Shown: positions 1-64,000 of the stretch, piece after piece
Position numbering within the stretch: the first letter of the stretch is position 1
Layout: each line of letters starts with the position of its first letter
DNA from: Synechococcus sp. JA-2-3B'a(2-13)
GTDB taxonomy: Bacteria; Cyanobacteriota; Cyanobacteriia; Thermostichales; Thermostichaceae
Length of the DNA stretch: 64,000 nucleotides
Reading direction: 5' to 3'
Assembly (NCBI RefSeq): GCF_000013225.1
Contig: NC_007776.1
Coordinates: forward strand, 2,176,501-2,240,500
Position numbers and translations under genes: made by a program
Notes under the pieces: generated by a model
Seen by the model: the letters and a program-made list of their open reading frames with translations, nothing else
Databases searched by the model: none
What the model was told of the DNA's origin: nothing

Positions 1-80
1 GCTTGGGCTTTGGCGGAGCTGACATCAGAGGCGAGGACAGATTCGGCAACCATATCGACACAGGCAGCAAATGAACCCAT
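1..80 (-). CDS. Possible 5' end of a gene cut by the window edge
   Basis: An open frame begins with ATG at 80 on the minus strand and runs off the left edge with no stop (26 codons, beginning MGSFAACVDMVAESVLASDV). A Shine-Dalgarno-like GGAG lies 8 nt upstream of the ATG, which is the main reason for calling it. The fragment is too short to assign to a family. A second in-frame ATG ten codons in is also possible. Low confidence because only the N-terminus is visible. Confidence 0.3.
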   Translation of the reverse strand, partial: MGSFAACVDMVAESVLASDVSSAKAQ

Positions 81-203
81 TATGAGGGCTCCATTTACAG
101 AGGTTGACAGGTCTCAGCAAGGCCGGAAAGGTTCCAGGCCAAGAGCAGAGATAGTGTGGCGCAATCGCCTGCGGTGAAAGCTCGCCGGAAACCCACCCGA
201 CCG

Positions 204-250
204 GTCGCGAAAGCGGGCCGGAGGCCTTTCGCGGAAGCGGACCGGAGGCC
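204..250 (+). repeat. Dispersed palindromic repeat family A, two tandem copies
   Basis: Two consecutive copies of a motif starting TCGCGNAAGCGG and ending CCGGAGGCC. They align with the family found elsewhere in the window (consensus TTCGCGNNAGCG followed by GGACGGAGTCC), with A-to-C and T-to-G changes. This is the only tandem pair of the family in the window. Confidence 0.5.
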
Positions 251-251
251 T

Positions 252-289
252 TGTTTTTGCATGGGATCCCTGTTTTTGCATGGGATCCC
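252..289. repeat. 19-bp tandem duplication carrying GGGATCCC
   Basis: Two exact adjacent copies of a unit TGTTTTTGCAT followed by GGGATCCC. Each unit carries the abundant genome palindrome at its end. Confidence 0.8.
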
Positions 290-388
290 TTGACCACTGG
301 GGATCTGAACCCCATCTTGTTACAGAAATTTAGAATCGTTACAATGAGTTAGAATCTTTGCTCATCTTTGCATCGCAGGTTTTATCCT

Positions 389-967
389 ATGGCACCCTCT
401 CAGCAGTTTCCCGTGCTACTCGCCTCAGCTTTGCGTCACGACAGCGTAACTCCGCGCTGGTCTCAAGTGGCGTGGACCGTTTTGCGGGTGGTGGCAGGGC
501 TATTCATGATTCACAACGGCCTTGACAAACTGGCAGATATCGAAGGATTTGCGACGGCTTATGTAGAAGTGATCGGGTTGCCCTTCCCGATCTTCTTCGC
601 TTATGTGGCTGCCTATACCGAGCTGATCGCAGCTCCGATGGTGGCGTTGGGTTTGTTGACCCGAGGGGCAGCACTGGGCTTGTTCGCCACGATGGCGGTG
701 GCCATGTTCCATCACATTAAGGTGGCCGGCTTCAGCGTTCCCTACTTGGAGCTATCCGCCATCTACGCAGCGATCTTCCTGGCCTTTGCGGTGAATGGGG
801 GGGGCTGGTTCTCTGTGGATCAGCTCTTGGTGAATGCAATCGAGTCGTGGCTGAACCGCGCCAGCCGGGAAAAGTTGGAGAGCTTGCAGTCTTCGTTGCA
901 GGCCACGGAACGGGTAATTGCGCTGGGCGAGGAAGAGGCCGAGGCCGCCAAGACCACCGGATCCTGA
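389..967 (+). CDS. DoxX family membrane protein
   Basis: The 192-residue protein matches the DoxX family: four predicted membrane helices, with the typical opening LRVVAGLFMIHNGLDKL at about residues 33-49, then AAYTELIAAPMVALGLLTR and a C-terminal GGGWFSVDQLL. DoxX proteins are small inner-membrane proteins often tied to redox or thiol metabolism; no substrate can be read here. The tail after the last helix is hydrophilic and rich in Glu and Ala, and may be a short coiled coil. ATG at 389 is preferred over an in-frame TTG at 368, which would add seven poorly conserved residues. It converges with ppk across a hairpin. Confidence 0.85.
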   Translation: MAPSQQFPVLLASALRHDSVTPRWSQVAWTVLRVVAGLFMIHNGLDKLADIEGFATAYVEVIGLPFPIFFAYVAAYTELIAAPMVALGLLTRGAALGLFATMAVAMFHHIKVAGFSVPYLELSAIYAAIFLAFAVNGGGWFSVDQLLVNAIESWLNRASREKLESLQSSLQATERVIALGEEEAEAAKTTGS

Positions 968-998
968 GCTTTGGTGGCCATTCCCGATAGCGGCGAGG

Positions 999-1033
999 CT
1001 GCTCCTCTCTCCCTCTGAGAGAGAGGTTAGCAG
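999..1033. terminator. Hairpin between convergent doxX and ppk
   Basis: CTGCT-CCTCTCTC pairs with GAGAGAGG-TT-AGCAG around a short loop, giving a stem of about 13 bp between the ends of doxX and ppk. No clear T-tract follows on either strand, so it may act as a weak bidirectional terminator or an mRNA-end stabiliser. Confidence 0.4.
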
Positions 1034-1047
1034 TGAGAGTCATCCTG

Positions 1048-3222
1048 CTAAATGCGGCTGGCGGCCCGCTCCATCAGGCGTTGGTGGGTGGAGCGCACAG
1101 GCTCTCCTGGCTTGGGTTGCCGCTGCACGTAGGTGCCATCAGGGCGCAACTCCCAGGCTTGCCGGTTGTCCGTCAGGCAGATGTCCAAGATCGCCTTGAG
1201 CTCCCGCTGCAACGCGGGATCCTCCACAGGGGTAACCACCTCAACGCGCCGATCCAGGTTGCGGGTCATGTAGTCGGCACTGCCGATGAAGTACTCTTCC
1301 TGGCCGCCATTGTAGAAGTAGAAGATGCGGGAGTGCTCCAGGAAGCGCCCGATGATGCTGATCACGCGGATGCGTTCGCTTAGGCCTGGGATCCCGGGCT
1401 TGAGGCAGCACATGCCCCGCACGATGAGATCGATCTCCACCCCGGCTTGGCTGGCCTCGTAGAGCAGCCGGATCATTTCCGGGTCGGTGAGAGAGTTGAT
1501 CTTGACGATGATACGCCCCTGGCCCCCCGCTTGGGCATGGCGGATCTCTCTGCGGATCAGGGCTTCCATGCCCTGGCGCAGGGTTCTGGGGGCCACCAAG
1601 AGCTTGCGGAATTGCCGTTGCCGCGAGTAGCCCGTCAGCAGGTTAAACAACTCCGTAACGTCGTTGCAGAGGGTCTCATCGCAAGTGAACAGCCCTAGGT
1701 CGGTATAGATACGGGCGGTTTTGGGGTTGTAGTTGCCGGTACCGATGTGGACGTAGCGGCGCAGGGATCCCTCCTCTTCCCGCACCACCAAAGCCAGTTT
1801 GCAGTGGATTTTCAGCCCCGGCAGGCCGTAGGCCACGTGGACCCCGGCTTTCTCCAGCTTTTTGGCCCAGAGGATGTTGTTTTCTTCGTCGAAACGGGCT
1901 TTGAGCTCCACCAGAGCGGCCACCTGCTTGCCGTTTTCGGCGGCCTGAATGAGGGATTTCACCACCGTCGAGTCGCCGGAGGTGCGGTAGAGGGTTTGCT
2001 TAATGGTGAGCACCTGCGGATCGTTGGCGGCCTCCTCCAAAAACCGTTCCACGCTGGCGGCAAAAGAATCGTAGGGGTGATGCACCAACAGATCCCCTTC
2101 CCGGATGACGGCAAAGATATCCACCGGCTCATCGCTGACCGAGGCAGTGCGCAGGCGGGGCGGGGTGACCGGCCCCCAAGGGGGATCCTTCAAATCGGGC
2201 CGATCCAGGCTGAGAAACGCCATCACCCCCCCCATACTCAAGAGGCCATCCACTTCGTACACCGAGTCACTGTTGAGGCGCATCTCTTCGCTGAGCCGTT
2301 GTCGGATGGCTGCCGGAGTTTGGCTGGCAATCTCCATGCGCACCACTGAGCCGAAGCGGCGCTTGCGCAGCTCTTCTTGAATGGCAGCCAGCAGATCGTC
2401 GGCCTCGTCCTCTTGGATTTCCAGATCGGCATCCCGGGTGATGCGGAAGGGGTAGTACTCCAGCACCTGCATGCCGACAAACAGCGCTTCCAGATGGTGG
2501 GCAATCACCTGATCCAGCGGCACAAAGCTTACCCCATCCCGCAGCGGCACAAAGCGGGGCAAGGTGTTGGGCACCTTCACGCGAGCAAAATGCTCCTTGC
2601 CAGTCTCTGGATCCCGCACCACCACCGCCAAGCTGAGGCTGAGGTTGGAGATGTAGGGAAAGGGATGGCCTGGATCCACCGCCAAGGGGGTGAGCACTGG
2701 AAACAAACGCCTCTCAAAGTAGTCCCGCAGCTCCTGCCGTTCCGACTCGGCCAGCTCGGAAAAATCGCGGATGTGAATGCCCTGTTCCGCCAGCTTGGGC
2801 ACCAGTTCCTGCCGGAAGCAAGTGTGCAATTTTCGAATCAGGGGGCGCAGGTGGCTCGAGATCTGCTGCAACTGCTGCTGCGGTGTAAGGCCATCCGGGG
2901 TTAGCACCAACACGCCCGTTTCCAACTGACGACGGATCACCGCCACCCGCACCATGAAAAATTCGTCCAGGTTGCTCTCAAAGATGGCCAGAAACTTCAG
3001 CCGCTCCAGCAGAGGTGTGCGCTCATCCAGGGCCTCGTGCAAAACCCGGGCATTGAATTCAATCCAGCTCAGCTCCCGGTTGAAATACTGCTCCGGCAGA
3101 GCATAGCCCTCTTGGATGGGTGTAGTCCGGATCCCTGGTTGTCCGGCATCAGGGGGGCAGCCCGTCGTGTCGGGGTTGCAAGGTGGCCAGGAAGGGTCGG
3201 TTTCCTTGGGGCGCGGAGTCAT
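1048..3222 (-). CDS. ppk: Polyphosphate kinase (PPK1)
   Basis: PPK1 reversibly polymerises the gamma-phosphate of ATP into polyphosphate through a phosphohistidine. The 724-residue protein has the full family layout: the N-terminal YFNRELSWIEFNARVL segment, a head domain, and two phospholipase-D-like C-terminal domains. The phosphohistidine region LKIHCKLALVV and the following HIGTGNYNPKTARIYTDLG are intact, as is the second conserved histidine in FLEHSRIFYF. ATG at 3222 is chosen; an in-frame GTG at 3252 would add ten residues. It lies downstream of livM on the same strand but is probably transcribed separately. Identity is certain from sequence; the physiological role (phosphate store) is inferred. 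Confidence 0.96.
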   Translation of the reverse strand: MTPRPKETDPSWPPCNPDTTGCPPDAGQPGIRTTPIQEGYALPEQYFNRELSWIEFNARVLHEALDERTPLLERLKFLAIFESNLDEFFMVRVAVIRRQLETGVLVLTPDGLTPQQQLQQISSHLRPLIRKLHTCFRQELVPKLAEQGIHIRDFSELAESERQELRDYFERRLFPVLTPLAVDPGHPFPYISNLSLSLAVVVRDPETGKEHFARVKVPNTLPRFVPLRDGVSFVPLDQVIAHHLEALFVGMQVLEYYPFRITRDADLEIQEDEADDLLAAIQEELRKRRFGSVVRMEIASQTPAAIRQRLSEEMRLNSDSVYEVDGLLSMGGVMAFLSLDRPDLKDPPWGPVTPPRLRTASVSDEPVDIFAVIREGDLLVHHPYDSFAASVERFLEEAANDPQVLTIKQTLYRTSGDSTVVKSLIQAAENGKQVAALVELKARFDEENNILWAKKLEKAGVHVAYGLPGLKIHCKLALVVREEEGSLRRYVHIGTGNYNPKTARIYTDLGLFTCDETLCNDVTELFNLLTGYSRQRQFRKLLVAPRTLRQGMEALIRREIRHAQAGGQGRIIVKINSLTDPEMIRLLYEASQAGVEIDLIVRGMCCLKPGIPGLSERIRVISIIGRFLEHSRIFYFYNGGQEEYFIGSADYMTRNLDRRVEVVTPVEDPALQRELKAILDICLTDNRQAWELRPDGTYVQRQPKPGEPVRSTHQRLMERAASRI

Positions 3223-3280
3223 GGCGGCAGAGGGCTGGGTTATCTCAAACACGTCAACAACGGCTGGAGCCGACCCAATC

Positions 3281-4240
3281 CTATCCTGCGGGGTTCTGCT
3301 TAGGCGAAGGAGAAGTGCCCAAGACGGGCTTGGGCGGACGTTCAGGCAACAATCCTTGAGAGCGCGTCAGAAGAATCACCTGGAGCAGGATCCCGATCAA
3401 CAAAATGCGCAAAGGGCCAGCCCGGGTGGCCCACTGGGGCGGCAAACGGTTGGTGAGCCACTCGCTGCCCGACCACACCCCCCAAATTACCAGCGCTCCC
3501 AGCAAGGCGCCGCGATTGTTGCCACTGCCCCCCGCGATCAGCATTACCCAAACGATGAAGGTGGCAAACTCCGGTTGAAAGGCTTCTGGGCTGATGAAAT
3601 TGACAAAATGGGCGTAGAGGGCCCCCGCCAACCCCATGAGCATGGATCCCAGCACAAACGCTTGCAGGCGAAACTGGAGCACATCTTTGCCGGCAGCCAG
3701 GGTTGCCGGTTCATCCTCGCGAATGGCCCGCAGCACCCGCCCCCAGGGGGAGCGATAGGCCCGCTCCGCAGCCCAATAGACCACCGCCAAAATGACCAGC
3801 ACCAAGCCCAAGTAGAGAAGGGTATCCTGACCTGGGATCCAGCCGCGAAAGGGTCGCGGAATGCGGGTAATTCCCCGTACGCCATTGGTCAGCCAGCCCT
3901 CATTTCTCAGGATTTGGCTGATGATCTCAGCAATGCCGATGGTGGCGATGGCCAAGTAGTCGGAACGCAGCTTCAGGGTAATCAAGCCGATCAAAAAGGC
4001 AATCGCCCCGGCGACGGCCACAGCTATGGCAAAACCCACCCAAAAGGGCAGATTGAAGCCGCCCAAATGCTCGGCGCTTGGGGGTGTGGTGACAATGGCG
4101 CTGGCATAGGCTCCCACGGCAAAAAAAGCCCCCACCCCGATGTTGAACATGCCGGCGTAGCCCCACTGGATATTGAGGCCCAGCACCAGCACGCCGTAGA
4201 TCCCCACCAAAATCAAAAAGAAAATGCCGTAGCTCAACAT
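3281..4240 (-). CDS. livM: Branched-chain/neutral amino acid ABC transporter permease, LivM type
   Basis: A 319-residue permease with about nine hydrophobic segments, the LivM signature NIQWGYAGMFNIGVGAFFAVGAYA near the N-terminus (quoted as NIQWGYAGMFNIG plus flank) and the cytoplasmic loop YRSPWGRVLRAIREDEPAT that contacts the ATPase. It pairs with LivH to form the membrane channel of a HAAT-family importer; in cyanobacteria such pairs are often the NatC/NatD subunits for neutral amino acids. Its ATG overlaps the livH stop codon (TGATG), so translation is probably coupled. No binding protein or ATPase gene is present here, so partners must be elsewhere. Substrate is not determined from sequence. 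Confidence 0.92.
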   Translation of the reverse strand: MLSYGIFFLILVGIYGVLVLGLNIQWGYAGMFNIGVGAFFAVGAYASAIVTTPPSAEHLGGFNLPFWVGFAIAVAVAGAIAFLIGLITLKLRSDYLAIATIGIAEIISQILRNEGWLTNGVRGITRIPRPFRGWIPGQDTLLYLGLVLVILAVVYWAAERAYRSPWGRVLRAIREDEPATLAAGKDVLQFRLQAFVLGSMLMGLAGALYAHFVNFISPEAFQPEFATFIVWVMLIAGGSGNNRGALLGALVIWGVWSGSEWLTNRLPPQWATRAGPLRILLIGILLQVILLTRSQGLLPERPPKPVLGTSPSPKQNPAG

Positions 4241-5109
4241 CAGACATCCCCCCCACCCGGGGATCCCAGTAATCCCGTGGGTCGGAAGATCAGCAGCAGT
4301 ACCAAAATGGCGAAGGCCACCCCGGTTTTATAGGCCGGGTTGATCACCAAGGTCGAGAATTCTTCCGCCAGGCCGATCACCACTCCTCCGGCAATAGCCC
4401 CGTAAGGGCGACCGATGCCGCCGAGAATGGCCGCTGCAAAAATGGGCAGCAATAGCCGCCAGCCCATGGTGGGGTGCAGCCGGGTATCCATACCCAGGAA
4501 CACACCTGCTGCACAGGCCAAGGCTGCGCCAATGGCCCAAGTCCAGAGAACGATTCGCTCCGTATCAATGCCGGTAATCTTGGCCAGCTCAAAATTGTCG
4601 GCCATGGCCCGCATCGCTTTGCCCACCCGCGTGCGTTGTAAGAAGAGATGCAGGGCCACCACCAACAGGGCTGTTCCCGCCAGGATTACCGCCCAATCGG
4701 GCTTAATGCGCAGCTCCCCAAGCCGCCACGGCAACTGGATCCCGCTGCGGTACACCTGATTGTTGGGCCCCCAGATGATCTGCACCAGGCTGCGCAGAAT
4801 CAGGGCGGTGCCAAAAGAAGAAATGAGCAAGATCACTGGTGCCTCCCGGCGCAGGCGGCGATAGATGAGCTGGTCGATCCCAACTGCACAAAGTACCGTG
4901 GCCAAGGCTGCCGGGAGCAGGCTGACCCCAATTGGCCAACCCAACCCAACAAATGTCAGGCCGAAGTAGGCCCCCAGGGTCATCAGATCCCCGTGGGCAA
5001 AGTTGGCAAAGCGCAAAATGCCAAAGGTCAGCGACACCCCAATTGCTCCCAGGGCGTAGATGCTGCCCAAGACGAGGCCGTAAATGAAAAGTTGCAACAG
5101 TTGGGTCAC
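4240..5109 (-). CDS. livH: Branched-chain/neutral amino acid ABC transporter permease, LivH type
   Basis: A 289-residue permease with the LivH opening LQLFIYGLVLGSIYALGAIG and FGILRFANFAHGDLMTLGAY, plus the EAA-like loop TRVGKAMRAMADNFELAKITG. It is the partner of LivM, with stop and start overlapping. I chose GTG at 5109, where the conserved sequence begins; an in-frame GTG at 5178 would add 23 residues unlike the family. Its upstream region is short: 112 bp separate the start from an IS5-family insertion and a family A repeat. The native promoter may therefore have been displaced or replaced. Confidence 0.9.
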   Translation of the reverse strand: MTQLLQLFIYGLVLGSIYALGAIGVSLTFGILRFANFAHGDLMTLGAYFGLTFVGLGWPIGVSLLPAALATVLCAVGIDQLIYRRLRREAPVILLISSFGTALILRSLVQIIWGPNNQVYRSGIQLPWRLGELRIKPDWAVILAGTALLVVALHLFLQRTRVGKAMRAMADNFELAKITGIDTERIVLWTWAIGAALACAAGVFLGMDTRLHPTMGWRLLLPIFAAAILGGIGRPYGAIAGGVVIGLAEEFSTLVINPAYKTGVAFAILVLLLIFRPTGLLGSPGGGDV

Positions 5110-5196
5110 GCTTGCCCCCGAAAACCCCTTGCCCTGATAATGCCACGGGTTTGCCGAGAGCGGGATCCCGTCCGGCACAGCGGAAGGATACGGCTG

Positions 5197-5219
5197 ATCG
5201 CGCCAGCGGGACGGAGTCC
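5197..5219 (+). repeat. Dispersed palindromic repeat family A, beside the IS5 insertion
   Basis: Reads TCGCGCCAGCGGG followed by ACGGAGTCC, a near-consensus copy. The IS5-family element begins three bases downstream, so the TA target lies directly at the end of the repeat. Confidence 0.7.
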
Positions 5220-5253
5220 TAGGTCGTGTTGATCTTATGTTAGGATAGAGAGA

Positions 5254-5652
5254 ATGATTTATAGAGGAAAGAGGATGAAGTTGGTTTTTTTAGATGAAAA
5301 CAAATGGCAGAAGATATTGGCTTTTTTACAGACAGAAGAGAGAGTTAACATTGGGAAAGAAGCAAACTGCAAACAGTTTATTGAAGCAGTTCTTTGGATA
5401 GCCCGTTCCGGTGCTCCTTGGCGCTACCTCCCAGAAGGATATGGCAAATGGTACACCATCTATCAAAGATTCCACCGGTGGAGTCGTTTTGGAGTGTGGG
5501 AACGGATGTTCAAGTATTTTATTGACGACCCTGATTTAGAGCATCTCATTATTGATTCAACCATGGTTCGAGCGCACTCCTGTGCTGCCGGAAAAAAGGG
5601 GAGCAAGCTTTGGGGAGAAGCCGAGGGGGATACAGCACCAAGATTCATGTGA
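5254..5652 (+). CDS. IS5-family transposase, upstream frame (ORF A)
   Basis: The 132-residue product is the N-terminal half of a DDE transposase. It includes the DUF4096-like segment WIARSGAPWRYLPEGYGKW and the first catalytic aspartate in LEHLIIDSTMVRAH. The frame continues past the expected slippage point and stops at 5650-5652. Alone it lacks the second Asp and the Glu, so it would be inactive or act as a regulator. The full enzyme is expected from -1 frameshifting into the downstream frame. Confidence 0.85.
   Translation: MIYRGKRMKLVFLDENKWQKILAFLQTEERVNIGKEANCKQFIEAVLWIARSGAPWRYLPEGYGKWYTIYQRFHRWSRFGVWERMFKYFIDDPDLEHLIIDSTMVRAHSCAAGKKGSKLWGEAEGDTAPRFM
5592..5598 (+). other. -1 ribosomal frameshift heptamer A AAA AAG
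   Basis: In the ORF A frame the codons read GGA AAA AAG GGG. The heptamer A AAA AAG allows tandem slippage by -1 into the ORF B frame, giving KKGEQALGRSRGGYSTK, which is the expected family sequence across the junction. This is the classical slippery site of several IS families. Confidence 0.85.
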
Positions 5653-6017
5653 GTGTAGATGGGTTGGGAAATCCGCTGGAATTGAGAATAACTGGCGGAG
5701 AAAAGAGCGATATTACTCAAGGGGAAGAATTGATAGAGGGCTGGCAGAGAAAGGATACCAAAGTAATTGGGGATAAAGGATATGATGCGGATAAGTTGAT
5801 TGAGAAGATAGGGGAAGCTCAAGCGGTTATTCCGCCTAAAAGGAATAGAAAGACGCAGCGGCATTATGACAAGCATCTGTATAAAGAGAGGCATTTAATC
5901 GAATGCTTTTTTCATAAGTTAAAGCAGTACCGGCATCTATTTTCTCGTTTTGACAAATTGGCCAGGAACTTCTTGAGTTTTCTCTATCTCGTCAGTGCTC
6001 TCTTTTGGCTCAAATGA
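5592..6017 (+). CDS. IS5-family transposase, downstream frame (ORF B, read by -1 frameshift)
   Basis: This frame supplies the C-terminal catalytic half. GRSRGGYSTKIHVSVDGLG precedes the second catalytic Asp in VIGDKGYDAD, and YKERHLIECFFHKLKQYRHLFSRFDKL carries the catalytic Glu region (the Y-(2)-R-(3)-E-(6)-K signature of IS4/IS5 transposases). A TTG at 5610 could start a separate product, but the reading continuous with ORF A through the A AAA AAG site fits the family better. No stops or obvious damage are seen, so the element is probably still mobile. Confidence 0.8.
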   Translation, partial: KKGEQALGRSRGGYSTKIHVSVDGLGNPLELRITGGEKSDITQGEELIEGWQRKDTKVIGDKGYDADKLIEKIGEAQAVIPPKRNRKTQRHYDKHLYKERHLIECFFHKLKQYRHLFSRFDKLARNFLSFLYLVSALFWLK

Positions 6018-6077
6018 AAGATCAACACAACCTAAGAAAGCTAGGGTAGGGGAGAGCGCCCACAAGGAAGAAGATCC

Positions 6078-7043
6078 ATGCAGTCCAGGTCTTTGTCTGT
6101 CCTCCGTTTCCTGGCCGTTTTGGCCCTGCTGAGCGCGGGCTGTGGCGGGCCGGAGTGGGATCCCGATGCGCCTTCCGAGCCCATCTCCACCCCCCAGTTG
6201 ATCTACGAAGACATCACCCTCACCCAAGCCAGGCCCGACGGCGGCATTCTTTGGCGCTTACAGGCTCGCCTGGCCGAATATGAGTCCCCCCCAGAAAATG
6301 GTGCCGCTCCTGTGCAGTTGGGATCCGCCCATTTGCAGGCCGTTGAGGGAGAATTTTTCGACGAAGACAACCGCGCCATCCGCACCCGCGCCGAGCAAGG
6401 CTCTGCGTACCCCGGCGAACGACGGCTGGAATTGAGGGGTCAAGTCGAGGTGGAATCGGAGCGAGACAACCTGCGTCTGGAGGCCCAGCGGGTGGAATGG
6501 CTGCCGGAACAGCGCCTCCTCCAAGCTGAGGGCCAGGTGAAAGTGGAGCTGTTGGAGGGCCAGGGATCCCTGCAGGGGGAGCGGCTGCTCGTCGACTTTG
6601 GCCAAGCCCAGATGCAGCTGGAGAACTGGGATCCCACTCAGCCGGTGCGGGCAGAGTACCGGGATCCGGATCTGGAGCTGGCTGCCAGCCGTTTTCTGTG
6701 GCAATTTGGCGTCGGGGAAGTGCAGGCAGTAGGGTCTGTAGAGGTTTACGCTCCCTTACAAGCTTTGCGCCTCAGGGGCGAGCAGTTGCGGGCTCCCCTG
6801 CCTCTAACCGAGTTGCGCATATTGGGCAACGGGCAAGCCAAAGCCGAGCAAACCGGTCAAGAGCTGCAGGCCCAGGAGATCCGCTGGCGCATCGGCTCCA
6901 CCCAGCTGCAGGCCCAGGGCAACGTGCGCTACCGCCAGCCCGGCCAGGCTTTGACTGTCAGAGGCAACCAAGGGATCCTGGATTGGCAGGCCAACACTGC
7001 TCGGATCCAAGGCAACAGCCAAACCCAGCTCACTTTGCCCTAA
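6078..7043 (+). CDS. LptC-like envelope lipoprotein
   Basis: A 321-residue protein starting with a lipoprotein signal (lipobox LLSAGC, Cys at about residue 22). The body is a beta-rich repetitive fold of the LptC/OstA type: the strand pattern (LRGQVEVESERDNLRLEAQRVEW, given in parts as LRGQVEVE and LRLEAQRVEW; LQAQGNVRYRQPGQALTVRG as LQAQGNVRY) recurs through the protein. LptC carries LPS from the inner-membrane LptBFG transporter to LptA. A good Shine-Dalgarno (AAGGAAG) precedes the ATG. The right end of the IS5 element lies only 45 bp upstream, so expression may come from within the element. It is longer than proteobacterial LptC (about 190 aa), as is usual in cyanobacteria. Confidence 0.75.
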   Translation: MQSRSLSVLRFLAVLALLSAGCGGPEWDPDAPSEPISTPQLIYEDITLTQARPDGGILWRLQARLAEYESPPENGAAPVQLGSAHLQAVEGEFFDEDNRAIRTRAEQGSAYPGERRLELRGQVEVESERDNLRLEAQRVEWLPEQRLLQAEGQVKVELLEGQGSLQGERLLVDFGQAQMQLENWDPTQPVRAEYRDPDLELAASRFLWQFGVGEVQAVGSVEVYAPLQALRLRGEQLRAPLPLTELRILGNGQAKAEQTGQELQAQEIRWRIGSTQLQAQGNVRYRQPGQALTVRGNQGILDWQANTARIQGNSQTQLTLP

Positions 7044-7123
7044 GGGGGGCTGGGGGGAAGCAGAAAGCTGGCCGAGAGCATGGCAGGATAGGGATACCTT
7101 TAAGGAAAAGTATCGGGTGAGTT

Positions 7124-8902
7124 GTGGTGAGCTTTGAGGACTCCGTCCGAGTGGCGCAAACAGGACATTCCCCCGCAAGGGCCGGCGCTGCTGCCGTAGA
7201 ACGCCCCAACATCCTGCTGATCGTGCTGGATACCCAGCGGGCGGATCGTCTCTCCTGCTATTGGTCAGAAGCGGAGCGTGCCCGCCAACTGCCCACCAGC
7301 CCCAACCTGGATCGGCTGGCCGCCGAATCCACCCTCTTCGAGCGGGCCATTGCCCCCGCCCAATGGACCATCCCCTCCCACGCTTCCCTGTTTACGGGGG
7401 AATACCCCAGCACCCACCAGACCGTCCAAGCAGATCTGGAGCTGAGCCCCGCCTTGCCCACCCTGGCAGAGCTGTTGCAGCTGAGCGGCTATACCACTGT
7501 GGGCTTTTGCAACAACCCTCTGGTGGGGATCCTGAAAAACGGCTTGCGGCGCGGCTTTGAAACCTTTTACAACTACGGTGGCGCTCTGCCCACCCGCCCC
7601 CCCGAAGGCACCCCCTTGCCCGCCCCCTTGAACCGCTGGCTGGCCGCCTACACCCAATTTTGGCGGCGGCTCTCCTATCCGGTGCAAAACGCCTTTGCCC
7701 GCTCCGACGCCCTCTTCCAGCTGGCGCTGCACCCCTGGTTTGCCTCCCTCTGGACCCGCCTGCTCAACTTCAAAGGCAACACCGCCGCCTCGATTGCCGA
7801 CCTCAACCGCTACCTGCAGCAGATGGCCCGCCGCCGGTCGGATCCCGGAGCACGGCCCTTCTTTTGCTTTGTCAACCTGATGGAGCCCCATCTGCCCTAC
7901 TGGCCGCCGGAGCCCTTTGTGCAGAAATACGCCCCCTATTTCAAAAGCAACCGCGAGGCCCGCGACTTTTTGCGCCAATACAACGCCCAGCCCTACCGCT
8001 GGATGGCGCCCCTGCCGCAGCCCCTTTCTCCACTGCAAGCGCAGGTGCTGCGGGATATCTACGATGCTGAGGTGGCCTACCAAGATCACCTACTGGGATC
8101 CGTCTTCGACACCCTGCGCCACACCGGCCTGGAGCAGAACACGCTGGTGGCCATCGTCGCCGATCACGGCGAAGGCCTGGGAGAACACGACTTCGTCGGC
8201 CACGCCTTTGTGGTCTACGAAGAGCTGATCCGCGTGCCCCTCATCCTGCGCTATCCCGGCCACTTCCCGGCAGGAAAGCGCATTGCCACCCCCGTTTCCA
8301 CCCGCCGCCTCTTCCATACCCTCCTGGAAGCTGCCGGCTTTAGCCCCAACCTTTCCCCCAACGGTGCCCCCTGTGTCAGCCTCAAGCTCCGCCGCGAGGT
8401 CGCCCGCCTCAGCTTGGCCCGCACCTTGGCAGGGGAAGATCCCGAGCAGGGAACAGTGCTCAGCGAAGCCTTCCCGCCCCACCTCCTCATTCGGGCTATG
8501 GAAAGCCGTAACGACAGCCTGCTGCGGGCGCGTGCCTGTTACGACATCCGCCGTGCCCTCTATGAGGGGATGACCAAGCTCATCCAAACGGGGGATCGTC
8601 CCAGCCTCTACAACTTGGAGCAGGATCCGGCGGAGCTGCGGGATCTGCTCTGGGTCGGCGACGGGGATCCCGTGTCCTCTCTCCCTGATGCTGATCCGCA
8701 ACGCTGTCACGACGGGTCGGCGGGGGAAGCCGGCTGGGGATCACTTTCCCCCCAGGCTTGGCTGGCTCGCCTACAGCATGGGCTGAGAGCCTGGGTGAGC
8801 TGGGCAGAGTCCCGGCGGCCTAGCACGGCTCCTCGCAAGGTGAATGTGGAAAGCGATGCCGACTTGGTGCGGCAGATGCAAGAGCTGGGCTACTTGGAGT
8901 AG
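7124..8902 (+). CDS. Sulfatase-fold (alkaline phosphatase superfamily) hydrolase or transferase
   Basis: A 592-residue cytoplasmic-looking protein with no signal peptide. The sulfatase domain starts at about residue 27 with PNILLIVLDTQRADRL (metal-binding Asp). The nucleophile region is WTIPSHASLFTGEYPS, and FVNLMEPHLPYWPP and VAIVADHGEGLGEHDFVGH supply the other metal ligands. The formylglycine Cys/Ser of true sulfatases is replaced by Thr, as in phosphoethanolamine- and glycerophosphate-transferases, so sulfate-ester hydrolysis is doubtful. The GTG start at 7124 is tentative; the first 25 residues overlap a family A repeat (7138-7159) and are probably not conserved. It follows the LptC-like gene by 80 bp, which hints at a role in envelope lipid or glycan modification. 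Confidence 0.8.
   Translation: MVSFEDSVRVAQTGHSPARAGAAAVERPNILLIVLDTQRADRLSCYWSEAERARQLPTSPNLDRLAAESTLFERAIAPAQWTIPSHASLFTGEYPSTHQTVQADLELSPALPTLAELLQLSGYTTVGFCNNPLVGILKNGLRRGFETFYNYGGALPTRPPEGTPLPAPLNRWLAAYTQFWRRLSYPVQNAFARSDALFQLALHPWFASLWTRLLNFKGNTAASIADLNRYLQQMARRRSDPGARPFFCFVNLMEPHLPYWPPEPFVQKYAPYFKSNREARDFLRQYNAQPYRWMAPLPQPLSPLQAQVLRDIYDAEVAYQDHLLGSVFDTLRHTGLEQNTLVAIVADHGEGLGEHDFVGHAFVVYEELIRVPLILRYPGHFPAGKRIATPVSTRRLFHTLLEAAGFSPNLSPNGAPCVSLKLRREVARLSLARTLAGEDPEQGTVLSEAFPPHLLIRAMESRNDSLLRARACYDIRRALYEGMTKLIQTGDRPSLYNLEQDPAELRDLLWVGDGDPVSSLPDADPQRCHDGSAGEAGWGSLSPQAWLARLQHGLRAWVSWAESRRPSTAPRKVNVESDADLVRQMQELGYLE
7138..7159 (-). repeat. Dispersed palindromic repeat family A at the sulfatase-like gene start
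   Basis: On the minus strand reads TTGCGCCACTCGGACGGAGT then CC. It is diverged at the left arm but keeps GGACGGAGTCC. It falls within the first codons of the predicted sulfatase-fold protein (residues about 6-12), so it is either translated or the real start is downstream. Confidence 0.5.
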
Positions 8903-8914
8903 GCAGGGATCCCG

Positions 8915-9427
8915 CTATTCCAGCCCTCCTTCCTCCTCCCTGTGATCCCGCACATAGCCGTTTAGATCGTAGTCATCCATGTCATCCATCTCCTCCGGAT
9001 CCGCCGTTGGCCAATCCTCATTTTGCCCGCCGATAATCACGCGGCTGAGGCCGATGTATTCCAGGCTGAGGGTGCGCAGGGCGTTGATCAACACATCCAG
9101 CGCCATCGCATCGGCGGTGCCCAGATCAAACCAGCAGCGGGCCCAGTTGTCCTTCTCTTCCAGGGATCCCATGTTGTGCATCAGGGAAGGCAAGGGATCC
9201 GATTCGTTGGGATACTCCAGATAGCTCAGATCCGCCTCTGCCTCTTGGGCCACCAGGCGCTCGGCGTTAAATCCCCCCAGTTTGCCCAGCACGTACCATG
9301 ACTCCAGCACCTCGTTGAGGTACTTCAGCTCAGCTTCGACCGGCGGCTCGGCAAACTCAAACCAGATCCACAGATTTCCCGGATCGCACTCGCGAAACTC
9401 CACTTGCATGGACAGTTCCTGATACAT
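8915..9427 (-). CDS. DUF3531 family protein
   Basis: A 170-residue acidic soluble protein. MQVEFRECDPGNLWIWFEF, MHNMGSLEEKDNWARCWFDL and the central LGTADAMALDVLINALRTLS are typical of DUF3531, a conserved family of cyanobacteria and plastid-containing eukaryotes with no established function. The start is either ATG 9427 or ATG 9409 (MQVEFRE); the second fits the usual family start. It converges with the sulfatase-fold gene 12 bp away. No signal peptide or membrane segment is visible. Confidence 0.85.
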   Translation of the reverse strand: MYQELSMQVEFRECDPGNLWIWFEFAEPPVEAELKYLNEVLESWYVLGKLGGFNAERLVAQEAEADLSYLEYPNESDPLPSLMHNMGSLEEKDNWARCWFDLGTADAMALDVLINALRTLSLEYIGLSRVIIGGQNEDWPTADPEEMDDMDDYDLNGYVRDHREEEGGLE

Positions 9428-10715
<1,288 letters not shown>

Positions 10716-10720
10716 GCACT

Positions 10721-12364
10721 CTACCACGCCAGGGCTAGGCCATCGGCACGGGGTTCGGAAGCCGCAATGAAGTGATCCCCATCCCGCAAGAGGATCTGTC
10801 CCCGGCCAAAAAGACCGCAATCCTCTTCTGCGTCCACCACCTGCACTGCATGGCCGCGGGCGGAGAGTTCGCGCACCACCTGGGGCGGCACCGTGCTCTC
10901 CAGCGCCACCTGCGGGATCCCCTGATCCCACAGCACTCGCCAGCGGGGCGCATCCAGAGCCGCCTGGGGGTTCAGGCCGTAATCCACCAAATTCACCACC
11001 ACCTGCACATGGCCTTGGGGCTGCATTGCCCCCCCCATGACACCAAAAGGGCCGAGGGGGATCCCTTCTTTAGATAGAAAGGCGGGGATAATCGTGTGGT
11101 AGGGGCGCTTGCGGGGGCCCACCTGGTTGGGATGGCCGGGCTCCAGGGTGAAACCCGTGCCGCGGTTGTGGAGAGCAATGCCCGTGCCCGGAACCAGCAG
11201 ACCACTGCCGAAGCCATCGAAATTCGACTGAATCAAAGACACCATCAACTCACCATCAGCTGCAGCCAGGTAAACCGTTCCCCCCTCCGGCAGCCCTGGC
11301 TGGGCCAGGGGGATCGCCTCCCTCCCGATCAACTGCCGCCGCCGCTGTGCATAAGCCTTATCCAGCATCTGGGCAGGACTGACCCGCACATACTCCGGAT
11401 CCGCCACCTGTCGGCTCACATCGGCAAAGGCCAGCTTCATTGCCTCAATCTGCAGGTGATAGCGCTCGCCGGCATCGTAGGAGATCCGACCCAGCTCAAA
11501 ACCCTCCAAAAGGTTGAGCGCCATCAAAGCGGCAATGCCCTGCCCGTTGGGGGGGATCTCCCAGACGGTGTAGCCGCGGTAATCCGTATGGATGGGTTCC
11601 ACCCAATCGGCCCGGTGCTCAGCCAAGTCGGCGGGGGACAGGAAGCCGCCCGTGGCCTCCGAGAAAGCCAGCAACTTCTCCGCCAGCTCCCCCCGGTAAA
11701 AACTCTCCCCACCGCTACGGGCAATCTCTTCTAGGGTTTGAGCATGCAGGGGGCTGCTCCAGCGCTCTCCAGCCCGTGGGGCACGCCCTTGGGGAAAGAA
11801 AACGGCCTTGAAGGCCTCGTGGCGCGGATCCGGCAGGGGCAAATAGATGGACTCCGCCGCCTGCCACAGTTGGGCCACCCGGGGAGAGACCGGAAATCCC
11901 TCTTGCGCCAGACGAAGGGCAGGCACAAACAGACGCTCGAACGGCAGCTTTCCCCAGCGCCGGTGCAAGGTCTGCCAAGCGGAAACTGCCCCCGGCACCG
12001 TCACCGCTAACCAATCGTAGGGGGGGATCCGCCCATGGTCCCGGTACCGCTCCGGCGTCAGGGCGGCTGGGCTGCGACCGGAAGCATTCAACCCGTACAG
12101 CTGACCCTCCTCCCCCCCCTCCCACACCAGAGCAAAGGCATCGCCGCCAATGCCATTGGAGGTTGGCTCCACCACCGTCAAAGCCACCGCCATTGCCACG
12201 GCTGCATCCACAGCATTGCCGCCCGCCCAGAACATCTCCATGCCCGCCATTGCCGCCAAAGGTTGGCTGGTGGCCACGGATCCCTGTCTGCCCATCACCA
12301 CCCGTCGCCGCGAAGCAAACGGATAGCGATCCAGGGCCTGCCGCAAAAAAGTGGGTGCTGGCAT
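10721..12364 (-). CDS. ggt: Gamma-glutamyltransferase
   Basis: This family transfers or hydrolyses the gamma-glutamyl group of glutathione and related compounds; it is made as one chain that self-cleaves before a catalytic Thr. The 547-residue protein has GGNAVDAAVAMAVALTVVEP (residues about 40-60), GIGGDAFALVW, the small-subunit start near GGTVYLAAADGELMVSLIQSN, and MGGAMQPQGHVQVVVNLVDYG near the C-terminus. ATG at 12364 fits the family; the open frame extends further upstream to 12586, but that part is antisense-like to the HAD gene. No signal peptide is visible, unlike periplasmic homologues. The start codon directly abuts a family B repeat, leaving no recognisable Shine-Dalgarno. Confidence 0.9.
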   Translation of the reverse strand: MPAPTFLRQALDRYPFASRRRVVMGRQGSVATSQPLAAMAGMEMFWAGGNAVDAAVAMAVALTVVEPTSNGIGGDAFALVWEGGEEGQLYGLNASGRSPAALTPERYRDHGRIPPYDWLAVTVPGAVSAWQTLHRRWGKLPFERLFVPALRLAQEGFPVSPRVAQLWQAAESIYLPLPDPRHEAFKAVFFPQGRAPRAGERWSSPLHAQTLEEIARSGGESFYRGELAEKLLAFSEATGGFLSPADLAEHRADWVEPIHTDYRGYTVWEIPPNGQGIAALMALNLLEGFELGRISYDAGERYHLQIEAMKLAFADVSRQVADPEYVRVSPAQMLDKAYAQRRRQLIGREAIPLAQPGLPEGGTVYLAAADGELMVSLIQSNFDGFGSGLLVPGTGIALHNRGTGFTLEPGHPNQVGPRKRPYHTIIPAFLSKEGIPLGPFGVMGGAMQPQGHVQVVVNLVDYGLNPQAALDAPRWRVLWDQGIPQVALESTVPPQVVRELSARGHAVQVVDAEEDCGLFGRGQILLRDGDHFIAASEPRADGLALAW

Positions 12365-12388
12365 ATCGCTACGCGACGCTCTCGCGAA
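12364..12388. repeat. Family B palindromic repeat at the ggt start codon
   Basis: Reads TATCGCTACGCGACGCTCTC then GCGAA on the plus strand. It lies immediately upstream of the ggt ATG, in the place of its ribosome-binding site. Confidence 0.85.
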
Positions 12389-12401
12389 TGGGCTGGGCTC
12401 C

Positions 12402-13142
12402 CTACACAGGCAGGTTATCGCTACGCGACGCTCTCGCGAACAGGAGTGTGGCCAACTCCGCAAAGCTGTCCACCACCACATCTGCCCCGGCGTGGCGCAG
12501 TTCCTCGGCGGTGAAAGCCGTGGTGAGGCCCACCGCAAAACAGCCAGCCCCCTTAGCGGCGCGGATCCCATGGGTAGAATCTTCAATCACCCAACACAAC
12601 GCCGGATCCAACCCCACAGCGGCAGCCGTTTTCAGGTAAGGCTCTGGGTCGGGCTTGGCCCGCTGAATGTCTTCGGCGGTAATCACCGCGTCAAACCAGC
12701 GGTGCAGGTCGAAGCGCTGGAAAATCTGCGCTTGATCCCGGCGGATGGCCGAAGTGGTGACGGCCAGGGCAGAAAAGCGCTGGCGGCTGGCCGCCAAAAA
12801 CTCCAGCACCCCCGGCACCAGGGGTACCTCTGCCAGCAGCTCGCCAAAAGCCTTGGCCTTTTCCTCGATCAAGCGCTGCACCAGCAGGGGCCGTTCTGCA
12901 GGTGGGGTGTCCGTCTGGTGTTGGACAAGGTACTCGAACATGTCGCGGTCGGTGCGCCCCTTGAACTGCAGGGAGATGGGGGCCAAATCCAGGGATAGGT
13001 GGCAGCGTTGCAGGGCAATGGCCCCGGCGCGGGCATGGATTGGTTCCGAATCCACAATCACCCCGTCCATATCGAAGAGCAAGCCGGCAGTCACGTCAGC
13101 CTTCCCCTGTTGTAGGCACAGCACTTTGGATTGCATAGACAT
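12402..13142 (-). CDS. HAD-superfamily phosphatase/phosphomutase (beta-phosphoglucomutase-like)
   Basis: A 246-residue HAD hydrolase. Motif I is LLFDMDGVIVDSEP (residues about 20-33, nucleophile Asp). Motif II is in ALAVTTSAIRRDQ. The Lys and the acidic motif are in ITAEDIQRAKPDPEPYL and CWVIEDSTHGIRAAKGAG. The alpha-helical cap places it in the subfamily of beta-phosphoglucomutase, phosphoglycolate phosphatase and sugar-phosphatases; the substrate cannot be told. ATG at 13142 directly abuts a family B repeat, and the last dozen residues (FARASRSDNLPV) are encoded by a second copy. That C-terminus is probably not native. It lies upstream of ggt on the same strand, 37 bp apart. Confidence 0.85.
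   Translation of the reverse strand: MSMQSKVLCLQQGKADVTAGLLFDMDGVIVDSEPIHARAGAIALQRCHLSLDLAPISLQFKGRTDRDMFEYLVQHQTDTPPAERPLLVQRLIEEKAKAFGELLAEVPLVPGVLEFLAASRQRFSALAVTTSAIRRDQAQIFQRFDLHRWFDAVITAEDIQRAKPDPEPYLKTAAAVGLDPALCWVIEDSTHGIRAAKGAGCFAVGLTTAFTAEELRHAGADVVVDSFAELATLLFARASRSDNLPV
12416..12440. repeat. Family B palindromic repeat inside the HAD gene 3' end
   Basis: Identical over 25 bp to the copy at 12364. It is translated on the minus strand as FARASRSD near the C-terminus of the HAD phosphatase. Confidence 0.85.
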
Positions 13143-13167
13143 TATCGCTACGCGACGCTTTCGCGAA
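13143..13167. repeat. Family B palindromic repeat at the HAD start codon
   Basis: Differs by one base (C to T) from the two copies at 12364 and 12416. It lies directly against the HAD gene ATG (13140-13142), in the same position and orientation as the copy at the ggt start. Confidence 0.85.
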
Positions 13168-13203
13168 TGGGCAAGCACGGGACAGGGATCCCCTTTAACA
13201 ACC

Positions 13204-13857
13204 CTACTGCCCCGTCTCCATCCCCCACCCGCAGAAGCGGCTGGTGATCTGCCAAATGGGATCCAACACATCGGTCAGGGCGTGGTCGCTCTCCACCGCC
13301 ACCAGTTGGGCCCAGGGGCGACGGGCCACATAGTCTCGACTGGCTTGAATGGGGATGGTGTCGTCTTGGATCCCGTGCACAATTAGGGTGGGCACAGGCC
13401 GTCGTAACCCCCCATCCGGGTAGCGCTGGGCATCGGCGACAAAGCCGTACTCCAAAGGGAGAGGGCGGCCTTCTCCGTAGTGAAACACCATGAGTTGTCC
13501 GGTTCGCCGCCAAGTCTCCACCGCCTCTGCCCCCAGCCGCGGCAGCCAATGGCCTAAAAAGCCAAAAGCCGGCGCCAAGAGCACCAAGCGCTGCACACAG
13601 GGTTGTTGTTCGGCAACCCAGGCAGCCACCAGCCCCCCCAGGCTAGAGCCGATGAGGGTGACAGGGGGGTAGTTCATCTCGGCAAGCTGGCTGGAAACCT
13701 GCTGGATCTGGCGGGTCAAGGTGAGCTGGGCAAAATTGTCCTGGTTCAGATCGGGCACCTGAACAGGGATCCCCACCTGCTGCAGCCGCTGCCGAAAGAA
13801 AGTTGCCTTGGCCGACTGCGGCCCAGAGCCGAATCCATGCAGGTAAATCGCCAACAC
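13204..13857 (-). CDS. Alpha/beta hydrolase, YqiA/UPF0227-like esterase
   Basis: A 217-residue single-domain alpha/beta hydrolase. The oxyanion region is YLHGFGSGPQSAKATFF (residues about 5-21), the nucleophile elbow is LIGSSLGGLVAAW (GxSxG with Ser), the acid is in VHGIQDDTIPI, and the His is in VESDHALTDVL. The layout resembles YqiA-type esterases. No signal peptide is seen, so it acts in the cytoplasm. The substrate is unknown. It lies 12 bp from secG on the same strand, but functional linkage is unlikely. Confidence 0.8.
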   Translation of the reverse strand: MLAIYLHGFGSGPQSAKATFFRQRLQQVGIPVQVPDLNQDNFAQLTLTRQIQQVSSQLAEMNYPPVTLIGSSLGGLVAAWVAEQQPCVQRLVLLAPAFGFLGHWLPRLGAEAVETWRRTGQLMVFHYGEGRPLPLEYGFVADAQRYPDGGLRRPVPTLIVHGIQDDTIPIQASRDYVARRPWAQLVAVESDHALTDVLDPIWQITSRFCGWGMETGQ

Positions 13858-13869
13858 GGAAAGGGATCC

Positions 13870-14109
13870 CTATGGCCCTGTGGCTGCCGAGAGCCAGCCC
13901 GCCCCCAACACCACGCTGATGGAGAGGAAAAGGGTCGCTACCGTCCAGGTGATGCGGTTGAGGTTTTGCTCAGCACTCTTGGAGCTGGAGAACAGCTGGG
14001 CCTGCCCGCCAATGCCCGCCAACCCATCCCCCTTAGGGCTGTGCAGCAGCACCAAGATCACCAGCAAGATGGCCGAAGCCGACCAGAGAAACTCGAAAAA
14101 CGCTTCCAT
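13870..14109 (-). CDS. secG: Preprotein translocase subunit SecG
   Basis: A 79-residue protein with two membrane helices (residues about 5-22 and 54-72) joined by a conserved Gly-rich loop, SPKGDGLAGIGGQAQLF. This is typical of SecG, which assists SecYE in protein export across the plasma and thylakoid membranes. Length and layout match the family. ATG at 14109 is the only reasonable start. Confidence 0.92.
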   Translation of the reverse strand: MEAFFEFLWSASAILLVILVLLHSPKGDGLAGIGGQAQLFSSSKSAEQNLNRITWTVATLFLSISVVLGAGWLSAATGP

Positions 14110-14434
14110 CGCAGCGGATCCCTGTAGGGCAAGTTGCTAAGGCCATTATCGCTTGGAACCGCATCTTAGCGCACCCTGTCTCGGCATCGCTCCCATTTCA
14201 GAATCAAGTTGGCAGGTGAAGACCCACCCATCTTCTGTGGCATCCTCCCGGCGCTCGTCCTGCGGACAGAGCACAGGCTTCCCTTCCCGTCAGCAGGACG
14301 GAGTCCTTACCTCGCGGCTGGGCATTCCTGCCCCCTGCCACTTGCCTGGGTCTACAACCCCCGACAAAACGACTGGACAGGTGGCTTCCCTTCCCCAGCC
14401 TCCCTGGCTACTGCCAGCTCGCAAAACAACCTCT
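14110..14434. other. Gene-free spacer with a family A repeat
   Basis: No gene is supported. The short open frames on both strands are low in conservation signals. It contains a near-consensus family A repeat and continues from the decayed tnpB fragment that follows. Confidence 0.5.
14284..14306 (+). repeat. Dispersed palindromic repeat family A
   Basis: Reads TTCCCGTCAGCAGG followed by ACGGAGTCC. Its left arm resembles the copy inside the NFACT gene (TTCCCGTTAGCGGG). Confidence 0.7.
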
Positions 14435-14680
14435 AATCCACCCAGCACAGTTCCCAAGGCTGAGGCTGGGTCCCGATGCACCCGGTACCGGCATTCAGGG
14501 CACTGAGGCCCCCCGACAGCCCAGCTGTTGCTGACTGTCCCCCAGCACTTGCGACCGATTTGGCTCCTCCCTTTGAGGTCAACCTTGGCAAGGTCCACCT
14601 CACCCTTCCAGCAAACCCACTCCAGAAGACATAGAACCTGTCCCCAGGCAGCCTCGACGCAATCCTTCAGGTCACTAGAC
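14435..14680 (-). pseudogene. Decayed TnpB C-terminal fragment
   Basis: Reading the minus strand gives SDLKDCVEAAWGQVLCLLEW, then DLAKVDLKGRSQIGRKC, CPECRYRVHRDPASALGTVL. This follows the end of TnpB/IS605 OrfB proteins: an AAWGQF-type helix, a V-x-V-x-P-x-x-T-S-Q strand, the zinc finger and the D-x-N-A-A-x-N-I-L RuvC III motif. The first zinc-finger cysteine is Gly (SQIGRKC), the second CxxC pair is intact, and the final Asn is lost (DPASAL). The N-terminal two-thirds are missing. It is much diverged from the two intact tnpB genes in this window, so it derives from a different element. Confidence 0.6.
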
Positions 14681-14908
14681 GGGGAGAGAAGCTGGCGGAC
14701 GAAGATATCGAGAAGATATCGATGGATATCGATCTTGCTTGAGAATCTGAACTGGCTGGGCTAAGCCATCTCTTCTGGAGGTGTTGTTTTGCTCCAGTTG
14801 TTTTGCCCCAAAAGGCGACCCCAAACGGGGCCGCCCGGTCTTTATCCAGCCCTTATGGAGATTTCCAGAGGATCCCCACCTCACCTACAAGGGCAAACAG
14901 TATTCACC

Positions 14909-15082
14909 TCAGTAGCTTACACCCCGGTAGGTCAGGGGCTGATGAGGGTGAGGCATCGCTTTCTTGCTGGTGTGGTGCACACAGAAGGTTTGACCGCGAT
15001 ACTGAGCTTGCAACTCCTCATCGCTGAGCTGAGTATGCGCGGGAACGTAGTCAAAGGTGTTGCCACGGAAAGAGAGTTTCAT
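14909..15082 (-). CDS. Small DUF4278-type protein
   Basis: A 57-residue frame starting at ATG 15082 behind a strong Shine-Dalgarno (GGAGG, 6 nt upstream). It opens MKLSFRGNTFDYVP and closes with LTYRGVSY, the opening and closing pattern of DUF4278, a small cyanobacterial family (typically MKLTYRGxxY...YRGxxY) of unknown function. The centre holds CVHHTSKK. It has no membrane segment. It is flanked by long non-coding stretches. Confidence 0.75.
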   Translation of the reverse strand: MKLSFRGNTFDYVPAHTQLSDEELQAQYRGQTFCVHHTSKKAMPHPHQPLTYRGVSY

Positions 15083-15475
15083 AAGTCGCCTCCATCAACG
15101 AAGGGTTGAGTTTGTTGTTGTTGAACCGTAAGCCACGGAGAGAGTGGCGCGATTCAGTTGAGGCGCGTTCCTTCGGGAAGACCCCTACTTCCGTCTCTGC
15201 ACAGCTCCAGGCCACTGGTGAGCCAACTGCAGAGGTGAACGATTTATCCTATGTCTGTATCATAACTTACGGTTTTGCAGGTTTTTTGGGGGATTTATAG
15301 AAATTTAATCCGGCCATACCCGCAAAAGGGATCCCTTGCCGTCGGCTCTTCCGCGGCTTCTCGGGCCTGACTGGGCAATCACCTATGCACTTTTCGGAAT
15401 AGATTGCCGCAACCGGTTCCGGGCCCAGGGCACCAATCCCGTATTCGGCCAGTCTCCGCAAAATTCTGATTTCTT
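15083..15475. other. Gene-free spacer
   Basis: I see no supportable gene, RNA or repeat in this stretch. It should contain the promoter of the DUF4278 gene (minus strand). A minus-strand frame ending at 15267 has no recognisable features. Confidence 0.4.
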
Positions 15476-16003
15476 CTATTTCACCGCCTGCACAAGTGCC
15501 TGCAGCCCTGCTCGCAGACGTTCCTCGATGTCGGCCTCTAGCTGTAGTGTTCCGGCAGCGTCCAACTGAATTTGAGAACTCAGGATATAAACCCCTCTCA
15601 GGATGTGGGTTGCCCCCATCACCGCCAGCACAGGTTTCATCGCAAAGTCGATGGACAGCAGATGGGCCAGGGTTCCCCCGGTGGCAATGGGGAGAATCAC
15701 TTTACCGGTAAAGGCGTCTTGATCCAGCAAATCCAGCAGTGCCTTCAACACACCTGGATAGGAGGCTTTGTAAACGGGAGCAGAGATGACGATCCCGGTA
15801 GCTTGGGCCACCTTTTGCTGAATTGCCTTGAGTTGAGGGCTATCGAACTTGGCCAGTGCCAGATCCTCTGGGGGCAAATCCCGCACCGAAACAAACTGAG
15901 TGGTCAATCCCAGATCGGACAGGATCCCGGCAGCGTGATGTAAAACGGCTTCTGAGCGAGAAGGAGTGCTGGGACTACCGGAGAGCAGGAGGATGCTGGA
16001 CAT
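15476..16003 (-). CDS. NADPH-dependent FMN reductase, SsuE-like
   Basis: A 175-residue flavodoxin-fold reductase. ILLLSGSPSTPSRSEAVL at residues 4-21 is the phosphate-binding loop, and SAPVYKASYPGVLKALLDLL (residues about 75-94) is the FMN and dimer region typical of SsuE/MsuE. Members supply reduced FMN to alkanesulfonate monooxygenase, but no ssuD or transporter lies nearby, so this role is open. ATG at 16003 fits the family; upstream in-frame residues are not conserved. It stands alone in a gene-poor section. Confidence 0.85.
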   Translation of the reverse strand: MSSILLLSGSPSTPSRSEAVLHHAAGILSDLGLTTQFVSVRDLPPEDLALAKFDSPQLKAIQQKVAQATGIVISAPVYKASYPGVLKALLDLLDQDAFTGKVILPIATGGTLAHLLSIDFAMKPVLAVMGATHILRGVYILSSQIQLDAAGTLQLEADIEERLRAGLQALVQAVK

Positions 16004-16236
16004 AGGCCGCAGACAGAATACTGCCTCAGTTGTACCAGGGATCCCATGTGAAAGATGATTAACCCACTCTCGCCCTGCCCCAGCATGCACGATAGCTTTG
16101 TCTCTCGACGTCATTCCCTGCTGGTCAAATTGCGGGCAAAATATGCCCCCCGACTCCCCACCTACTCAAGGGGTCGGGAACGTGATAGGTTAGATTCAGC
16201 AAGGGTTTCAGCTTGCTAAACTTGAGATTGATTTAC

Positions 16237-16308
16237 GCGGGCGTAGTTCAGTGGTAGAACGCTAGCTTCCCAAGCTGGATGTCGTGAGTTCGAGTCTCAT
16301 CGCCCGCT
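16237..16308 (+). tRNA. tRNA-Gly (anticodon CCC)
   Basis: The acceptor stem GCGGGCG pairs with CGCCCGC. The D arm is GTTC/GAAC, the anticodon stem is CTAGC/GCTGG with loop TTCCCAA (anticodon CCC, reading GGG), and the T arm is GTGAG-TTCGAGT-CTCAT. The 3' CCA is not encoded. All stems fold with only one G-T pair. Confidence 0.95.
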
Positions 16309-16397
16309 TCTCCCAGCCAACCCGCAAAACCCGCTTCCCACAAGCATTCCCGGATTTGGCCTAGTCCGGGAAATCGATGGGCTCAGGGTAAGGAAGC

Positions 16398-16841
16398 ATG
16401 CAACTTTACGAGTACGACTTCTATGCCTGGACGCAAAAGCAAGCCGCACTGCTGAAATCGGGGCAGTGGGATCAACTGGATATCGCCAACTTGGTGGAGG
16501 AAATCGAGGCTTTGGGCAGGCAAGAACGCCGGGAATTGCTGCACCGGCTGGGGATCCTGGTAGGGCATTTGCTGAAGTGGCAATTGCAACCCCACCTGCG
16601 AGGCAAAAGTTGGCGGGCAACGATTACTGAACAACGCCGCCAGATCCAGCGATTGCTCAGAGACAGTCCCAGCCTCAAGCCCGATCTTTCGGCAGCCCTG
16701 CAAGAGGCTCACCAGGACGGGATCCTGTTGGTGGTGAGAGAAACGCCATTGTCTGAAGCAGATCTGCCTGCCCAGTGTCCCTACACATTTGAGCAGGTGA
16801 TGGATCCCGACTTTTATCCTGGCAAGGAAGATCCCCAGTGA
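16398..16841 (+). CDS. DUF29 family protein
   Basis: A 147-residue protein with the DUF29 pattern: YEYDFYAWTQKQAALLKSG at the start, LDIANLVEEIEALGRQERREL, then LLKWQLQPHLRGKSW and DLPAQCPYTFEQVMDPDFYP at the end. DUF29 is a helical family of unknown function that is expanded in cyanobacteria. ATG at 16398 is the natural start. It converges with nusB 5 bp away. Confidence 0.88.
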   Translation: MQLYEYDFYAWTQKQAALLKSGQWDQLDIANLVEEIEALGRQERRELLHRLGILVGHLLKWQLQPHLRGKSWRATITEQRRQIQRLLRDSPSLKPDLSAALQEAHQDGILLVVRETPLSEADLPAQCPYTFEQVMDPDFYPGKEDPQ

Positions 16842-16846
16842 TCTGC

Positions 16847-17722
16847 TCAGCCCCCGGAACCAGAACCAGGGAGGGAGGGATCCCGACCCCGGTGGGTCTC
16901 CATCTGGCTGTCCACTACCCGTCGCAGCACTCCGTTGACGAAAGCGGCGGCTTCAGGATCCCCGTATTTTTTGGCCAATTCTACAGCTTCGTTGATGGCA
17001 ACCTTCACGGGGCTGCTGGCCAGTATTTCCATCTCCACCACCGCCAGGCGCAGGATATCTCGCTCGATCCGACCAACCCGCTGCAATTGCCAACCCACCA
17101 AAGCCTTTTGCAAACGAGCATCAATCGCCTCCTTGTGGGTTCGCAGGGCAGTTAACAGTTGCAAAGCGTAGGCACGCACTTCTTGGGATTGGGCAATGTA
17201 CAACAGTTCCGGCATGGACAGGGCAACGCCCACCCGGTTGACTGCTCTTTGGGACAACTGGACAACCTCATCCAAGATGTGGCGGACGCTGTGCAGCCGC
17301 TGTTCCAGGTGTTCTAGGGCTTGGCCGGCGTTGCTGAGAGCCACTTGCACCTGCTGGATTAGCTCCAGCACTTCCCCCCGTAGGGCATTGGGGTTAGGAA
17401 CCTTCGCCTCCTTTAGAGTAATTTCCAGGCGCTGCAGGTGCCGTTGGGCTTGATGAAGGCGGAGGGTGACGGAGCGGGATCCACCCTCTTCCTTGGGATC
17501 CGAATCGGCCAACAATAGAGGATCGCTCTCGTGCAACAAACGGTCGCTGCGCTGGATTTCCGCCGCCGCTGTGGAGAGGGTTTCATGGGTCTCTTCACTC
17601 AGGGCGCGGATGGCTGCCAGCAGCAAGTCCTCCAGTTGTTTTTCGCTCAGTTTGGCCGCCGTGGCTGGCAGTTGATTGACCCCCAGCAGGGCCAGTTCGC
17701 GGGCAATACGCCGAGGTTGCAT
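16847..17722 (-). CDS. nusB: Transcription antitermination protein NusB, long cyanobacterial form
   Basis: NusB binds boxA RNA with NusE (S10) in antitermination complexes on rRNA transcripts. The 291-residue protein starts with [18 protein letters not shown] and ends with the core helices [19 protein letters not shown] and [29 protein letters not shown]. The core family is about 140-160 residues; here an insertion of about 130 residues (about 45-180), rich in Gln, Leu and charged residues with coiled-coil character, separates the first helices from the C-terminal half. Such long forms are known in cyanobacteria. ATG at 17722 fits; the frame extends 12 codons further. Confidence 0.9.
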
Positions 17723-17841
17723 TGCAGAATATCCATAGCTTCTGAAAGACTGCCCCATTGCCGCAAGGCGGCGCGCAAGCGCTATCGGGCTTAGCCATGC
17801 TAGCAGGTTGCCAATCCATGAAGAACGAGAGACTCACCCGG

Positions 17842-20001
17842 TCAACCGGCCCTAAAACTGCGACTTAACACCCGAAACACCAAAGATGAACTCTGCTCTG
17901 TGCCAAAGCGAGATTGGCTGGATACCGAGAGGGTGAGCCGTCGTTTGCTGCGGGTGATGCCCACATACAGCAGCCGCAATCGCTCTGCTGCCAAATCCAA
18001 AAAGGCTTGCTTGGTGGCCGAGTCGGCCTGCAGCTCCCAGCCGCCTTTGGGGCTGAGCTGTCGCAACTGAGCCAGGGCCTCTGCCTGCATATCCACTTCA
18101 TCCAAAAACTTCAGCCCCAGGGTTCGCTCCCCGTACTGGGTGGGAAACTCGTAGGCCGACACCTGGGGGATGAACACCTGATCCCATTCCAGCCCCTTGG
18201 CCCGATGCAGAGTCGTGACAGTGATGCTGCCCGGCTCGGGGTCGAAGGCGAAGATCTCCGAAGGCAAGTTGTTGAGGCGGTGATCCAGAATCACTTGAAA
18301 TTCTTGGGCGATCTCCTGCCAATCGGTTTCGGGCAGGGATCCCAGCACCTGCTCCAGCTGATCGATTACATAGCGACCCACAAACAGCTCTTCCGGCTTG
18401 CGGTAGAGGCTTTGAACGATCACATTCAGCACCTCCGGCCAAGGGGAGCGCCCGGCCCGGAGCCAACCGGCAAGGGTGCGCAGCAGCCTGCCCAAGTTCT
18501 GCCAAGGCGGGCCATCGGGCAGAGCGGGAGCCTCACCAAAGTTGGGAAATAGCAGCCGCTCCGGCAGAGAGGCGCGGATCCAGGTCAACATCGGCCCCAG
18601 TTCAGCACGTGGGATCCCCGCCCAATCCGCCAAGCAATCCACAGCAGCAGCCAAGCGAGTGGGGGCAGTGGGCTGGGCAAACCAGTCGATGATTCCCTTG
18701 AGCTGCAACAACACCCGCCGCTGACTGGGACTGCCCCGCAACAGATCGATCACCCGCTCCGCTCCCATTTCCTGGAGATAGCTGAGGGCTTTGCCCCCCA
18801 GCTCGTTGGTGGTGACCAGAATGGCCACCGTTTGGCCGGGAAAAGCTTGGGCGGCTGCAATGGCCTGCCGCGCCACCTGTTGCAGCTCCTCTTCCGGGGA
18901 TCCGACGACCCGCAGAAAGTCCACACCACCCTCGCTGGCCGGGGGGTTTTGGCCACCGGAGGTGGCCAGTTGAATGGGCTGGGGGGCCAGAGCGGTGCGC
19001 AAAGCCGGGATGGGGTGCTGCTGATTCACCCACTCCACCAGGCGGTTGGCCAAAGCGATGATCTGGGGGGCACTGCGGCTGGATTCATCCAAAAGCACCA
19101 CCTGAGGACTGGCCTGGCAAAAGGCGCGAAACAGCCGCGGCTCGGCGCTGGTAAAGGTGCCCATGATGCTCTGGTTGGGATCCCCCACCCGCACCAGGTT
19201 GCCGGTGCGTTGGCTGAGCAGCCGCAGCAGCTCTTCCTGCAGGGGGGAACTGTCTTGGGCCTCATCCTCGAACAGGTAGTCGTACCAGTTCTGCACCTGC
19301 TCCCGCAGCTCTGGACTGCCCTCGATCAAATCCACTGCTTGCCAGCCCAGGTCGTCGTAGTCTAACTTGCCCAGGCGACGCAATTCCGCTTGATAACCGG
19401 CGTAGATGGGAGCAGCCCAGCCCAGATAGCCCTCGCTGGGGATCACTTCTGGCCCCAGGCGCAGATTCTTGGCCCTGCTGATGACCACCTGCACCATCTG
19501 CTGGAAACTGCGCCGGAACTGGGCTCGGTTTTGGGCGATCTTTTGCGGGTTGTTGTCGCCGGGGATCAGCGGCTCCCAGAGCTGAGTATGGCGGACGAGC
19601 CAAGCGCGGCACAGGCGGCTGAGCAACCGCTCCTGTTCGTATCCCTCCAAAATAGACAGCTCCTCCCAACGGCTGGGGGCCTCCCGCAACACCCGCAACG
19701 ACAAAGAATGCAGGGTAAAGGCCTGGGTAAAGCGATCCGGATACCCCGCCCGTTGCAAACGTTGATTGATGCGGCTGATCAAGTTGCCCCGCGCCGAACG
19801 CATGTAGGTGAACACCCCGATGCGCTCCGGTGGGATCCCTCGATTGAGAATTAAATCGGCGATCAACAGCTCCAGAATAAAGGTCTTGCCGCTCCCCGGA
19901 ACGGCGGCGATCCCCAGCGGCCCCGATTGGTAGGCCAACGCCTGTTGCTGCGCCGGACGCAGGGTGACCTCAGGAAAGGGAGAAGAAGCCAGACCCAGCA
20001 T
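17842..20001 (-). CDS. UvrD/Rep-type superfamily 1 DNA helicase
   Basis: A 719-residue SF1A helicase. Motifs in order are Q-motif RPAQQQALAY, Walker A AAVPGSGKT (about residues 32-40), Ia FTYMRSARGNLISRI, Walker B FEDEAQDSSPLQ, III GDPNQSIMGTFTSAEP, V TTLHRAKGLEWDQVFIP and VI LLYVGITRSKRRLTLS. DEAQD replaces the usual DEYQD, and motif III has PNQS in place of DDQS; both are seen in divergent cyanobacterial relatives. It is probably an ATP-driven 3'-5' translocase in repair. The frame reaches 20079, but ATG 20001 excludes residues antisense to the phosphatase gene. Confidence 0.9.
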   Translation of the reverse strand: MLGLASSPFPEVTLRPAQQQALAYQSGPLGIAAVPGSGKTFILELLIADLILNRGIPPERIGVFTYMRSARGNLISRINQRLQRAGYPDRFTQAFTLHSLSLRVLREAPSRWEELSILEGYEQERLLSRLCRAWLVRHTQLWEPLIPGDNNPQKIAQNRAQFRRSFQQMVQVVISRAKNLRLGPEVIPSEGYLGWAAPIYAGYQAELRRLGKLDYDDLGWQAVDLIEGSPELREQVQNWYDYLFEDEAQDSSPLQEELLRLLSQRTGNLVRVGDPNQSIMGTFTSAEPRLFRAFCQASPQVVLLDESSRSAPQIIALANRLVEWVNQQHPIPALRTALAPQPIQLATSGGQNPPASEGGVDFLRVVGSPEEELQQVARQAIAAAQAFPGQTVAILVTTNELGGKALSYLQEMGAERVIDLLRGSPSQRRVLLQLKGIIDWFAQPTAPTRLAAAVDCLADWAGIPRAELGPMLTWIRASLPERLLFPNFGEAPALPDGPPWQNLGRLLRTLAGWLRAGRSPWPEVLNVIVQSLYRKPEELFVGRYVIDQLEQVLGSLPETDWQEIAQEFQVILDHRLNNLPSEIFAFDPEPGSITVTTLHRAKGLEWDQVFIPQVSAYEFPTQYGERTLGLKFLDEVDMQAEALAQLRQLSPKGGWELQADSATKQAFLDLAAERLRLLYVGITRSKRRLTLSVSSQSRFGTEQSSSLVFRVLSRSFRAG

Positions 20002-20012
20002 GGGATCCCTGC

Positions 20013-20873
20013 CTAGCTGAGGATGAAGGTCTCGATGGCTGCCGCCACCCCGTCTTCTGCCACAGGAGGGGCAATCCAATCGGCATGGGGCAAGAGAGCT
20101 GGCGAGGCATTTCCCATCGCCACCCCGATCCCGGCGTATTGAATCATCTCAATGTCGTTGTCGCCATCGCCAATGGCCATCACCTGCTCCGCCGACAACC
20201 CCAGCATTTCCTCCGCCAAAAAACGAACGGCATTGCCCTTGTTCACCGCCGGATGGGTAGCCTCGAGAAAAATCGGCTCCGAACGGGTGAGATAGAGCTG
20301 CTCAGGGGAATACCGCCGCCGCAGGGATCCCTGCAATTCCTGCAGGAACTCGGTATCCTCAGAAACAGCCAGGATCTTGGTGGGGCTTCGTCCGTATTGG
20401 GCGGAAGAGAACATCTGGAACGGCACCTGAGAGCGCTCAGCATAGGCCTGACTGAGAGGGCTCAGCTCCCGTAAGTAGAGCTGGTCATCGATGTAGAGGT
20501 GAACCCCCACCGGCTGATCCTGCAACGCTTGCAACAACTCCTCGGCCAGCGGCCAGTCCAGGCTCCAGTGCTTTAGGGTCTTTTGGCTATCGGGATCCCG
20601 AATTAAAGCCCCCTGGTAGCTGCATAGGGGCATATCGGCCCCAATCGCGTAGTGGAACCGCTCGGCAGAACGATGCATGCGACCCGTAGCGATGGCTACT
20701 CGCACCCCTGCTGCTTTGGCCTTCTGAATGGCCTCCCGAACCGGCTCTGAAACCTGGTTGGAAGGCCCGGCAATCGTGCCATCGATATCCACCACCAACA
20801 GCCGAATCTGGGCACGGGGTGGAGAAGATGCCCGCTCTCTTTCCTCGGCTTGGACGTTAGCCTGAGTTTGCAT
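20013..20873 (-). CDS. Cof-type HAD phosphatase
   Basis: A 286-residue HAD phosphatase of the Cof/IIB class. Motif I is LLVVDIDGTIAGPSN (about residues 25-39), motif II is VAIATGRM, and the late motifs are HPAVNKGNAVRFL (conserved Lys) and VMAIGDGDNDIEMIQYAGIGVAMGNA. The large alpha/beta cap lies between motifs II and III. Members act on small phosphorylated metabolites, often sugar phosphates; no substrate can be assigned. ATG at 20873 is chosen; the first 20 residues are polar and poorly conserved. It precedes the helicase gene by 11 bp on the same strand and may be co-transcribed. Confidence 0.9.
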   Translation of the reverse strand: MQTQANVQAEERERASSPPRAQIRLLVVDIDGTIAGPSNQVSEPVREAIQKAKAAGVRVAIATGRMHRSAERFHYAIGADMPLCSYQGALIRDPDSQKTLKHWSLDWPLAEELLQALQDQPVGVHLYIDDQLYLRELSPLSQAYAERSQVPFQMFSSAQYGRSPTKILAVSEDTEFLQELQGSLRRRYSPEQLYLTRSEPIFLEATHPAVNKGNAVRFLAEEMLGLSAEQVMAIGDGDNDIEMIQYAGIGVAMGNASPALLPHADWIAPPVAEDGVAAAIETFILS

Positions 20874-21074
20874 TGCTGTTGTTTGCCCTCCTCCTGGCAA
20901 CCTTCCAGACCGTAGCATGGCTCTGCCTCGATTGGTTGACGGTCATTGGCCGGCTCAGTACACAAAGAATCAACACAGAAGAATTGAACAAGTGAGATGG
21001 CCGGGTGGGGGATCGGTTTCCGCCCCTATTCCTGCCAACGAGAAAGCGTAGAATTAAGAAAGACTAGCCCCGTG

Positions 21075-22028
21075 ATGGACGAAAACATTGTGATCATGCT
21101 GAAACGAATCGGTCGCGTCTGCCGGCCTCTGCTGGCCATTGCCCTGGCCTTGACCTTGGCCCTGGCTCCCATAGGCGCTGTTTGGGCACGCAGTGGCGGT
21201 CGCATTGGCGGCGGATCTTTCCGGTCTCCGACGTTCTCTGCCCCCCGCTCGATTGGCCCGCACTACTCAGCTCCTGTCTACCCCAGCTATGGAGGCGGCT
21301 TTGGTTTTCCGCTGCTGGTGCCCTTTTTCTGGGGAGGGGGGGGTGGCGGCCTGCTGACGCTGCTGCTCTTGGTTGGGGCAGGTAGCTTTTTGGTGCAGAC
21401 GCTGCGCTCGGGGATCAGATCCGAAGAAGGGGACGATAGCATTGGGGTTCGCGATCCCCAGGTAACTGTTGCGCAGGTAAAAGTGGGACTGCTGGCCAGC
21501 GCCCGGCAACTGCAAAAAGACATGAACGCCCTGGCTCTGGAGGCGGATACTCAGTCGCCAGAAGGGCTGAGCCAACTGTTGCAAGAGGTCACCCTTGGCT
21601 TGATGCGCTACAGCGACTACTGGGCCTATGGCCATGCCCAAGCGGAGAAGCTGCCCCTCTCCCGCGCCGAATCCCTGTTCTATCAAGCCTCTTTACAAGA
21701 ACGGAGCAAGTTCAGCGTCGAAAGCCTCAGCAACCGCAACAACCAGATCCAACAAGTCTCCCAAGCGGCGCTGCAGCGATCTGCTGCTGGGATCCCAGAT
21801 GTTGGCGAGTACCTGCTGGTAACTCTACTGGTTGCGTATCGTGGTAACTTGGGTACACTACCTGTAGTTAACTCCATGGCGGATCTGCGGCAGTGCCTGT
21901 TGCAGCTGGCTTCGATTCCGGCAGATCGGATTGTGGCCATCGAAGTGCTGTGGACGCCGCAGTTGGAGGGAGACACCCTGTCGGCAGAGGCGCTGTTGAC
22001 CGAGTACCCGGAAATGCGGCTCCTTTGA
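21075..22028 (+). CDS. DUF1517 membrane protein
   Basis: A 317-residue protein. It has an N-terminal hydrophobic signal (LLAIALALTLALAPIGAVWA), a Ser/Gly-rich stretch SGGRIGGGSFRSP, a second hydrophobic segment with a Gly run before LLTLLLLVGAGSF, and a C-terminal domain starting VTVAQVKVGLLASARQLQ. This is the DUF1517 arrangement, found in cyanobacteria and chloroplasts. It is probably exported or thylakoid-associated; the biochemical role is unknown. ATG at 21075 or 21096 (MLKRIGRV) could be the start; no strong ribosome site distinguishes them. Confidence 0.85.
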   Translation: MDENIVIMLKRIGRVCRPLLAIALALTLALAPIGAVWARSGGRIGGGSFRSPTFSAPRSIGPHYSAPVYPSYGGGFGFPLLVPFFWGGGGGGLLTLLLLVGAGSFLVQTLRSGIRSEEGDDSIGVRDPQVTVAQVKVGLLASARQLQKDMNALALEADTQSPEGLSQLLQEVTLGLMRYSDYWAYGHAQAEKLPLSRAESLFYQASLQERSKFSVESLSNRNNQIQQVSQAALQRSAAGIPDVGEYLLVTLLVAYRGNLGTLPVVNSMADLRQCLLQLASIPADRIVAIEVLWTPQLEGDTLSAEALLTEYPEMRLL

Positions 22029-22110
22029 GAGCCTTTGGGCGATAGACGGCAACTGTTGGCTGAGTGTCTCAACTCCTCGGGATCCCCGCCGCTCAGGCTA
22101 GGGAGGTTGT

Positions 22111-22866
22111 ATGTCCGGGTTAGATGCTTCAGCGGGCAGAGGCCGTCGTTCCCCTTGGGCATGGTCTGGCCAAGTCAAGCAGGCAGATTCTCTGTTGGAT
22201 GAGCTGTTCGAGGATTTGGAGAACAGCTTGGAAGAGGGGCTGTCAGAAGCCGGCGAATATCCTTACCTCGGCACACGGCCCCCACTGCCTTCCCGGCGCT
22301 TCTCTGCTGCCGGAGGATTACTGCTGGGTATGGCTTTGGCCGCTACCTTGGTGGCAGGGCTGGCTTTTTGGATGACCCTGCGCCCGCGGGCGGTGGTTTT
22401 TTCGCAGGCCACTCGGGATCCCTTGGCTGAGGCACCCAATTCTTCCCATTCCGATGCTCACCAGGAGCCCTTGCTTCCCACTGCTGCTGATGTGGATGAA
22501 AACCCCAAAGCTCCACCTGAGGATTCTGCAAAGGCTGTCTTGGTCGAACCGGCAAAACCGCCGACTGTTGCCGCTCCTCTTGCTTCAAGAGGGGCTGGTC
22601 TTCCCTCTCCCCCCAGGGTACCTGCGCCTCCGGTGCCAGCGCGGATCCCACCCCAGCCTCTGCCGCAGATGAAGCTGGTGGGATTGATCCACGATCCAGG
22701 TGCCCCCAAGGCTCTGATTTTGATCGACAACGTGGTGCGGCAGGTGGCTGTTGGCCATGCGGTAAAAGCAGAGTGGCGGGTTACCGCCATCAGCCCCTAC
22801 GGCGTGAGGGTGAGCAATGGCGCTCAAAGCGTTACCTTGCAGTTGGGGCTGTCGCAGCGGATCTGA
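22111..22866 (+). CDS. Single-span membrane protein with PilP/GspC-like C-terminal domain
   Basis: A 251-residue protein in three parts: a cytoplasmic acidic N-terminus (ADSLLDELFEDLENSLEEGL), one membrane helix (about residues 70-90), and a Pro/Ala-rich linker leading to a small beta domain, MKLVGLIHDPGAPKALILID followed by VRQVAVGHAVKAEWRVTAI. The linker and HR-like beta domain resemble the periplasmic proteins PilP and GspC that bridge inner-membrane and secretin parts of type IV pilus and type II secretion machines. This is inference from layout, not clear homology. pilC and pilT lie 40 kb away. A TonB-like energy coupler is a weaker alternative. Confidence 0.5.
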   Translation: MSGLDASAGRGRRSPWAWSGQVKQADSLLDELFEDLENSLEEGLSEAGEYPYLGTRPPLPSRRFSAAGGLLLGMALAATLVAGLAFWMTLRPRAVVFSQATRDPLAEAPNSSHSDAHQEPLLPTAADVDENPKAPPEDSAKAVLVEPAKPPTVAAPLASRGAGLPSPPRVPAPPVPARIPPQPLPQMKLVGLIHDPGAPKALILIDNVVRQVAVGHAVKAEWRVTAISPYGVRVSNGAQSVTLQLGLSQRI

Positions 22867-22942
22867 ATCACCTGGATAGGGATCCCTGCTGGGTTGAGCA
22901 GCGCCTGGAGGGTGGGAGATTCGATTGAAGGAGAAGGGGCAG

Positions 22943-23713
22943 ATGAAATTCGCCAAGCTGGGGCGAATGAGCCGCTGCAGAGTGGGAGTGGGCTTAGTTC
23001 TGGGATACCTCTGTCTCGGGCTGTTGGCTTGTCGCAGTACACCCCCCCTCTCAGAATCCCCCTCTGGGATCCCGGCGGCCTATGCTAGCCGCCCGCAACT
23101 GCAAGGGAAGGCAGTGGTGGAGATGGAGGTGCAAACTGCTGAGGGGGTAGGCAAGGTGATCTTGGCGATCCACGGGGAAGCGGCACCCCTGACCGGCGGC
23201 CAGTTCGTGGATTTGGTTCAGCGGGGCTTTTACAATGGCCTCACCTTCCATCGGGTGGAAAAGGATCCGCAGCCTTTTGTGGTGCAGGGTGGGGATCCCC
23301 GTGGTGACGGTACAGGGGGTGCAACAGAGCCGGGGAGCAACCGCCTGCGCACCATCCCCCTGGAAATTCAGCTGCGTGGGGAACCCTACCCCCGCTACAA
23401 CACCTTGATCCAGGATCCCGCTGCTCTGAGTAAGTTGCTCTTGCCCCATCGTTTGGGGGCGGTGGCCATGGCCCGTTCTAGCCCACTTGACTCAGCCTCT
23501 TCCCAGTTTTACATCACCCTCTCTGCTCTGCCGATTTTGGACGGGCGCTATGCCGTGTTCGGCTACGTCACCGAGGGGATGGAGTGGGTGGAGCGCATCC
23601 AGGTGGGAGATGTGATCCGCTCGGCGCGGGTGTTGGAAGGAGCGGACTTGCTTAGGGTGCCGGGATCCCAACCGGAAAGAGCAGATCAGATGGAGGATCC
23701 CGGCAGTTTATGA
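22943..23713 (+). CDS. Cyclophilin-type peptidyl-prolyl isomerase lipoprotein
   Basis: A 256-residue protein with a lipoprotein signal ending in LGLLACRS (lipobox Cys at about residue 31) and a cyclophilin domain from about residue 60: GGQFVDLVQRGFYNGLTFHR, FVVQGGDPRGDGTGG, and the SSQFYITLSALPILDGRYAVFG core. Cyclophilins catalyse cis-trans isomerisation of X-Pro bonds; here on the periplasmic or lumenal side. The catalytic Arg is in FHRVEKD and the active-site QGGDP is intact. ATG 22943 follows a good Shine-Dalgarno (GGAGAAGGGG); an in-frame TTG at 22925 is less likely. It follows the preceding gene by 76 bp. Confidence 0.9.
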   Translation: MKFAKLGRMSRCRVGVGLVLGYLCLGLLACRSTPPLSESPSGIPAAYASRPQLQGKAVVEMEVQTAEGVGKVILAIHGEAAPLTGGQFVDLVQRGFYNGLTFHRVEKDPQPFVVQGGDPRGDGTGGATEPGSNRLRTIPLEIQLRGEPYPRYNTLIQDPAALSKLLLPHRLGAVAMARSSPLDSASSQFYITLSALPILDGRYAVFGYVTEGMEWVERIQVGDVIRSARVLEGADLLRVPGSQPERADQMEDPGSL

Positions 23714-23819
23714 TGGGCAGCAACTCTGCTGCTGGTTTGGTTGTTGTGGCTCTGGCTTTTGCCTTGGGGAAGGGCAAGTTTTGCCCCCGTCCCCTCCGCC
23801 AACACCTGGGCACCCTTTC

Positions 23820-24548
23820 ATGCAAGAAGACGCTTTTTCCCCCCTTGAGCCCCTAGACGAGCTGCCACCTCACTCACCGCCGGAGGTGGATGTGGAGCTG
23901 ATGCTGCAGCAGTTGCAGGATCCGGATCCCTATTTGCGGATGCAGGCGGCCCGCGCCTTCTGTGAGATCGAAGAACCCCGCGCCGTTAAACCCCTGCTGG
24001 CCCTAGTCCGGGATCCCTGCCCGTTGGTGCGGGTGGGAGCAGCCTATGCCCTAGGTCGGAATCCGGATCCCGCTGAGGTGGAGGTGCTGATCGAGGGCTT
24101 GCGCTGGGATTGGAACGGCTATGTGCGCAAAGGTTTGGTGTGGGCGTTGGGCAATGCCAAGGATCCGCGCGCCTACCCGGTGTTGCTGGAAGTGTTGGCC
24201 GGGGATATCGCGGCAGTGCGATTGTGGGCTGCCAGTGCCCTCGGACAATTGGCTCAGGCGCAGGCGTTGCCCGGCCCGGCATTGGATGAGGTGGTCGCAG
24301 CTCTCTGCCGGGGCTTGGCTCAAGATCCAATCGCGGCGGTACGCGGCAACTGTGCCTGGAGCTTAGGGATCCTGGGGCAACAGGTGAAACTGGCTCTCGA
24401 GGATCCCGCCGTTTACGCAATGCTAACAAGGCAGTTGCTGACCAGCGCCCGCCACGATCCCGATTGGGGGGTTCGGGATGACGCGCGGCTTGCCCTACAA
24501 AAGCTGGCAGATCCCGATTTGCTGGAGCAACTGGATAACCTCAGCTGA
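23820..24548 (+). CDS. HEAT-repeat protein
   Basis: A 242-residue protein made mainly of HEAT/PBS-lyase-type repeats: DPDPYLRMQAARAFCEIEEP, DPCPLVRVGAAYALGRNPDP, WDWNGYVRKGLVWALGNAKD, DIAAVRLWAASALGQLAQAQ, DPIAAVRGNCAWSLGILGQQ and DPDWGVRDDARLALQKLADP. It resembles phycobilin lyase scaffolds (CpcE/F) and other cyanobacterial HEAT proteins, but lacks features that would prove lyase activity. The first 25 residues are acidic and Pro-rich. ATG 23820 is preferred; an earlier in-frame start at 23781 adds a Pro-rich leader. It probably serves as a protein-binding scaffold. Confidence 0.85.
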   Translation: MQEDAFSPLEPLDELPPHSPPEVDVELMLQQLQDPDPYLRMQAARAFCEIEEPRAVKPLLALVRDPCPLVRVGAAYALGRNPDPAEVEVLIEGLRWDWNGYVRKGLVWALGNAKDPRAYPVLLEVLAGDIAAVRLWAASALGQLAQAQALPGPALDEVVAALCRGLAQDPIAAVRGNCAWSLGILGQQVKLALEDPAVYAMLTRQLLTSARHDPDWGVRDDARLALQKLADPDLLEQLDNLS

Positions 24549-24565
24549 TCGTTATAGTCATTTTT

Positions 24566-24605
24566 AAACTAGATTGAGACACTCCCCAAGCATTCCACGC
24601 TGCTG
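24566..24605. repeat. Dispersed repeat family C, copy 1
   Basis: AAACTAGATTGAGACACTCC then CCAAGCATTCCACGCTGCTG. It matches 42582-42622 with four transitions over about 40 bp. It lies downstream of the HEAT-repeat gene and is followed by a Gly/Glu-coding-like GAGGGAGAGGGGAG tract. Confidence 0.7.
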
Positions 24606-24688
24606 CCCCTACTCCCAGCCTCGCTGCCAGAGGGAGAGGGGAGCTAGACGAAAATGTTTCATTCCCGTTTAACGAACCAGATCGAGTG

Positions 24689-25354
24689 TCACCGAACCAG
24701 ATCGAGGAGCCAAGCAAAGTAGAAGCGGCTGCGAATGGTTTGTCGCTGCTGCACTTTCCAGCCCCATTCGGTTAATTGGCTCACCAAGGTCGCCTCTCGG
24801 TGTTGATAGGCGCGGGTGGTTTTGCTGGGGCCGGGGAAGAACTCTCCCACTTTCTTCAGCAGCGTCAGCCAGGGGGTTTTGGGAGCGAAACTGAAGATCA
24901 GGCGGGACTGGGCCAGGCAGGTCAGGTGTTTTAGCATGCGCAGGGCCTCGGCTTCAGGGTAGTGGATCATCACATCGAGGCAGATGACGACATCGTATTC
25001 CCCCGTCAATTCCTCCAGATCCGAGACCCAAAAGTGTGGGTTGTCTGTGGATCCCAACTCCATTTGCTGGCGGCGGCGTGCTTCGTTCACCATTTGTTCC
25101 GAGATGTCGCTGGCGAACACCTGCGCCCCTCTGGTGGCCAAGGGCAAACTGAGGCTGCCCACCCCGCATCCGGCATCACAAATGCGTAAACCCGAGGGAT
25201 CCCCCAACCACTGCAACACCGTCTCTACTGTGCGAGCATGGCCAAGGCGGATGTCTTTTTGGACGAAATTGACTTCTTCTTCACCATAAATGCGCCGCCA
25301 GCGCTCGAAGCCAACGGAGTTGAAGTAATCGCGGACAATGGTTTTCTCTTGCAT
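24689..25354 (-). CDS. chlM: Magnesium-protoporphyrin IX methyltransferase
   Basis: ChlM moves a methyl group from S-adenosylmethionine to the C13 propionate of Mg-protoporphyrin IX, the step before isocyclic ring closure in chlorophyll synthesis. The 221-residue protein opens VRDYFNSVGFERWRRIYGEE, typical of BchM/ChlM. SAM motif I is ICDAGCGVGSLSLPLATRG (about residues 58-76), with QVFASDISEQMV and VICLDVMIHYP following. The C-terminal RFYFAWLLDLVR is family-like. This gene marks the organism as a chlorophyll-making phototroph. It diverges from the small membrane-protein gene across about 170 bp. Confidence 0.95.
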   Translation of the reverse strand: MQEKTIVRDYFNSVGFERWRRIYGEEEVNFVQKDIRLGHARTVETVLQWLGDPSGLRICDAGCGVGSLSLPLATRGAQVFASDISEQMVNEARRRQQMELGSTDNPHFWVSDLEELTGEYDVVICLDVMIHYPEAEALRMLKHLTCLAQSRLIFSFAPKTPWLTLLKKVGEFFPGPSKTTRAYQHREATLVSQLTEWGWKVQQRQTIRSRFYFAWLLDLVR

Positions 25355-25524
25355 AGAACTTCCAGCTAGGGATCCGGCGAGAGAAAAGAGGAACGCCCTG
25401 CTCTGTCGAGACCCGGCATTTCTTCGCCCATGCGCATCTCATTCTACCCCGAGCCCCCGTAGCCCTCTGCACGGTTGCTCTAGGATTGTATTAGAATTAG
25501 CCCGCACACCTTGGATGCTGCACC

Positions 25525-26022
25525 ATGACCGAAGCTGAGATTGCCCAAGCGTTGCAGGCTCGGTTGGCTGCCCCGGTCAGAATTGCGGTCAAACGCCGCC
25601 AAGGTCATCTGCATGTTCTTCTGAATCGATCCTCCTCGGCCCGAGTGGACTACCCCCATCTCATGGAACGGGTGCAGGCGGAGCTCAGAGTGTTGGGCTT
25701 GCCCGGCTTGGAGCAGGTCACGGTGTACGGGCGTGAGTCGGGACATTCTGAATACGAGTGGGAGCAAACGGCCCCCTTGTTGAACCCGCTGCTGGCCTCA
25801 GAAGAAACCACAGTTCTGTTGGAAAAAAAAGGCGACTTCTTGTTGCAGGATCTAACAGTTGTTGCCCCGGATTCGGTCAACTCAAAGCCTGAACCTGCGC
25901 CGGAGAATCCTGTCGGGAAAACCGACATAGGCAGCAGGTCCCGCATCTCCTGGGTGTGGCTGGGGGGAGCTGTACTGATTGTTGGAATTGGGGTGATTCT
26001 TTTGCTGGTTGCCCTTCTCTGA
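25525..26022 (+). CDS. Conserved cyanobacterial tail-anchored protein, unknown function
   Basis: A 165-residue protein. The N-terminal 85 residues are soluble (AQALQARLAAPVRIAVKRRQ, then HLHVLLNRSSSARVDYPHLM and VQAELRVLGLPGLEQVTVYG) and look like a small alpha/beta fold seen in several cyanobacterial hypothetical proteins. A polar linker leads to one C-terminal membrane helix (ISWVWLGGAVLIVGIGVILL). The layout suggests a tail-anchored protein facing the cytoplasm. I do not recognise a named family. It converges with ddl 42 bp away. Confidence 0.6.
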   Translation: MTEAEIAQALQARLAAPVRIAVKRRQGHLHVLLNRSSSARVDYPHLMERVQAELRVLGLPGLEQVTVYGRESGHSEYEWEQTAPLLNPLLASEETTVLLEKKGDFLLQDLTVVAPDSVNSKPEPAPENPVGKTDIGSRSRISWVWLGGAVLIVGIGVILLLVALL

Positions 26023-26064
26023 AAGAGCTGGGTAAAGGTTCTTGTTCTTGTCTTGGGAAAAGCC

Positions 26065-27042
26065 TCAGGGAGCGTTGCCGAGAGTCGCCGATGAACTTTG
26101 AGGATGCCGGGATCCGGTCAATTGGGCTTTTTGCAAGGCATCCTGCAGCATTCGCTCCACCAACTCGGTGAACGTCCACCCCAGAGCTGCCGCCGCATCG
26201 GGACAGAGGGAAGTGGGGGTCATGCCGGGCAGTGTATTCACCTCCAACACCCAAGGATTTTCCTCGGGATCCACCCGCAGATCCACCCGCGCCAAGCCTT
26301 CGCACCCCAACGCCTGGTAGGCCTTCAGACCTGCCGCCTCACAGCGGGCCAACCCTGCCGGGCTGAGGGAACAGGGGATCAAATGCCGCGAGCCACCGGG
26401 TGCGTACTTGGCTTCGTAGTCGTAGAAGTCGCCTTGGGCGGGGATGATCTCAATGGCCGGAAGAACTTGGCCGGACAAGATCGAGAGGGTGATCTCCTTT
26501 CCGGGAACATAGCGCTCCAGAAAAATCCGCGACGAGACCGAGCGGGCCAACTCCAGCCCCTGAGCAAATGACCTCTCATCCCGGACAATGCTGATGCCCA
26601 CCGTCGAGCCGTTGTTGCTGGGCTTAATCACCAGTGGGGATCCCAACTCTGCCGCACAGTCGGCCCAAGTGAGGGGGTTTTGGTCATCCCAAACCTGCCA
26701 ATCGGGGGTAGGGATCCCCGCGGCGCGAAAGATCTGCTTGGAGACCAGCTTATCCATGGCCAGAGCACTGGCCAGCGGCCCGGATCCCTGGTAGGGCAGG
26801 CCCAGCCAGTCCAGCATTCCCTGTACCACCCCATCCTCGCCACCAGGGCCATGCAAGGCAATCCAAACGAAGTCGCAGCCGGCTTGCCGTTCCTGCCAAA
26901 GGCGCAGAGGCAGATCCTCATCTGGGTCGATTACCTTGACCCGATGGCCCAGGTCCTCCAAAGCCCGTTTGCAGGCTTTACCCGTTACCCAAGAGACTTG
27001 ACGTTCTGCCGAACGCCCCCCCGCCAAGACAACAATGTTCAT
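26065..27042 (-). CDS. ddl: D-alanine--D-alanine ligase
   Basis: Ddl joins two D-Ala molecules using ATP to make the dipeptide end of peptidoglycan precursors. The 325-residue protein has the N-terminal VVLAGGRSAERQVSWVTG, FVWIALHGPGGEDGVVQGML, the ATP-grasp core PLVIKPSNNGSTVGISIVRD, YDYEAKYAPGG, and the metal-binding VNTLPGMTPTSLCPDAA. It is slightly shorter than many cyanobacterial Ddl proteins but complete. It lies directly downstream of ftsZ on the same strand (69 bp), matching the cell wall and division clusters of many bacteria. Confidence 0.95.
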   Translation of the reverse strand: MNIVVLAGGRSAERQVSWVTGKACKRALEDLGHRVKVIDPDEDLPLRLWQERQAGCDFVWIALHGPGGEDGVVQGMLDWLGLPYQGSGPLASALAMDKLVSKQIFRAAGIPTPDWQVWDDQNPLTWADCAAELGSPLVIKPSNNGSTVGISIVRDERSFAQGLELARSVSSRIFLERYVPGKEITLSILSGQVLPAIEIIPAQGDFYDYEAKYAPGGSRHLIPCSLSPAGLARCEAAGLKAYQALGCEGLARVDLRVDPEENPWVLEVNTLPGMTPTSLCPDAAAALGWTFTELVERMLQDALQKAQLTGSRHPQSSSATLGNAP

Positions 27043-27111
27043 GGCCTAACCCCAAAGCACTCCCCACCCTCAACAACCGGCACCAAGATACCAGCATACC
27101 TTCACCCTACC

Positions 27112-28395
27112 CTACGAAGGGGGCCGTCGGCGGCGCAAGAACTCGGGAATATCTAAGCCTCCAGACATCGGCGGCTCAGGCTCCGGAGGCTGTCGAGGCG
27201 GCAGCCCAGAGCCCGTGGGAGTGGGCTTGGGAACCCCCGACCTGTTGGAGGCAGAAACTTTGGTTGCAGCAGGGATGGCGGCTGGACGGGCTTTCTCTTG
27301 GAAACCGGTGGCGATGACCGTGATGCGCACTTCCCCCTGCATGCGCTCGTCTTGGACGGTGCCGAAGATGATGTTGGCCTCGGGATCCACTGCCTCGGCG
27401 ATGATCTCGGCAGCCACCGTGACCTCATGCAAGGACAAATCCGGCCCACCGGTAATGTTGAAGAGGACACCTTTAGCCCCTTCGATGGAGGTTTCCAAAA
27501 GCGGCGAAGATACAGCGGTAATGGCGGCTTCGCGGGCGCGGGACTTGCCGGATCCCATGCCAATCCCCATCAAGGCAGAGCCGGCATCGGCCATCACGCT
27601 GCGCACATCGGCAAAATCCACGTTGATCATGCCGGGAATGAGAATGATATCCGAGATGCCCTGCACCCCCTGCCGCAGCACATCATCAGCAACGCGAAAA
27701 GCCTCTTGGACAGGGGTTTGCTCGGAGATCACCGAAAGCAACTTGTCATTGGGAATTACAATCAGGGTATCAACTGCCTCCCGCAGCGCTTGGATCCCTT
27801 CCTCGGCCTGCTTGCTGCGGCGTTTGCCCTCAAAGGAAAAAGGCCGTGTCACCACTCCCACCGTCAGGGCACCACTGGCTTTGGCAATTTGGGCGATGAC
27901 GGGTGCTCCACCCGTGCCCGTGCCTCCCCCCATGCCGGCGGCAATGAAGACCAGATCTGCCCCTTTGATGGCTGCCGATATTTCTTCGCTGGATTCCTCT
28001 GCAGCTTTCTGGCCAATGGCCGGGTTACCACCTGCACCCAAGCCTCGAGTCAGCTTCTGCCCAATTTGCAAGCGGTTCACCGTCGAGGACTGGGCAAGGG
28101 CCTGCGCATCGGTATTGACGCTCCAAAACTCGACGCCCACGAGGTTACTGGCCGCCATCCGACTGACCGCGTTGCCACCCCCACCCCCCACGCCTACAAC
28201 CTTAATCTTTGCGGCATTGCTCGGCATGAAGTCCTCTGGACGATCCGCCGCTCTGGTCTGAGATCCGTTCCTCTCATACTCGGCATGAGAGCCTTCTCCC
28301 CTGTGGCGCTCATTCCAATGGGAAGGCGCAGACTGGGCTGAACCCAACCCTTGCCCAGGATTGAGAGGATGGATGTCTGACCAATTGGATGGCAT
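27112..28395 (-). CDS. ftsZ: Cell division protein FtsZ
   Basis: FtsZ is the tubulin-like GTPase that forms the division ring. The 427-residue protein has [16 protein letters not shown] (about residues 64-79), the GTP-binding [19 protein letters not shown], the T7 loop [12 protein letters not shown] (seen as [11 protein letters not shown]) and a C-terminal linker ending in the conserved tail [10 protein letters not shown] that binds membrane anchors. The GTPase core is preceded by about 60 hydrophilic residues, an extension found in many cyanobacterial FtsZ proteins. ATG 28395 is chosen; GTG at 28407 is also in frame. ddl follows on the same strand. Confidence 0.97.
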
Positions 28396-28804
28396 GTCAG
28401 CTCTCACAATAACTTAAATTCTGGCAAATATCGAATATGCTAGCTGATTTAATATAGAGCAACTCCCTCCAGATGCCAACGCTGCCGACGTTTGTGAATC
28501 TTCCCGCTGAATACGGCCCTCCTAAAGACGCCTGTTGGCAGAATCTCAGGTAGCCTTTCTTGCCTAGAGGCATTTCTCTCTGAACTTGTCTCGAAGCTTT
28601 TGTGTGTAAGAATAGGTGTTCTCGAATACTTAGACCCTTGCAGGGGAAGAAGGGTCCAAAGGGAGGTTTCGGTACAAGAGTCTGGCCCTAGTTAAGGCCC
28701 AGTTAAGGCGAAGAGTTCCCTATCCAGCCAAAGGCTGATAGAGCGCCACTTTGTAGAACTGAGGCTTTGGCATCCTGTAGAGATTCAGGGATCCGGACTT
28801 GCAT
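28396..28804. other. Leader/spacer upstream of ftsZ
   Basis: No gene is supported. The AT-rich stretch next to ftsZ (28400-28460) probably contains its promoter; the minus strand has TATATTAAAT-like sequence, but I cannot fix -35 and -10 boxes. The miniature transposon starts at 28805. Confidence 0.4.
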
Positions 28805-29025
28805 TCAGCTAGAAATTGCAGGAGCCCCGCACTGTACCCGTAGGGTCGATGTCGGGAGGAATGCTATAATAATGCTGCGGACACCAGAAACGGTTGTTTA
28901 AGGCACTGGTAACGGTCGATTGGGGGTGCTGTAAACCACCCCAGAGGCTCGTGGTTGGCTTGCCAACTGCAGGGCTACTAAAAGCCCGCTCCGTACCGCC
29001 TAGCGGTTGATGTCGGGTAGTTTAC
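28805..29025 (+). mobile_element. 221-bp miniature (internally deleted) TnpB-type IS200/IS605 element
   Basis: The left 58 bp (TCAGCTAGAAATTGCAGGAG and the CCCGCACTGTACCC hairpin) match the left ends of the two full tnpB elements. The right 100 bp or so (AGGGCTACTAAAAGCCCGCT, the CCGTACC hairpin and GTCGGGTAGTTTAC) match their right ends, including the last bases of tnpB. The tnpB gene itself is missing. This is a non-autonomous, palindrome-ended derivative that could be moved by transposition proteins acting in trans. Its right terminus forms the stop codon of the adjacent AllA-like gene. Confidence 0.85.
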
Positions 29026-29597
29026 ACCAGCTCTAGGTGGATCTCCGCTTTTAGCCGTTGGGGGAGGGAAATTTTGAATACATCTCCCTGATTCATTTCG
29101 TGGGCATCTTCCATGCTGGCCAGGGCTTCCACCACTTCTTCGGAGTTGGCGGTTAGCACCACAACGGGGCGCTCGCAGGCAATGGGGAAATCGTGCCACG
29201 TGCCGAGGTGCAGCAGCAGCCCATGCCCGGCAGGGAATCGCAGGGCTTGTACTTTGTCGAGATCGGGAGCTGCTTTGGGATGGTTGGGAGGAGCCATCAC
29301 CATGATGAACGGCTCTTGCCCCAGGCCGACAAACAACTGGGTCATACGCATGTGGCGCTCCAGCCAGAGCACAGGTGGATATCCGGGCAGGATCTTAGCC
29401 GTACGGATAACGGCTCTGCCGGTGTATTGAAAGTCGATGTTCTGTCCTTCCAGGACACGCCCCTGATAAAAGGGGATCCCCAGCCCAGGATTGGCCACAT
29501 CGTCCCCTATAAGTTGGCCGAAGGGTTGCACATTTTCTGGGGTGGCATCCACAATCGGCACCCGGACAACGGTGGTGGCAGTTGCAGTCGTGCTCAT
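29022..29597 (-). CDS. Ureidoglycolate lyase (AllA)-like protein
   Basis: A 191-residue protein of the ureidoglycolate hydrolase/lyase (AllA) cupin family. VRVPIVDATPENVQPFGQLI at the start, then LERHMRMTQLFVGLGQEPFI (conserved His near the metal or substrate site) and PAGHGLLLHLGTWHDFPIAC, are typical. AllA releases glyoxylate and urea from ureidoglycolate in purine breakdown, but no other purine-catabolism gene lies here. ATG 29597 follows an AGGA; ATG 29606 is an alternative. The TAA stop lies inside the right end of the miniature transposon, so the native C-terminus may have been altered by a few residues. Confidence 0.75.
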   Translation of the reverse strand: MSTTATATTVVRVPIVDATPENVQPFGQLIGDDVANPGLGIPFYQGRVLEGQNIDFQYTGRAVIRTAKILPGYPPVLWLERHMRMTQLFVGLGQEPFIMVMAPPNHPKAAPDLDKVQALRFPAGHGLLLHLGTWHDFPIACERPVVVLTANSEEVVEALASMEDAHEMNQGDVFKISLPQRLKAEIHLELV

Positions 29598-29661
29598 GGT
29601 TTGCATCCTCGCTCTTGATTGGACTGGGGTCAATTGGATTGGAGTCAGGCTTTCTATCTTA

Positions 29662-29697
29662 ATTAATTGTCTTATTGAGATTAATTGTCTTATTGAG
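29662..29697. repeat. 18-bp perfect tandem duplication
   Basis: Two exact copies of ATTAATTGTCTTATTGAG side by side, in the leader of the AllA-like gene. The sequence is AT-rich, unlike the GC-rich surroundings. Confidence 0.85.
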
Positions 29698-29755
29698 AGC
29701 AATAGGTAAAGAAACGGTTTTCCCGGTAACGGCCTATACATCTTTGATTCTTATT

Positions 29756-29783
29756 TAATTCTTAACTTTTAATTCTTAACTTT
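29756..29783. repeat. 14-bp perfect tandem duplication at the wecB 3' end
   Basis: Two exact copies of TAATTCTTAACTTT. The second copy contains the wecB stop codon (TAA at 29776-29778 on the minus strand). Confidence 0.85.
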
Positions 29784-30912
29784 GTTCTTCTCGAGGGCTT
29801 TGCGGGTTAAACCACCGCTCGATGATGTGGCGAATTTGCCGGGCGGCAGTGCCATCGCCAAAGGGGTTTTGGGCTTGGGCCATGCGGGCATAGGCTTGTG
29901 GGTCTGTGAGCAATTCTCGGGCTGCCTTCAGGATCTTTTCGGGGTGTGTGCCTACCAGGCGGGCGGTGCCGGCAGCAATCGCTTCAGGACGTTCGGTGGT
30001 CTGCCGCAGCACCAGCACCGGTTTGCCCAGGGCAGGGGCCTCTTCTTGAATGCCGCCGGAGTCGCTGAGGATGAGGGTACAGCGCTGCATGGCGCTCACC
30101 CAGAGGGGATAGTCCAGAGGCTCAGTGAGAAAAGCCCGCTCATGGGATCCCAACAGGGCTTGCAGGGGATCCCGCACCAAGGGGTTGGGATGGAGGGGCA
30201 AAAGAAGGGCGGTATCGGGAAACTCGGCCAAGATCTGCAGCAGAGCCTTGCCGATGGCGGTTAGGGGATCCCCCCAATTTTCGCGTCGGTGCAAGGTAAC
30301 CAGCAGGACACGGTAGCGCTGCCAGTCCAGCCCGGGAATGGGGCAGGGGATCCCTTGGGAGGCCACCTGCAGTAGGGCGTCGATGACAGTGTTGCCGGTG
30401 CAATGGATGGATCCCACCACGTGGCTTCGCTTCAGGTTGTCAACGGCTTGGGGGGTAGGGGCAAAGTGCAGGCTGGCCAACTGGGAGATCAGGCGGCGAT
30501 TGGCCTCTTCGGGGAAAGGATTGTAGAGATCATCGGTGCGCAGTCCGGCTTCCACATGCCCAACCGGGATGCGGTGGTAGAAAGCTGCCAAGGCAGCCGC
30601 AAAGGCGGTGGTGGTATCTCCCTGCACCAAAACCAGTTGAGGATGTTGCTCTTGAAAGTAGAGTTCCAGGCCCCGCAAGGTGGCTTCGGTGATGTCTGTC
30701 AAGCTTTGGCGGGGGCGCATGATCGCCAGATCCCGATCCGCTTGCAGACCGAATAGCCGCATCACCTGATCCACCATTTCCCGGTGTTGTCCGGTCAAGA
30801 TCAGCTCGGTGCGCAGATGGGGACTGGCACGCAGAGCTTGGATCACCGGGGCCAGCTTAATGGCTTCGGGCCGTGTGCCCAAGATCACGGCAACGAGGGG
30901 AAGAGAGGCCAT
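29776..30912 (-). CDS. wecB: UDP-N-acetylglucosamine 2-epimerase (non-hydrolysing)
   Basis: WecB interconverts UDP-GlcNAc and UDP-ManNAc for envelope polysaccharides. The 378-residue protein has ILGTRPEAIKLAPVIQAL at the start, then LTGQHREMVDQV, VQGDTTTAFAAALAAFY, HVEAGLRTDDLYNPFPEEAN and SDSGGIQEEAPALGKPVLVL, the family's catalytic and UDP-binding signatures. ATG 30912 fits the family start exactly; the frame extends 26 codons upstream. No sugar-biosynthesis neighbours are present. The stop codon lies in a small tandem duplication. Confidence 0.95.
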   Translation of the reverse strand: MASLPLVAVILGTRPEAIKLAPVIQALRASPHLRTELILTGQHREMVDQVMRLFGLQADRDLAIMRPRQSLTDITEATLRGLELYFQEQHPQLVLVQGDTTTAFAAALAAFYHRIPVGHVEAGLRTDDLYNPFPEEANRRLISQLASLHFAPTPQAVDNLKRSHVVGSIHCTGNTVIDALLQVASQGIPCPIPGLDWQRYRVLLVTLHRRENWGDPLTAIGKALLQILAEFPDTALLLPLHPNPLVRDPLQALLGSHERAFLTEPLDYPLWVSAMQRCTLILSDSGGIQEEAPALGKPVLVLRQTTERPEAIAAGTARLVGTHPEKILKAARELLTDPQAYARMAQAQNPFGDGTAARQIRHIIERWFNPQSPREEQS

Positions 30913-31835
30913 AAGCTCAAGGACATCGGCACCTGTAGGAGATGGGAAGCGCAGCTCATTGAAGCAAGGCCACCAACAAACCACTAACAAAAACCACTAA
31001 CAAAACAGAGGCGGCGAAGGGCGTGGGTTGCTCAAGGTCGCAAGCCACCGAGATGTAGACTTTGCTGAGTCAGGCTGAGGGCAATGTCGAGACGAGAGGA
31101 ACCACAATGGGGCTATTGCTGCTCACCCCGATCTTACCCCTCCAGCTGCCCCACCAATTTTTCACCGGATGAGCTGGAGAAAAAGGGTTGACGGGATCCC
31201 ACTCCTGCAACTAGCCTAAAGGGGGCTGAAGAGATCCTCTTCTGGCTGTCCGGGTTGTTTCGGTTAACCTTTTTGGAGGAAAACGTTCAACAGCATGGAC
31301 GCTTCCGGTAGTTGTAGCGCCAGCCACCAGTGGATGGTCTTCGAGGAGCACGTTCTTGAAGATTGGGCTCTCACTGGTGTCTTCCTTTTCCCCGCTGACA
31401 GCTTCTGTCGTCGCTTGAGAGGATCCCGTTTCGCCAACGCGAAGGGGTGGGAGAGTTTTCCCGGCTAGCTTTTGACTTGGGTGGCTCTCTCAGTCGGCGA
31501 CGAACAGATGAGCTGAGCAGAGCCTTACCTGAGCAATGGGTTTGTGCAGCCCTGTTCAGAAAAGGGGAGATCAGGAGTAATTCCGAGGGGATTCCCCTTG
31601 ACTTTCCCGTTGTGGGTTTTGGGGTTTCCGCAGGCCTGGGGATCCCTTGGAGTCCCTCTTATCGGCTTGGGCGCTTGCGATCCAAGCTGGGCTTGGAGGC
31701 CTGGCGCTAGACCTACGGCTTGCTGCGCGGCCATCCAAGGGTTTCAGGGCTTCCCTGTGAGCCTCGGAGCACCGGTTGGCTGTTGACCTCCTGGTTCTCT
31801 TCATCCCGGCTGACCCCAACGTTCGGAGGTTTATC
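30913..31835. other. Long spacer between wecB and mgtE
   Basis: About 900 bp with no gene I can support. A weak family A-like repeat lies at 31421-31443. An 87-residue plus-strand frame at 31447-31710 has no recognisable sequence and no good ribosome site. A long 5' leader of mgtE with a regulatory RNA is possible, but I could not recognise an M-box. Confidence 0.45.
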
Positions 31836-33215
31836 ATGCGGCACAACGTTCTTCGCGATCTCCTAACCCCTGCTTCCTTGGAAGCCGCCAAGCGAGAGGC
31901 CAACCGCGCTCCCATTGCCGAGCTGGTGCAGCAGTTGATGGAGATTTCACCTCGGCAGCGGGTACTGGCTTTTCGCTTGCTGGAAAAAGACAGAGCCATT
32001 GCAGTGTTTGAGTATCTGCGGCCCGAAGAGCAGGCCGATCTCATTCGCAGCATGGAAAGCCCAGAAGTGATCCAGCTCATAGAAGCTCTGCCACCTGATG
32101 AGCGGGTACGTCTGTTTGAGGAGTTGCCGGCCAAAGTAACCAAGCGCCTCATTGCCAACCTCAGCCCAGAAGCTCGGGAAGCAGTGAATATCTTGCTGGG
32201 TTATCCAGAGCGCAGTGCCGGTCGGCTGATGAACCTGCGCTACTTGTCGGTACGGGATACCATCACCGTCGGGGCTGCTCTGGCCAGCGTGCGGGACTCT
32301 CAACTGGGAGACGATGAGCTGGATGTGATTTTTGTGGTGGACGATCAGCGGTTCTACAAAGGTTTGGTTCGCACCGTGCGCCTCGTGAAAGCAGATCCGG
32401 ATTTGCCCATTCGGGAGCTGATTGAGGGATCGGATATTTTTGCTCGGGTTACCGACCGGGATCTCCAGGCAGCCCGTTTGCTCAAAGATTCCGGCTTGCC
32501 GGCCATTCCGGTGGTGGATACGGAAGGGCGCTTGGTGGGTGACATCACTTTTGAAGATGTGATCAATTTGGTGGAAGAAGAGGCTACGGATGCTGCTCTG
32601 GCCCAAGCAGGGGTGGGCAACTTGCTCAGCCGAGACAAGGTTTGGAGCGAGCGCCTGGTTAAAGGCTCCCGTTGGTATGCCGTCCGCCTGCGCATCACGT
32701 TTTTAATCATCACCTTGATTGGCGGCATGGTGGTGGGGGGAGTGATCCAAACCTTTGAGGAAGTGTTGCAAGCAGTGACGGCAGCGGCTATTTTCATCCC
32801 CTTGGTCATGGATATGGGCGGTAATGTCGGCACCCAATCTACGACCATCTTTGCCCGTGGCTTGGCTTGGGGCCACATCAACGTGCGGCAGTTTCTCCCC
32901 TATTTGCTGCGGGAAGCCAGCATTGGTGGCATTATCGGTGCGATCCTGGGGGCCACGGCTGGGGTGATTGCCTACTTCTGGCAGGGGGCACCGAATGGGA
33001 TCCCACAATTGGGTCTAGCGGTGGGCTTGGCTCTGGCCATTGTCCTCACTTTGGGGGCTATCTTGGGCGCCATTTTGCCCTGGGTGATGTTAAAGCTGGG
33101 CTTTGACCACGCTCCGGGAGCGGATCCTTTTATCACCACCATTAAAGACTTCACCGGCCTCTGGGTGTATTTCACCCTGGTGGCTTGGCTAGTCGGGGTT
33201 GAAGTGGAGCTCTAG
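31836..33215 (+). CDS. mgtE: Magnesium transporter MgtE
   Basis: MgtE is a Mg2+ channel gated by intracellular Mg2+. The 459-residue protein has the N-terminal helical domain (VQQLMEISPRQRVLAFRLLE, ALPPDERVRLFEELP), two CBS domains (about residues 135-260: ITVGAALASVRDS, DSGLPAIPVVDTEGRLVGDI) and five membrane helices with the pore signature FIPLVMDMGGNVGTQSTTIF. ATG 31836 follows a perfect GGAGG and is preferred over an in-frame start at 31776. It heads a row of metal-related genes on the plus strand. Confidence 0.96.
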   Translation: MRHNVLRDLLTPASLEAAKREANRAPIAELVQQLMEISPRQRVLAFRLLEKDRAIAVFEYLRPEEQADLIRSMESPEVIQLIEALPPDERVRLFEELPAKVTKRLIANLSPEAREAVNILLGYPERSAGRLMNLRYLSVRDTITVGAALASVRDSQLGDDELDVIFVVDDQRFYKGLVRTVRLVKADPDLPIRELIEGSDIFARVTDRDLQAARLLKDSGLPAIPVVDTEGRLVGDITFEDVINLVEEEATDAALAQAGVGNLLSRDKVWSERLVKGSRWYAVRLRITFLIITLIGGMVVGGVIQTFEEVLQAVTAAAIFIPLVMDMGGNVGTQSTTIFARGLAWGHINVRQFLPYLLREASIGGIIGAILGATAGVIAYFWQGAPNGIPQLGLAVGLALAIVLTLGAILGAILPWVMLKLGFDHAPGADPFITTIKDFTGLWVYFTLVAWLVGVEVEL

Positions 33216-33407
33216 GGCTGCGCCGGCGCTGGATCCAGGGGGCACCTCACCGGCAAAGCGCGTTCCAGGAACGAATAATCCAGCCCTTCTTGAGAAATCA
33301 GCCTTTCAGAGTCTCGCCACAAGGCCATCGCGACGGCGGCGCAGAGCACTTTTACGAGGTGTCCTTTGACCAACGAAGGGTTACAGCAAACATTTAGGAG
33401 GTGTGCC

Positions 33408-33611
33408 ATGACCTTGAAAGTTCTATCTCCCTTGGCTGCTGCTCAATTTCGGTCACGGCTGCAGCAGTATGCCTATCGGGTGGGCATAACCTGTGCTTTA
33501 GAAACAGGTGGTAAGCTGGCCCCAGAATCCGCCTTTGCTCAACTGGAAGCCCTCTGGCAAACCTTGCAACAGGAAGCCACTGCCCTTGGGATCCCAGATG
33601 AGGATGGCTAA
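33408..33611 (+). CDS. Small conserved cyanobacterial protein, DUF7219-like
   Basis: A 67-residue protein starting at ATG 33408 behind AGGAGGTG. The sequence AQFRSRLQQYAYRVGITCAL, ETGGKLAPESAFAQLEALW resembles the C-terminal part of small cyanobacterial proteins (LETGGKxSPExAYxQIKxLW, DUF7219). It is helical, without a membrane segment. It lies 27 bp before mgtC and may share its transcript. Function unknown. Confidence 0.7.
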   Translation: MTLKVLSPLAAAQFRSRLQQYAYRVGITCALETGGKLAPESAFAQLEALWQTLQQEATALGIPDEDG

Positions 33612-33638
33612 ACTTTATCCTTTCACGAGAACCGGAGC

Positions 33639-34340
33639 ATGACCTGGATTGACTTCACCTTGCGTTTGGCCGTTGCCTTTGTCCTGGGATCCCTCATTGG
33701 CCTGGAGCGACAGTGGCGGCAGCGCATGGCCGGCTTGCGCACCAATACCCTGGTGGCCACGGGTGCAGCTTTGTTTGTCATGCTCTCGGTTCTCACCCCT
33801 GATGAAAGCAGCCCGACCCGTATTGCGGCCCAAGTGGTATCGGGGATTGGCTTTTTGGCCGGGGGCGTGATTCTTAAGGAAGGAGCCAGCGTCCGTGGCC
33901 TGAACACTGCCGCCACCATCTGGTGTGCAGCCGCGGTGGGAGCCTTTGCCGGATCGGGGTACATTCCCCAAGCTGCCATTGGGGCCGCAGCTGTGTTGAT
34001 CTCCAACGTTGTGCTGCGTCCACTGGGCTACCGCATCAACCAGCAGCCTTTGAAAGGCACAGAACTGGAACTGGTCTATGAGTGTTCGTTCATCTGCAAA
34101 AGCCAAGCAGAGGCCCACATCCGCGCCTTGCTCCTGCAGGGTATAGCTCCCACCCATCTCAAACTGCGTGCCCTCTACAGCGAAGACCTGGAGGACAAGC
34201 CCAATCTGGTCAAAGTCGAAGCAGAGCTAGTCACCCAGACCCGCGACGACCAAGCCCTGGAACTTGTCGTCAGCCGCCTCAGCCTAGAGCCAGGCGTGAT
34301 CACTGCCCGATGGCGGATCATCGAACAGGAATTTGGGTAA
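33639..34340 (+). CDS. MgtC/SapB family membrane protein
   Basis: A 233-residue protein. The MgtC domain (residues about 1-135) has LVFVLGSLIGLERQWRQRM (as FVLGSLIGLERQWRQ), LRTNTLVATGAALFVMLS, IGFLAGGVILKEGASVRGLN and TAATIWCAAAVGAFAGSG over four to five membrane helices. A soluble C-terminal domain follows (ALYSEDLEDKPNLVKVEAEL), an ACT-like part found in many MgtC proteins. MgtC members affect magnesium homeostasis and ATP synthase activity, not transport itself. The TAA stop (34338-34340) lies within the right terminus of the adjacent TnpB transposon. Confidence 0.9.
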   Translation: MTWIDFTLRLAVAFVLGSLIGLERQWRQRMAGLRTNTLVATGAALFVMLSVLTPDESSPTRIAAQVVSGIGFLAGGVILKEGASVRGLNTAATIWCAAAVGAFAGSGYIPQAAIGAAAVLISNVVLRPLGYRINQQPLKGTELELVYECSFICKSQAEAHIRALLLQGIAPTHLKLRALYSEDLEDKPNLVKVEAELVTQTRDDQALELVVSRLSLEPGVITARWRIIEQEFG

Positions 34341-34470
34341 ACTACCCGACTCCGACCGCTAAGCGGTACGGAGCGGGCTTTCAGTAGCCCTGAGCCTGCT
34401 CTGCCCTACCAGAGAACAAAACAGGCCCGGACCTCCAGGCTGGTTTACGGCAGCCCCCAAGAGCGCAATT
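34337..34470 (-). ncRNA. Candidate omega RNA (TnpB guide) of element copy 1
   Basis: In studied IS200/IS605 elements the TnpB guide RNA comes from the 3' part of tnpB and the right end. Here the last about 130 bp are almost identical to the same part of copy 2, more so than the coding region, and include the right-end hairpin CCCGCTCCGTACCGC/GCGGTCGGAG. The guide would be the sequence just past GTTTAC. This is inference from location and conservation. Confidence 0.4.
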
Positions 34471-35552
34471 ACGTTTGCACCATTCAAATCCGCATCCCCT
34501 TCCCATCCACAGTGTCCACACTTAAACTTCTTTCCACTGCGATAGGATTGCGCAGGGTCGGGATGAATGTGCAAACACCGGTGGCAGGTCTGCGACGTGT
34601 AGGCAGGCGGAACAAGAATCAGAGCAACCCCCGCACGCAGAGCCTTGTACTCCAAAAATTGACGGAGTTGATAAAACGCCCAACTATTTGCCCGCCTACG
34701 CTCTGTCTTGCTGCGTGGCTGTTGATTGACCCTTTCCCGAATCCCTGTCAAGTCTTCCAGAGCAAGAGCGCTATTTGTCGCCTTTGCCCTAGAGACAATA
34801 GCTTTGGAGATGCGATGATTGACCCACGCCTGAAAGCGTCTCTCCTTGCCAGACAGCCGTTGCAACAGTTGACGGCATCTGCGCCGCGAACTGCGGGTGC
34901 CCTTACTGGCTTTGCGTTGGAGTGCCGCCCTCAGCTTGGAGTAGTGGTCTCGGATTCGGTTCAACTGCTGTCCATTCCAGTTGTCCCCCTCTGACGTATG
35001 GGCGATATCCGTCCTGCCCAAGTCCACCCCGATCACCCTGTCGGTATCTTGTTGCTTGGGCGGGTTTTTCTCTACGCAAATCTGGATGTAGTAGGAGCCG
35101 TCTTTCCGCTTGACCAGGGTGGCAGATTTTGGGTTGGAACCAGCCAGCATCCCACGCTGGTAGTTGCCAATGGCTAGTTCAAAGCGCTCTCGCCCTTTCA
35201 CCGTGGTCAGCGACACCGTCCAGTCTTTCTCGCGAAATGAGAAGATACGTGCATCGTAGGTAACGAACCTACGCTTGAACTCTTTAACTGGACGGTTGCG
35301 CTGTCTCGCCACTTTGCGAGCGCCCGCCACCCGTCTGCACACCTGTTGAGCCAAGTTACTGGACAAGCCGAACCGGGCTCGAATCTCGTAGTAGCAAAGG
35401 GATTGCAGTTTGACCGCGTTGACGATCTTCTCCGGCGTGTTCTGGTTGACCCAGTTCAATGCCTGCACAAAGACATCCATCGTCGCGTCCAATTTGGCGG
35501 CTTGTGACGGGAACACCTTGAGCTTACAGGATATGGTCAGGACTTGGCTCAT
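34359..35552 (-). CDS. tnpB: TnpB, RNA-guided nuclease-type transposon protein (copy 1)
   Basis: A 397-residue TnpB/OrfB. The RuvC catalytic residues are all present: Asp in VIGVDLGRTDIAHTSEG, Glu in ALALEDLTGIRERV and Asp in GWEGDADLNGANVIALLG. The zinc finger is CHRCLHIHPD...FKCGHCGW. TnpB proteins of this type can cut DNA guided by the element-end RNA, which helps the element persist at its site. Start ATG 35552 (MSQVLTIS) matches copy 2; an in-frame ATG lies at 35573. The last codons lie in the right-end hairpin; a one-base difference from copy 2 makes this protein stop earlier (SPLRTA). Confidence 0.92.
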   Translation of the reverse strand: MSQVLTISCKLKVFPSQAAKLDATMDVFVQALNWVNQNTPEKIVNAVKLQSLCYYEIRARFGLSSNLAQQVCRRVAGARKVARQRNRPVKEFKRRFVTYDARIFSFREKDWTVSLTTVKGRERFELAIGNYQRGMLAGSNPKSATLVKRKDGSYYIQICVEKNPPKQQDTDRVIGVDLGRTDIAHTSEGDNWNGQQLNRIRDHYSKLRAALQRKASKGTRSSRRRCRQLLQRLSGKERRFQAWVNHRISKAIVSRAKATNSALALEDLTGIRERVNQQPRSKTERRRANSWAFYQLRQFLEYKALRAGVALILVPPAYTSQTCHRCLHIHPDPAQSYRSGKKFKCGHCGWEGDADLNGANVIALLGAAVNQPGGPGLFCSLVGQSRLRATESPLRTA

Positions 35553-35640
35553 AAGTCCATTGTACTTCATCAAAGCGCATTCCTCCCGGCACTGACCCTA
35601 CGGGTACAGTGCGGGGCTCCTGCGATTTCTAGCTGATCCC

Positions 35641-36264
35641 TCATCCTGCCAACTCCCAACCGGTCAGCAACGCAAACACCAGAAATAAGCCGCCCCCCAC
35701 CCAATGCACGGCGCGTTCAGAGATGTGAGCTGCTAAAAAACGACCTCCCACCACCGCCAGCCCCACCATCAGACCATGACCCAGGGTTGCCCCCGCCCAG
35801 ACACTGAATCCCGGATGGGTGGCGGCTAGGGAAACGGTAGCAATCTGGGTTTTATCCCCGAACTCGGCTAGGGCGATCAAACTAAAGGCTTCCCAGACGA
35901 TGGCCCTAACCCCCCCGCGGCCAACTCCTTTTGCTTCTGCCTGCATCACTTGTCTGAGGGCTTCCTCTTCTTCTGGTAATGCCTGTTGAGGTGGCATTCT
36001 GCACGCTTGCCAGAGCATTCTCAAGCCAAAAACGGCGAAAACCCCAGCCGATAGCACCCGCACGCCCAAGGGTGGCAGTAGCTTAAAAAGCACTTGCCCG
36101 GTTCCTACCGCTAGCAGGTTCATCATCGCTAAAGCCAGCCATGTCCCCAGAAAAACCCAGCGGCGTGGGTGGCGCATCGCCAAAATCAAGGGGGTAAAAA
36201 AGGTTTTGTCCCCAAATTCCGCTACCGTCACCAGCAGCAAACTCGATAAAAAACCGGCCCACAT
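35641..36264 (-). CDS. GDT1/TMEM165 (UPF0016) family cation exporter, probable Mn2+ exporter
   Basis: A 207-residue membrane protein with two repeats of the family signature E-x-G-D-K-T: LLVTVAEFGDKTFFTPLILA (about residues 10-30) and LIALAEFGDKTQIATVSLAA (about 130-150). Six membrane helices are predicted, with an acidic central loop (LPEEEEALRQVM). Cyanobacterial relatives (Mnx) export Mn2+ from the cytoplasm; others move Ca2+. A yybP-ykoY-type Mn2+ riboswitch candidate lies directly upstream, supporting Mn2+. Its 3' end is 4 bp from the TnpB transposon. Confidence 0.9.
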   Translation of the reverse strand: MWAGFLSSLLLVTVAEFGDKTFFTPLILAMRHPRRWVFLGTWLALAMMNLLAVGTGQVLFKLLPPLGVRVLSAGVFAVFGLRMLWQACRMPPQQALPEEEEALRQVMQAEAKGVGRGGVRAIVWEAFSLIALAEFGDKTQIATVSLAATHPGFSVWAGATLGHGLMVGLAVVGGRFLAAHISERAVHWVGGGLFLVFALLTGWELAG

Positions 36265-36289
36265 TTTCTAGCCTCCAACCTCTCTTGTG

Positions 36290-36480
36290 TGTGGAATCGG
36301 TTCACACCTAGAGGTGAAGGCTGGGAAAGTCAGACGGACTCACCAAGCTCACCTCCGCGTGAACTCAGTGAAAGTCTCGTCACCAAAGCAGCCTGCCGGG
36401 CTTGCTTTGTCTCTTGCACCGGGCTGTTTTTAGCCAGTATGTCGATGCAGAGGGCGGTAAGCCGCCTGACTACTCCCTTT
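36290..36480 (-). promoter_or_regulatory. Probable yybP-ykoY (Mn2+) riboswitch
   Basis: On the minus strand, upstream of the UPF0016 gene, the leader has AAAGGGAGTAG (36470-36480), then TCGACATACTGGC (complement of 36433-36445), which match the two conserved loops of the yybP-ykoY class (GGGGAGUAG and UCAACAUACnG). Further stems follow, such as CAAAGCA/TGCTTTG. This riboswitch is known to sit upstream of UPF0016, mntP and TerC-type exporters and turns them on with Mn2+. The exact 3' limit and expression platform are not resolved. Confidence 0.7.
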
Positions 36481-36655
36481 CCGTCTGAATGGTAGCATGC
36501 TGAGCTCCCAGTGGGAGTAGTTCATTTCCGATGGGATCCCCCAAGACTTGCTGTGCCTTGGCCGATATCAGTGCCGCGCATCGCTTACCAGAGGATTGTG
36601 AAGGAGCGGCAGGCTATTATGATCACGGTTGAGGAGAAAATCAGGGGAAAACCAC

Positions 36656-36778
36656 GTGGATGCAAAGTTAGTCTTGGTGGGGGTTGCTCTTGTCCTCTCT
36701 CTGGCAAGTTTCTACTTCGGCACCCGCAACGGCTTTTACGACACCGACAAGTATCACGGCAATGGCTCTGCTCATTAG
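36656..36778 (+). CDS. Small single-span membrane protein, 40 residues
   Basis: A GTG start at 36656 behind AGGGG gives a 40-residue protein: [20 protein letters not shown] is one membrane helix, followed by a conserved-looking polar tail [19 protein letters not shown]. The size and layout are those of small thylakoid subunits of cyanobacteria, but it is not one I can name (not PsbX, PsbY, PetN or Ycf12). It lies 23 bp before yraN. The tail is rich in Tyr, Asp and Gly and ends in His, which is unusual for a chance frame. Confidence 0.6.
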
Positions 36779-36801
36779 AGCCGGGCGCTGGTGATTTTTT
36801 T

Positions 36802-37203
36802 ATGGATCCCTTGCCCAGAAGGGCTTCCCTCCAGAATACAGGCAACGTCGGCGAGGGCTGGGTGCGGCAATATCTCTGTCAGCAGGGCTGGCAGATCCTG
36901 GCCCAGCGGTGGCGCTGCCCTTGGGGCGAGCTGGATCTGGTTGCCCACAAAGCTGATGTGCTGATTTTCGTAGAGGTGAAAACCCGTAGCCCCGGTAGCT
37001 GGGATCGAGGCGGGCTTTTGGCGGTTGGGATCCCCAAGCAGCGACGCTTGATCCGGGCTGCCCAAGCCTTCTTGAGCCAGCATCCCCACCTCTCCGAGTT
37101 GTCCTGCCGTTTTGATGTTGCGCTGATAGAACGTCGGGCCTCCAGGGAAGGGGTAAGCTACGCTTTGGTTGACTACCTGCCAGCAGCTTTTGAGATTTGT
37201 TGA
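36802..37203 (+). CDS. YraN/UPF0102 family endonuclease-like protein
   Basis: A 133-residue protein with the UPF0102 pattern: [40 protein letters not shown] (the nuclease-like D-(n)-E-x-K core) and [20 protein letters not shown]. The fold is of restriction-endonuclease type; YraN is widespread, but its substrate is not settled. ATG 36802 fits; the open frame extends to 36511, but upstream residues overlap the 40-residue gene in another frame. Only 23 bp separate it from that gene. Confidence 0.88.
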
Positions 37204-37484
37204 GGCAAGCTTATCCGAGATGCTGTGGGAGCTTATGGCCGTTTCAGGTTAGGTGAGATGCCTGGGCTGCTGAGACAAGCCCTCTAGCCCCGCGCATTAT
37301 TGCTCCGCAACGCTATTGCTCCACAACCCTGACGCAGTGTCCTAGAGTGTCCTAGTTTGAATCAAAATAACTATAAAGCTGGGCCAGCCTCTCCGACTCA
37401 TCTGAATACGAAGAACAGATGGAGCTTTCTGGGGTCATTCATCATCCTCACTAAGATCCGGCCTGGGGATCCCTTCATTGGCTC
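37204..37484. other. Spacer with small direct repeats
   Basis: No gene. It contains two ATTGCTCC(G/A)CAAC copies (near 37300-37330) and a tandem GTGTCCTAGAGTGTCCTAG. An AT-rich stretch around 37355-37375 could hold a promoter for the following small gene. Confidence 0.4.
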
Positions 37485-37730
37485 ATGATTTTGGGAAACA
37501 GCATGAAAGCACATGAGTTCTGGGCCCGTACCGACAGCCAAGGTCAACTGATTTTGCCCATGCGGGCGCAGGAACAATTGCCCAAAAATCGAGTTGTGCG
37601 GGTGCTGGTGTTGGTAGATGAGCAGGAGCTGGCTCCGGCGGATCCTTCACAGGAGCAGTTGCCCACTGCCTCGCCAGATGAAGAGCATCTTTGGTATGGA
37701 GCTCCCACCGTTCCCTACGATGGCATTTAG
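37485..37730 (+). CDS. Small AbrB/antitoxin-like hypothetical protein
   Basis: An 81-residue protein (or 75 from ATG 37503, MKAHEFWAR). FWARTDSQGQLILPMRAQEQ followed by LPKNRVVRVLVLVDEQE resembles short cyanobacterial proteins annotated as antitoxins with a swapped-hairpin N-terminus. The C-terminal part is acidic (SPDEEHLWYG). No toxin gene lies next to it in the usual arrangement; the adjacent NYN-domain gene is convergent and overlaps its stop by 4 bp. Function is not established. Confidence 0.6.
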   Translation: MILGNSMKAHEFWARTDSQGQLILPMRAQEQLPKNRVVRVLVLVDEQELAPADPSQEQLPTASPDEEHLWYGAPTVPYDGI

Positions 37731-38269
37731 CGCATGGGATCTTGGCCGGACAGCCGCCAGCGGTTTAGGCGTGAGAGGGTTTCTGCATCCAAGTAGGCAT
37801 CAATGCCCCGCTTGCTCGATAGCCGTTTTGGCTGGAGGTGCCGGATCTGCTGCTGGGCCTGCTGCACTTCATCCCACAGTTGTTCTGCCGAGACCCATTC
37901 GGCGTTGTAGCCACCGATCACCAATTGCTGGACACGATCGGAGGTAGCCACCCTTACCCGACACCCATCCTTCTGCAGCTGAGCACACAGCCGTTCAATG
38001 CAACTGTCGGCGGTCTCGCCATAGGAGGTATACAGGATCTCGATACCCGAAGGGGAGCGCTCTTGCCGGGCTGGAGTGGGTTGGGCGTAGGCATCGTACA
38101 CCACGGTCGCCTGGTAGCCCCGGAAGGCCACATAGTTGGCCAAAGATTCCACCAAGCGCAGACGGGCCAATTCCATCAGGGAGCGACGCGCCAACTGGTT
38201 CAGGGTGGGCCAAGCTCCGATGATGTTGTAGCCATCAACCAAGAGGAAGGTGGAAGAGGAAGCTTGCAT
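37727..38269 (-). CDS. NYN-domain ribonuclease, YacP/Rae1-like
   Basis: A 180-residue protein with the YacP NYN (PIN-like) fold: FLLVDGYNIIGAWPTLNQL (catalytic Asp), ATVVYDAYAQPTPARQERSP, ILYTSYGETADSCIERLC and VRVATSDRVQQLVIGGYNAE, where the acidic residues cluster for metal binding. Bacillus Rae1 (YacP) cleaves mRNA in the ribosome A-site; chloroplast relatives exist. The C-terminus is helical and basic. It converges with the preceding gene. Confidence 0.9.
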   Translation of the reverse strand: MQASSSTFLLVDGYNIIGAWPTLNQLARRSLMELARLRLVESLANYVAFRGYQATVVYDAYAQPTPARQERSPSGIEILYTSYGETADSCIERLCAQLQKDGCRVRVATSDRVQQLVIGGYNAEWVSAEQLWDEVQQAQQQIRHLQPKRLSSKRGIDAYLDAETLSRLNRWRLSGQDPMR

Positions 38270-38403
38270 GGATGACGGTGGATCCCCTGTCCGGGATCAC
38301 ACTTCTTAATCTTAATCTTTATCTTATTTTTAATCTTAGTACCCAGCCTTAAAGGTTACCCCACTACTCCGAATGCTCCGATACTTTCCCGGTTGTGAGC
38401 AGA

Positions 38404-39114
38404 TCACGGTCTGCGCTGAATCCAATAGGTGGTGAACAGTTCGCCACTGGCCTGTTTCTGAATTTTGCCCCCCAAGGCTGCGATGCGCCGCTCCCACTCC
38501 GTTAGGGGGGTGAAAATCGGTTCGGTGCCTTTGAATAGCTCGATGAGGCCCCATTGTTCCGCCCACACCGAGTCGGGATTGACCACTTCAATAATCACAG
38601 GTGCAGCCGGTCGCAACACTCGCATCAACTCTGCCCAAACCGCGTCGAAGTACTCAATCGGGTAGTAGTACAAAAATCCGGTGGCAATGGCCAGATCAAA
38701 TTGCTCCGACTCGTAGTTTTCCAAATGGTGGGCGGATCCCTGTTGCATTGACTTGAACAGCTTGGAGTTAAGCTGGGGTGCCCGCGAGCGAATAAAGCGC
38801 ACAATCTCACCGCTCAGCTCATGGCCGTAAAAGTAGGCTTGCCAATCGTTCCAGGGATAGGTCAGGAAGCTTACCCCACAGCCCAAATCCAAACAGGCTT
38901 CCCGTTTTTTGGGGGCACGCAGTTGCCAAAAGGGGATCCCGAGGCGCTCTTGCAGGTGATCCCGCTGCTGGGCTTGCCAAAAAGGCAGTTGCTCCAGGTC
39001 TGGGGGAAGTTGCCAAGCTGGCTGACCCAGTTGAATTTCCAGCTCCCGATTAAAGCGAGCAGCCACAGAGGCAAGGTAGGGATCCCAGCGTTCCCCAGTT
39101 TGTGGTAACTCCAT
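38404..39114 (-). CDS. Class I SAM-dependent methyltransferase
   Basis: A 236-residue protein. SAM motif I is ACLDLGCGVSFLTYPW (about residues 73-88), followed by HELSGEIVRFIRSRAP, the post-I motif, and motif III VIIEVVNPDSVW. QFDLAIATGFLYYYPIEYF is the motif II region. The N-terminus (ERWDPYLASVAARFNRELEI) resembles a cyanobacterial group of unknown substrate. It is alone on its transcript, or shares one with the upstream nucleotidyltransferase on the same strand (49 bp). Confidence 0.85.
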   Translation of the reverse strand: MELPQTGERWDPYLASVAARFNRELEIQLGQPAWQLPPDLEQLPFWQAQQRDHLQERLGIPFWQLRAPKKREACLDLGCGVSFLTYPWNDWQAYFYGHELSGEIVRFIRSRAPQLNSKLFKSMQQGSAHHLENYESEQFDLAIATGFLYYYPIEYFDAVWAELMRVLRPAAPVIIEVVNPDSVWAEQWGLIELFKGTEPIFTPLTEWERRIAALGGKIQKQASGELFTTYWIQRRP

Positions 39115-39163
39115 CTGTTGATGGCTTTGTCGTAGATGGTTGTGAACTTAACTTGCACTTAAC

Positions 39164-40111
39164 CTACACTACCAGGACTCTCGGCCCGTAGGCTCCCGGC
39201 TGCAGGGATCCATTTACCCAGCTGTGGCTGCCGAGGATGGTGCCTGCCGGAATCTGAGCTTGGGATCCCAAACGGGTGTGGGCGCCGATGTAGCAGGGGG
39301 CGTGCAGTTGAGCGCTGGGATGGATCTCAGCCGTTTTGTGCACCCATATCCCCGGCGCCTGTTGCTGCACATCTTCCAGGGGAAAATCCGTCATTCGACC
39401 CAGGAGAATGTCCAGTTGGCCGTGGTAGTAGCTGGCCGGCGTGCCCAGATCCCGCCAGTAGCCTGTGTGGAGATAAGCTTGCAGCCGGTGCCCTTGCCTG
39501 AGCAAATCGGGGAAGACACGCCGCTCGAAGCTGAGGGGATCCCCACTGGGGTAGTCTTTAAAAATGGCTGGATCCAAGACATAGGTGCCGGCGTTGATCG
39601 TGTCGGTGGTGAGGGTGAGGGCTTCTGCAGGGGTGGGTTTTTCCCGAAAAGATTGGATCTGGCCCCCTTCCCCAACTTCCACCAGGCCATAGGCGGTGAT
39701 ATCTTCCACGCGGGCGAGGGTGAGGGTGGCAATGGCCTTGCTCTGCACATGACATTGCATCAACGCCTGCAAATCCAGATCCGTGAGGATGTCGGCATTG
39801 AAGACCACCAAGGGATCCCCGGTGAAATAGGGCTGAGCCAGCACCAAGGCTCCTGCCGTATCCAAAGGCGTCTCTTCGGGAATGTAGCGGAGCTTCACCC
39901 CCAAAGCAGCGCCATCTCCCAGAGCAGCCTCAATTTGTTGGCCCAGATAACCCACGCTGAGCAAAATATCCGTCAGGCCGGCTCGGCGGCAGCGCCCGAT
40001 CAGCCACTCCAAAAAGGGCACATCCAGGAGGGGCAACAAAGGCTTAGGCTGCAAAAAGGTAAAGGGCCGTAAACGAGTTCCTTTCCCACCCGCCAAGATC
40101 ACCGCTTGCAT
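39164..40111 (-). CDS. Sugar-phosphate nucleotidyltransferase (NDP-sugar pyrophosphorylase)
   Basis: A 315-residue GT-A nucleotidyltransferase. MQAVILAGGKGTRLRPFT is the NTP-binding loop, PKPLLPLLDVPFLEWLIGRC the sugar-phosphate region, and VFNADILTDLDLQALM the metal-binding Asp. The C-terminus adds a short hexapeptide-repeat part (IHPSAQLHAPCYIGAHTRLG). It is most similar in layout to mannose-1-phosphate guanylyltransferase/glucose-1-phosphate thymidylyltransferase-like proteins; the nucleotide and sugar cannot be told. ATG 40111 is the natural start. Confidence 0.9.
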   Translation of the reverse strand: MQAVILAGGKGTRLRPFTFLQPKPLLPLLDVPFLEWLIGRCRRAGLTDILLSVGYLGQQIEAALGDGAALGVKLRYIPEETPLDTAGALVLAQPYFTGDPLVVFNADILTDLDLQALMQCHVQSKAIATLTLARVEDITAYGLVEVGEGGQIQSFREKPTPAEALTLTTDTINAGTYVLDPAIFKDYPSGDPLSFERRVFPDLLRQGHRLQAYLHTGYWRDLGTPASYYHGQLDILLGRMTDFPLEDVQQQAPGIWVHKTAEIHPSAQLHAPCYIGAHTRLGSQAQIPAGTILGSHSWVNGSLQPGAYGPRVLVV

Positions 40112-40539
40112 AACCACCCTCAACCCCGTTCTCTTCCAAAGATATTGACATCCTCTCCGCCCAATTGCTAAGGGGGATCCATTGGGTCGAGCCAAATGTT
40201 TTCTGCTACCCAGAACGTCGATTCTCCGTTGCCCACAGAGGGATACGGATTGCCCCCCCGGGCAATACAGCACGAGTCTTGATCTCAAGTCTCAGGGGAT
40301 GCCTTTCTGGAGGAGATATTTCAATCTCAATTGGGATTCATAAGCTCAATCCTGAGACAGTTGATTTGCCTTTTTTAGAGCATGTTTGGAGAATTGCGAC
40401 CCGCTCGCCCCAGTCGGGAATAGCCACCCAAAGCGGCAGTGTCAGGTGATACTACCTTGCAACGGGAATTGTGACAGCCTTGGATAGCTTGGATGGATTC
40501 CAATGGGTTTGCCCTTCACCTTCATCTGAGGTTTTGCCG
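40112..40539. other. Divergent promoter region, no gene seen
   Basis: It lies between the divergent nucleotidyltransferase and amino acid transporter genes. I see no RNA gene or repeat. An NtcA-type site would be plausible for the transporter, but I could not identify a clear GTA-N8-TAC. Confidence 0.4.
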
Positions 40540-41403
40540 ATGTCTGTTTCTCGACGCCGATCCCTACAAGCCCTTTGCTTGACCCTGGCCGGATGCTGGG
40601 CTTTAAGTGCACACCAGGGATCCCTGCTGGCCCAAGGTAGCGATTTGTTGGCTCAAGTTCAAGAGCGGGGGGTGCTCCGGATTTCCACCGACTCCAATTA
40701 CCGGCCTCAGAGCTACCGCAACCCTGACGGCAGTTGGGAAGGATTTGACGTGGATGTGGCGCGCGAGATCGCCAAGCGCTTGGGGGTAGAGGCTGAGTTT
40801 CTGGATATCAACTTCGATGTCATCACCGCCGGATCTTGGAATGGCCGCTGGGATGTCAATGTCGGGTCGATGACCGTGACTGCCGAGCGCCAGAAAGCTC
40901 TGCTGTTTACCATTCCCTACTACTACACCCCCGCCAGCTTCGTGGTCCACCAAGCCTCGACCTTGACAGATATCGCCGCCTTGGAAGGAAAGCGAGTTGG
41001 GGTGGGCACCGCCACCACCTATCAAGCCTACCTGGAGGGCAACCTCACCCTGGAAGGAGAGACCATCCAAGTTCCGGCCCCGCGGGTGGACATTCGCATC
41101 TACGACACCGATAGCCTGGCTCTGCAGGATTTGGCACTGGGGGATGGCACCCGCCTGGATGCAGTCTTGACAGCTTTGCCGACGGCTGAAAACGCCATTC
41201 GGGAAGGACTGCCCCTGAAAACTCTGGGGGATCCGGTCTACTATGAAGCCTTGGCTGTGGCCTTGGATCGCTCCAGCCCTGCCCCTTCCGAGAGCTTGCA
41301 AGCCAAAATTAACGAAATTTTAGAATCCATGCACGCCGACGGCACGCTAACAGCCCTCTCGAAGCGGTATTACGGCATTGATCTGACGAAAAAAGCTGAG
41401 TGA
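40540..41403 (+). CDS. Polar amino acid ABC transporter substrate-binding protein
   Basis: A 287-residue family 3 periplasmic binding protein. The N-terminus has a twin-Arg/hydrophobic signal (MSVSRRRSLQALCLTLAGC). The domain starts with LLAQVQERGVLRISTDSNYR, then GFDVDVAREIAKRLGVEAEF, DVNVGSMTVTAERQKALLFT (typical ITxxR motif variant) and YYGIDLTKK at the end. Family 3 proteins bind Glu, Gln, His, Arg and related solutes. Its stop overlaps the permease start. No ATPase gene follows. Confidence 0.9.
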   Translation: MSVSRRRSLQALCLTLAGCWALSAHQGSLLAQGSDLLAQVQERGVLRISTDSNYRPQSYRNPDGSWEGFDVDVAREIAKRLGVEAEFLDINFDVITAGSWNGRWDVNVGSMTVTAERQKALLFTIPYYYTPASFVVHQASTLTDIAALEGKRVGVGTATTYQAYLEGNLTLEGETIQVPAPRVDIRIYDTDSLALQDLALGDGTRLDAVLTALPTAENAIREGLPLKTLGDPVYYEALAVALDRSSPAPSESLQAKINEILESMHADGTLTALSKRYYGIDLTKKAE

Positions 41404-42221
41404 GCAAAGACTCTATCCCACTGGAGCAGCCCATTTACCCACCGCCCCGGATTCGAAAAGGGATCCCGTTCCCGGTGGCCCAGGGGTTGTGGTTGGTTTT
41501 GTGGCTGCTGTTGTTGCTGTTCACCTTCAGCGGGGTACAGTTGGAGTTGGCCGGGATCCCCATCCGTACCTTGCGTCTCAACGGCAACTTTGTGCGCGAG
41601 TGGTGGTGGTTCATCTCGCAAGGGGTGGGCACTACTTTTCAACTGTCCTTGGTCTCCATCCTCTGTGCCACCACCTTGGCCTTTTTGTCGGCACTGGCGG
41701 GCCTCTCCCAGATTGCCCCTCTGAGCAGCCTCTCCGCTCTGTATGTCTCGTTGATGCGGGGCACACCTCTATTTCTGCAGTTTTTGTTCATCTACCAGGC
41801 TTTGCCGCAACTGGGTCTGGTGTTCGGCTCGTTCACTTCGGCAGTGCTGGCCTTGAGCCTGAACTATGGCGCCTACATGAGCGAGATCTTCCGGGCCGGG
41901 ATCCAAGCCATTCCCATTGGGCAGCGGGAAGCTGCCTATGCCCTGGGGCTTAAGCCCTGGCAAACCCTGTGGTGCATCATTTTGCCGCAAGCTTTCCGAA
42001 TTGTCCTACCCGACATTGGCAACCAATTCATCGCCATGCAGAAAGACACTGCCCTGGCCAGCGCCATTGCTTTGCAGGAGTTGATGGGCCGGGCTCGACA
42101 GGCGGGTTTGCCGCGCCAACATTTTTTTGAGGCTTTGGTGGTGGCAGCGCTGTGGTACTGGCTGCTGACGTTAATCTTGTCATTTTTCCAGGGACGCTTG
42201 GAACGGTACCTGGCCCGCTAG
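41400..42221 (+). CDS. Polar amino acid ABC transporter permease
   Basis: A 273-residue HisM/GlnP-type permease with the EAA loop AIPIGQREAAYALGLKPWQT and ILPQAFRIVLPDIGNQFIAM. It has about five to six membrane helices and the domain start GVGTTFQLSLVSILCATTLA. The start GTG at 41400 overlaps the binding-protein stop (GTGA), so translation is coupled. It may pair with itself or a second permease, and needs an ATPase coded elsewhere. Confidence 0.9.
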   Translation: MSKDSIPLEQPIYPPPRIRKGIPFPVAQGLWLVLWLLLLLFTFSGVQLELAGIPIRTLRLNGNFVREWWWFISQGVGTTFQLSLVSILCATTLAFLSALAGLSQIAPLSSLSALYVSLMRGTPLFLQFLFIYQALPQLGLVFGSFTSAVLALSLNYGAYMSEIFRAGIQAIPIGQREAAYALGLKPWQTLWCIILPQAFRIVLPDIGNQFIAMQKDTALASAIALQELMGRARQAGLPRQHFFEALVVAALWYWLLTLILSFFQGRLERYLAR

Positions 42222-42300
42222 AGGAGCCTGACTCTAATCCGGCCATTACTTTGGTGTCTGCTTGCATACGTTTGTGGTTGCCCACAAAGACCGGCTGTGC

Positions 42301-42323
42301 CGTTCGCGATAGCAGGGGGCTCC
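42301..42323 (+). repeat. Dispersed palindromic repeat family A
   Basis: CGTTCGCGATAGCAGG then GGGCTCC. It keeps TTCGCGNNAGC and a diverged right arm. Confidence 0.5.
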
Positions 42324-42478
42324 AAAAACAGCCAGAAAGCTGGGGGACATCATCCTGCACTGACCTGCCGCAGTGGGTGAGAGAGGATCCCTGCCACCTC
42401 AAGCGGAACGCCATTCAAGAGGCAGGGTTGGCCTTTCGAGAGAGCAAAGACCCGAAGTTTCGCAGCGTCAGAGATCAG

Positions 42479-42534
42479 AGCTTTGCGGGATACTGCCATT
42501 CTGTTTGGCAACGAGCAGGATGCAATCGCTGCAG
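42479..42534. repeat. Hairpin repeat family D, copy 1
   Basis: AGCTTTGCGGGATACTGCCA then TTCTGTTTGG, followed by CGAGCAGGATGCAATCGCTG. The first 30 bp match 55018-55047 with two transitions, and the end matches 55082-55096. The centre differs: copy 2 carries a family A repeat there. Confidence 0.7.
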
Positions 42535-42581
42535 CCCTGGGCAACAGTGTATGGCTTCGCCATGCAAGCCATAGCCATTCC

Positions 42582-42622
42582 AAACTGGATTGGGACACTC
42601 CCCAAGCGTTCCGCGCTGCTTC
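42582..42622. repeat. Dispersed repeat family C, copy 2
   Basis: AAACTGGATTGGGACACTCC then CCAAGCGTTCCGCGCTGCTT; matches the copy at 24566-24605. Confidence 0.7.
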
Positions 42623-42758
42623 CGCGACCACTCCCAGGGGAAGAGGGAAGTTAGGAAGCGATGCAACTTAAAGCTGTTCGTCAGCTAGAAATCGCAGGAG
42701 CCCCGCACTGTACCCGTAGGGTCAGTGTCGGGAGGAATGCGGAAGTTATGATAGAACC

Positions 42759-43970
42759 ATGACCCAAGTCCTGACCGTCCCCTGCAAGCTCAAGGTGTCC
42801 CAGTCGCAAGCCGCAAAGTTGGATGCGACAATGGATGCCTTTGTGCAGGCGTTGAACTGGGTCAACCAAAACACACCAGAAAAAGTAGTCAACGCAGTCA
42901 AACTCCAGTCCCTTTGCTATTACCAGATTCGCGCTCGGTTTGGCTTGTCCAGTAATCTGGCCCAGCAGGTCTGCAGACGGGTGGCAGGCGCTCGCAAAGT
43001 GGCGAGACAGCGCAACCGTCCAGTTAAAGAGTTCAAGCGTAGGTTCGTTACCTACGATGCACGTATCTTCTCGTTTCGCGAGAAAGACTGGACAGTGTCG
43101 CTTGCCACGGTTGATGGAAGAGAACGCTTTGAGCTAGCCATTGGCAACTACCAGAGGGGAATGCTGGCTGGCTCTAACCCCAAATCGGCCACCCTAGTCC
43201 AGCGCAAAGACGGCTCCTACTCCATCCAGATTTGTGTCGAGGCAGAGCCCCCCAAGCAACAGAACACCGACAAGGTGATTGGTGTTGACCTGGGACGGCG
43301 AGACATTGCACATACCTCCGAAGGAGACAACTGGAATGGACAGCAGCTGAACAAAGTCCGAGATCACTACTGTCGGTTAAGAGCGTCTCTTCAGCGCAAG
43401 GCCAGTAAGGGCACCCGCAGTTGCAGGCGGCGATGCCGTCAACTGCTGCAACGGCTGTCTGGCAAAGAGAGACGCTTTCAAGCTTGGGTGAAGCACAGTA
43501 TCGCTAAGCGCATCGTTAAAACAGCAAAATCTCTTTCTGCCTGCATTGCAATTGAGGACTTGAGCGGCATCCGGGGGCGTACCAACCGGCAGCCCCGCAG
43601 TCGTGAGGAGCGGCGGCGTAGCAATAGCTGGGCGTTCTACCAGCTGCGGCGGTTTATCGAATACAAGGCTGTGAGGGCGGGTGTCAAAGTGGTAGCTGTC
43701 CCTGCGGCCTATACCTCGCAGATCTGCCACAAGTGCCTGCGTATTCATCCCGACTCCGCTCAATCCTATCGCAAGGGTAAGCAGTTCAAATGCGGGCACT
43801 GCGGTTGGGAAGGGGATGCAGATTTTAACGGTGCGAAGGTGATTGCGCTTTTGGGGGCTGCCGTAAACCAGCCTAGAGGTTCGGGCCTGTTTTGTTCTCT
43901 GGTGGAGCAGAGCAGGCTCAGGGCTACTGAAAGCCCGCTCCGTACCGCTTTAGCGGTCGGAGTCGGGTAG
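42759..43970 (+). CDS. tnpB: TnpB, RNA-guided nuclease-type transposon protein (copy 2)
   Basis: A 403-residue TnpB. Catalytic residues: Asp in VIGVDLGRRDIAHTSEGD, Glu in ACIAIEDLSGIRGRT, Asp in GWEGDADFNGAKVIALLG. Zinc finger: ICHKCLRIHPD...FKCGHCGW. It is clearly homologous to copy 1 across its whole length, with differences concentrated in the RuvC middle part (KTAKSLSACIAIEDL versus SRAKATNSALALEDL). One extra T in the right-end hairpin moves its stop downstream, giving the tail ALAVGVG. Both proteins look functional. Confidence 0.93.
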   Translation: MTQVLTVPCKLKVSQSQAAKLDATMDAFVQALNWVNQNTPEKVVNAVKLQSLCYYQIRARFGLSSNLAQQVCRRVAGARKVARQRNRPVKEFKRRFVTYDARIFSFREKDWTVSLATVDGRERFELAIGNYQRGMLAGSNPKSATLVQRKDGSYSIQICVEAEPPKQQNTDKVIGVDLGRRDIAHTSEGDNWNGQQLNKVRDHYCRLRASLQRKASKGTRSCRRRCRQLLQRLSGKERRFQAWVKHSIAKRIVKTAKSLSACIAIEDLSGIRGRTNRQPRSREERRRSNSWAFYQLRRFIEYKAVRAGVKVVAVPAAYTSQICHKCLRIHPDSAQSYRKGKQFKCGHCGWEGDADFNGAKVIALLGAAVNQPRGSGLFCSLVEQSRLRATESPLRTALAVGVG

Positions 43971-43975
43971 TTTAC
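43845..43975 (+). ncRNA. Candidate omega RNA (TnpB guide) of element copy 2
   Basis: It overlaps the tnpB 3' end and the right terminus: GTTCGGGCCTGTTTTGTTCT, then AGGGCTACTGAAAGCCCGCT and the terminal hairpin. It is nearly identical to copy 1 and partly kept in the 221-bp miniature. The guide would lie beyond 43975 (AGCAGAAAGTGG...). Inference from the family's known organisation. Confidence 0.4.
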
Positions 43976-44122
43976 AGCAGAAAGTGGTAAGCCTACGGCA
44001 CCGCACCGCTGCTGATAACGAGCTATACTCAGCTGCTGCTGGAGAGGCTGCTGGGGCCGGCCATAATGGGAAAACGCCATCCTGGCTGTGGCGGAATCCT
44101 TTGCGAGAGCTTGCCTGCATCC

Positions 44123-45838
44123 ATGCTGGAACACGACATTGTCATCATCGGGGGAGGGCTGGCCGGTTGCCGAGCGGCTTTGGAGGTTATGCGACGGGAT
44201 CCCAGCCTCGACCTGGCCTTGGTGTCCAAAACCCATCCCATTCGCAGCCACTCGGTAGCAGCCCAAGGGGGCATTGCCGCCGCCTTACAAAATGTTGATC
44301 CGCAAGATTCCTGGGAGGCTCATGCCTTCGATACCGTCAAGGGATCCGATTACCTAGCGGATCAAGATGCGGTGGAGATTCTAGCCCGGGAAGCCCCTGA
44401 GGTGATCATCGACCTAGAACACTTGGGGGTCTTGTTCTCCCGCCTGCCGGATGGCCGCATTGCCCAGCGGGCCTTTGGGGGACACAGCCACCCGCGCACC
44501 TGCTATGCCGCCGACAAAACTGGGCAGGCCATTCTACACGAGTTGGTGAGCAACCTCAAGCGCTTTGGGGTCAAACTCTACAGCGAATGGTATGTGCTGG
44601 ATCTGATCCTGGAGGACAACCAAGTCCAGGGCGTAGTGATGTTGGAGCAGGCCAGCGGACGGCTGGAAGTGCTGCGGGCCAAGGCGGTTATGTTGGCTAC
44701 AGGCGGCTATGGGCGCATCTACAACTCCACGTCCAACGACTTTGCTTCCACCGGCGATGGCATGGCAATGGTGGCGCGGGCCGGCCTGCCTCTGCAGGAT
44801 ATGGAGTTTGTGCAGTTTCATCCCACGGGCCTGTATCCGGTGGGGGTGTTGATCTCAGAGGCAGTGCGCGGAGAGGGGGCCTATCTGATCAATGGGAAGG
44901 GGGAGCGCTTTATGGCCGCCTATGCCCCCAGCCAGATGGAATTGGCCCCACGGGACATCACCTCGCGGGCGATTGTTACGGAGGTGCGGGCCGGGCGCGG
45001 TATTGACGGCAAAGATTTTGTCTACTTAGACCTGCGGCATCTGGGGGCAGAAAAGATCCACACTCGGCTGCCCTTCTGTTGGGAGGAGGCCCATCGCCAC
45101 TTGGGCATCGATGCGGTTGTCGATCCCATTCCAGTGCGACCGACGGTGCACTACTGCATGGGCGGGATCCCGGTGACGGTGGAGGGGCAGGTACTGCGGG
45201 ATGCCCAAACCCGTGTGGAAGGGCTGTTCGCTGCCGGTGAAACGGCCTGTGTTTCGGTGCATGGGGCTAATCGGCTGGGCAGCAACTCTCTCCTGGAGTG
45301 CGTTGTTTTCGGGCGGCGCACAGGGGCAGCCATGGTAGAGGCCGTCAGAGGTCGAGCCTTGCCGAAAGTGGACGAGGGATCCCTACTCAAACAGGCCGCC
45401 AGCCGGATTGCCGGGCTCCTGGAACGATCAGGGAAGAGCCGCATTGATCAGGTGCGGCGGCAATTTCAAGATTGCATGACCGAGCATTGCGGCGTTTACC
45501 GCACCGAATCGGTTCTCCAAGAAGGGATCCAAAAATGGCAGCAGATCCGCCAGCGTTACGAGCGGGATTTGCATTTGGACGATCGGGGCAAGGTGTGGAA
45601 CACCGAGCTGATCGAAGCGCTGGAGCTGGACAACCTCATGACGGTGGGGGCTTTGATCCTCGCCAGCGCCCTGGAACGGCGGGAAAGCCGTGGCTCCCAC
45701 GCGCGGGAAGATTACCCCCAACGGGATGATCAACGGTTTTTACAACACACCTTGGCTGCCTTTCGCGAGGGATCCCCTCAGATCAGCTATCGCCCCGTGG
45801 TGATCACCCGGTTTCCCCCTCAGGAGCGAAAATACTAA
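44123..45838 (+). CDS. sdhA: Succinate dehydrogenase/fumarate reductase flavoprotein subunit
   Basis: A 571-residue flavoprotein. FAD site HDIVIIGGGLAGCRAALEVM, the HSVAAQGGIAAALQN segment with the FAD-linked His, substrate region EFVQFHPTGLYPVGVLISEA and RGEGAYLINGKGERFM, the catalytic Arg region and HGANRLGSNSLLECVVFGRR. It oxidises succinate (or reduces fumarate) with an iron-sulfur partner that is not in this window. In cyanobacteria SdhA-type proteins feed the plastoquinone pool. L-aspartate oxidase (NadB) is a related alternative, but the sequence and length favour SdhA/FrdA. ATG 44123 fits the family. Confidence 0.88.
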   Translation: MLEHDIVIIGGGLAGCRAALEVMRRDPSLDLALVSKTHPIRSHSVAAQGGIAAALQNVDPQDSWEAHAFDTVKGSDYLADQDAVEILAREAPEVIIDLEHLGVLFSRLPDGRIAQRAFGGHSHPRTCYAADKTGQAILHELVSNLKRFGVKLYSEWYVLDLILEDNQVQGVVMLEQASGRLEVLRAKAVMLATGGYGRIYNSTSNDFASTGDGMAMVARAGLPLQDMEFVQFHPTGLYPVGVLISEAVRGEGAYLINGKGERFMAAYAPSQMELAPRDITSRAIVTEVRAGRGIDGKDFVYLDLRHLGAEKIHTRLPFCWEEAHRHLGIDAVVDPIPVRPTVHYCMGGIPVTVEGQVLRDAQTRVEGLFAAGETACVSVHGANRLGSNSLLECVVFGRRTGAAMVEAVRGRALPKVDEGSLLKQAASRIAGLLERSGKSRIDQVRRQFQDCMTEHCGVYRTESVLQEGIQKWQQIRQRYERDLHLDDRGKVWNTELIEALELDNLMTVGALILASALERRESRGSHAREDYPQRDDQRFLQHTLAAFREGSPQISYRPVVITRFPPQERKY

Positions 45839-45878
45839 CTTTCCAGAGGCCTCCCAGGCCGATTAGGATTGCTCTATC

Positions 45879-45902
45879 GTTCCCGTTAGCAGGATGGAGC
45901 CC
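45879..45902 (+). repeat. Dispersed palindromic repeat family A
   Basis: GTTCCCGTTAGCAGG then ATGGAGCCC in the spacer before the aminotransferase gene. The left arm is identical to that of the NFACT copy. Confidence 0.6.
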
Positions 45903-45977
45903 CTTTCAAAATTATCCAATATCCAGGGATTCCATCTTCGCCAGCTTGAAATCTCGTCTACTGCCGGAGGGCCAGCC

Positions 45978-47375
45978 ATGCAAGAAACCCTGGAAAAAGC
46001 AGCCGTCGCCCTGCAAGCGGAGCTGAATCTGGAGCCTTTTTGGATGCCCTTTACGGCCAATCGGCAATTTAAAGCCAACCCGCGCCTGTTGGTTGCCGCC
46101 CGAGACATGTATTACACCAGCCACGATGGACGCCAAATCCTAGATGGGACTGCCGGGCTGTGGTGTGTGAATGCCGGCCACTGCCGCCCCCCAATTGTGG
46201 AAGCGATCCAACAGCAGGTGGCCCAACTGGACTACGCCCCAGCTTTTCAGATGGGCCATCCCAAAGCCTTTCTACTGGCGGAGCAGCTCATCCAGCTCAC
46301 CCCTGCCGGACTGGATCACGTTTTTTTCACCAACTCTGGCTCTGAGGCGGTGGATACGGCCCTGAAAATGGCCATCGCCTACCATCGCTTACGCGGACAG
46401 GGATCCCGGCAGCGGCTGATTGGCCGAGAACGGGGCTACCACGGCGTTGGCTTTGGGGGCATCTCGGTCGGGGGCATCTCCAACAACCGCAAGTTTTTCG
46501 GCAGCCTCATTCCCGGAGTGGATCACCTACCCCACACCCACAACCTGGAGCAAAACGCCTTTAGCCGCGGCCTGCCTCGCTGGGGATCCCACTTGGCAGA
46601 AGACTTGGAGCGGATCGTCGCTCTCCACGATGCCAGCACGATTGCAGCGGTGATCGTAGAGCCGGTTGCCGGTTCAACGGGGGTGTTGCTGCCGCCGGTG
46701 GGCTATTTGGAAAAGCTGCGGGCCATTTGCGACAAATACGGCATTCTGCTCATCTTCGATGAGGTGATCACCGGCTTTGGGCGTCTGGGATCCCCTTTTG
46801 CGGCCAATTACTTTGGGGTGGTGCCGGATCTGATTTGCTGTGCCAAGGGCCTCACCAATGGCACCATCCCGATGGGCGCAGTGATCGTCAAGCAAGAGAT
46901 CTACAGCGCCTTCATGGAGGCTGCTGGTTCCGCTGATGACCTGCACCGTCCAGGGGACAACAGCAGGACGCTGTCCTGGAGCCCCATCGAGTTTTTCCAC
47001 GGCTACACCTACTCCGGCCACCCAGTTGCCAGTGCCGCCGGCTTGGCTACCCTGAACCTGTATCGAGAAGAAGGCTTGTTCGAGCGGGCTGCCAACCTCG
47101 CTCCCCTCTGGGAGGAGGCTCTCCATTCCCTACGGGGCTTGCCTCATGTCATCGATGTGCGCAACCTCGGCTTGGTGGGGGCAATTGAATTGGAAGGGAT
47201 CCCTGGCCGACCGACAGCGCGGGCTTTTGAAGCGTTTTTGCGCTGCTACGAGCGGGGGGTATTGATTCGCACTACAGGTGATACCATTGCCCTTTCCCCG
47301 CCTTTGATCATCGAGGAAGCCCATATTGAACACCTGATCGCCACCCTGAAGCGAGTTCTTCAAGAGCTACCTTAG
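45978..47375 (+). CDS. Class III aminotransferase (omega-amino acid:pyruvate type)
   Basis: A 465-residue PLP enzyme. FWMPFTANRQFKANPRLLVA at the start, HVFFTNSGSEAVDTALKMAI, RGYHGVGFGGISVGGI, the PLP Asp in LIFDEVITGFGRLGSPFAAN and the PLP Lys in CAKGLTNGTIPMGAV. The layout is that of omega-amino acid--pyruvate aminotransferases, with beta-alanine or similar amines as donors (inferred). A segment of about 20 residues (AAGSADDLHRPGDNSRTLSW) just before FFHGYTYSGHP appears to be extra relative to the family. It coincides with a DNA hairpin (46950-46979). ATG 45978 follows GGAGG. Confidence 0.88.
   Translation: MQETLEKAAVALQAELNLEPFWMPFTANRQFKANPRLLVAARDMYYTSHDGRQILDGTAGLWCVNAGHCRPPIVEAIQQQVAQLDYAPAFQMGHPKAFLLAEQLIQLTPAGLDHVFFTNSGSEAVDTALKMAIAYHRLRGQGSRQRLIGRERGYHGVGFGGISVGGISNNRKFFGSLIPGVDHLPHTHNLEQNAFSRGLPRWGSHLAEDLERIVALHDASTIAAVIVEPVAGSTGVLLPPVGYLEKLRAICDKYGILLIFDEVITGFGRLGSPFAANYFGVVPDLICCAKGLTNGTIPMGAVIVKQEIYSAFMEAAGSADDLHRPGDNSRTLSWSPIEFFHGYTYSGHPVASAAGLATLNLYREEGLFERAANLAPLWEEALHSLRGLPHVIDVRNLGLVGAIELEGIPGRPTARAFEAFLRCYERGVLIRTTGDTIALSPPLIIEEAHIEHLIATLKRVLQELP
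46950..46979 (+). repeat. In-frame palindromic insert within the aminotransferase gene
   Basis: CCAGGGGACA pairs with TGTCCTGG around ACAGCAGGACGC. The right half (CAGCAGGACG then CTGTCC) resembles family A. It falls in the segment that looks extra in the protein. Confidence 0.4.
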
Positions 47376-47408
47376 TCCTGAATCGACAAGAGAGACTGCC
47401 TGAGGGAG

Positions 47409-48152
47409 TTAGAAGCTTCTGGGGCTGGGCGTCGGCGAAGGACTGGGAGAGGGACTGGGTCTGGGCGAAGGGGATACCGAGGGAAAGGGATTGGGGGTGC
47501 CGGTCGGCGTTGGCGAGGGGGAGGGACTGGGCGCAGGCAACACCCGTAAAGGAGCTTTGGCCGAAGCAATTCGGCCCTGGGTATCCGCCACCATTGCCGT
47601 CACCTCATAATCCCCGGTGGGAGCAGAAGTGGGAATGGTGATGGGGATGGTGCCAATGCAGGCTCTGCTGTTGGGCTGACAGCCGACGGCAGCGGCAGTG
47701 AAATCAAAGGTGAGGGTGAGGGGGCTTTGTCGGATTTCCACCCGGAAGCTGATGCCGGCCCCCAAACCTGCAGGAGTCGTCACGGCCACCAGCACGTTGA
47801 AGGGTACTGTCTGTCGCGCGTCCGTCAGGGCCACCACGGCAATCGAAGGCGGCTCTGCTGCAAAGGAAGCAGTGGGAGAGGGGCTGGGAGTGGGGAAAGG
47901 ATTCAAGAGGGGAGTGGGGGTCGGGGTAGGCAGAGGGGTGGGCAGCGGCGTAGGGACAGGACTGGGGATGAGGAAAGGAGTGGGCGTTGGAGCCACCACC
48001 GCTATCGGCGTGATGGTAACCGCAGGCTGTTCGCCGGCATCTTCTTGGCAAGCCACAAGTGACAACGACAGAAGAGCGGCTATACTGGCCCTTATTACAG
48101 AGGAGGCTGCTAACGTCCAGCTCTGACGGAACCTATGGGGCTGCTGTCTCAT
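47409..48152 (-). CDS. Proline-rich lipoprotein
   Basis: A 247-residue lipoprotein. The signal is LLSLSLVACQED (lipobox Cys about residue 35). Two long Pro-x-Pro tracts (PTPTPFLIPSPVPTPLPTPL at the N-side and PSPSPTPTGTPNPFPSVSPS at the C-terminus) flank a central beta-type domain of about 100 residues (PFNVLVAVTTPAGLGAGISF, PTSAPTGDYEVTAMVADTQG) resembling an Ig-like or YtkA-like fold. It is probably an envelope-anchored protein. I cannot name a family. The open frame extends to 48320, but the ATG at 48152 gives a proper signal sequence. Confidence 0.7.
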   Translation of the reverse strand: MRQQPHRFRQSWTLAASSVIRASIAALLSLSLVACQEDAGEQPAVTITPIAVVAPTPTPFLIPSPVPTPLPTPLPTPTPTPLLNPFPTPSPSPTASFAAEPPSIAVVALTDARQTVPFNVLVAVTTPAGLGAGISFRVEIRQSPLTLTFDFTAAAVGCQPNSRACIGTIPITIPTSAPTGDYEVTAMVADTQGRIASAKAPLRVLPAPSPSPSPTPTGTPNPFPSVSPSPRPSPSPSPSPTPSPRSF

Positions 48153-48418
48153 GGGGTTTGACTCCTCACAACACAAAGCTTTGGGATCCTGCCGGTTCTG
48201 GGAGAGCCGAGCTTCGGTGGCATTCAACTCAAAAACCCGGCCAACCTGCTTCCTCAGCCGCAAAAGCAGGAGCGTCTCACACGCTGCTAACACTATAGAT
48301 AGAGCATTAGTTTTTTGCAAACCCCACCTGTGGACTCCCCCTTTGGGGGTGAAGCCAGATAGAGGGGAATGACCTGGGCCGAGTTAGACTGGTAAGCGTG
48401 ACAGCAAGACGAGGATCC

Positions 48419-50047
48419 ATGGCAGCAAGGGCGGGAGCAGAACCATCTTCTGGCTGTGGAGAAGCAGAGGGGCAGACTGCCGTTGGCGTTGATGCCCTGT
48501 ACCCCTCAGAAAACATCAGCGGGGCGGGGTATGCCCGGGAAGAGCTGCAAGAGGCTTGCGGGGTCTTTGGCATCCTGGCTCCAGGAGAGGAGGTGGCCAA
48601 GCTGGCCTACTTTGGCCTATTTGCCTTGCAGCATCGCGGCCAAGAATCGGCAGGGATCGCCACTTTTGAGGGATCCTTTTGCCGGGTTCACAAGGCGATG
48701 GGCTTGGTCTCCCAGGTCTTCGATGAAGTGAACTTGGCCCAACTGACCGGGGATCTGGCGGTTGGTCACACCCGCTACTCCACCACTGGATCCAGCCGTG
48801 TGGCCAATGCTCAGCCGGTGATCGTGGAGACTCGCCTGGGGCCGCTGGCTCTGGCCCACAACGGCAATTTGGTCAATGCGGAAGAGCTGCGGAAGGAACT
48901 GGAGGCCGCCGACCGGCACCTAACCAGCAGCACCGACTCCGAGTGTATTGCCCACGCCATTGCCCAGGCGGTGAACCAAGGTCAAGATTGGATCGCGGCC
49001 ACTTGCCAAGCTTTGCGCCGCTGTCAGGGGGCTTTTAGTCTGGTGATCGGCACGCCAGAGGGCCTGATCGGGGCACGGGATCCCTATGGGGTGCGTCCGC
49101 TGGTGTTGGGGCTTTTGAGCAGCAACCCCGCTCTGGATGAGCTGCTGCAGTCAGAGATGCTGGAGATCATCTGCAGCGACGGCACCCTCAGCCACCCCGA
49201 GGCCGAGCCGCTGCATTACGTGTTGGCTTCAGAAACCTGTGCTTTGGATATCATTGGGGCCGACCCTCTGCGGCAGGTGGAGCCGGGAGAGTTGGTGTGG
49301 ATCAGCCGTCAGGGGCTGCAATCGGTGCGTTGGGCGGAGGCCACCCCCAAGTTGTGCATCTTCGAGATGATCTACTTCGCCCGCCCCGACAGTTGGATGC
49401 ACGGGGAAAGCCTCTACTCCTACCGGGTGCGGCTGGGAGAACAACTGGCCAAGGAGGCTCCGGCAGAGGCCGACTGGGTGATCTCCGTTCCCGATTCCGG
49501 CACGCCGGCGGCCATTGGCTATGCTCGCCAGTCGGGGATCCCTTACACCGAAGGGCTGATCAAAAATCGCTACGTGGGCCGCACCTTTATTCAGCCCACC
49601 CAATCCATGCGGGAGCGGGGCATTCGCATGAAGCTCAACCCCCTGGAGGATGTGCTGGGGGGGAAGCGGATTGTTATTGTGGACGACTCGATTGTGCGGG
49701 GTACCACCAGCCAGAAAATCGTCAAGGCCCTGCGCCAGGCGGGGGCTACCCAGGTCCACATGCGCATTTCCAGCCCCCCGGTCACCCATCCCTGCTTCTA
49801 CGGTATCGATACCGATAGCCAGGATCAGTTGATTGCTGCCCAGCATTCCGTAGAGGAAATCGCCGAGAAGATTGGAGTGGATTCTTTGGCCTACCTGAGC
49901 TGGGAAGGCATGCTGGCTGCCACGGGCCGGGATCCCAACTCGTTCTGCTCCGCTTGCTTTACCGGCCACTACCCCATCCCCATCCCAGAAGGGCTGAAGC
50001 GCTCCAAGCTGGCCCTGGAACTGGTGGCTACTGGCAAGAGCCGCTAG
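48419..50047 (+). CDS. purF: Amidophosphoribosyltransferase
   Basis: PurF makes 5-phosphoribosylamine from PRPP and glutamine, the first committed step of purine synthesis. The protein has a propeptide before the mature N-terminal Cys in EACGVFGILAPGEE, then LQHRGQESAGIATFEG, GHTRYSTTGSS, LAHNGNLVNAEELR (glutaminase domain), and the PRPP motif VIVDDSIVRGTTSQKIVKAL. Cysteines for the 4Fe-4S cluster are in MRISSPPVTHPCFYGID and SFCSACFTGHYP. ATG 48419 or GTG 48398 may start it (542 residues from ATG). def follows 52 bp downstream. Confidence 0.96.
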   Translation: MAARAGAEPSSGCGEAEGQTAVGVDALYPSENISGAGYAREELQEACGVFGILAPGEEVAKLAYFGLFALQHRGQESAGIATFEGSFCRVHKAMGLVSQVFDEVNLAQLTGDLAVGHTRYSTTGSSRVANAQPVIVETRLGPLALAHNGNLVNAEELRKELEAADRHLTSSTDSECIAHAIAQAVNQGQDWIAATCQALRRCQGAFSLVIGTPEGLIGARDPYGVRPLVLGLLSSNPALDELLQSEMLEIICSDGTLSHPEAEPLHYVLASETCALDIIGADPLRQVEPGELVWISRQGLQSVRWAEATPKLCIFEMIYFARPDSWMHGESLYSYRVRLGEQLAKEAPAEADWVISVPDSGTPAAIGYARQSGIPYTEGLIKNRYVGRTFIQPTQSMRERGIRMKLNPLEDVLGGKRIVIVDDSIVRGTTSQKIVKALRQAGATQVHMRISSPPVTHPCFYGIDTDSQDQLIAAQHSVEEIAEKIGVDSLAYLSWEGMLAATGRDPNSFCSACFTGHYPIPIPEGLKRSKLALELVATGKSR

Positions 50048-50099
50048 GCTGCTCAGGGATCCCCGCTAGACTGAGAAGAAGAATTGCTTGGGGCAAGCC

Positions 50100-50624
50100 A
50101 TGACTTTTCGCCTACGCCAATTGGGGGATCCCATCCTGACGCAAGTGGCCGAGCCGGTGACGGAGTTCAAAACGCCGGCCTTGCAGGATCTTATAGAAGG
50201 CATGCTGGCTACCCTGAAAGAGGCGCAGGGGGTGGGCTTGGCTGCTCCTCAGGTGGGATCCCTGCTCCAAGTGCTGATCGTGGCCTCTCGTCCCAATCCC
50301 CGCTACCCGGAAGCGCCGCAAATGCAGCCTCTGGTGATGGTTAACCCCCGTCTGCTGGCTTGCAGTTCTGAACAGGTGCTGGGTTGGGAAGGCTGCTTGA
50401 GTGTGCCCAATTGCCGTGGTCTGGTGGCCCGCGCCCGCGAAGTGGAGGTGGAGTATTACACTCCAGAAGGCGTTCAGCAAAGGGTGGTCTGGCAGGATTT
50501 TCCGGCGCGGATCTTTCAGCACGAATACGATCACCTGATGGGTCGGGTGTTCCTGCAGCGGCAGCCTCGGCAACTGCTTACCGAAGCCCAGTACCAAGCA
50601 CAGATTTTGGGTCAGCCCGCCTGA
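50100..50624 (+). CDS. def: Peptide deformylase
   Basis: Def removes the formyl group from new proteins' N-terminal Met. The 174-residue protein has all three motifs: GVGLAAPQ (about residues 45-52), EGCLSVP with the metal-binding Cys, and QHEYDHLMG with the two metal-binding His and catalytic Glu. It begins FRLRQLGDPILTQVAEPV. An ATG at 50100 is the natural start. It is followed 11 bp later by the DCC-family gene, probably in one transcript. Confidence 0.96.
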   Translation: MTFRLRQLGDPILTQVAEPVTEFKTPALQDLIEGMLATLKEAQGVGLAAPQVGSLLQVLIVASRPNPRYPEAPQMQPLVMVNPRLLACSSEQVLGWEGCLSVPNCRGLVARAREVEVEYYTPEGVQQRVVWQDFPARIFQHEYDHLMGRVFLQRQPRQLLTEAQYQAQILGQPA

Positions 50625-50635
50625 GGGATCCCACC

Positions 50636-51133
50636 ATGCCCTACATGGTTATCTACGACGGCCTCTGCAACCTCTGTGCCACCGGCGTTCAGCTCTTGGA
50701 GCAACTGGATCGCGGACGGCAGTTTTGCTATGCCCCCATGCAAGATGCTTCTACCCTGGCCCAATGGGGGATCCCACCGGAGCAGGTGGAGCTGGGGATG
50801 ATTCTCATCGATCTGGAGCACTCAGAGCGCCGCTGGCAGGGATCCGCTGCCATTGAACAAATTGCCGCCCTTTTGCCGAGCGGGGAGGTGTGGCTGGCTC
50901 TGTACCGCAACTTTCCTGGCTTGAAGTTTCTGGGGGATCTGGGCTACAAACAGATCCGGGATCACCGCTACGAGTGGTTTGGCTGCCGTAACACCCTCTA
51001 CCTATCGGCTTACCCTGTCTGTGTTCGCGGCCAGGATCTCCTGGTGGATTTGGTAGATAAGGAATCATGCTCAGCCCCGTCCAGCAACTGCTGCACCAAT
51101 ACGCTCAGGGGGAACGGGATTTCAAGCAGCTGA
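50636..51133 (+). CDS. DCC-family thiol-disulfide oxidoreductase-like protein
   Basis: A 165-residue protein. YMVIYDGLCNLCATGVQLLE at the start has the D-x-x-C-x-x-C motif after which the DCC family is named, with a thioredoxin-like fold predicted. WLALYRNFPGLKFLGDLGYK and a C-terminal membrane-near hydrophobic patch follow. Members are widespread; catalysis is presumed redox but not proven. Its last 22 residues are coded in overlap with the start of the pentapeptide gene. Confidence 0.85.
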   Translation: MPYMVIYDGLCNLCATGVQLLEQLDRGRQFCYAPMQDASTLAQWGIPPEQVELGMILIDLEHSERRWQGSAAIEQIAALLPSGEVWLALYRNFPGLKFLGDLGYKQIRDHRYEWFGCRNTLYLSAYPVCVRGQDLLVDLVDKESCSAPSSNCCTNTLRGNGISSS

Positions 51134-52305
51134 ATCTCAGCGCCCTGGGGCTTTACCAAGCAGATCTGCAAGGGATCCTCCTCAGCGGGGCCGACCTCTC
51201 TGGCCTTTGTCTGGCTGAAGCAGTTCTGTGCCGGGCCATTTTGGTGGGAACTGTCTTGGTGAATGCCAACCTGCGCCAAGCCTTCCTGGAACAAGCCAAT
51301 CTGTGTCGAGCAAACCTACGTCAGGCTAACCTATGGCGGGCCCAGCTAAAAGCTGCTGATTTGAACAATGCCCGCCTAACTGAAGCCATTCTTTGTTACG
51401 CTGACCTCAGCCATAGCCGCCTTGAGGGAGCCCATCTGCAAGGGGCGGACTTGAGCCATGCCAACCTCAGCCAGGCCAATCTCCGGCAAGCCAACTTGCG
51501 CCAAGCCAACCTGATGGGGGCTAACCTAAGCAGCGCCGTTTTGGCTGACGCCGATTTGCATCAGGCCAATCTCGTGGGAGCGGACTTGCGGGGATCCCTG
51601 CTGCGGAGCGCCCACCTTACCCCTGAGACCCAAATTGCAGAAAAGTGGCGCCAGGTGTGGCAAATCCTCAACTGGGAGCAGGAAGGACGAGATCTGGTGG
51701 GCAGGGATCTGTCGGAGGCAAATCTTTGCGGGGGCTATCTCCACTCGGCCCAATTGGATGAAGCCAACCTTGCCGATGCAGACCTCAGCCAAGTCATCCT
51801 CTGCAGGGCTTCCTTGCAAAAGGCTAACCTGCGCCAAGCTCGCCTACTGCAAGCGGACTTGCAGGGCTCCAATTTGCGAGAGGCTAACTTTGTCCATGCC
51901 GATCTGCGCGGCGCCAATCTCCGCGAAGCCCACCTCGGCGGGGCCGACTTAACCTCAGCCAACCTACAAGGGGCAGATCTCAGCCAGGCCGTCCTGCAGG
52001 GGACACGCCTAGACGCCCAGACCCAATTGGATCCCAAGTGGAAACAAGTTTGGCGGGTTCTCAACCAGCCGCGTTCCGGCTGGAGCTTGGCCCGAGCTAA
52101 CCTTGCAGATGCGTATTTGCGCCGAGCCTACCTGCAGCAAGCGGACTTGACCGGAGCGGATTTAAGAGGAGCTGATTTGCGAGAAGCAGACTTGCAGGAA
52201 GCCAACTTGAGCCAAACCGACTTGCGGGGCACCAACCTGCGGGGAGCTAACCTGAACGGCGCTTTGTTCAAGGGATCCCTTTACGACGAGTACACCTTTC
52301 TTTAG
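51067..52305 (+). CDS. Pentapeptide-repeat protein
   Basis: A 412-residue protein composed of A(D/N)LxX repeats (LRQANLWRAQLKAADLNNAR, LQGADLSHANLSQANLRQAN). Two non-repeat spacers interrupt the coil: LTPETQIAEKWRQVWQILNW (about residues 186-205) and LDAQTQLDPKWKQVWRVLNQ (about 315-335), which are homologous to each other. So the protein has three blocks of right-handed quadrilateral beta helix. No signal peptide is seen. It overlaps the DCC gene by 67 bp, with a good AAGGA before ATG 51067. Biological role unknown. Confidence 0.9.
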   Translation: MLSPVQQLLHQYAQGERDFKQLNLSALGLYQADLQGILLSGADLSGLCLAEAVLCRAILVGTVLVNANLRQAFLEQANLCRANLRQANLWRAQLKAADLNNARLTEAILCYADLSHSRLEGAHLQGADLSHANLSQANLRQANLRQANLMGANLSSAVLADADLHQANLVGADLRGSLLRSAHLTPETQIAEKWRQVWQILNWEQEGRDLVGRDLSEANLCGGYLHSAQLDEANLADADLSQVILCRASLQKANLRQARLLQADLQGSNLREANFVHADLRGANLREAHLGGADLTSANLQGADLSQAVLQGTRLDAQTQLDPKWKQVWRVLNQPRSGWSLARANLADAYLRRAYLQQADLTGADLRGADLREADLQEANLSQTDLRGTNLRGANLNGALFKGSLYDEYTFL

Positions 52306-52371
52306 ACTCACATTGTTGCTACAGCCTATTAAAAATAGGATACAAGTATTCAAGAGGAAGGAGAGAGGGAT

Positions 52372-52734
52372 ATGCCAACCCATTCGCTAGAAGCTGGGAA
52401 GTGTAGCATAGAGCAGATAGTGGAGACCTCTTTATTACTTATCAACCCGTCCTGCTTCCGAAGTTGGTTTGCTAAGTGTTGCTACTGTGCCCCTTAGTTC
52501 CTTAACAGGCTGTATCGTTACTCCTGGGGCACCACCCGCCAAACGGTTCCTCTAGCCGCCATTGCTCGTGACCAAATTCAAAGCTTGAAAGAATGGGCTG
52601 CCGAGTCAGGAGCACGTACCGCTTCCCAAGATCAAAAGTTGATTCAGGAGCTACGGACCATCGTCCAGAAGAGAGGGTTAGGCTACATTGAAGTTGATAG
52701 TCCCCCATCCTTTTCCTCTCCACCTCCTGCCTAA
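52372..52734 (+). pseudogene. Possible small gene interrupted by an in-frame TAG
   Basis: ATG 52372 behind AAGGAGAGAGG opens a frame of 41 codons ending in TAG at 52495-52497. The same frame then continues for 78 codons to TAA (52732-52734), with a soluble, helical-looking product TVPLAAIARDQIQSLKEWAA, LIQELRTIVQKRGLGYIEVD. The coherent second part suggests one gene of about 119 codons with a premature stop. I do not recognise the protein. It could also be two unrelated frames. Confidence 0.35.
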
Positions 52735-53075
52735 GCTGTTTTGGTCGGCTCGTTCCGAGTTGTGGCAGCTCCGTGGAAGTAGGCTTGCAAGCATTTTTTC
52801 CTGCAAGACGCGGAAAAACTCCGGTTGCCGCTCCGCTTGAATTTGCTGCCTGTGGATTAGCCCCCGTTAAATCCGTCCGGGGAAGCCGCCGATTGATCTG
52901 AGCTGCTCAGGTGGCCCCTTGTTGGATTAACTTCCGGCAGCTCCCAGGCAGGGCACTGGGATCGGATCCCGCACGTTAGCGTGCAGGACCGATGGTTTTG
53001 CACTTTTCGTATCCTTGACTACAGATTTTTTGGTAGGATTGATCGTGTAGAGGTACTGGTATGTAGAGCAGCCTT
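52735..53075. other. Gene-free spacer
   Basis: No gene seen. A small hairpin GCACGTTAGCGTGC lies near 52970-52983, preceding GATGG; it may be related to the short palindromic repeats but does not match them well. Confidence 0.4.
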
Positions 53076-53465
53076 ATGAGTGCAATCGCTGAAATGAGGG
53101 GGACAAGTCTCCTGGCCCGCCATCGCCAAAACATAGCAGCCTCCCTGGCCCGTCGTTTGGAAGCAGCTAGGGCGGCCAACAACACCCGCTTGATGGAGCT
53201 GCTGAAACAAGAAGAGCGGCAGCTGGCAGCCGAGTACGGCGGCAGGGATCCCTTCTCTTCAGCGCTCTTCAGAGGACTGCGCCATCTTTGGCAGAGCTTG
53301 AAGGAAGTCTTGGCGGCCTGCGATGAACTGCGGGTGCGGCAGTGGGTAGATGGCAGCGGCATGGTCTGGTGGTCTGTCCAAGACCCAATCACGGGAGAGC
53401 GCCTGTGTACCCATTCCGAGGGGGAGCTCATGGAGTGGATCGAGAAGCACCAGCGAGAGGATTAG
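53076..53465 (+). CDS. Conserved hypothetical protein, 129 residues
   Basis: The protein has a basic, helical N-terminal half (LLARHRQNIAASLARRLEAA, NNTRLMELLKQEERQLAAEY) and a C-terminal small domain WVDGSGMVWWSVQDPITGER, LCTHSEGELMEWIEKH. No signal or membrane segment. The C-terminal part looks like a small beta domain. I do not recognise a characterised family; similar proteins probably occur in related cyanobacteria. Confidence 0.65.
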   Translation: MSAIAEMRGTSLLARHRQNIAASLARRLEAARAANNTRLMELLKQEERQLAAEYGGRDPFSSALFRGLRHLWQSLKEVLAACDELRVRQWVDGSGMVWWSVQDPITGERLCTHSEGELMEWIEKHQRED

Positions 53466-53653
53466 TCTTCGCGGCTAGGACTTGCCTGAGCACCAATAGC
53501 CAGTGTTTCCCCTGGCGCTTCGTGCGTGTCCCAGTCTTTCCAGCTTGGGAGGAAGGGAACAAAAAGTTTCACGGCTAGGCCGGGGCAATGGCCACCTGAG
53601 AATCCAAATTGATAGGATTACGAAGACTCATCATCTGCTTTAGGGGTCCTGGG

Positions 53654-53890
53654 ATGGTTTGGCAATTGTTGACTTGGCCGGCCCAAAGTTTGCTTTGGCT
53701 AGCAGAGCAGATCCAAGAACGCGCCGAAGCACAGCTGGATAGCAAAGAAAACCTGCAAAAAGAACTTACGGCCCTGCAAATTCAGCTAGATTTGGGAGAA
53801 ATTGACGAAGAAACCTACGCCCGCCGAGAAGAGGAGATTTTATTGGCTCTGGAAGCCTTAACCCAAGCAGAAGGAGAAGCCGAAGCATAG
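53654..53890 (+). CDS. Gas vesicle protein G (GvpG)-like
   Basis: A 78-residue protein. VWQLLTWPAQSLLWLAEQIQ then ERAEAQLDSKENLQKELTAL and LQIQLDLGEIDEETYARREE follow the GvpG pattern (LLxLPxxGxxWLxExIxExAExEL... LELGEISEEEY). GvpG is a minor gas-vesicle assembly factor; no other gvp gene lies here, so it may have another role. ATG 53654 gives the family start; the open frame extends to 53609. Confidence 0.75.
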   Translation: MVWQLLTWPAQSLLWLAEQIQERAEAQLDSKENLQKELTALQIQLDLGEIDEETYARREEEILLALEALTQAEGEAEA

Positions 53891-53997
53891 AGTTCTGCCG
53901 GTGGGCCTGGAAGGGATCCCTCAGCATTGCAGGGGGGCAGAACATGGGAGAATGAGCTTCTGTACACCCCCGTCTTTCCTACCCTGGGCTGTTTTCA

Positions 53998-54603
53998 ATG
54001 ACTGAATCCCATGAAACCTTGGTGCTCCGCGACGAGCAAAACCAGCCTCTCAAGTGCGAGATCCTGCGGCAGGTGGTCATCGACGAGCAGACCTATGCTC
54101 TGGTGACTCCCGTTGATGCTGTGATCAAAGTGCTGGTTTGGGAAGGGGAAGAAGAACCCAGCCAAGCGGTGAACGGCGATGCCAACATGGAAGGGATCCT
54201 GGACGAGCCGGATCCCGAAGAGCTACAGGCTACCCTGCCCACCATCCAGGCTGTCTTGGGGGAGTTGAACCTCACCTTGCAGCAAAATGGCTTCGACATC
54301 CTCACGGTTCAGGGGGAATTGCCCCCAGTCGAAGAGGAAGATGTGTTCGAGCTGGGCGAGAGCGAGGAAGATGCCCAGGAGTTTCAACTGCTAGCTACCT
54401 TTTTCTACCAAGAGAAGAAATACGGCATCTTTACCCCCCTCGATCCCGTTTTGCTCTACGCCGCTCTGCCTGACGAAGGGGATCCCTACCTGCTCACCCC
54501 CGATGAGCCGCCAGAGCTTTTTGATCAGCTCTATGCCCTGCTGCTGGATCTCGATGAGGAATGGGAAGACGGAGATGACGAAGAAGATGAAGACGAAGAT
54601 TAG
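53998..54603 (+). CDS. DUF3727 family protein
   Basis: A 201-residue acidic protein. HETLVLRDEQNQPLKCEILR, VVIDEQTYALVTPVDAVIKV at the start form a DUF1292-like domain. A second, related part is FQLLATFFYQEKKYGIFTPL, DPVLLYAALPDEGDPYLLTP, the DUF3727 domain. The C-terminus is a run of Asp and Glu. The family is conserved in cyanobacteria and plastids without known function. ATG 53998 is the clear start. Confidence 0.85.
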   Translation: MTESHETLVLRDEQNQPLKCEILRQVVIDEQTYALVTPVDAVIKVLVWEGEEEPSQAVNGDANMEGILDEPDPEELQATLPTIQAVLGELNLTLQQNGFDILTVQGELPPVEEEDVFELGESEEDAQEFQLLATFFYQEKKYGIFTPLDPVLLYAALPDEGDPYLLTPDEPPELFDQLYALLLDLDEEWEDGDDEEDEDED

Positions 54604-54868
54604 GCGGTCAACCCCTTCTGTTCTGCCGAGTTGGATACTCCTGCCCAGCCAGTCGCCTCGGCGGTGCGGAGCACCATAGGGATAGAGGTGGTGAAACTAC
54701 CCGGTAAAACTTGCCCAGAGTTTTTCACCAGCCACTCCAGACCCGTCTCAACATCTGTCGGGGGCGTCGGATCTGCGGGCCAAGGGTCAGAATAAGCCAG
54801 CCTCAGACCAGCCGCCTGAGCATTGCGTAGCGAAGGAGCATGACTCTAGTCAATAATAAGCTCAACTA

Positions 54869-54898
54869 TACTGAAAATAATGTATAATATGTTCAGTA
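54869..54898. promoter_or_regulatory. Inverted repeat around a TATAAT-like box
   Basis: TACTGAA (54869-54875) and TTCAGTA (54892-54898) flank AATAATGTATAATATG. This could be a promoter -10 region with an operator, but no clear gene follows it and no -35 box is convincing. Confidence 0.25.
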
Positions 54899-55017
54899 CG
54901 GATTACTACCAGTTGATCTTTCTGTTTACTTTCGAGTCTGCCAACATGGTAGCCAAAGCAAAGCAGAAAATTGGTAGTAAGACGACACGGAAACTGCGCT
55001 TTGGGTATTCTACTCAA

Positions 55018-55096
55018 AGCTTTGCGGGATACCGCCATTCTGTTTGGACTCCGTCCCGCTAACGCGAATGGAAACAAACAGAATGCTATCGCTGCA
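55018..55096. repeat. Hairpin repeat family D, copy 2, with a family A insert
   Basis: AGCTTTGCGGGATACCGCCA then TTCTGTTTGG matches 42479-42508. ATTCTGTTTG (55037-55046) pairs exactly with CAAACAGAAT (55075-55084), and a family A repeat lies in the loop. Confidence 0.75.
55046..55070 (-). repeat. Dispersed palindromic repeat family A (near-consensus)
   Basis: The minus strand reads ATTCGCGTTAGCGGGACGG then AGTCC, the best match to the family consensus. It forms the loop of the family D hairpin. Confidence 0.8.
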
Positions 55097-55149
55097 TAGT
55101 TGAACAGTGATGTTCAGCAGTGTTCAGCGTAAATGTATCAGCAACAGGG

Positions 55150-56979
55150 ATGCAGCCCGTTGATCTGACCACCCTGCGCGCTGTGCTGGCAGATCTAGCC
55201 CAGGCTAAGACAGGTCGGGATCTAGTGTTGCCTGCCCGCGTGGAATGGATCCAACAGACCGATCTGTGGACGGTGGTCATTGGCTTGCGCACCCTCACTG
55301 CCCGTCCCTGCCTGCTGTTGTGCTGGCACCCTCAGGCGGCCCGTCTCCACCTCTGTCAGCCTCCTCCCAAAGAGCCGGATGGCTTTCAATTTAGCCAGTT
55401 CCTCCAACGGCACCTGAAGGGTTTGGCTCTGACGGAGCTGGCTCTGCTGGAGGATTGGGAACGGGTGATTGACTTGCGCTTTGCCCCTCGGCCCGGGGAT
55501 CCCCCTTATCGCCATCTCTACCTGGAGGTGATGGGCAAGCACAGCAATGCCATTTTGGTGGACGAGGCGGGCATGATCTTGGCCAGTGGCCATGGGGTAA
55601 GCGAGCGCCAATCGCGAATCCGTCCAGTGCAGCCGGGCCTGCCCTACGAGGCTCCTCCGGCCCTAACCGACCCGATCCCGCAGCGATCCGAGCCCTTCTC
55701 CTGCTGGCAAGAGCGCGTTGCCCTGATCCCCGGCCCCATCGGCCAACGGCTGTTGCGCTGTTATCGCGGCCTCAGTCGGCACTTGGTGGAAGCGATGTGC
55801 CATCAGGCTGGGATCCCGCCGCAAACCTCCACCGATCACCTCTCTGCCCGCGATTGGCAGGCACTGTTTGCCAGGTGGCAAGACTGGTTAACCCGTCTGG
55901 AAACAGGCCAGTTTGACCCAGCTCCCACTCCCCAGGGATACACCGTTCTCGGCTGGGCAAGCGGTGCCGTTCCCGTTAGCGGGACGGAGTCCCTGCAACA
56001 ACCTTCTCGACTCAATCTGCACCAACTTCTGGAAGGCTACTACCAGGCTCAGCTTAACCGCGAACAGTTTGAGCGAGAGCGCCACCGTCTGCTGCAAAGG
56101 GTATCCACCCTGCTGAAAAAGCTCTATCAGCGGCGAGAGCAATTTGAGGCAATGCTGGCCGACTCCACCCAGGCGGAAGCCTCCAAGCAGGCTGCCGACT
56201 TGTTGATGGCCCACCTCCACCTCTGGCGGCCAGGGTTGCATCACATCGAGCTGCCGGATTTTGCCAGCGGCCAGACGGTCAAGATCCCTCTCGACCCCGA
56301 AAAAAATGCCATTCTCAATGCCCAAGCCTACTACCGCAAGCACCGCAAACAAAAACGGGCCCAGGATGCTATCCGGCCCCTACAAGAGGCGCTTGGCCAA
56401 GAGATCCTCTACCTCGAGCAGGTGGAAGCGTCTCTACAGCAGCTGGAAACCTATCGGGATCCCCAAGACTTGACCACCCTCAAGGAAATTGAGACCGAGC
56501 TGATTGAACAGCGCTACTTGGAGAGTCCCACTCGCAACAGCGGGACAGAGTCTCTGCGGGCGAGCTCAAAACATGCCTCACCGGCAACCTTCAACCCCCA
56601 CCGCTTTACCAGCCCCAGTGGCTTCTCCATTTGGGTGGGGCGCAACAACCTGCAAAATGATCAGCTCACCTTTCGCGTGGCTCAGGAACACGATTGGTGG
56701 TTTCATGCCCAAGAGATCCCCGGCAGTCATGTGCTGCTGCGCTTGCCCCCCGGGGCTGTAGCAGAAAGCGAAGATCTGCAGGCGGCTGCTGATTTGGCGG
56801 CCCATTTCAGCCGCGGTCGCCTCAGCGAACAGGTGCCGGTAGTCTACACTCGCCCGAAACTGGTGTTCAAACCCAAGGGATCCCCGCCCGGCATGGTCGT
56901 TTACAAACAGGAGCAGGTGCTTTGGGGGCGGCCCAGCCATGCGCAGCTGCTCATTGCGTCAGCCCTTGGGCCACACTGA
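55150..56979 (+). CDS. NFACT-family ribosome quality control protein (Rqc2/RqcH homologue)
   Basis: A 609-residue protein. The NFACT-N domain starts MQPVDLTTLRAVLADLAQ, with YLEVMGKHSNAILVDEAGMI. A coiled-coil region follows (about residues 310-400). The C-terminal NFACT-R domain FTSPSGFSIWVGRNNLQNDQ, RVAQEHDWWFHAQEIPGSHV and LRLPPGAVAESEDLQ is typical. Bacterial RqcH adds Ala tails to stalled nascent chains on 50S subunits; related proteins were first named fibronectin-binding. Two family A repeats are translated in the same frame (AVPVSGTESLQQ and PTRNSGTESLRA). The start ATG 55150 is favoured; a GTG at 55120 is also in frame. Confidence 0.9.
   Translation: MQPVDLTTLRAVLADLAQAKTGRDLVLPARVEWIQQTDLWTVVIGLRTLTARPCLLLCWHPQAARLHLCQPPPKEPDGFQFSQFLQRHLKGLALTELALLEDWERVIDLRFAPRPGDPPYRHLYLEVMGKHSNAILVDEAGMILASGHGVSERQSRIRPVQPGLPYEAPPALTDPIPQRSEPFSCWQERVALIPGPIGQRLLRCYRGLSRHLVEAMCHQAGIPPQTSTDHLSARDWQALFARWQDWLTRLETGQFDPAPTPQGYTVLGWASGAVPVSGTESLQQPSRLNLHQLLEGYYQAQLNREQFERERHRLLQRVSTLLKKLYQRREQFEAMLADSTQAEASKQAADLLMAHLHLWRPGLHHIELPDFASGQTVKIPLDPEKNAILNAQAYYRKHRKQKRAQDAIRPLQEALGQEILYLEQVEASLQQLETYRDPQDLTTLKEIETELIEQRYLESPTRNSGTESLRASSKHASPATFNPHRFTSPSGFSIWVGRNNLQNDQLTFRVAQEHDWWFHAQEIPGSHVLLRLPPGAVAESEDLQAAADLAAHFSRGRLSEQVPVVYTRPKLVFKPKGSPPGMVVYKQEQVLWGRPSHAQLLIASALGPH
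55968..55992 (+). repeat. Family A repeat inside the NFACT gene, copy 1
   Basis: CGTTCCCGTTAGCGGG then ACGGAGTCC, read in frame as VPVSGTES. CGTTCCCG and CGGGACG can pair as a hairpin. Confidence 0.85.
56531..56553 (+). repeat. Family A repeat inside the NFACT gene, copy 2
   Basis: CTCGCAACAGCGGG then ACAGAGTCT, read in frame as RNSGTES, the same SGTES peptide as copy 1. It lies in the linker before the NFACT-R domain. Confidence 0.7.
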
Positions 56980-57026
56980 CGCAACTGGTTACTTTGTTTC
57001 TGGCCAAGTGGGCAGGTTCGAGGCAT

Positions 57027-60000
57027 TCAAGGGAGAACTTCGAGGGAGTAAGCGGCGCTGCGGCCATGGCGGCTGGGATCGTACATTTCTTCGGCCAAGG
57101 CAGGAGCCACCTGGAATTGGCCGGGGATCTCCGGACGGAAGAGATAGACAAACTCATGGCGACCCTGCTTGAGCTCGGTGCTGAAAAAGGCCACGCGGTC
57201 ATCCCGATTCTCTTGGCGGGTCCAAAACCAGTCCCACCAGTAGTCTGGGGCCAAGCCGGTGAACTCTCGCGGATCCTGGGAGGTGATCTCGGCGCCGCTG
57301 GGCAGGGGATCCTCGACCACCACGTAGTGGCTGTCCCGCTCGGCTTCCACCGTCAACCGGGCCAGGAGGATTTCTCCGGCCCTTACTGTGTCGCCAGGGC
57401 GCAGCGGCTGCTCTCGGTAGCGGATCTCCCCGTTGGGTTGGGGCTGGGGCTGTAGGCGGAAGTAGCTGCGGCTCACCGCAAAGCCTTGGGCTTGAGAGGG
57501 CAGAGGGTTGGGGACGAAGGCTTCTCCCCTCAAGCTGTAGTAAAGGGGGCCGGGGCCGGACTTTTCCAGGCGCAGGCTGCTCAGGTTCCCCACTTCTGCG
57601 TCAGCCCAATCCAGCCCATAGCGGGGATCCCCAGCGCCGGCCTGCCAGCGATCAAGAAGGGATCCGGTTGTCCCATCCAACACCCGCACCTCGCCGGGGC
57701 CGGGAAGCTGCTGCTGCTGGGCTTGGTAGTAGGCGGACAGGCCGAGGAGAGCATCGGCGGTGGCTTTGGTGGTGCGCCAGCGGTTGTTTTGCCGCTGCTG
57801 GAGAAGGGCCTCGGCAATCTGGGCAGCCCGGTCATCCTGCAGCCGAACGGCCAATTGCAAAAGCGGGCCGGCCACCTCCATGTCGTCGTAGGTGGAGCGC
57901 TCGTGGGTTGCCAAGGAAGAGGCAGCCGGGATAAACCAGCGCCCTTGGGGATCCTGTTGCCGCCGCTCCAGAACCTCATCCAGGGCTGCCTGGGCAAGAT
58001 CCCTCTGGCCCAGTTGCAGGGCGGCCAGCCCTCGGTAGGCCAGGCCAAAGGTGGAGAGCCGCTCCGGCGGCGGCAGGTCGGCAGTCACCAAAGCGGGATC
58101 CCAGAGGGCCAGGCTGTAGGCGACAAAAGCCTGCAGATCCGGGGAGAGGGCTTGTGGCTGGGCCAGTTGAGCGGCCAGATAGTCCAAGGCCTGCCGCACC
58201 TGCCAATCTTTGAGGGCATAGCCGGCGGCTTGGGCAAGATGATATCCCTGCAGGATGTATCCGGTCAGATAGGGGTTGCTCCGGTCATGGGCCCACCAGC
58301 CCCAGCCCCCATCGTAGTTCTGGGATCCCTCCAGTCGCTGCAAGCCCGATCGAAGCACCTGGGGCAGCCGCTCCAGGGTTTGCGAGCGCAGGTTCAAGCC
58401 CAACTGCTTGCTGACTTGGGCGACGGCTAGGGCGGGCAAGAAGCGACTCAGGGTTTGCTCGGTGCAGCCGTAGGGGAACTCCACCAGGTAATCCAGCGGC
58501 TCCAGCAGGGTTGCTGCCGGGCTAGCGGCCAGTTCCAGGTGAAGCTGCCGGGATCCCGGCACCCAGGTGGCGGGCCAATCCAGCGATAAGTCAAGGCTGC
58601 CCTCCTGCACCCGACCCACCTGGGAGAACCGTTGCACAGCGCCGAAAGGCTGGCTGGGGATCCGCAGTTGCAACGCATCTTTCAGCCCATTCCCTTCCGC
58701 CCAGACCCGCAGAGAGGTATCTCCGGCCCCCAGAACCTGGAGAGGCCATTCCACCCGCCCCGCTCCTTGGGCCGGCACGGTGAGGCGTTGTCGTTCCGGG
58801 CCTTGCAATTTCAAGATCCCACCGGCAGGAACAGGAACTTCCAGCCGCACCTCCACCGCTTGGGCTTGACCCGTGCGGTTTTGCACAATGGCCGCCAAGG
58901 TGAGCTGATCCCCCACCCGGAAAAAGCGGGGAGCGGCCAAGCGCACCAACAGGTCTTTGCTAACCGAGACTGTGGCAAGAGCGGATCCCACCTGGGTGTC
59001 GGCAGTGGCGGCGCGGGCGGTCAAGCGCCAGGTGGTGAGGTTGTCGGGCCAGCGCACCTGCACCTGAGCCAGGCCATCGGCATTGGTGACCAGATCCGGG
59101 AACCAGGCGGCGGTATCGCGAAAGTCTTCCCGCACTTGGCCGGCCAGCTTGTCAGCACCGCCGGGATATTGCTGAGGGAAAGAGGTAGTGGTGGTAACTT
59201 GGTTGTACTGGCGCCCATAGAAGAAGCGGCGAATATCCGGGGTGAAGTCGGGTCGCAATAGGTAGAGGGCATTGTCCACAATCCCTAGGCCCACCTCGGC
59301 GCTCACCGGCTGCCCTTGGGCATCGCGGGTGCGGATTTGGATTTGGGCGGTCTCGCCCGGTCGATAGGTGGGTTTATCGGTTTGCAGCTCCACCTGCAAA
59401 AAGCGATCCAAGGGGGAGACCCGCAGCAGGGCCTCGCTTCGGTACAGCCGCCGCTCTGGGCCGATGGCAGTGGCAGTGACGTAGAGATTGGGACGATAGT
59501 CGCCGCGGATGGGCAGCCGCAGCGTGGCCGTATGCCCCTGGAGACGCAGCACCTGCACCTGGTGCAGCCGGGATCCCTCAATGCCCACCAGCACCGCCAC
59601 ATCCGGCAGCGGCGAGACTATCAGGATCTGGGCCTCTTCCCCCACCTGGTAGATCTGCCGATCCGCCACCACTTCCAGGCTGGGCAGGGATCCCCAACTT
59701 TGTAGGGGGCTGCCCGGCTCCACCACCCAGAGATAGTCCACCTCCTGCACCCGTTCGCGCCAGCGGTGCGGAGCACTTTGACGGCGGGGATCCCATGCCG
59801 TCAACCGCACCCGGTAGTCTCCCGGCTCCAGGTCGGCGGGCAGGTGGAGGTCGAGGCTGCCTTCCCCGTTGACAATCTGAAAAGGCTGCCGCAGCAGGGT
59901 ACCTTGCCGTTGGTAGGTGTTGCTCTTGGGATCCCAGCGCCAGCGCTCCAGGCTCAGCTCTCCGGTGGCGCTGACGGGGCGGCCATCGTAATCGCGGGCT

Positions 60001-61814
60001 TGCAGCCGGTAGGTGAGGGTATCCCCCGGAGCGGGCAGGTGGCGGTTCACTTCCGCAAACAGAGCAAATTCGCCAGCCGTGACCCAGGCCCGCGCCGATC
60101 CTGTTACCGTCCGGCGGCTGATATCGGTCACCTCCACCTCGATGCGCAACTGCTGCACCTCTTGGGGGCCCCAGTAGCTGTCTTCTTCCCAGTCCAGATC
60201 GGCCAACAGGCGGGGTAGGTGAAAGACGGCACGCCCCTGGGCATCCGTCACCCCTTCCCCTTCCGCCACCAACTGGCCGTAGCCGCCGTAGTAGCCCTGC
60301 TCCTCTCCCAGGTCGTCGGCGAAATAGTCTTCCTCGGCAGAACGGGGCAACAGCCCATAGCGCAGGCTCCAGTCGGGGCTGCTGTAAACCCGGTAGCGAA
60401 GCTGGGCAGCGGCCACCGGCGCGCCGAAAAGATACTCGGCCTCCACCTGCACCTTCAGGGATCCCCCCCGCACCAGCCAAGGTCGGTCGGGCACCACCGC
60501 CACCTCAAACTCCGGCTTGCGGTAGGCTTCCACCTGAAAAGAGGTGTATTCGCGGCTGGATCCCTGCGGCCCTGACACCTGCCACTCCAGGCCGTAGCTG
60601 CCCAGGGACGCTTCTTCTGGCAGTTGAAACTCCCCATGGACACTGCCAAAAGCATTGGTGGCCAGGGTTTGTTCGCTCAACACATCCCCGTTGGGGGCCG
60701 TAAGGGTCAGTTGCACTGCTTGTCCTGGGGGGGGCGGCGTGAGGCGGGTTTGCTCTCGCACCAGGGCGCGGAAATAGACGGTTTGGCCAGGGCGGTAGAG
60801 GGGACGATCGGTGTAGGCGTAGATCCGGTGGGGCTGGTTCCAGCCATAGGCGTAGCTGCGGGACAAAGCCTGCAGGGTGTTGTCGGCACTGCGGCCATAG
60901 ACCACCAGGGAAGAACCCTCTCTCGCCGGCAGGCCAAAGCGGGCCAGCCCCTCTGCATCGGTGGTGGCCGTCAGGGGATCCCCCCACTCCCCGAAAACTT
61001 GGATCTGGATCCCGGCCAGGGGACGCAGCTCCCGCAGGTGCACCGCCTGCACCACCAACTGGCTGGCATCCTGCTTCTGGATGAGGCCGAGATCGCTCAC
61101 CAAAAACCAATGGTCGAAACGGGGCAAGGGTGCAGCCGTTTGCGCCAGCGGCTCCCGGCCCTCCGCCTCCACCCAGTAGGCCCCCGGCGGCAGGATCCCC
61201 AGCTCCAAGGTTTGGGCTGTCCACCCCTCTCCCGCTCGTCGTGGCACCGGCTGCTGCCAACTGCGCACAAGCTCCCGCCGCAGGGTGGGATACAGAGCCG
61301 GATTCAGGGAGCCATAGCCAGCATCCGCCAAATCCCGCAAGAGAGGGGATCCCTGCAGCTCTGTCAGGGAAAAGCGATAGAGGCTGAGCTGCACCGAGCC
61401 CAGGCTGGTGGCCCGCCACTGCAGCCGCGCCGGTTCTGCGGTCGTAAACACCTGGCTGGTGCTGTAGAGATAGAGACCGGGGGGGACAAGCTGAGGGCGC
61501 AAGGTGGGGATCCGGGCCGTTGCCCCCTCCCGCACCAGAACGGATCCCTGGCTGCCCACCGTTTCCAGGCCGGATCCCTGCACCGTCACCTGGTATTCCC
61601 CAACAGGCAATCGATCCAAGCGATATTCGCCATCTGCGGTCAAGCTGGAGCTGCGAGTGGCCGGGCCGGCGGCGATCACCCGGACGCTCTCCAGAGCTAC
61701 CCCTGCCGGTAGCTCCACCCGTCCCACCAGGGATCCCGTCGGCTGTTCGGAAAGCAAAACTGCCAGCCCCACCCCCAACAACAGCACCAGGGCCGCTAAC
61801 CATCGCCTCAGCAT
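57027..61814 (-). CDS. Bacterial alpha-2-macroglobulin family protein
   Basis: A very long (1595-residue) envelope protein. An N-terminal hydrophobic segment (LAALVLLLGVGLAVLL) serves as signal or anchor; there is no lipobox Cys. Macroglobulin-type domains follow, with the MG2 motif YAYTDRPLYRPGQTVYFRAL and ELQTDKPTYRPGETAQIQIR. The A2M signature is near FPDLVTNADGLAQVQVRWPD. The thioester motif is PYGCTEQTLSRFLP, a C-x-E-Q, so trapping of proteases by covalent bond is likely. The helical thioester domain follows. The gene is alone; no penicillin-binding protein 1C gene lies next to it as in proteobacteria. Confidence 0.88.
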   Translation of the reverse strand: MLRRWLAALVLLLGVGLAVLLSEQPTGSLVGRVELPAGVALESVRVIAAGPATRSSSLTADGEYRLDRLPVGEYQVTVQGSGLETVGSQGSVLVREGATARIPTLRPQLVPPGLYLYSTSQVFTTAEPARLQWRATSLGSVQLSLYRFSLTELQGSPLLRDLADAGYGSLNPALYPTLRRELVRSWQQPVPRRAGEGWTAQTLELGILPPGAYWVEAEGREPLAQTAAPLPRFDHWFLVSDLGLIQKQDASQLVVQAVHLRELRPLAGIQIQVFGEWGDPLTATTDAEGLARFGLPAREGSSLVVYGRSADNTLQALSRSYAYGWNQPHRIYAYTDRPLYRPGQTVYFRALVREQTRLTPPPPGQAVQLTLTAPNGDVLSEQTLATNAFGSVHGEFQLPEEASLGSYGLEWQVSGPQGSSREYTSFQVEAYRKPEFEVAVVPDRPWLVRGGSLKVQVEAEYLFGAPVAAAQLRYRVYSSPDWSLRYGLLPRSAEEDYFADDLGEEQGYYGGYGQLVAEGEGVTDAQGRAVFHLPRLLADLDWEEDSYWGPQEVQQLRIEVEVTDISRRTVTGSARAWVTAGEFALFAEVNRHLPAPGDTLTYRLQARDYDGRPVSATGELSLERWRWDPKSNTYQRQGTLLRQPFQIVNGEGSLDLHLPADLEPGDYRVRLTAWDPRRQSAPHRWRERVQEVDYLWVVEPGSPLQSWGSLPSLEVVADRQIYQVGEEAQILIVSPLPDVAVLVGIEGSRLHQVQVLRLQGHTATLRLPIRGDYRPNLYVTATAIGPERRLYRSEALLRVSPLDRFLQVELQTDKPTYRPGETAQIQIRTRDAQGQPVSAEVGLGIVDNALYLLRPDFTPDIRRFFYGRQYNQVTTTTSFPQQYPGGADKLAGQVREDFRDTAAWFPDLVTNADGLAQVQVRWPDNLTTWRLTARAATADTQVGSALATVSVSKDLLVRLAAPRFFRVGDQLTLAAIVQNRTGQAQAVEVRLEVPVPAGGILKLQGPERQRLTVPAQGAGRVEWPLQVLGAGDTSLRVWAEGNGLKDALQLRIPSQPFGAVQRFSQVGRVQEGSLDLSLDWPATWVPGSRQLHLELAASPAATLLEPLDYLVEFPYGCTEQTLSRFLPALAVAQVSKQLGLNLRSQTLERLPQVLRSGLQRLEGSQNYDGGWGWWAHDRSNPYLTGYILQGYHLAQAAGYALKDWQVRQALDYLAAQLAQPQALSPDLQAFVAYSLALWDPALVTADLPPPERLSTFGLAYRGLAALQLGQRDLAQAALDEVLERRQQDPQGRWFIPAASSLATHERSTYDDMEVAGPLLQLAVRLQDDRAAQIAEALLQQRQNNRWRTTKATADALLGLSAYYQAQQQQLPGPGEVRVLDGTTGSLLDRWQAGAGDPRYGLDWADAEVGNLSSLRLEKSGPGPLYYSLRGEAFVPNPLPSQAQGFAVSRSYFRLQPQPQPNGEIRYREQPLRPGDTVRAGEILLARLTVEAERDSHYVVVEDPLPSGAEITSQDPREFTGLAPDYWWDWFWTRQENRDDRVAFFSTELKQGRHEFVYLFRPEIPGQFQVAPALAEEMYDPSRHGRSAAYSLEVLP

Positions 61815-61926
61815 GGGATCCCTTTCCTCCGTTGCTCTGACTTTGCCTCTTTCGACCCAAACTATCGGGAGCCAGCAGCAGAACCTGTGTAGAATTTACC
61901 GTCCAACTTCGAGGGATCCCTTCCGG

Positions 61927-63153
61927 CTACTTCACCAACTCGAACACGTTGAACATGGGCAGGTACATGGCCACGATAATGCAGCCCACCATACCGCCCA
62001 GGATCACGATCATCAACGGCTCCAGCAGGCTGGTGAGGGCGCGTACCGCCTCCTCCACCTCCAGCTCGTAGAAATCCGCCGTCTTCATCAGCATCGCGTC
62101 CAGCTCCCCTGTCTCTTCCCCCACGCTGATCATCTGAATGGCCATGACTGGGAAGACCTTGGCCTTGTCCAGAGCAGGGGCAATCTGCCCTCCCTCTGAG
62201 ATGGATTGGCGGGCGGCGTCAATGGCGTTGGCCACCACCTGGTTGCCGGAGGTGTCGCGCACAATTTCCAAGGAAGTCAGCACCGGCACCCCGGAGCGGG
62301 TGAGAGCGCCAAAGGTGCGGCAGAAGCGAGCCACCGCCGACTTCTGGATCAGATCCCCGAAGATAGGGAGCTTGAGGGCCAGCGCGTCGATGGTCTCCTT
62401 GCCGGCAGGGGTGCGGTAAAAGCGCCGGAAAGCAAAATAGACGGCCCCTAGAAAGCCCACCAGCCCCAAGCTGTACTGGGGCGTGCGTAGGAACTTGCTG
62501 ATGTTGATGAAAAACTGGGTAAAGGCGGGCAGCTCCCCACCCAAGTCGTTGTAGATGCTCTCAAACGTGGGCAAGATGAACAGCACCATGCCCAAGAAAA
62601 TCAAGACAGCCAAGATCGTCACCACCACCGGGTAGGTCATGGCTGACTTGATCTGCTTCTGCAGGCGATCCATGTCCTCCAGCAGCTTGGCCAGGCGGTT
62701 GAGCACTTCGTCCAGCACGCCGCCCACCTCCCCCGCCTGCACCATGCTGCAGTAGAGGCCGTCGAAGGCGTCGGGATAAGGGCGGATGGAGTCGGAGAGG
62801 TTTTTCCCCGCCTCCACCTCCGCTCGGATAGCCCGCAGGTACTTTTTGAGTTTGGGGTTGCCGGTTTGCTCCTCCATGATGGTGAGAGAGCGCACCATCG
62901 ACACGCCGGCGTTGATCAAGGCAGCAAATTGCCGGGAGAACACTGCCTTGTCGCGAATGTCGATGGATCCCAGCATTGAGAAATCGAAAGACGTATCCAA
63001 GGAAAAGAAGGGTTTCTCCTCCTGAATGTCTTCCTGTTTGGCAAAAATCCCGTCTCGGCGCAGCCGTGCACGAACTTCGGTCAAGCTGTTGGCCACCACC
63101 GTCAGGCGTACCGGCTGACCGGCCTTTAACCCCCGAACCTTGTAGCGCGGCAT
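61927..63153 (-). CDS. pilC: Type IV pilus inner-membrane platform protein PilC
   Basis: A 408-residue protein of the GspF/PilC family with two copies of the T2SSF domain: DKAVFSRQFAALINAGVSMV then GVPVLTSLEIVRDTSGNQVV, and three membrane helices (MTYPVVVTILAVLIFLGMVL). The C-terminus LMIVILGGMVGCIIVAMYLP ends the family. PilC forms the base on which the PilB and PilT motors act. It lies 198 bp downstream of pilT on the same strand, the order usual in cyanobacteria (pilB-pilT-pilC). Confidence 0.95.
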   Translation of the reverse strand: MPRYKVRGLKAGQPVRLTVVANSLTEVRARLRRDGIFAKQEDIQEEKPFFSLDTSFDFSMLGSIDIRDKAVFSRQFAALINAGVSMVRSLTIMEEQTGNPKLKKYLRAIRAEVEAGKNLSDSIRPYPDAFDGLYCSMVQAGEVGGVLDEVLNRLAKLLEDMDRLQKQIKSAMTYPVVVTILAVLIFLGMVLFILPTFESIYNDLGGELPAFTQFFINISKFLRTPQYSLGLVGFLGAVYFAFRRFYRTPAGKETIDALALKLPIFGDLIQKSAVARFCRTFGALTRSGVPVLTSLEIVRDTSGNQVVANAIDAARQSISEGGQIAPALDKAKVFPVMAIQMISVGEETGELDAMLMKTADFYELEVEEAVRALTSLLEPLMIVILGGMVGCIIVAMYLPMFNVFELVK

Positions 63154-63350
63154 GGCTGTACCCCCGGCTAGATCGCTCTAAATAACGAAATGGCTTTAAA
63201 TGTTTCGCAGGTGCAAAAGAGAAGTCAGCCCAAACCTTGGGCAGATCAACAATCTCTCAGCTAGAGCTTAGCCACAAATCAAGTCAGCGGCTAGAGATCG
63301 GCAATGAACCCTCACCCCGGGATCCCAGCGCTGCCTGGTGGAGACGAAGT
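63154..63350. other. Spacer between pilT and pilC
   Basis: No additional gene. It may hold the pilC ribosome site and perhaps a weak promoter. Confidence 0.4.
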
Positions 63351-64000
63351 TTAGCGACGGGCGGCAACTGCTGCTGGCCGCTGTTGTTGGGCAGCCGCGG
63401 CTGGCGAGGGCCCGGTAACGTTGCCCAAAAGCCGCTGCAGCTCTTCAGGGCGAGAGGTCTTAGACATGGCCGTATCGAAGTCGATCTTGCCCTGTAGGTA
63501 AAGGTTAGCCAGATCTTGCTCCAGCGTTTTCATGCCCTGCTTGCCCCCCGTCTGGATAGCCGAGTAGATCTGGGCAGTTTTGCCCTCCCGAATCAGGTTG
63601 GCAATGGCCGGCGTCACCACCATGATTTCCTGCACCAGCACCCGTCCAGGCTCTCCTGGCTTGGGATTGAGGCGGCGGGCCAGAGTTTGGGAGAAGACGG
63701 CCTTGAGGGAGTTGGAGAGCTGCACGCGAATCTGCTGCTGCTGCTCGGGCGGAAACACATCCACCAAGCGATCCACCGTCTGGGCGGCAGAACTGGTGTG
63801 TACCGTGGCAAAGCAGAGGTGGCCCGTCTCGGCGGCGGTAATGGCCAACTGGATGGTCTCCAGATCCCGCATCTCCCCGATCAGGATCACATCCGGATCC
63901 TCCCGCATCGCTGCCCGCAGGGCATTGGCAAAACTCTTAGTGTCTTCCCCCAGTTGCCGCTGGTGGATGATGCTGCGAATGGGGGTGTAGATGTACTCAA
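63351..64000 (-). CDS. pilT: Twitching motility ATPase PilT (N-terminus beyond the window)
   Basis: The C-terminal part of PilT. From the window edge it reads EYIYTPIRSIIHQRQLGEDT, then Walker B VILIGEMRDLETIQLAITAA, the His box HLCFATVHTSSAAQTVDRLV and the C-terminal AIRxGK-like ANLIREGKTAQIYSAIQTGG. The C-terminus is Ala/Gln-rich (AAAAQQQRPAAVAARR). PilT drives retraction of type IV pili. The gene continues past 64000. With pilC it forms part of the pilus motor cluster. Confidence 0.95.
   Translation of the reverse strand, partial: EYIYTPIRSIIHQRQLGEDTKSFANALRAAMREDPDVILIGEMRDLETIQLAITAAETGHLCFATVHTSSAAQTVDRLVDVFPPEQQQQIRVQLSNSLKAVFSQTLARRLNPKPGEPGRVLVQEIMVVTPAIANLIREGKTAQIYSAIQTGGKQGMKTLEQDLANLYLQGKIDFDTAMSKTSRPEELQRLLGNVTGPSPAAAAQQQRPAAVAARR

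Follow-up and report, generated by a model that had tools for sequence, protein, structure and literature searches.

The NFACT/Rqc2 (RqcH-like) gene at 55120–56979 on the plus strand of the window, as we call the whole 64,000-nt stretch of DNA analysed here, raises the question of how one protein gene came to hold the same short palindromic repeat twice. The gene was recognized from the ORF list, from Pfam matches to NFACT_N (E = 8e-127) and NFACT-R (E = 5e-12), and from solved RqcH homologues (E 1e-55), whose alignment with the ORF has gaps at both insertion places. The initial annotation had described two repeat copies, both translated as SGTES in the same frame, and the sequence and the ORF list bear this out. 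Copy 1, at 55971–55994 (plus strand; TCCCGTTAGCGGGACGGAGTCCCT), belongs to the GGAC subfamily described below; it matched a covariance model at 55970–55995 with 32.2 bits, follows the left target bases CCGT (55967–55970) and is translated V-P-V-S-G-T-E-S. Copy 2, at 56532–56555 (plus strand; TCGCAACAGCGGGACAGAGTCTCT), is of the same subfamily with one stem base changed (covariance-model match, 15.8 bits), follows CCAC (56528–56531) and is translated R-N-S-G-T-E-S-L.

To what extent are these peptides foreign to the protein? It had been suggested that they sit between the NFACT domains and stem from palindromic mobile repeats inserted in frame, and this is supported by a protein and codon alignment of NFACT from six congeners and 24 other cyanobacteria, in which orthologues lack them. 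At site 2, G003, G005 and G002 are shorter by exactly eight codons than both the source genome (G000; a single contig of 3,046,682 bp) and the nearest relative compared (G004; the MAG Synechococcus sp. M44_DOE_062). Site 1 is a length-variable linker at which outgroups are 9–12 residues shorter; copy 1 is also present in G004, there with a 12-nt in-frame deletion. A third NFACT site carries an exact 24-bp insertion private to G004, which again encodes SGTES and converts LETYRDP to LDTCRASGTESFRDP. We looked in the same alignment for an orthologue that has the peptide without the DNA repeat and found none; a native, non-inserted SGTES peptide is ruled out by this comparison. In an AlphaFold2 model of the protein, the two longest low-confidence stretches (residues 271–284 and 460–478) each hold one insertion, SGTES being residues 275–279 in copy 1 and 462–466 in copy 2, which suggests that the NFACT insertions fall in flexible linkers.

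We hold with good confidence that the repeats encoding SGTES belong to a mobile DNA element of very small size, a judgement that covers the explanation proposed here as a whole. The flanks of copies in stretches of G000 and G004, when tabulated, revealed the 12-nt core as one form of a more general unit. This unit comprises 24 nt: a T, a first hairpin CGC-GNNA-GCG, a second hairpin NNNC-GKA-GNNN and about two further bases; the consensus starts with TCGCG and ends with CTT. At least seven subfamilies are distinguished by stem 2 (GGAC, GTGC, TTGC, GCGC, GGCC, TCGC and TGCC), of which TGCC also alters stem 1 from CGC/GCG to CCC/GGG. Their proportions are biased, because GGAC copies guided the choice of the sequence stretches analysed (about 41% of G000 and 27% of G004). 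An apparent class with a 2-nt loop turned out to be an alternative pairing of copies with a GCCA loop.

Compensatory changes preserve the stems in at least seven subfamilies. In a selected alignment, 98.1% of the pair cells were standard, compared with 73.8% upon shuffling, and covariation was 0.598 versus 0.153; because this alignment had been chosen for a paired stem 2, the unbiased tests of the structure are three counts. When the letters CG-NN-AGCG-NNN-CG-N-AG were fixed and the six stem-2 N positions left free, the arms were fully complementary in 203 of 237 matches in G000 and in 157 of 191 in G004. When both stems were free (NNN-GNNA-NNN-NNNC-GKA-GNNN), 187 fully paired matches were found in G000 and 153 in G004, compared with 0 and 0 in the reversed control. 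Finally, the number of distinct fully complementary arms was 10 versus 3.05 expected, and only 8 of 10,000 shuffles scored as high.

Across G000, each strand holds 99 exact copies of the 12-nt core (198 in total; 1 and 1 in the reversed control), and 342 copies lie within three mismatches of the 23-mer by which the family was initially defined (reversed control, 0). Exact matches to the fixed positions of the superfamily number at least 333 in G000 (0 with the reversed pattern) and 302 in G004. Four other congeners have 91, 24, 43 and 117 fixed-letter matches with controls near zero, two family relatives have 3–4, and each other cyanobacterium has ≤ 4; stray hits aside, only one genus carries the superfamily. 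No match was found when public plasmids were searched for the GGAC repeat (family A), nor when viral contigs were searched as phage carriers, and a literature search for the core sequence returned no relevant mention.

The window itself contains five matches to the family with ≤ 3 mismatches, versus 0.00 expected. Both sequence match and covariance model detected GGAC copies at 5197–5222 (plus), at 14284–14309 (plus; a TCCCG variant) and at 55043–55068 (minus), the last within a larger dispersed repeat (∼54930–55110) just upstream of NFACT that occupies the same place in G001 and is found elsewhere in G000. They also detected a degenerate GGAC copy at 45880–45905 (plus). A hairpin had been reported inside the aminotransferase gene, which we cannot uphold: this copy sits just 5′ of the likely start, outside the conserved protein. 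The covariance model further revealed two tandem GGCC-type copies with a 24-bp period at 204–252 (plus), TCGC copies at 12363–12388, 12415–12440 and 13142–13167 (all minus), a superfamily copy with a GCGC stem at 42603–42628 (minus; 27.5 bits) and a GTGC copy with an altered first loop at 54652–54677 (plus). Another GTGC copy, at 59754–59779 (plus; 38.9 bits), lies within an alpha-2-macroglobulin-like gene on the other strand, whose frame is kept; this coding copy is common to G000 and G004. Rfam 15, run on the window at the gathering score, left the element unmatched and found only a tRNA (16237–16308) and a glutamine riboswitch, the glnA leader at 15162–15243 on the minus strand.

To determine whether copies are filled sites that are empty elsewhere, we took those with both flanks matching between G000 and G004 at ≥ 80% identity and measured the distance between the flanks. 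Two classes dominate, a distance of 28 where both genomes have the copy and of 4 where it is absent. With repeated flanks removed, 33 independent sites differ by exactly +24 bp, a set that refers to the G000/G004 pair, the polarity of insertion versus deletion having been checked by outgroups at the NFACT sites only. These events involve six subfamilies (GGAC, GCGC, GGCC, GTGC, TCGC and TTGC), and G004 has many private insertions. The empty target is CYG^A (C, 70%; C or T, 91%; G, 67%; A, 91%), and its first three bases are usually unchanged at filled sites. Among 30 sites, the target A was left of the element in 5, right of it in 7, on both sides in none and on neither in 18. As the A is never on both sides and is often lost, the target is not duplicated, and the junction falls short of a fully clean insertion; such a loss is explained neither by target-site duplication nor by clean insertion of the IS200/IS605 type.

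How does such an element treat genes? Coding DNA was called by an excess of third-codon-position changes between G000 and G004 plus an open frame, a procedure that is blind to short or very conserved genes. Recent insertion follows the distribution of target sites over coding and non-coding DNA: 23 of the 33 recent insertions (∼70%) are in coding DNA, compared with 209 of 277 random CYGA sites (75%; p = 0.52). Among the shared, older insertions the coding fraction is 19/38 (50%; p = 0.002), and this smaller share of genic copies, which is shown in part, fits slow removal by selection. All six frames are used, copies also lie outside genes, and none of the 42 coding copies has an internal stop. 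It is the length of 24 bases, and not the choice of one frame, that preserves the reading frame: 24 is divisible by three, and with the element open in most frames, eight residues are added and the gene is not broken. Selection for the SGTES frame was considered, as 19 of 42 coding copies use it compared with 1/6 by chance, and rejected: the raw excess mostly vanishes against the 30% predicted from the codon phase of the target motif, which leaves a weak excess (p = 0.03). Read most simply, these data mean that the element is blind to genes on insertion, does little harm at 24 nt and is slowly lost from genes.

Copies are also found within other mobile DNA. Three TnpB (IS605 OrfB-type) genes of G000, in the stretches G000:C1:2803000–2808500, 2366000–2370500 and 841000–845000, hold in-frame tandem arrays of GGCC-subfamily 24-mers directly after the RuvC-III motif CGYENNAD; the arrays read (RGSGPEAF) 14, 6 and 4 times, followed by LVGAINILARGI, and their length varies between copies of the insertion sequence. 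A multi-copy element of G000 (in stretches at 84530, 618206, 1264597, 1347935, 1519232, 2816495 and 3006126) carries one 24-mer with the loop GTA, and a related G004 element with 73–77% identical flanks has none, from which it follows that the 24-mer hitch-hiked on a larger repeat.

Could the repeats be immobile, either ancestral or produced by slippage in place or by convergence of sequences that encode SGTES? In favour of this, tandem arrays of the 24-bp unit grow and shrink. However, the 33 dispersed, unrelated sites that are empty in the close relative, with a difference of exactly 24 bp, and the presence of copies outside genes and in every reading frame, make such an origin very improbable. 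A Rickettsia-type palindromic element in the strict sense, or a REP tagged with GTAG or CGTC, is barely credible, too: palindromic structure, high copy number and occurrence in coding sequence would suit either, but size, tag and architecture do not match, and genes are not depleted of copies at insertion. What, then, might move the 24-nt element? The element itself would be gene-free and moved in trans, and the folded two-hairpin single strand may be what the machinery recognizes. The strand could be DNA, handled by a Y1/HUH-like nuclease of the IS200/IS605 kind or by a host enzyme, or it could be RNA.

An RNA intermediate would mean that an RNA of 24 nt with two hairpins enters YG^A sites by reverse transcription or reverse splicing. 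The conserved fold, the tetraloop- and triloop-like loops and the compensatory stems would all suit an RNA, and Elhai reportedly proposed an RNA route in 2008 for the small dispersed repeats (SDRs) of Nostoc, which we count in its favour. Against this, a search for the RVT_1 domain in the six carrier genomes (95–100% complete) found none, while the same search was positive in other cyanobacteria. We consider the RNA route unlikely, and the single-strand DNA route would be the likelier one because RVT_1 was found in no carrier genome. For the DNA route, the Y1/HUH-like enzyme is the leading, albeit unproven, candidate: as in non-autonomous IS200/IS605-type ends, a Y1 (HUH) transposase acting in trans would cut next to CYGA on the left and CCTT at the right end of the element and paste the folded strand. 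The tetranucleotide target, the hairpins and the lack of target duplication all agree with this, and Y1 transposase genes are present in all six carriers, with a GCGC copy beside an intact Y1/TnpB locus. Yet the ends of two Y1 elements, when aligned, showed no likeness to the 24-mer or to CYGA, and their flanks differ too; in two carriers (G003 and G004) every Y1 gene is a fragment or interrupted by stops, although G004 has many private insertions; and the target A is usually replaced. This form of the DNA route is possible but, on balance, doubtful. Local Y1 insertion-sequence ends were rejected as the source of the element on the same mismatch of ends. The only intact Y1 gene of G000 (G000:C1:544340–544702) adjoins a TnpB start, and GCGC-subfamily copies lie nearby. 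Orientation bias relative to the replication strand, examined as a sign of single-strand insertion, gave no clear pattern, and the GC skew was not usable.

More tentatively, these repeats may form a minimal mobile DNA lineage, in which the length of 24 nt (a 23-nt relative plus one loop base) and six nearly open frames may make genic insertion almost cost-free, which would move as a folded single strand by an enzyme independent of reverse transcriptase and may serve as a natural generator of eight-residue insertions across the proteome. The unit is among the smallest mobile DNA units for which filled and empty sites, a target rule and a covarying structure have been shown together. With genic insertion close to the expectation from target sites and the frame always kept, it offers a clean natural system for the study of how proteins tolerate and use random peptide insertions, and of how 24 bases can be mobile. 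Likewise, the apparent absence of reverse transcriptase from all carriers makes the question of the transposition route testable in a small genome.

Which known systems does the element resemble? Rickettsia palindromic elements, to which the initial annotation had likened it, are about 150 bp long, have a conserved peptide reading frame and insert in frame into unrelated protein genes (PMC10969869). The likeness holds for behaviour, as here too unrelated protein genes gain a peptide in frame (42 of 42 coding copies are open), but not for membership, which we reject on size (24 versus about 150 bp) and frame use: the present unit has two hairpins and a fixed CYG^A target, uses six frames and belongs to another phylum. 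REPs are palindromic repeats of 20–40 nt, some of them inside ORFs, with an unpaired terminal GTAG or CGTC as tag (PMC3733652). The element shares with REP/REPIN sequences and their RAYTs the small palindromic form and the presence of some copies in ORFs; unlike them, it has no RAYT clearly linked to it here and is not depleted from genes at insertion, and membership among tagged REPs is rejected since the consensus has no unpaired GTAG/CGTC end. Miniature elements derived from IS200/IS605 are similar in their tetranucleotide target, hairpins and lack of target duplication, but the present unit is far smaller and matching ends are lacking among the Y1 elements examined.

The closest counterparts are the SDRs of Nostoc and relatives, which, as reportedly described by Elhai and colleagues in 2008, are 21–27 nt long, dispersed, mobile without genes, nested or in tandem, and share a fold with compensatory changes; the present family agrees in each of these traits. 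SDR5 enters HIP1 between its third and fourth nucleotides, GCG^ATCGC (PMC4390886). This insertion point after the third base, G^A, matches CYG^A here, whereas the target is CYGA rather than HIP1, GCGA occurring in 2 of 33 sites. On Nostocales plasmids we found CGC-GNA-GCG or GGC-GNA-GCC followed by TCTC/TCCC/TGCC/TGTC-GNA hairpins, typically preceded by TT; the second hairpin covaries (TNNC-GTA-GNNA) and was seen in Nostoc and Trichormus plasmids. These plasmid repeats are very probably the SDR group of Elhai and colleagues. We file the present family as a variant within the SDR kind, its nearest known relative. It differs from the Nostocales repeats in its first loop, which has 4 nt here and 3 nt there, hence the 24-nt unit, and it is set apart from them and from the SDRs by its occurrence in another genus, by many genic copies in every frame and by a different set of covarying stem-2 sequences.
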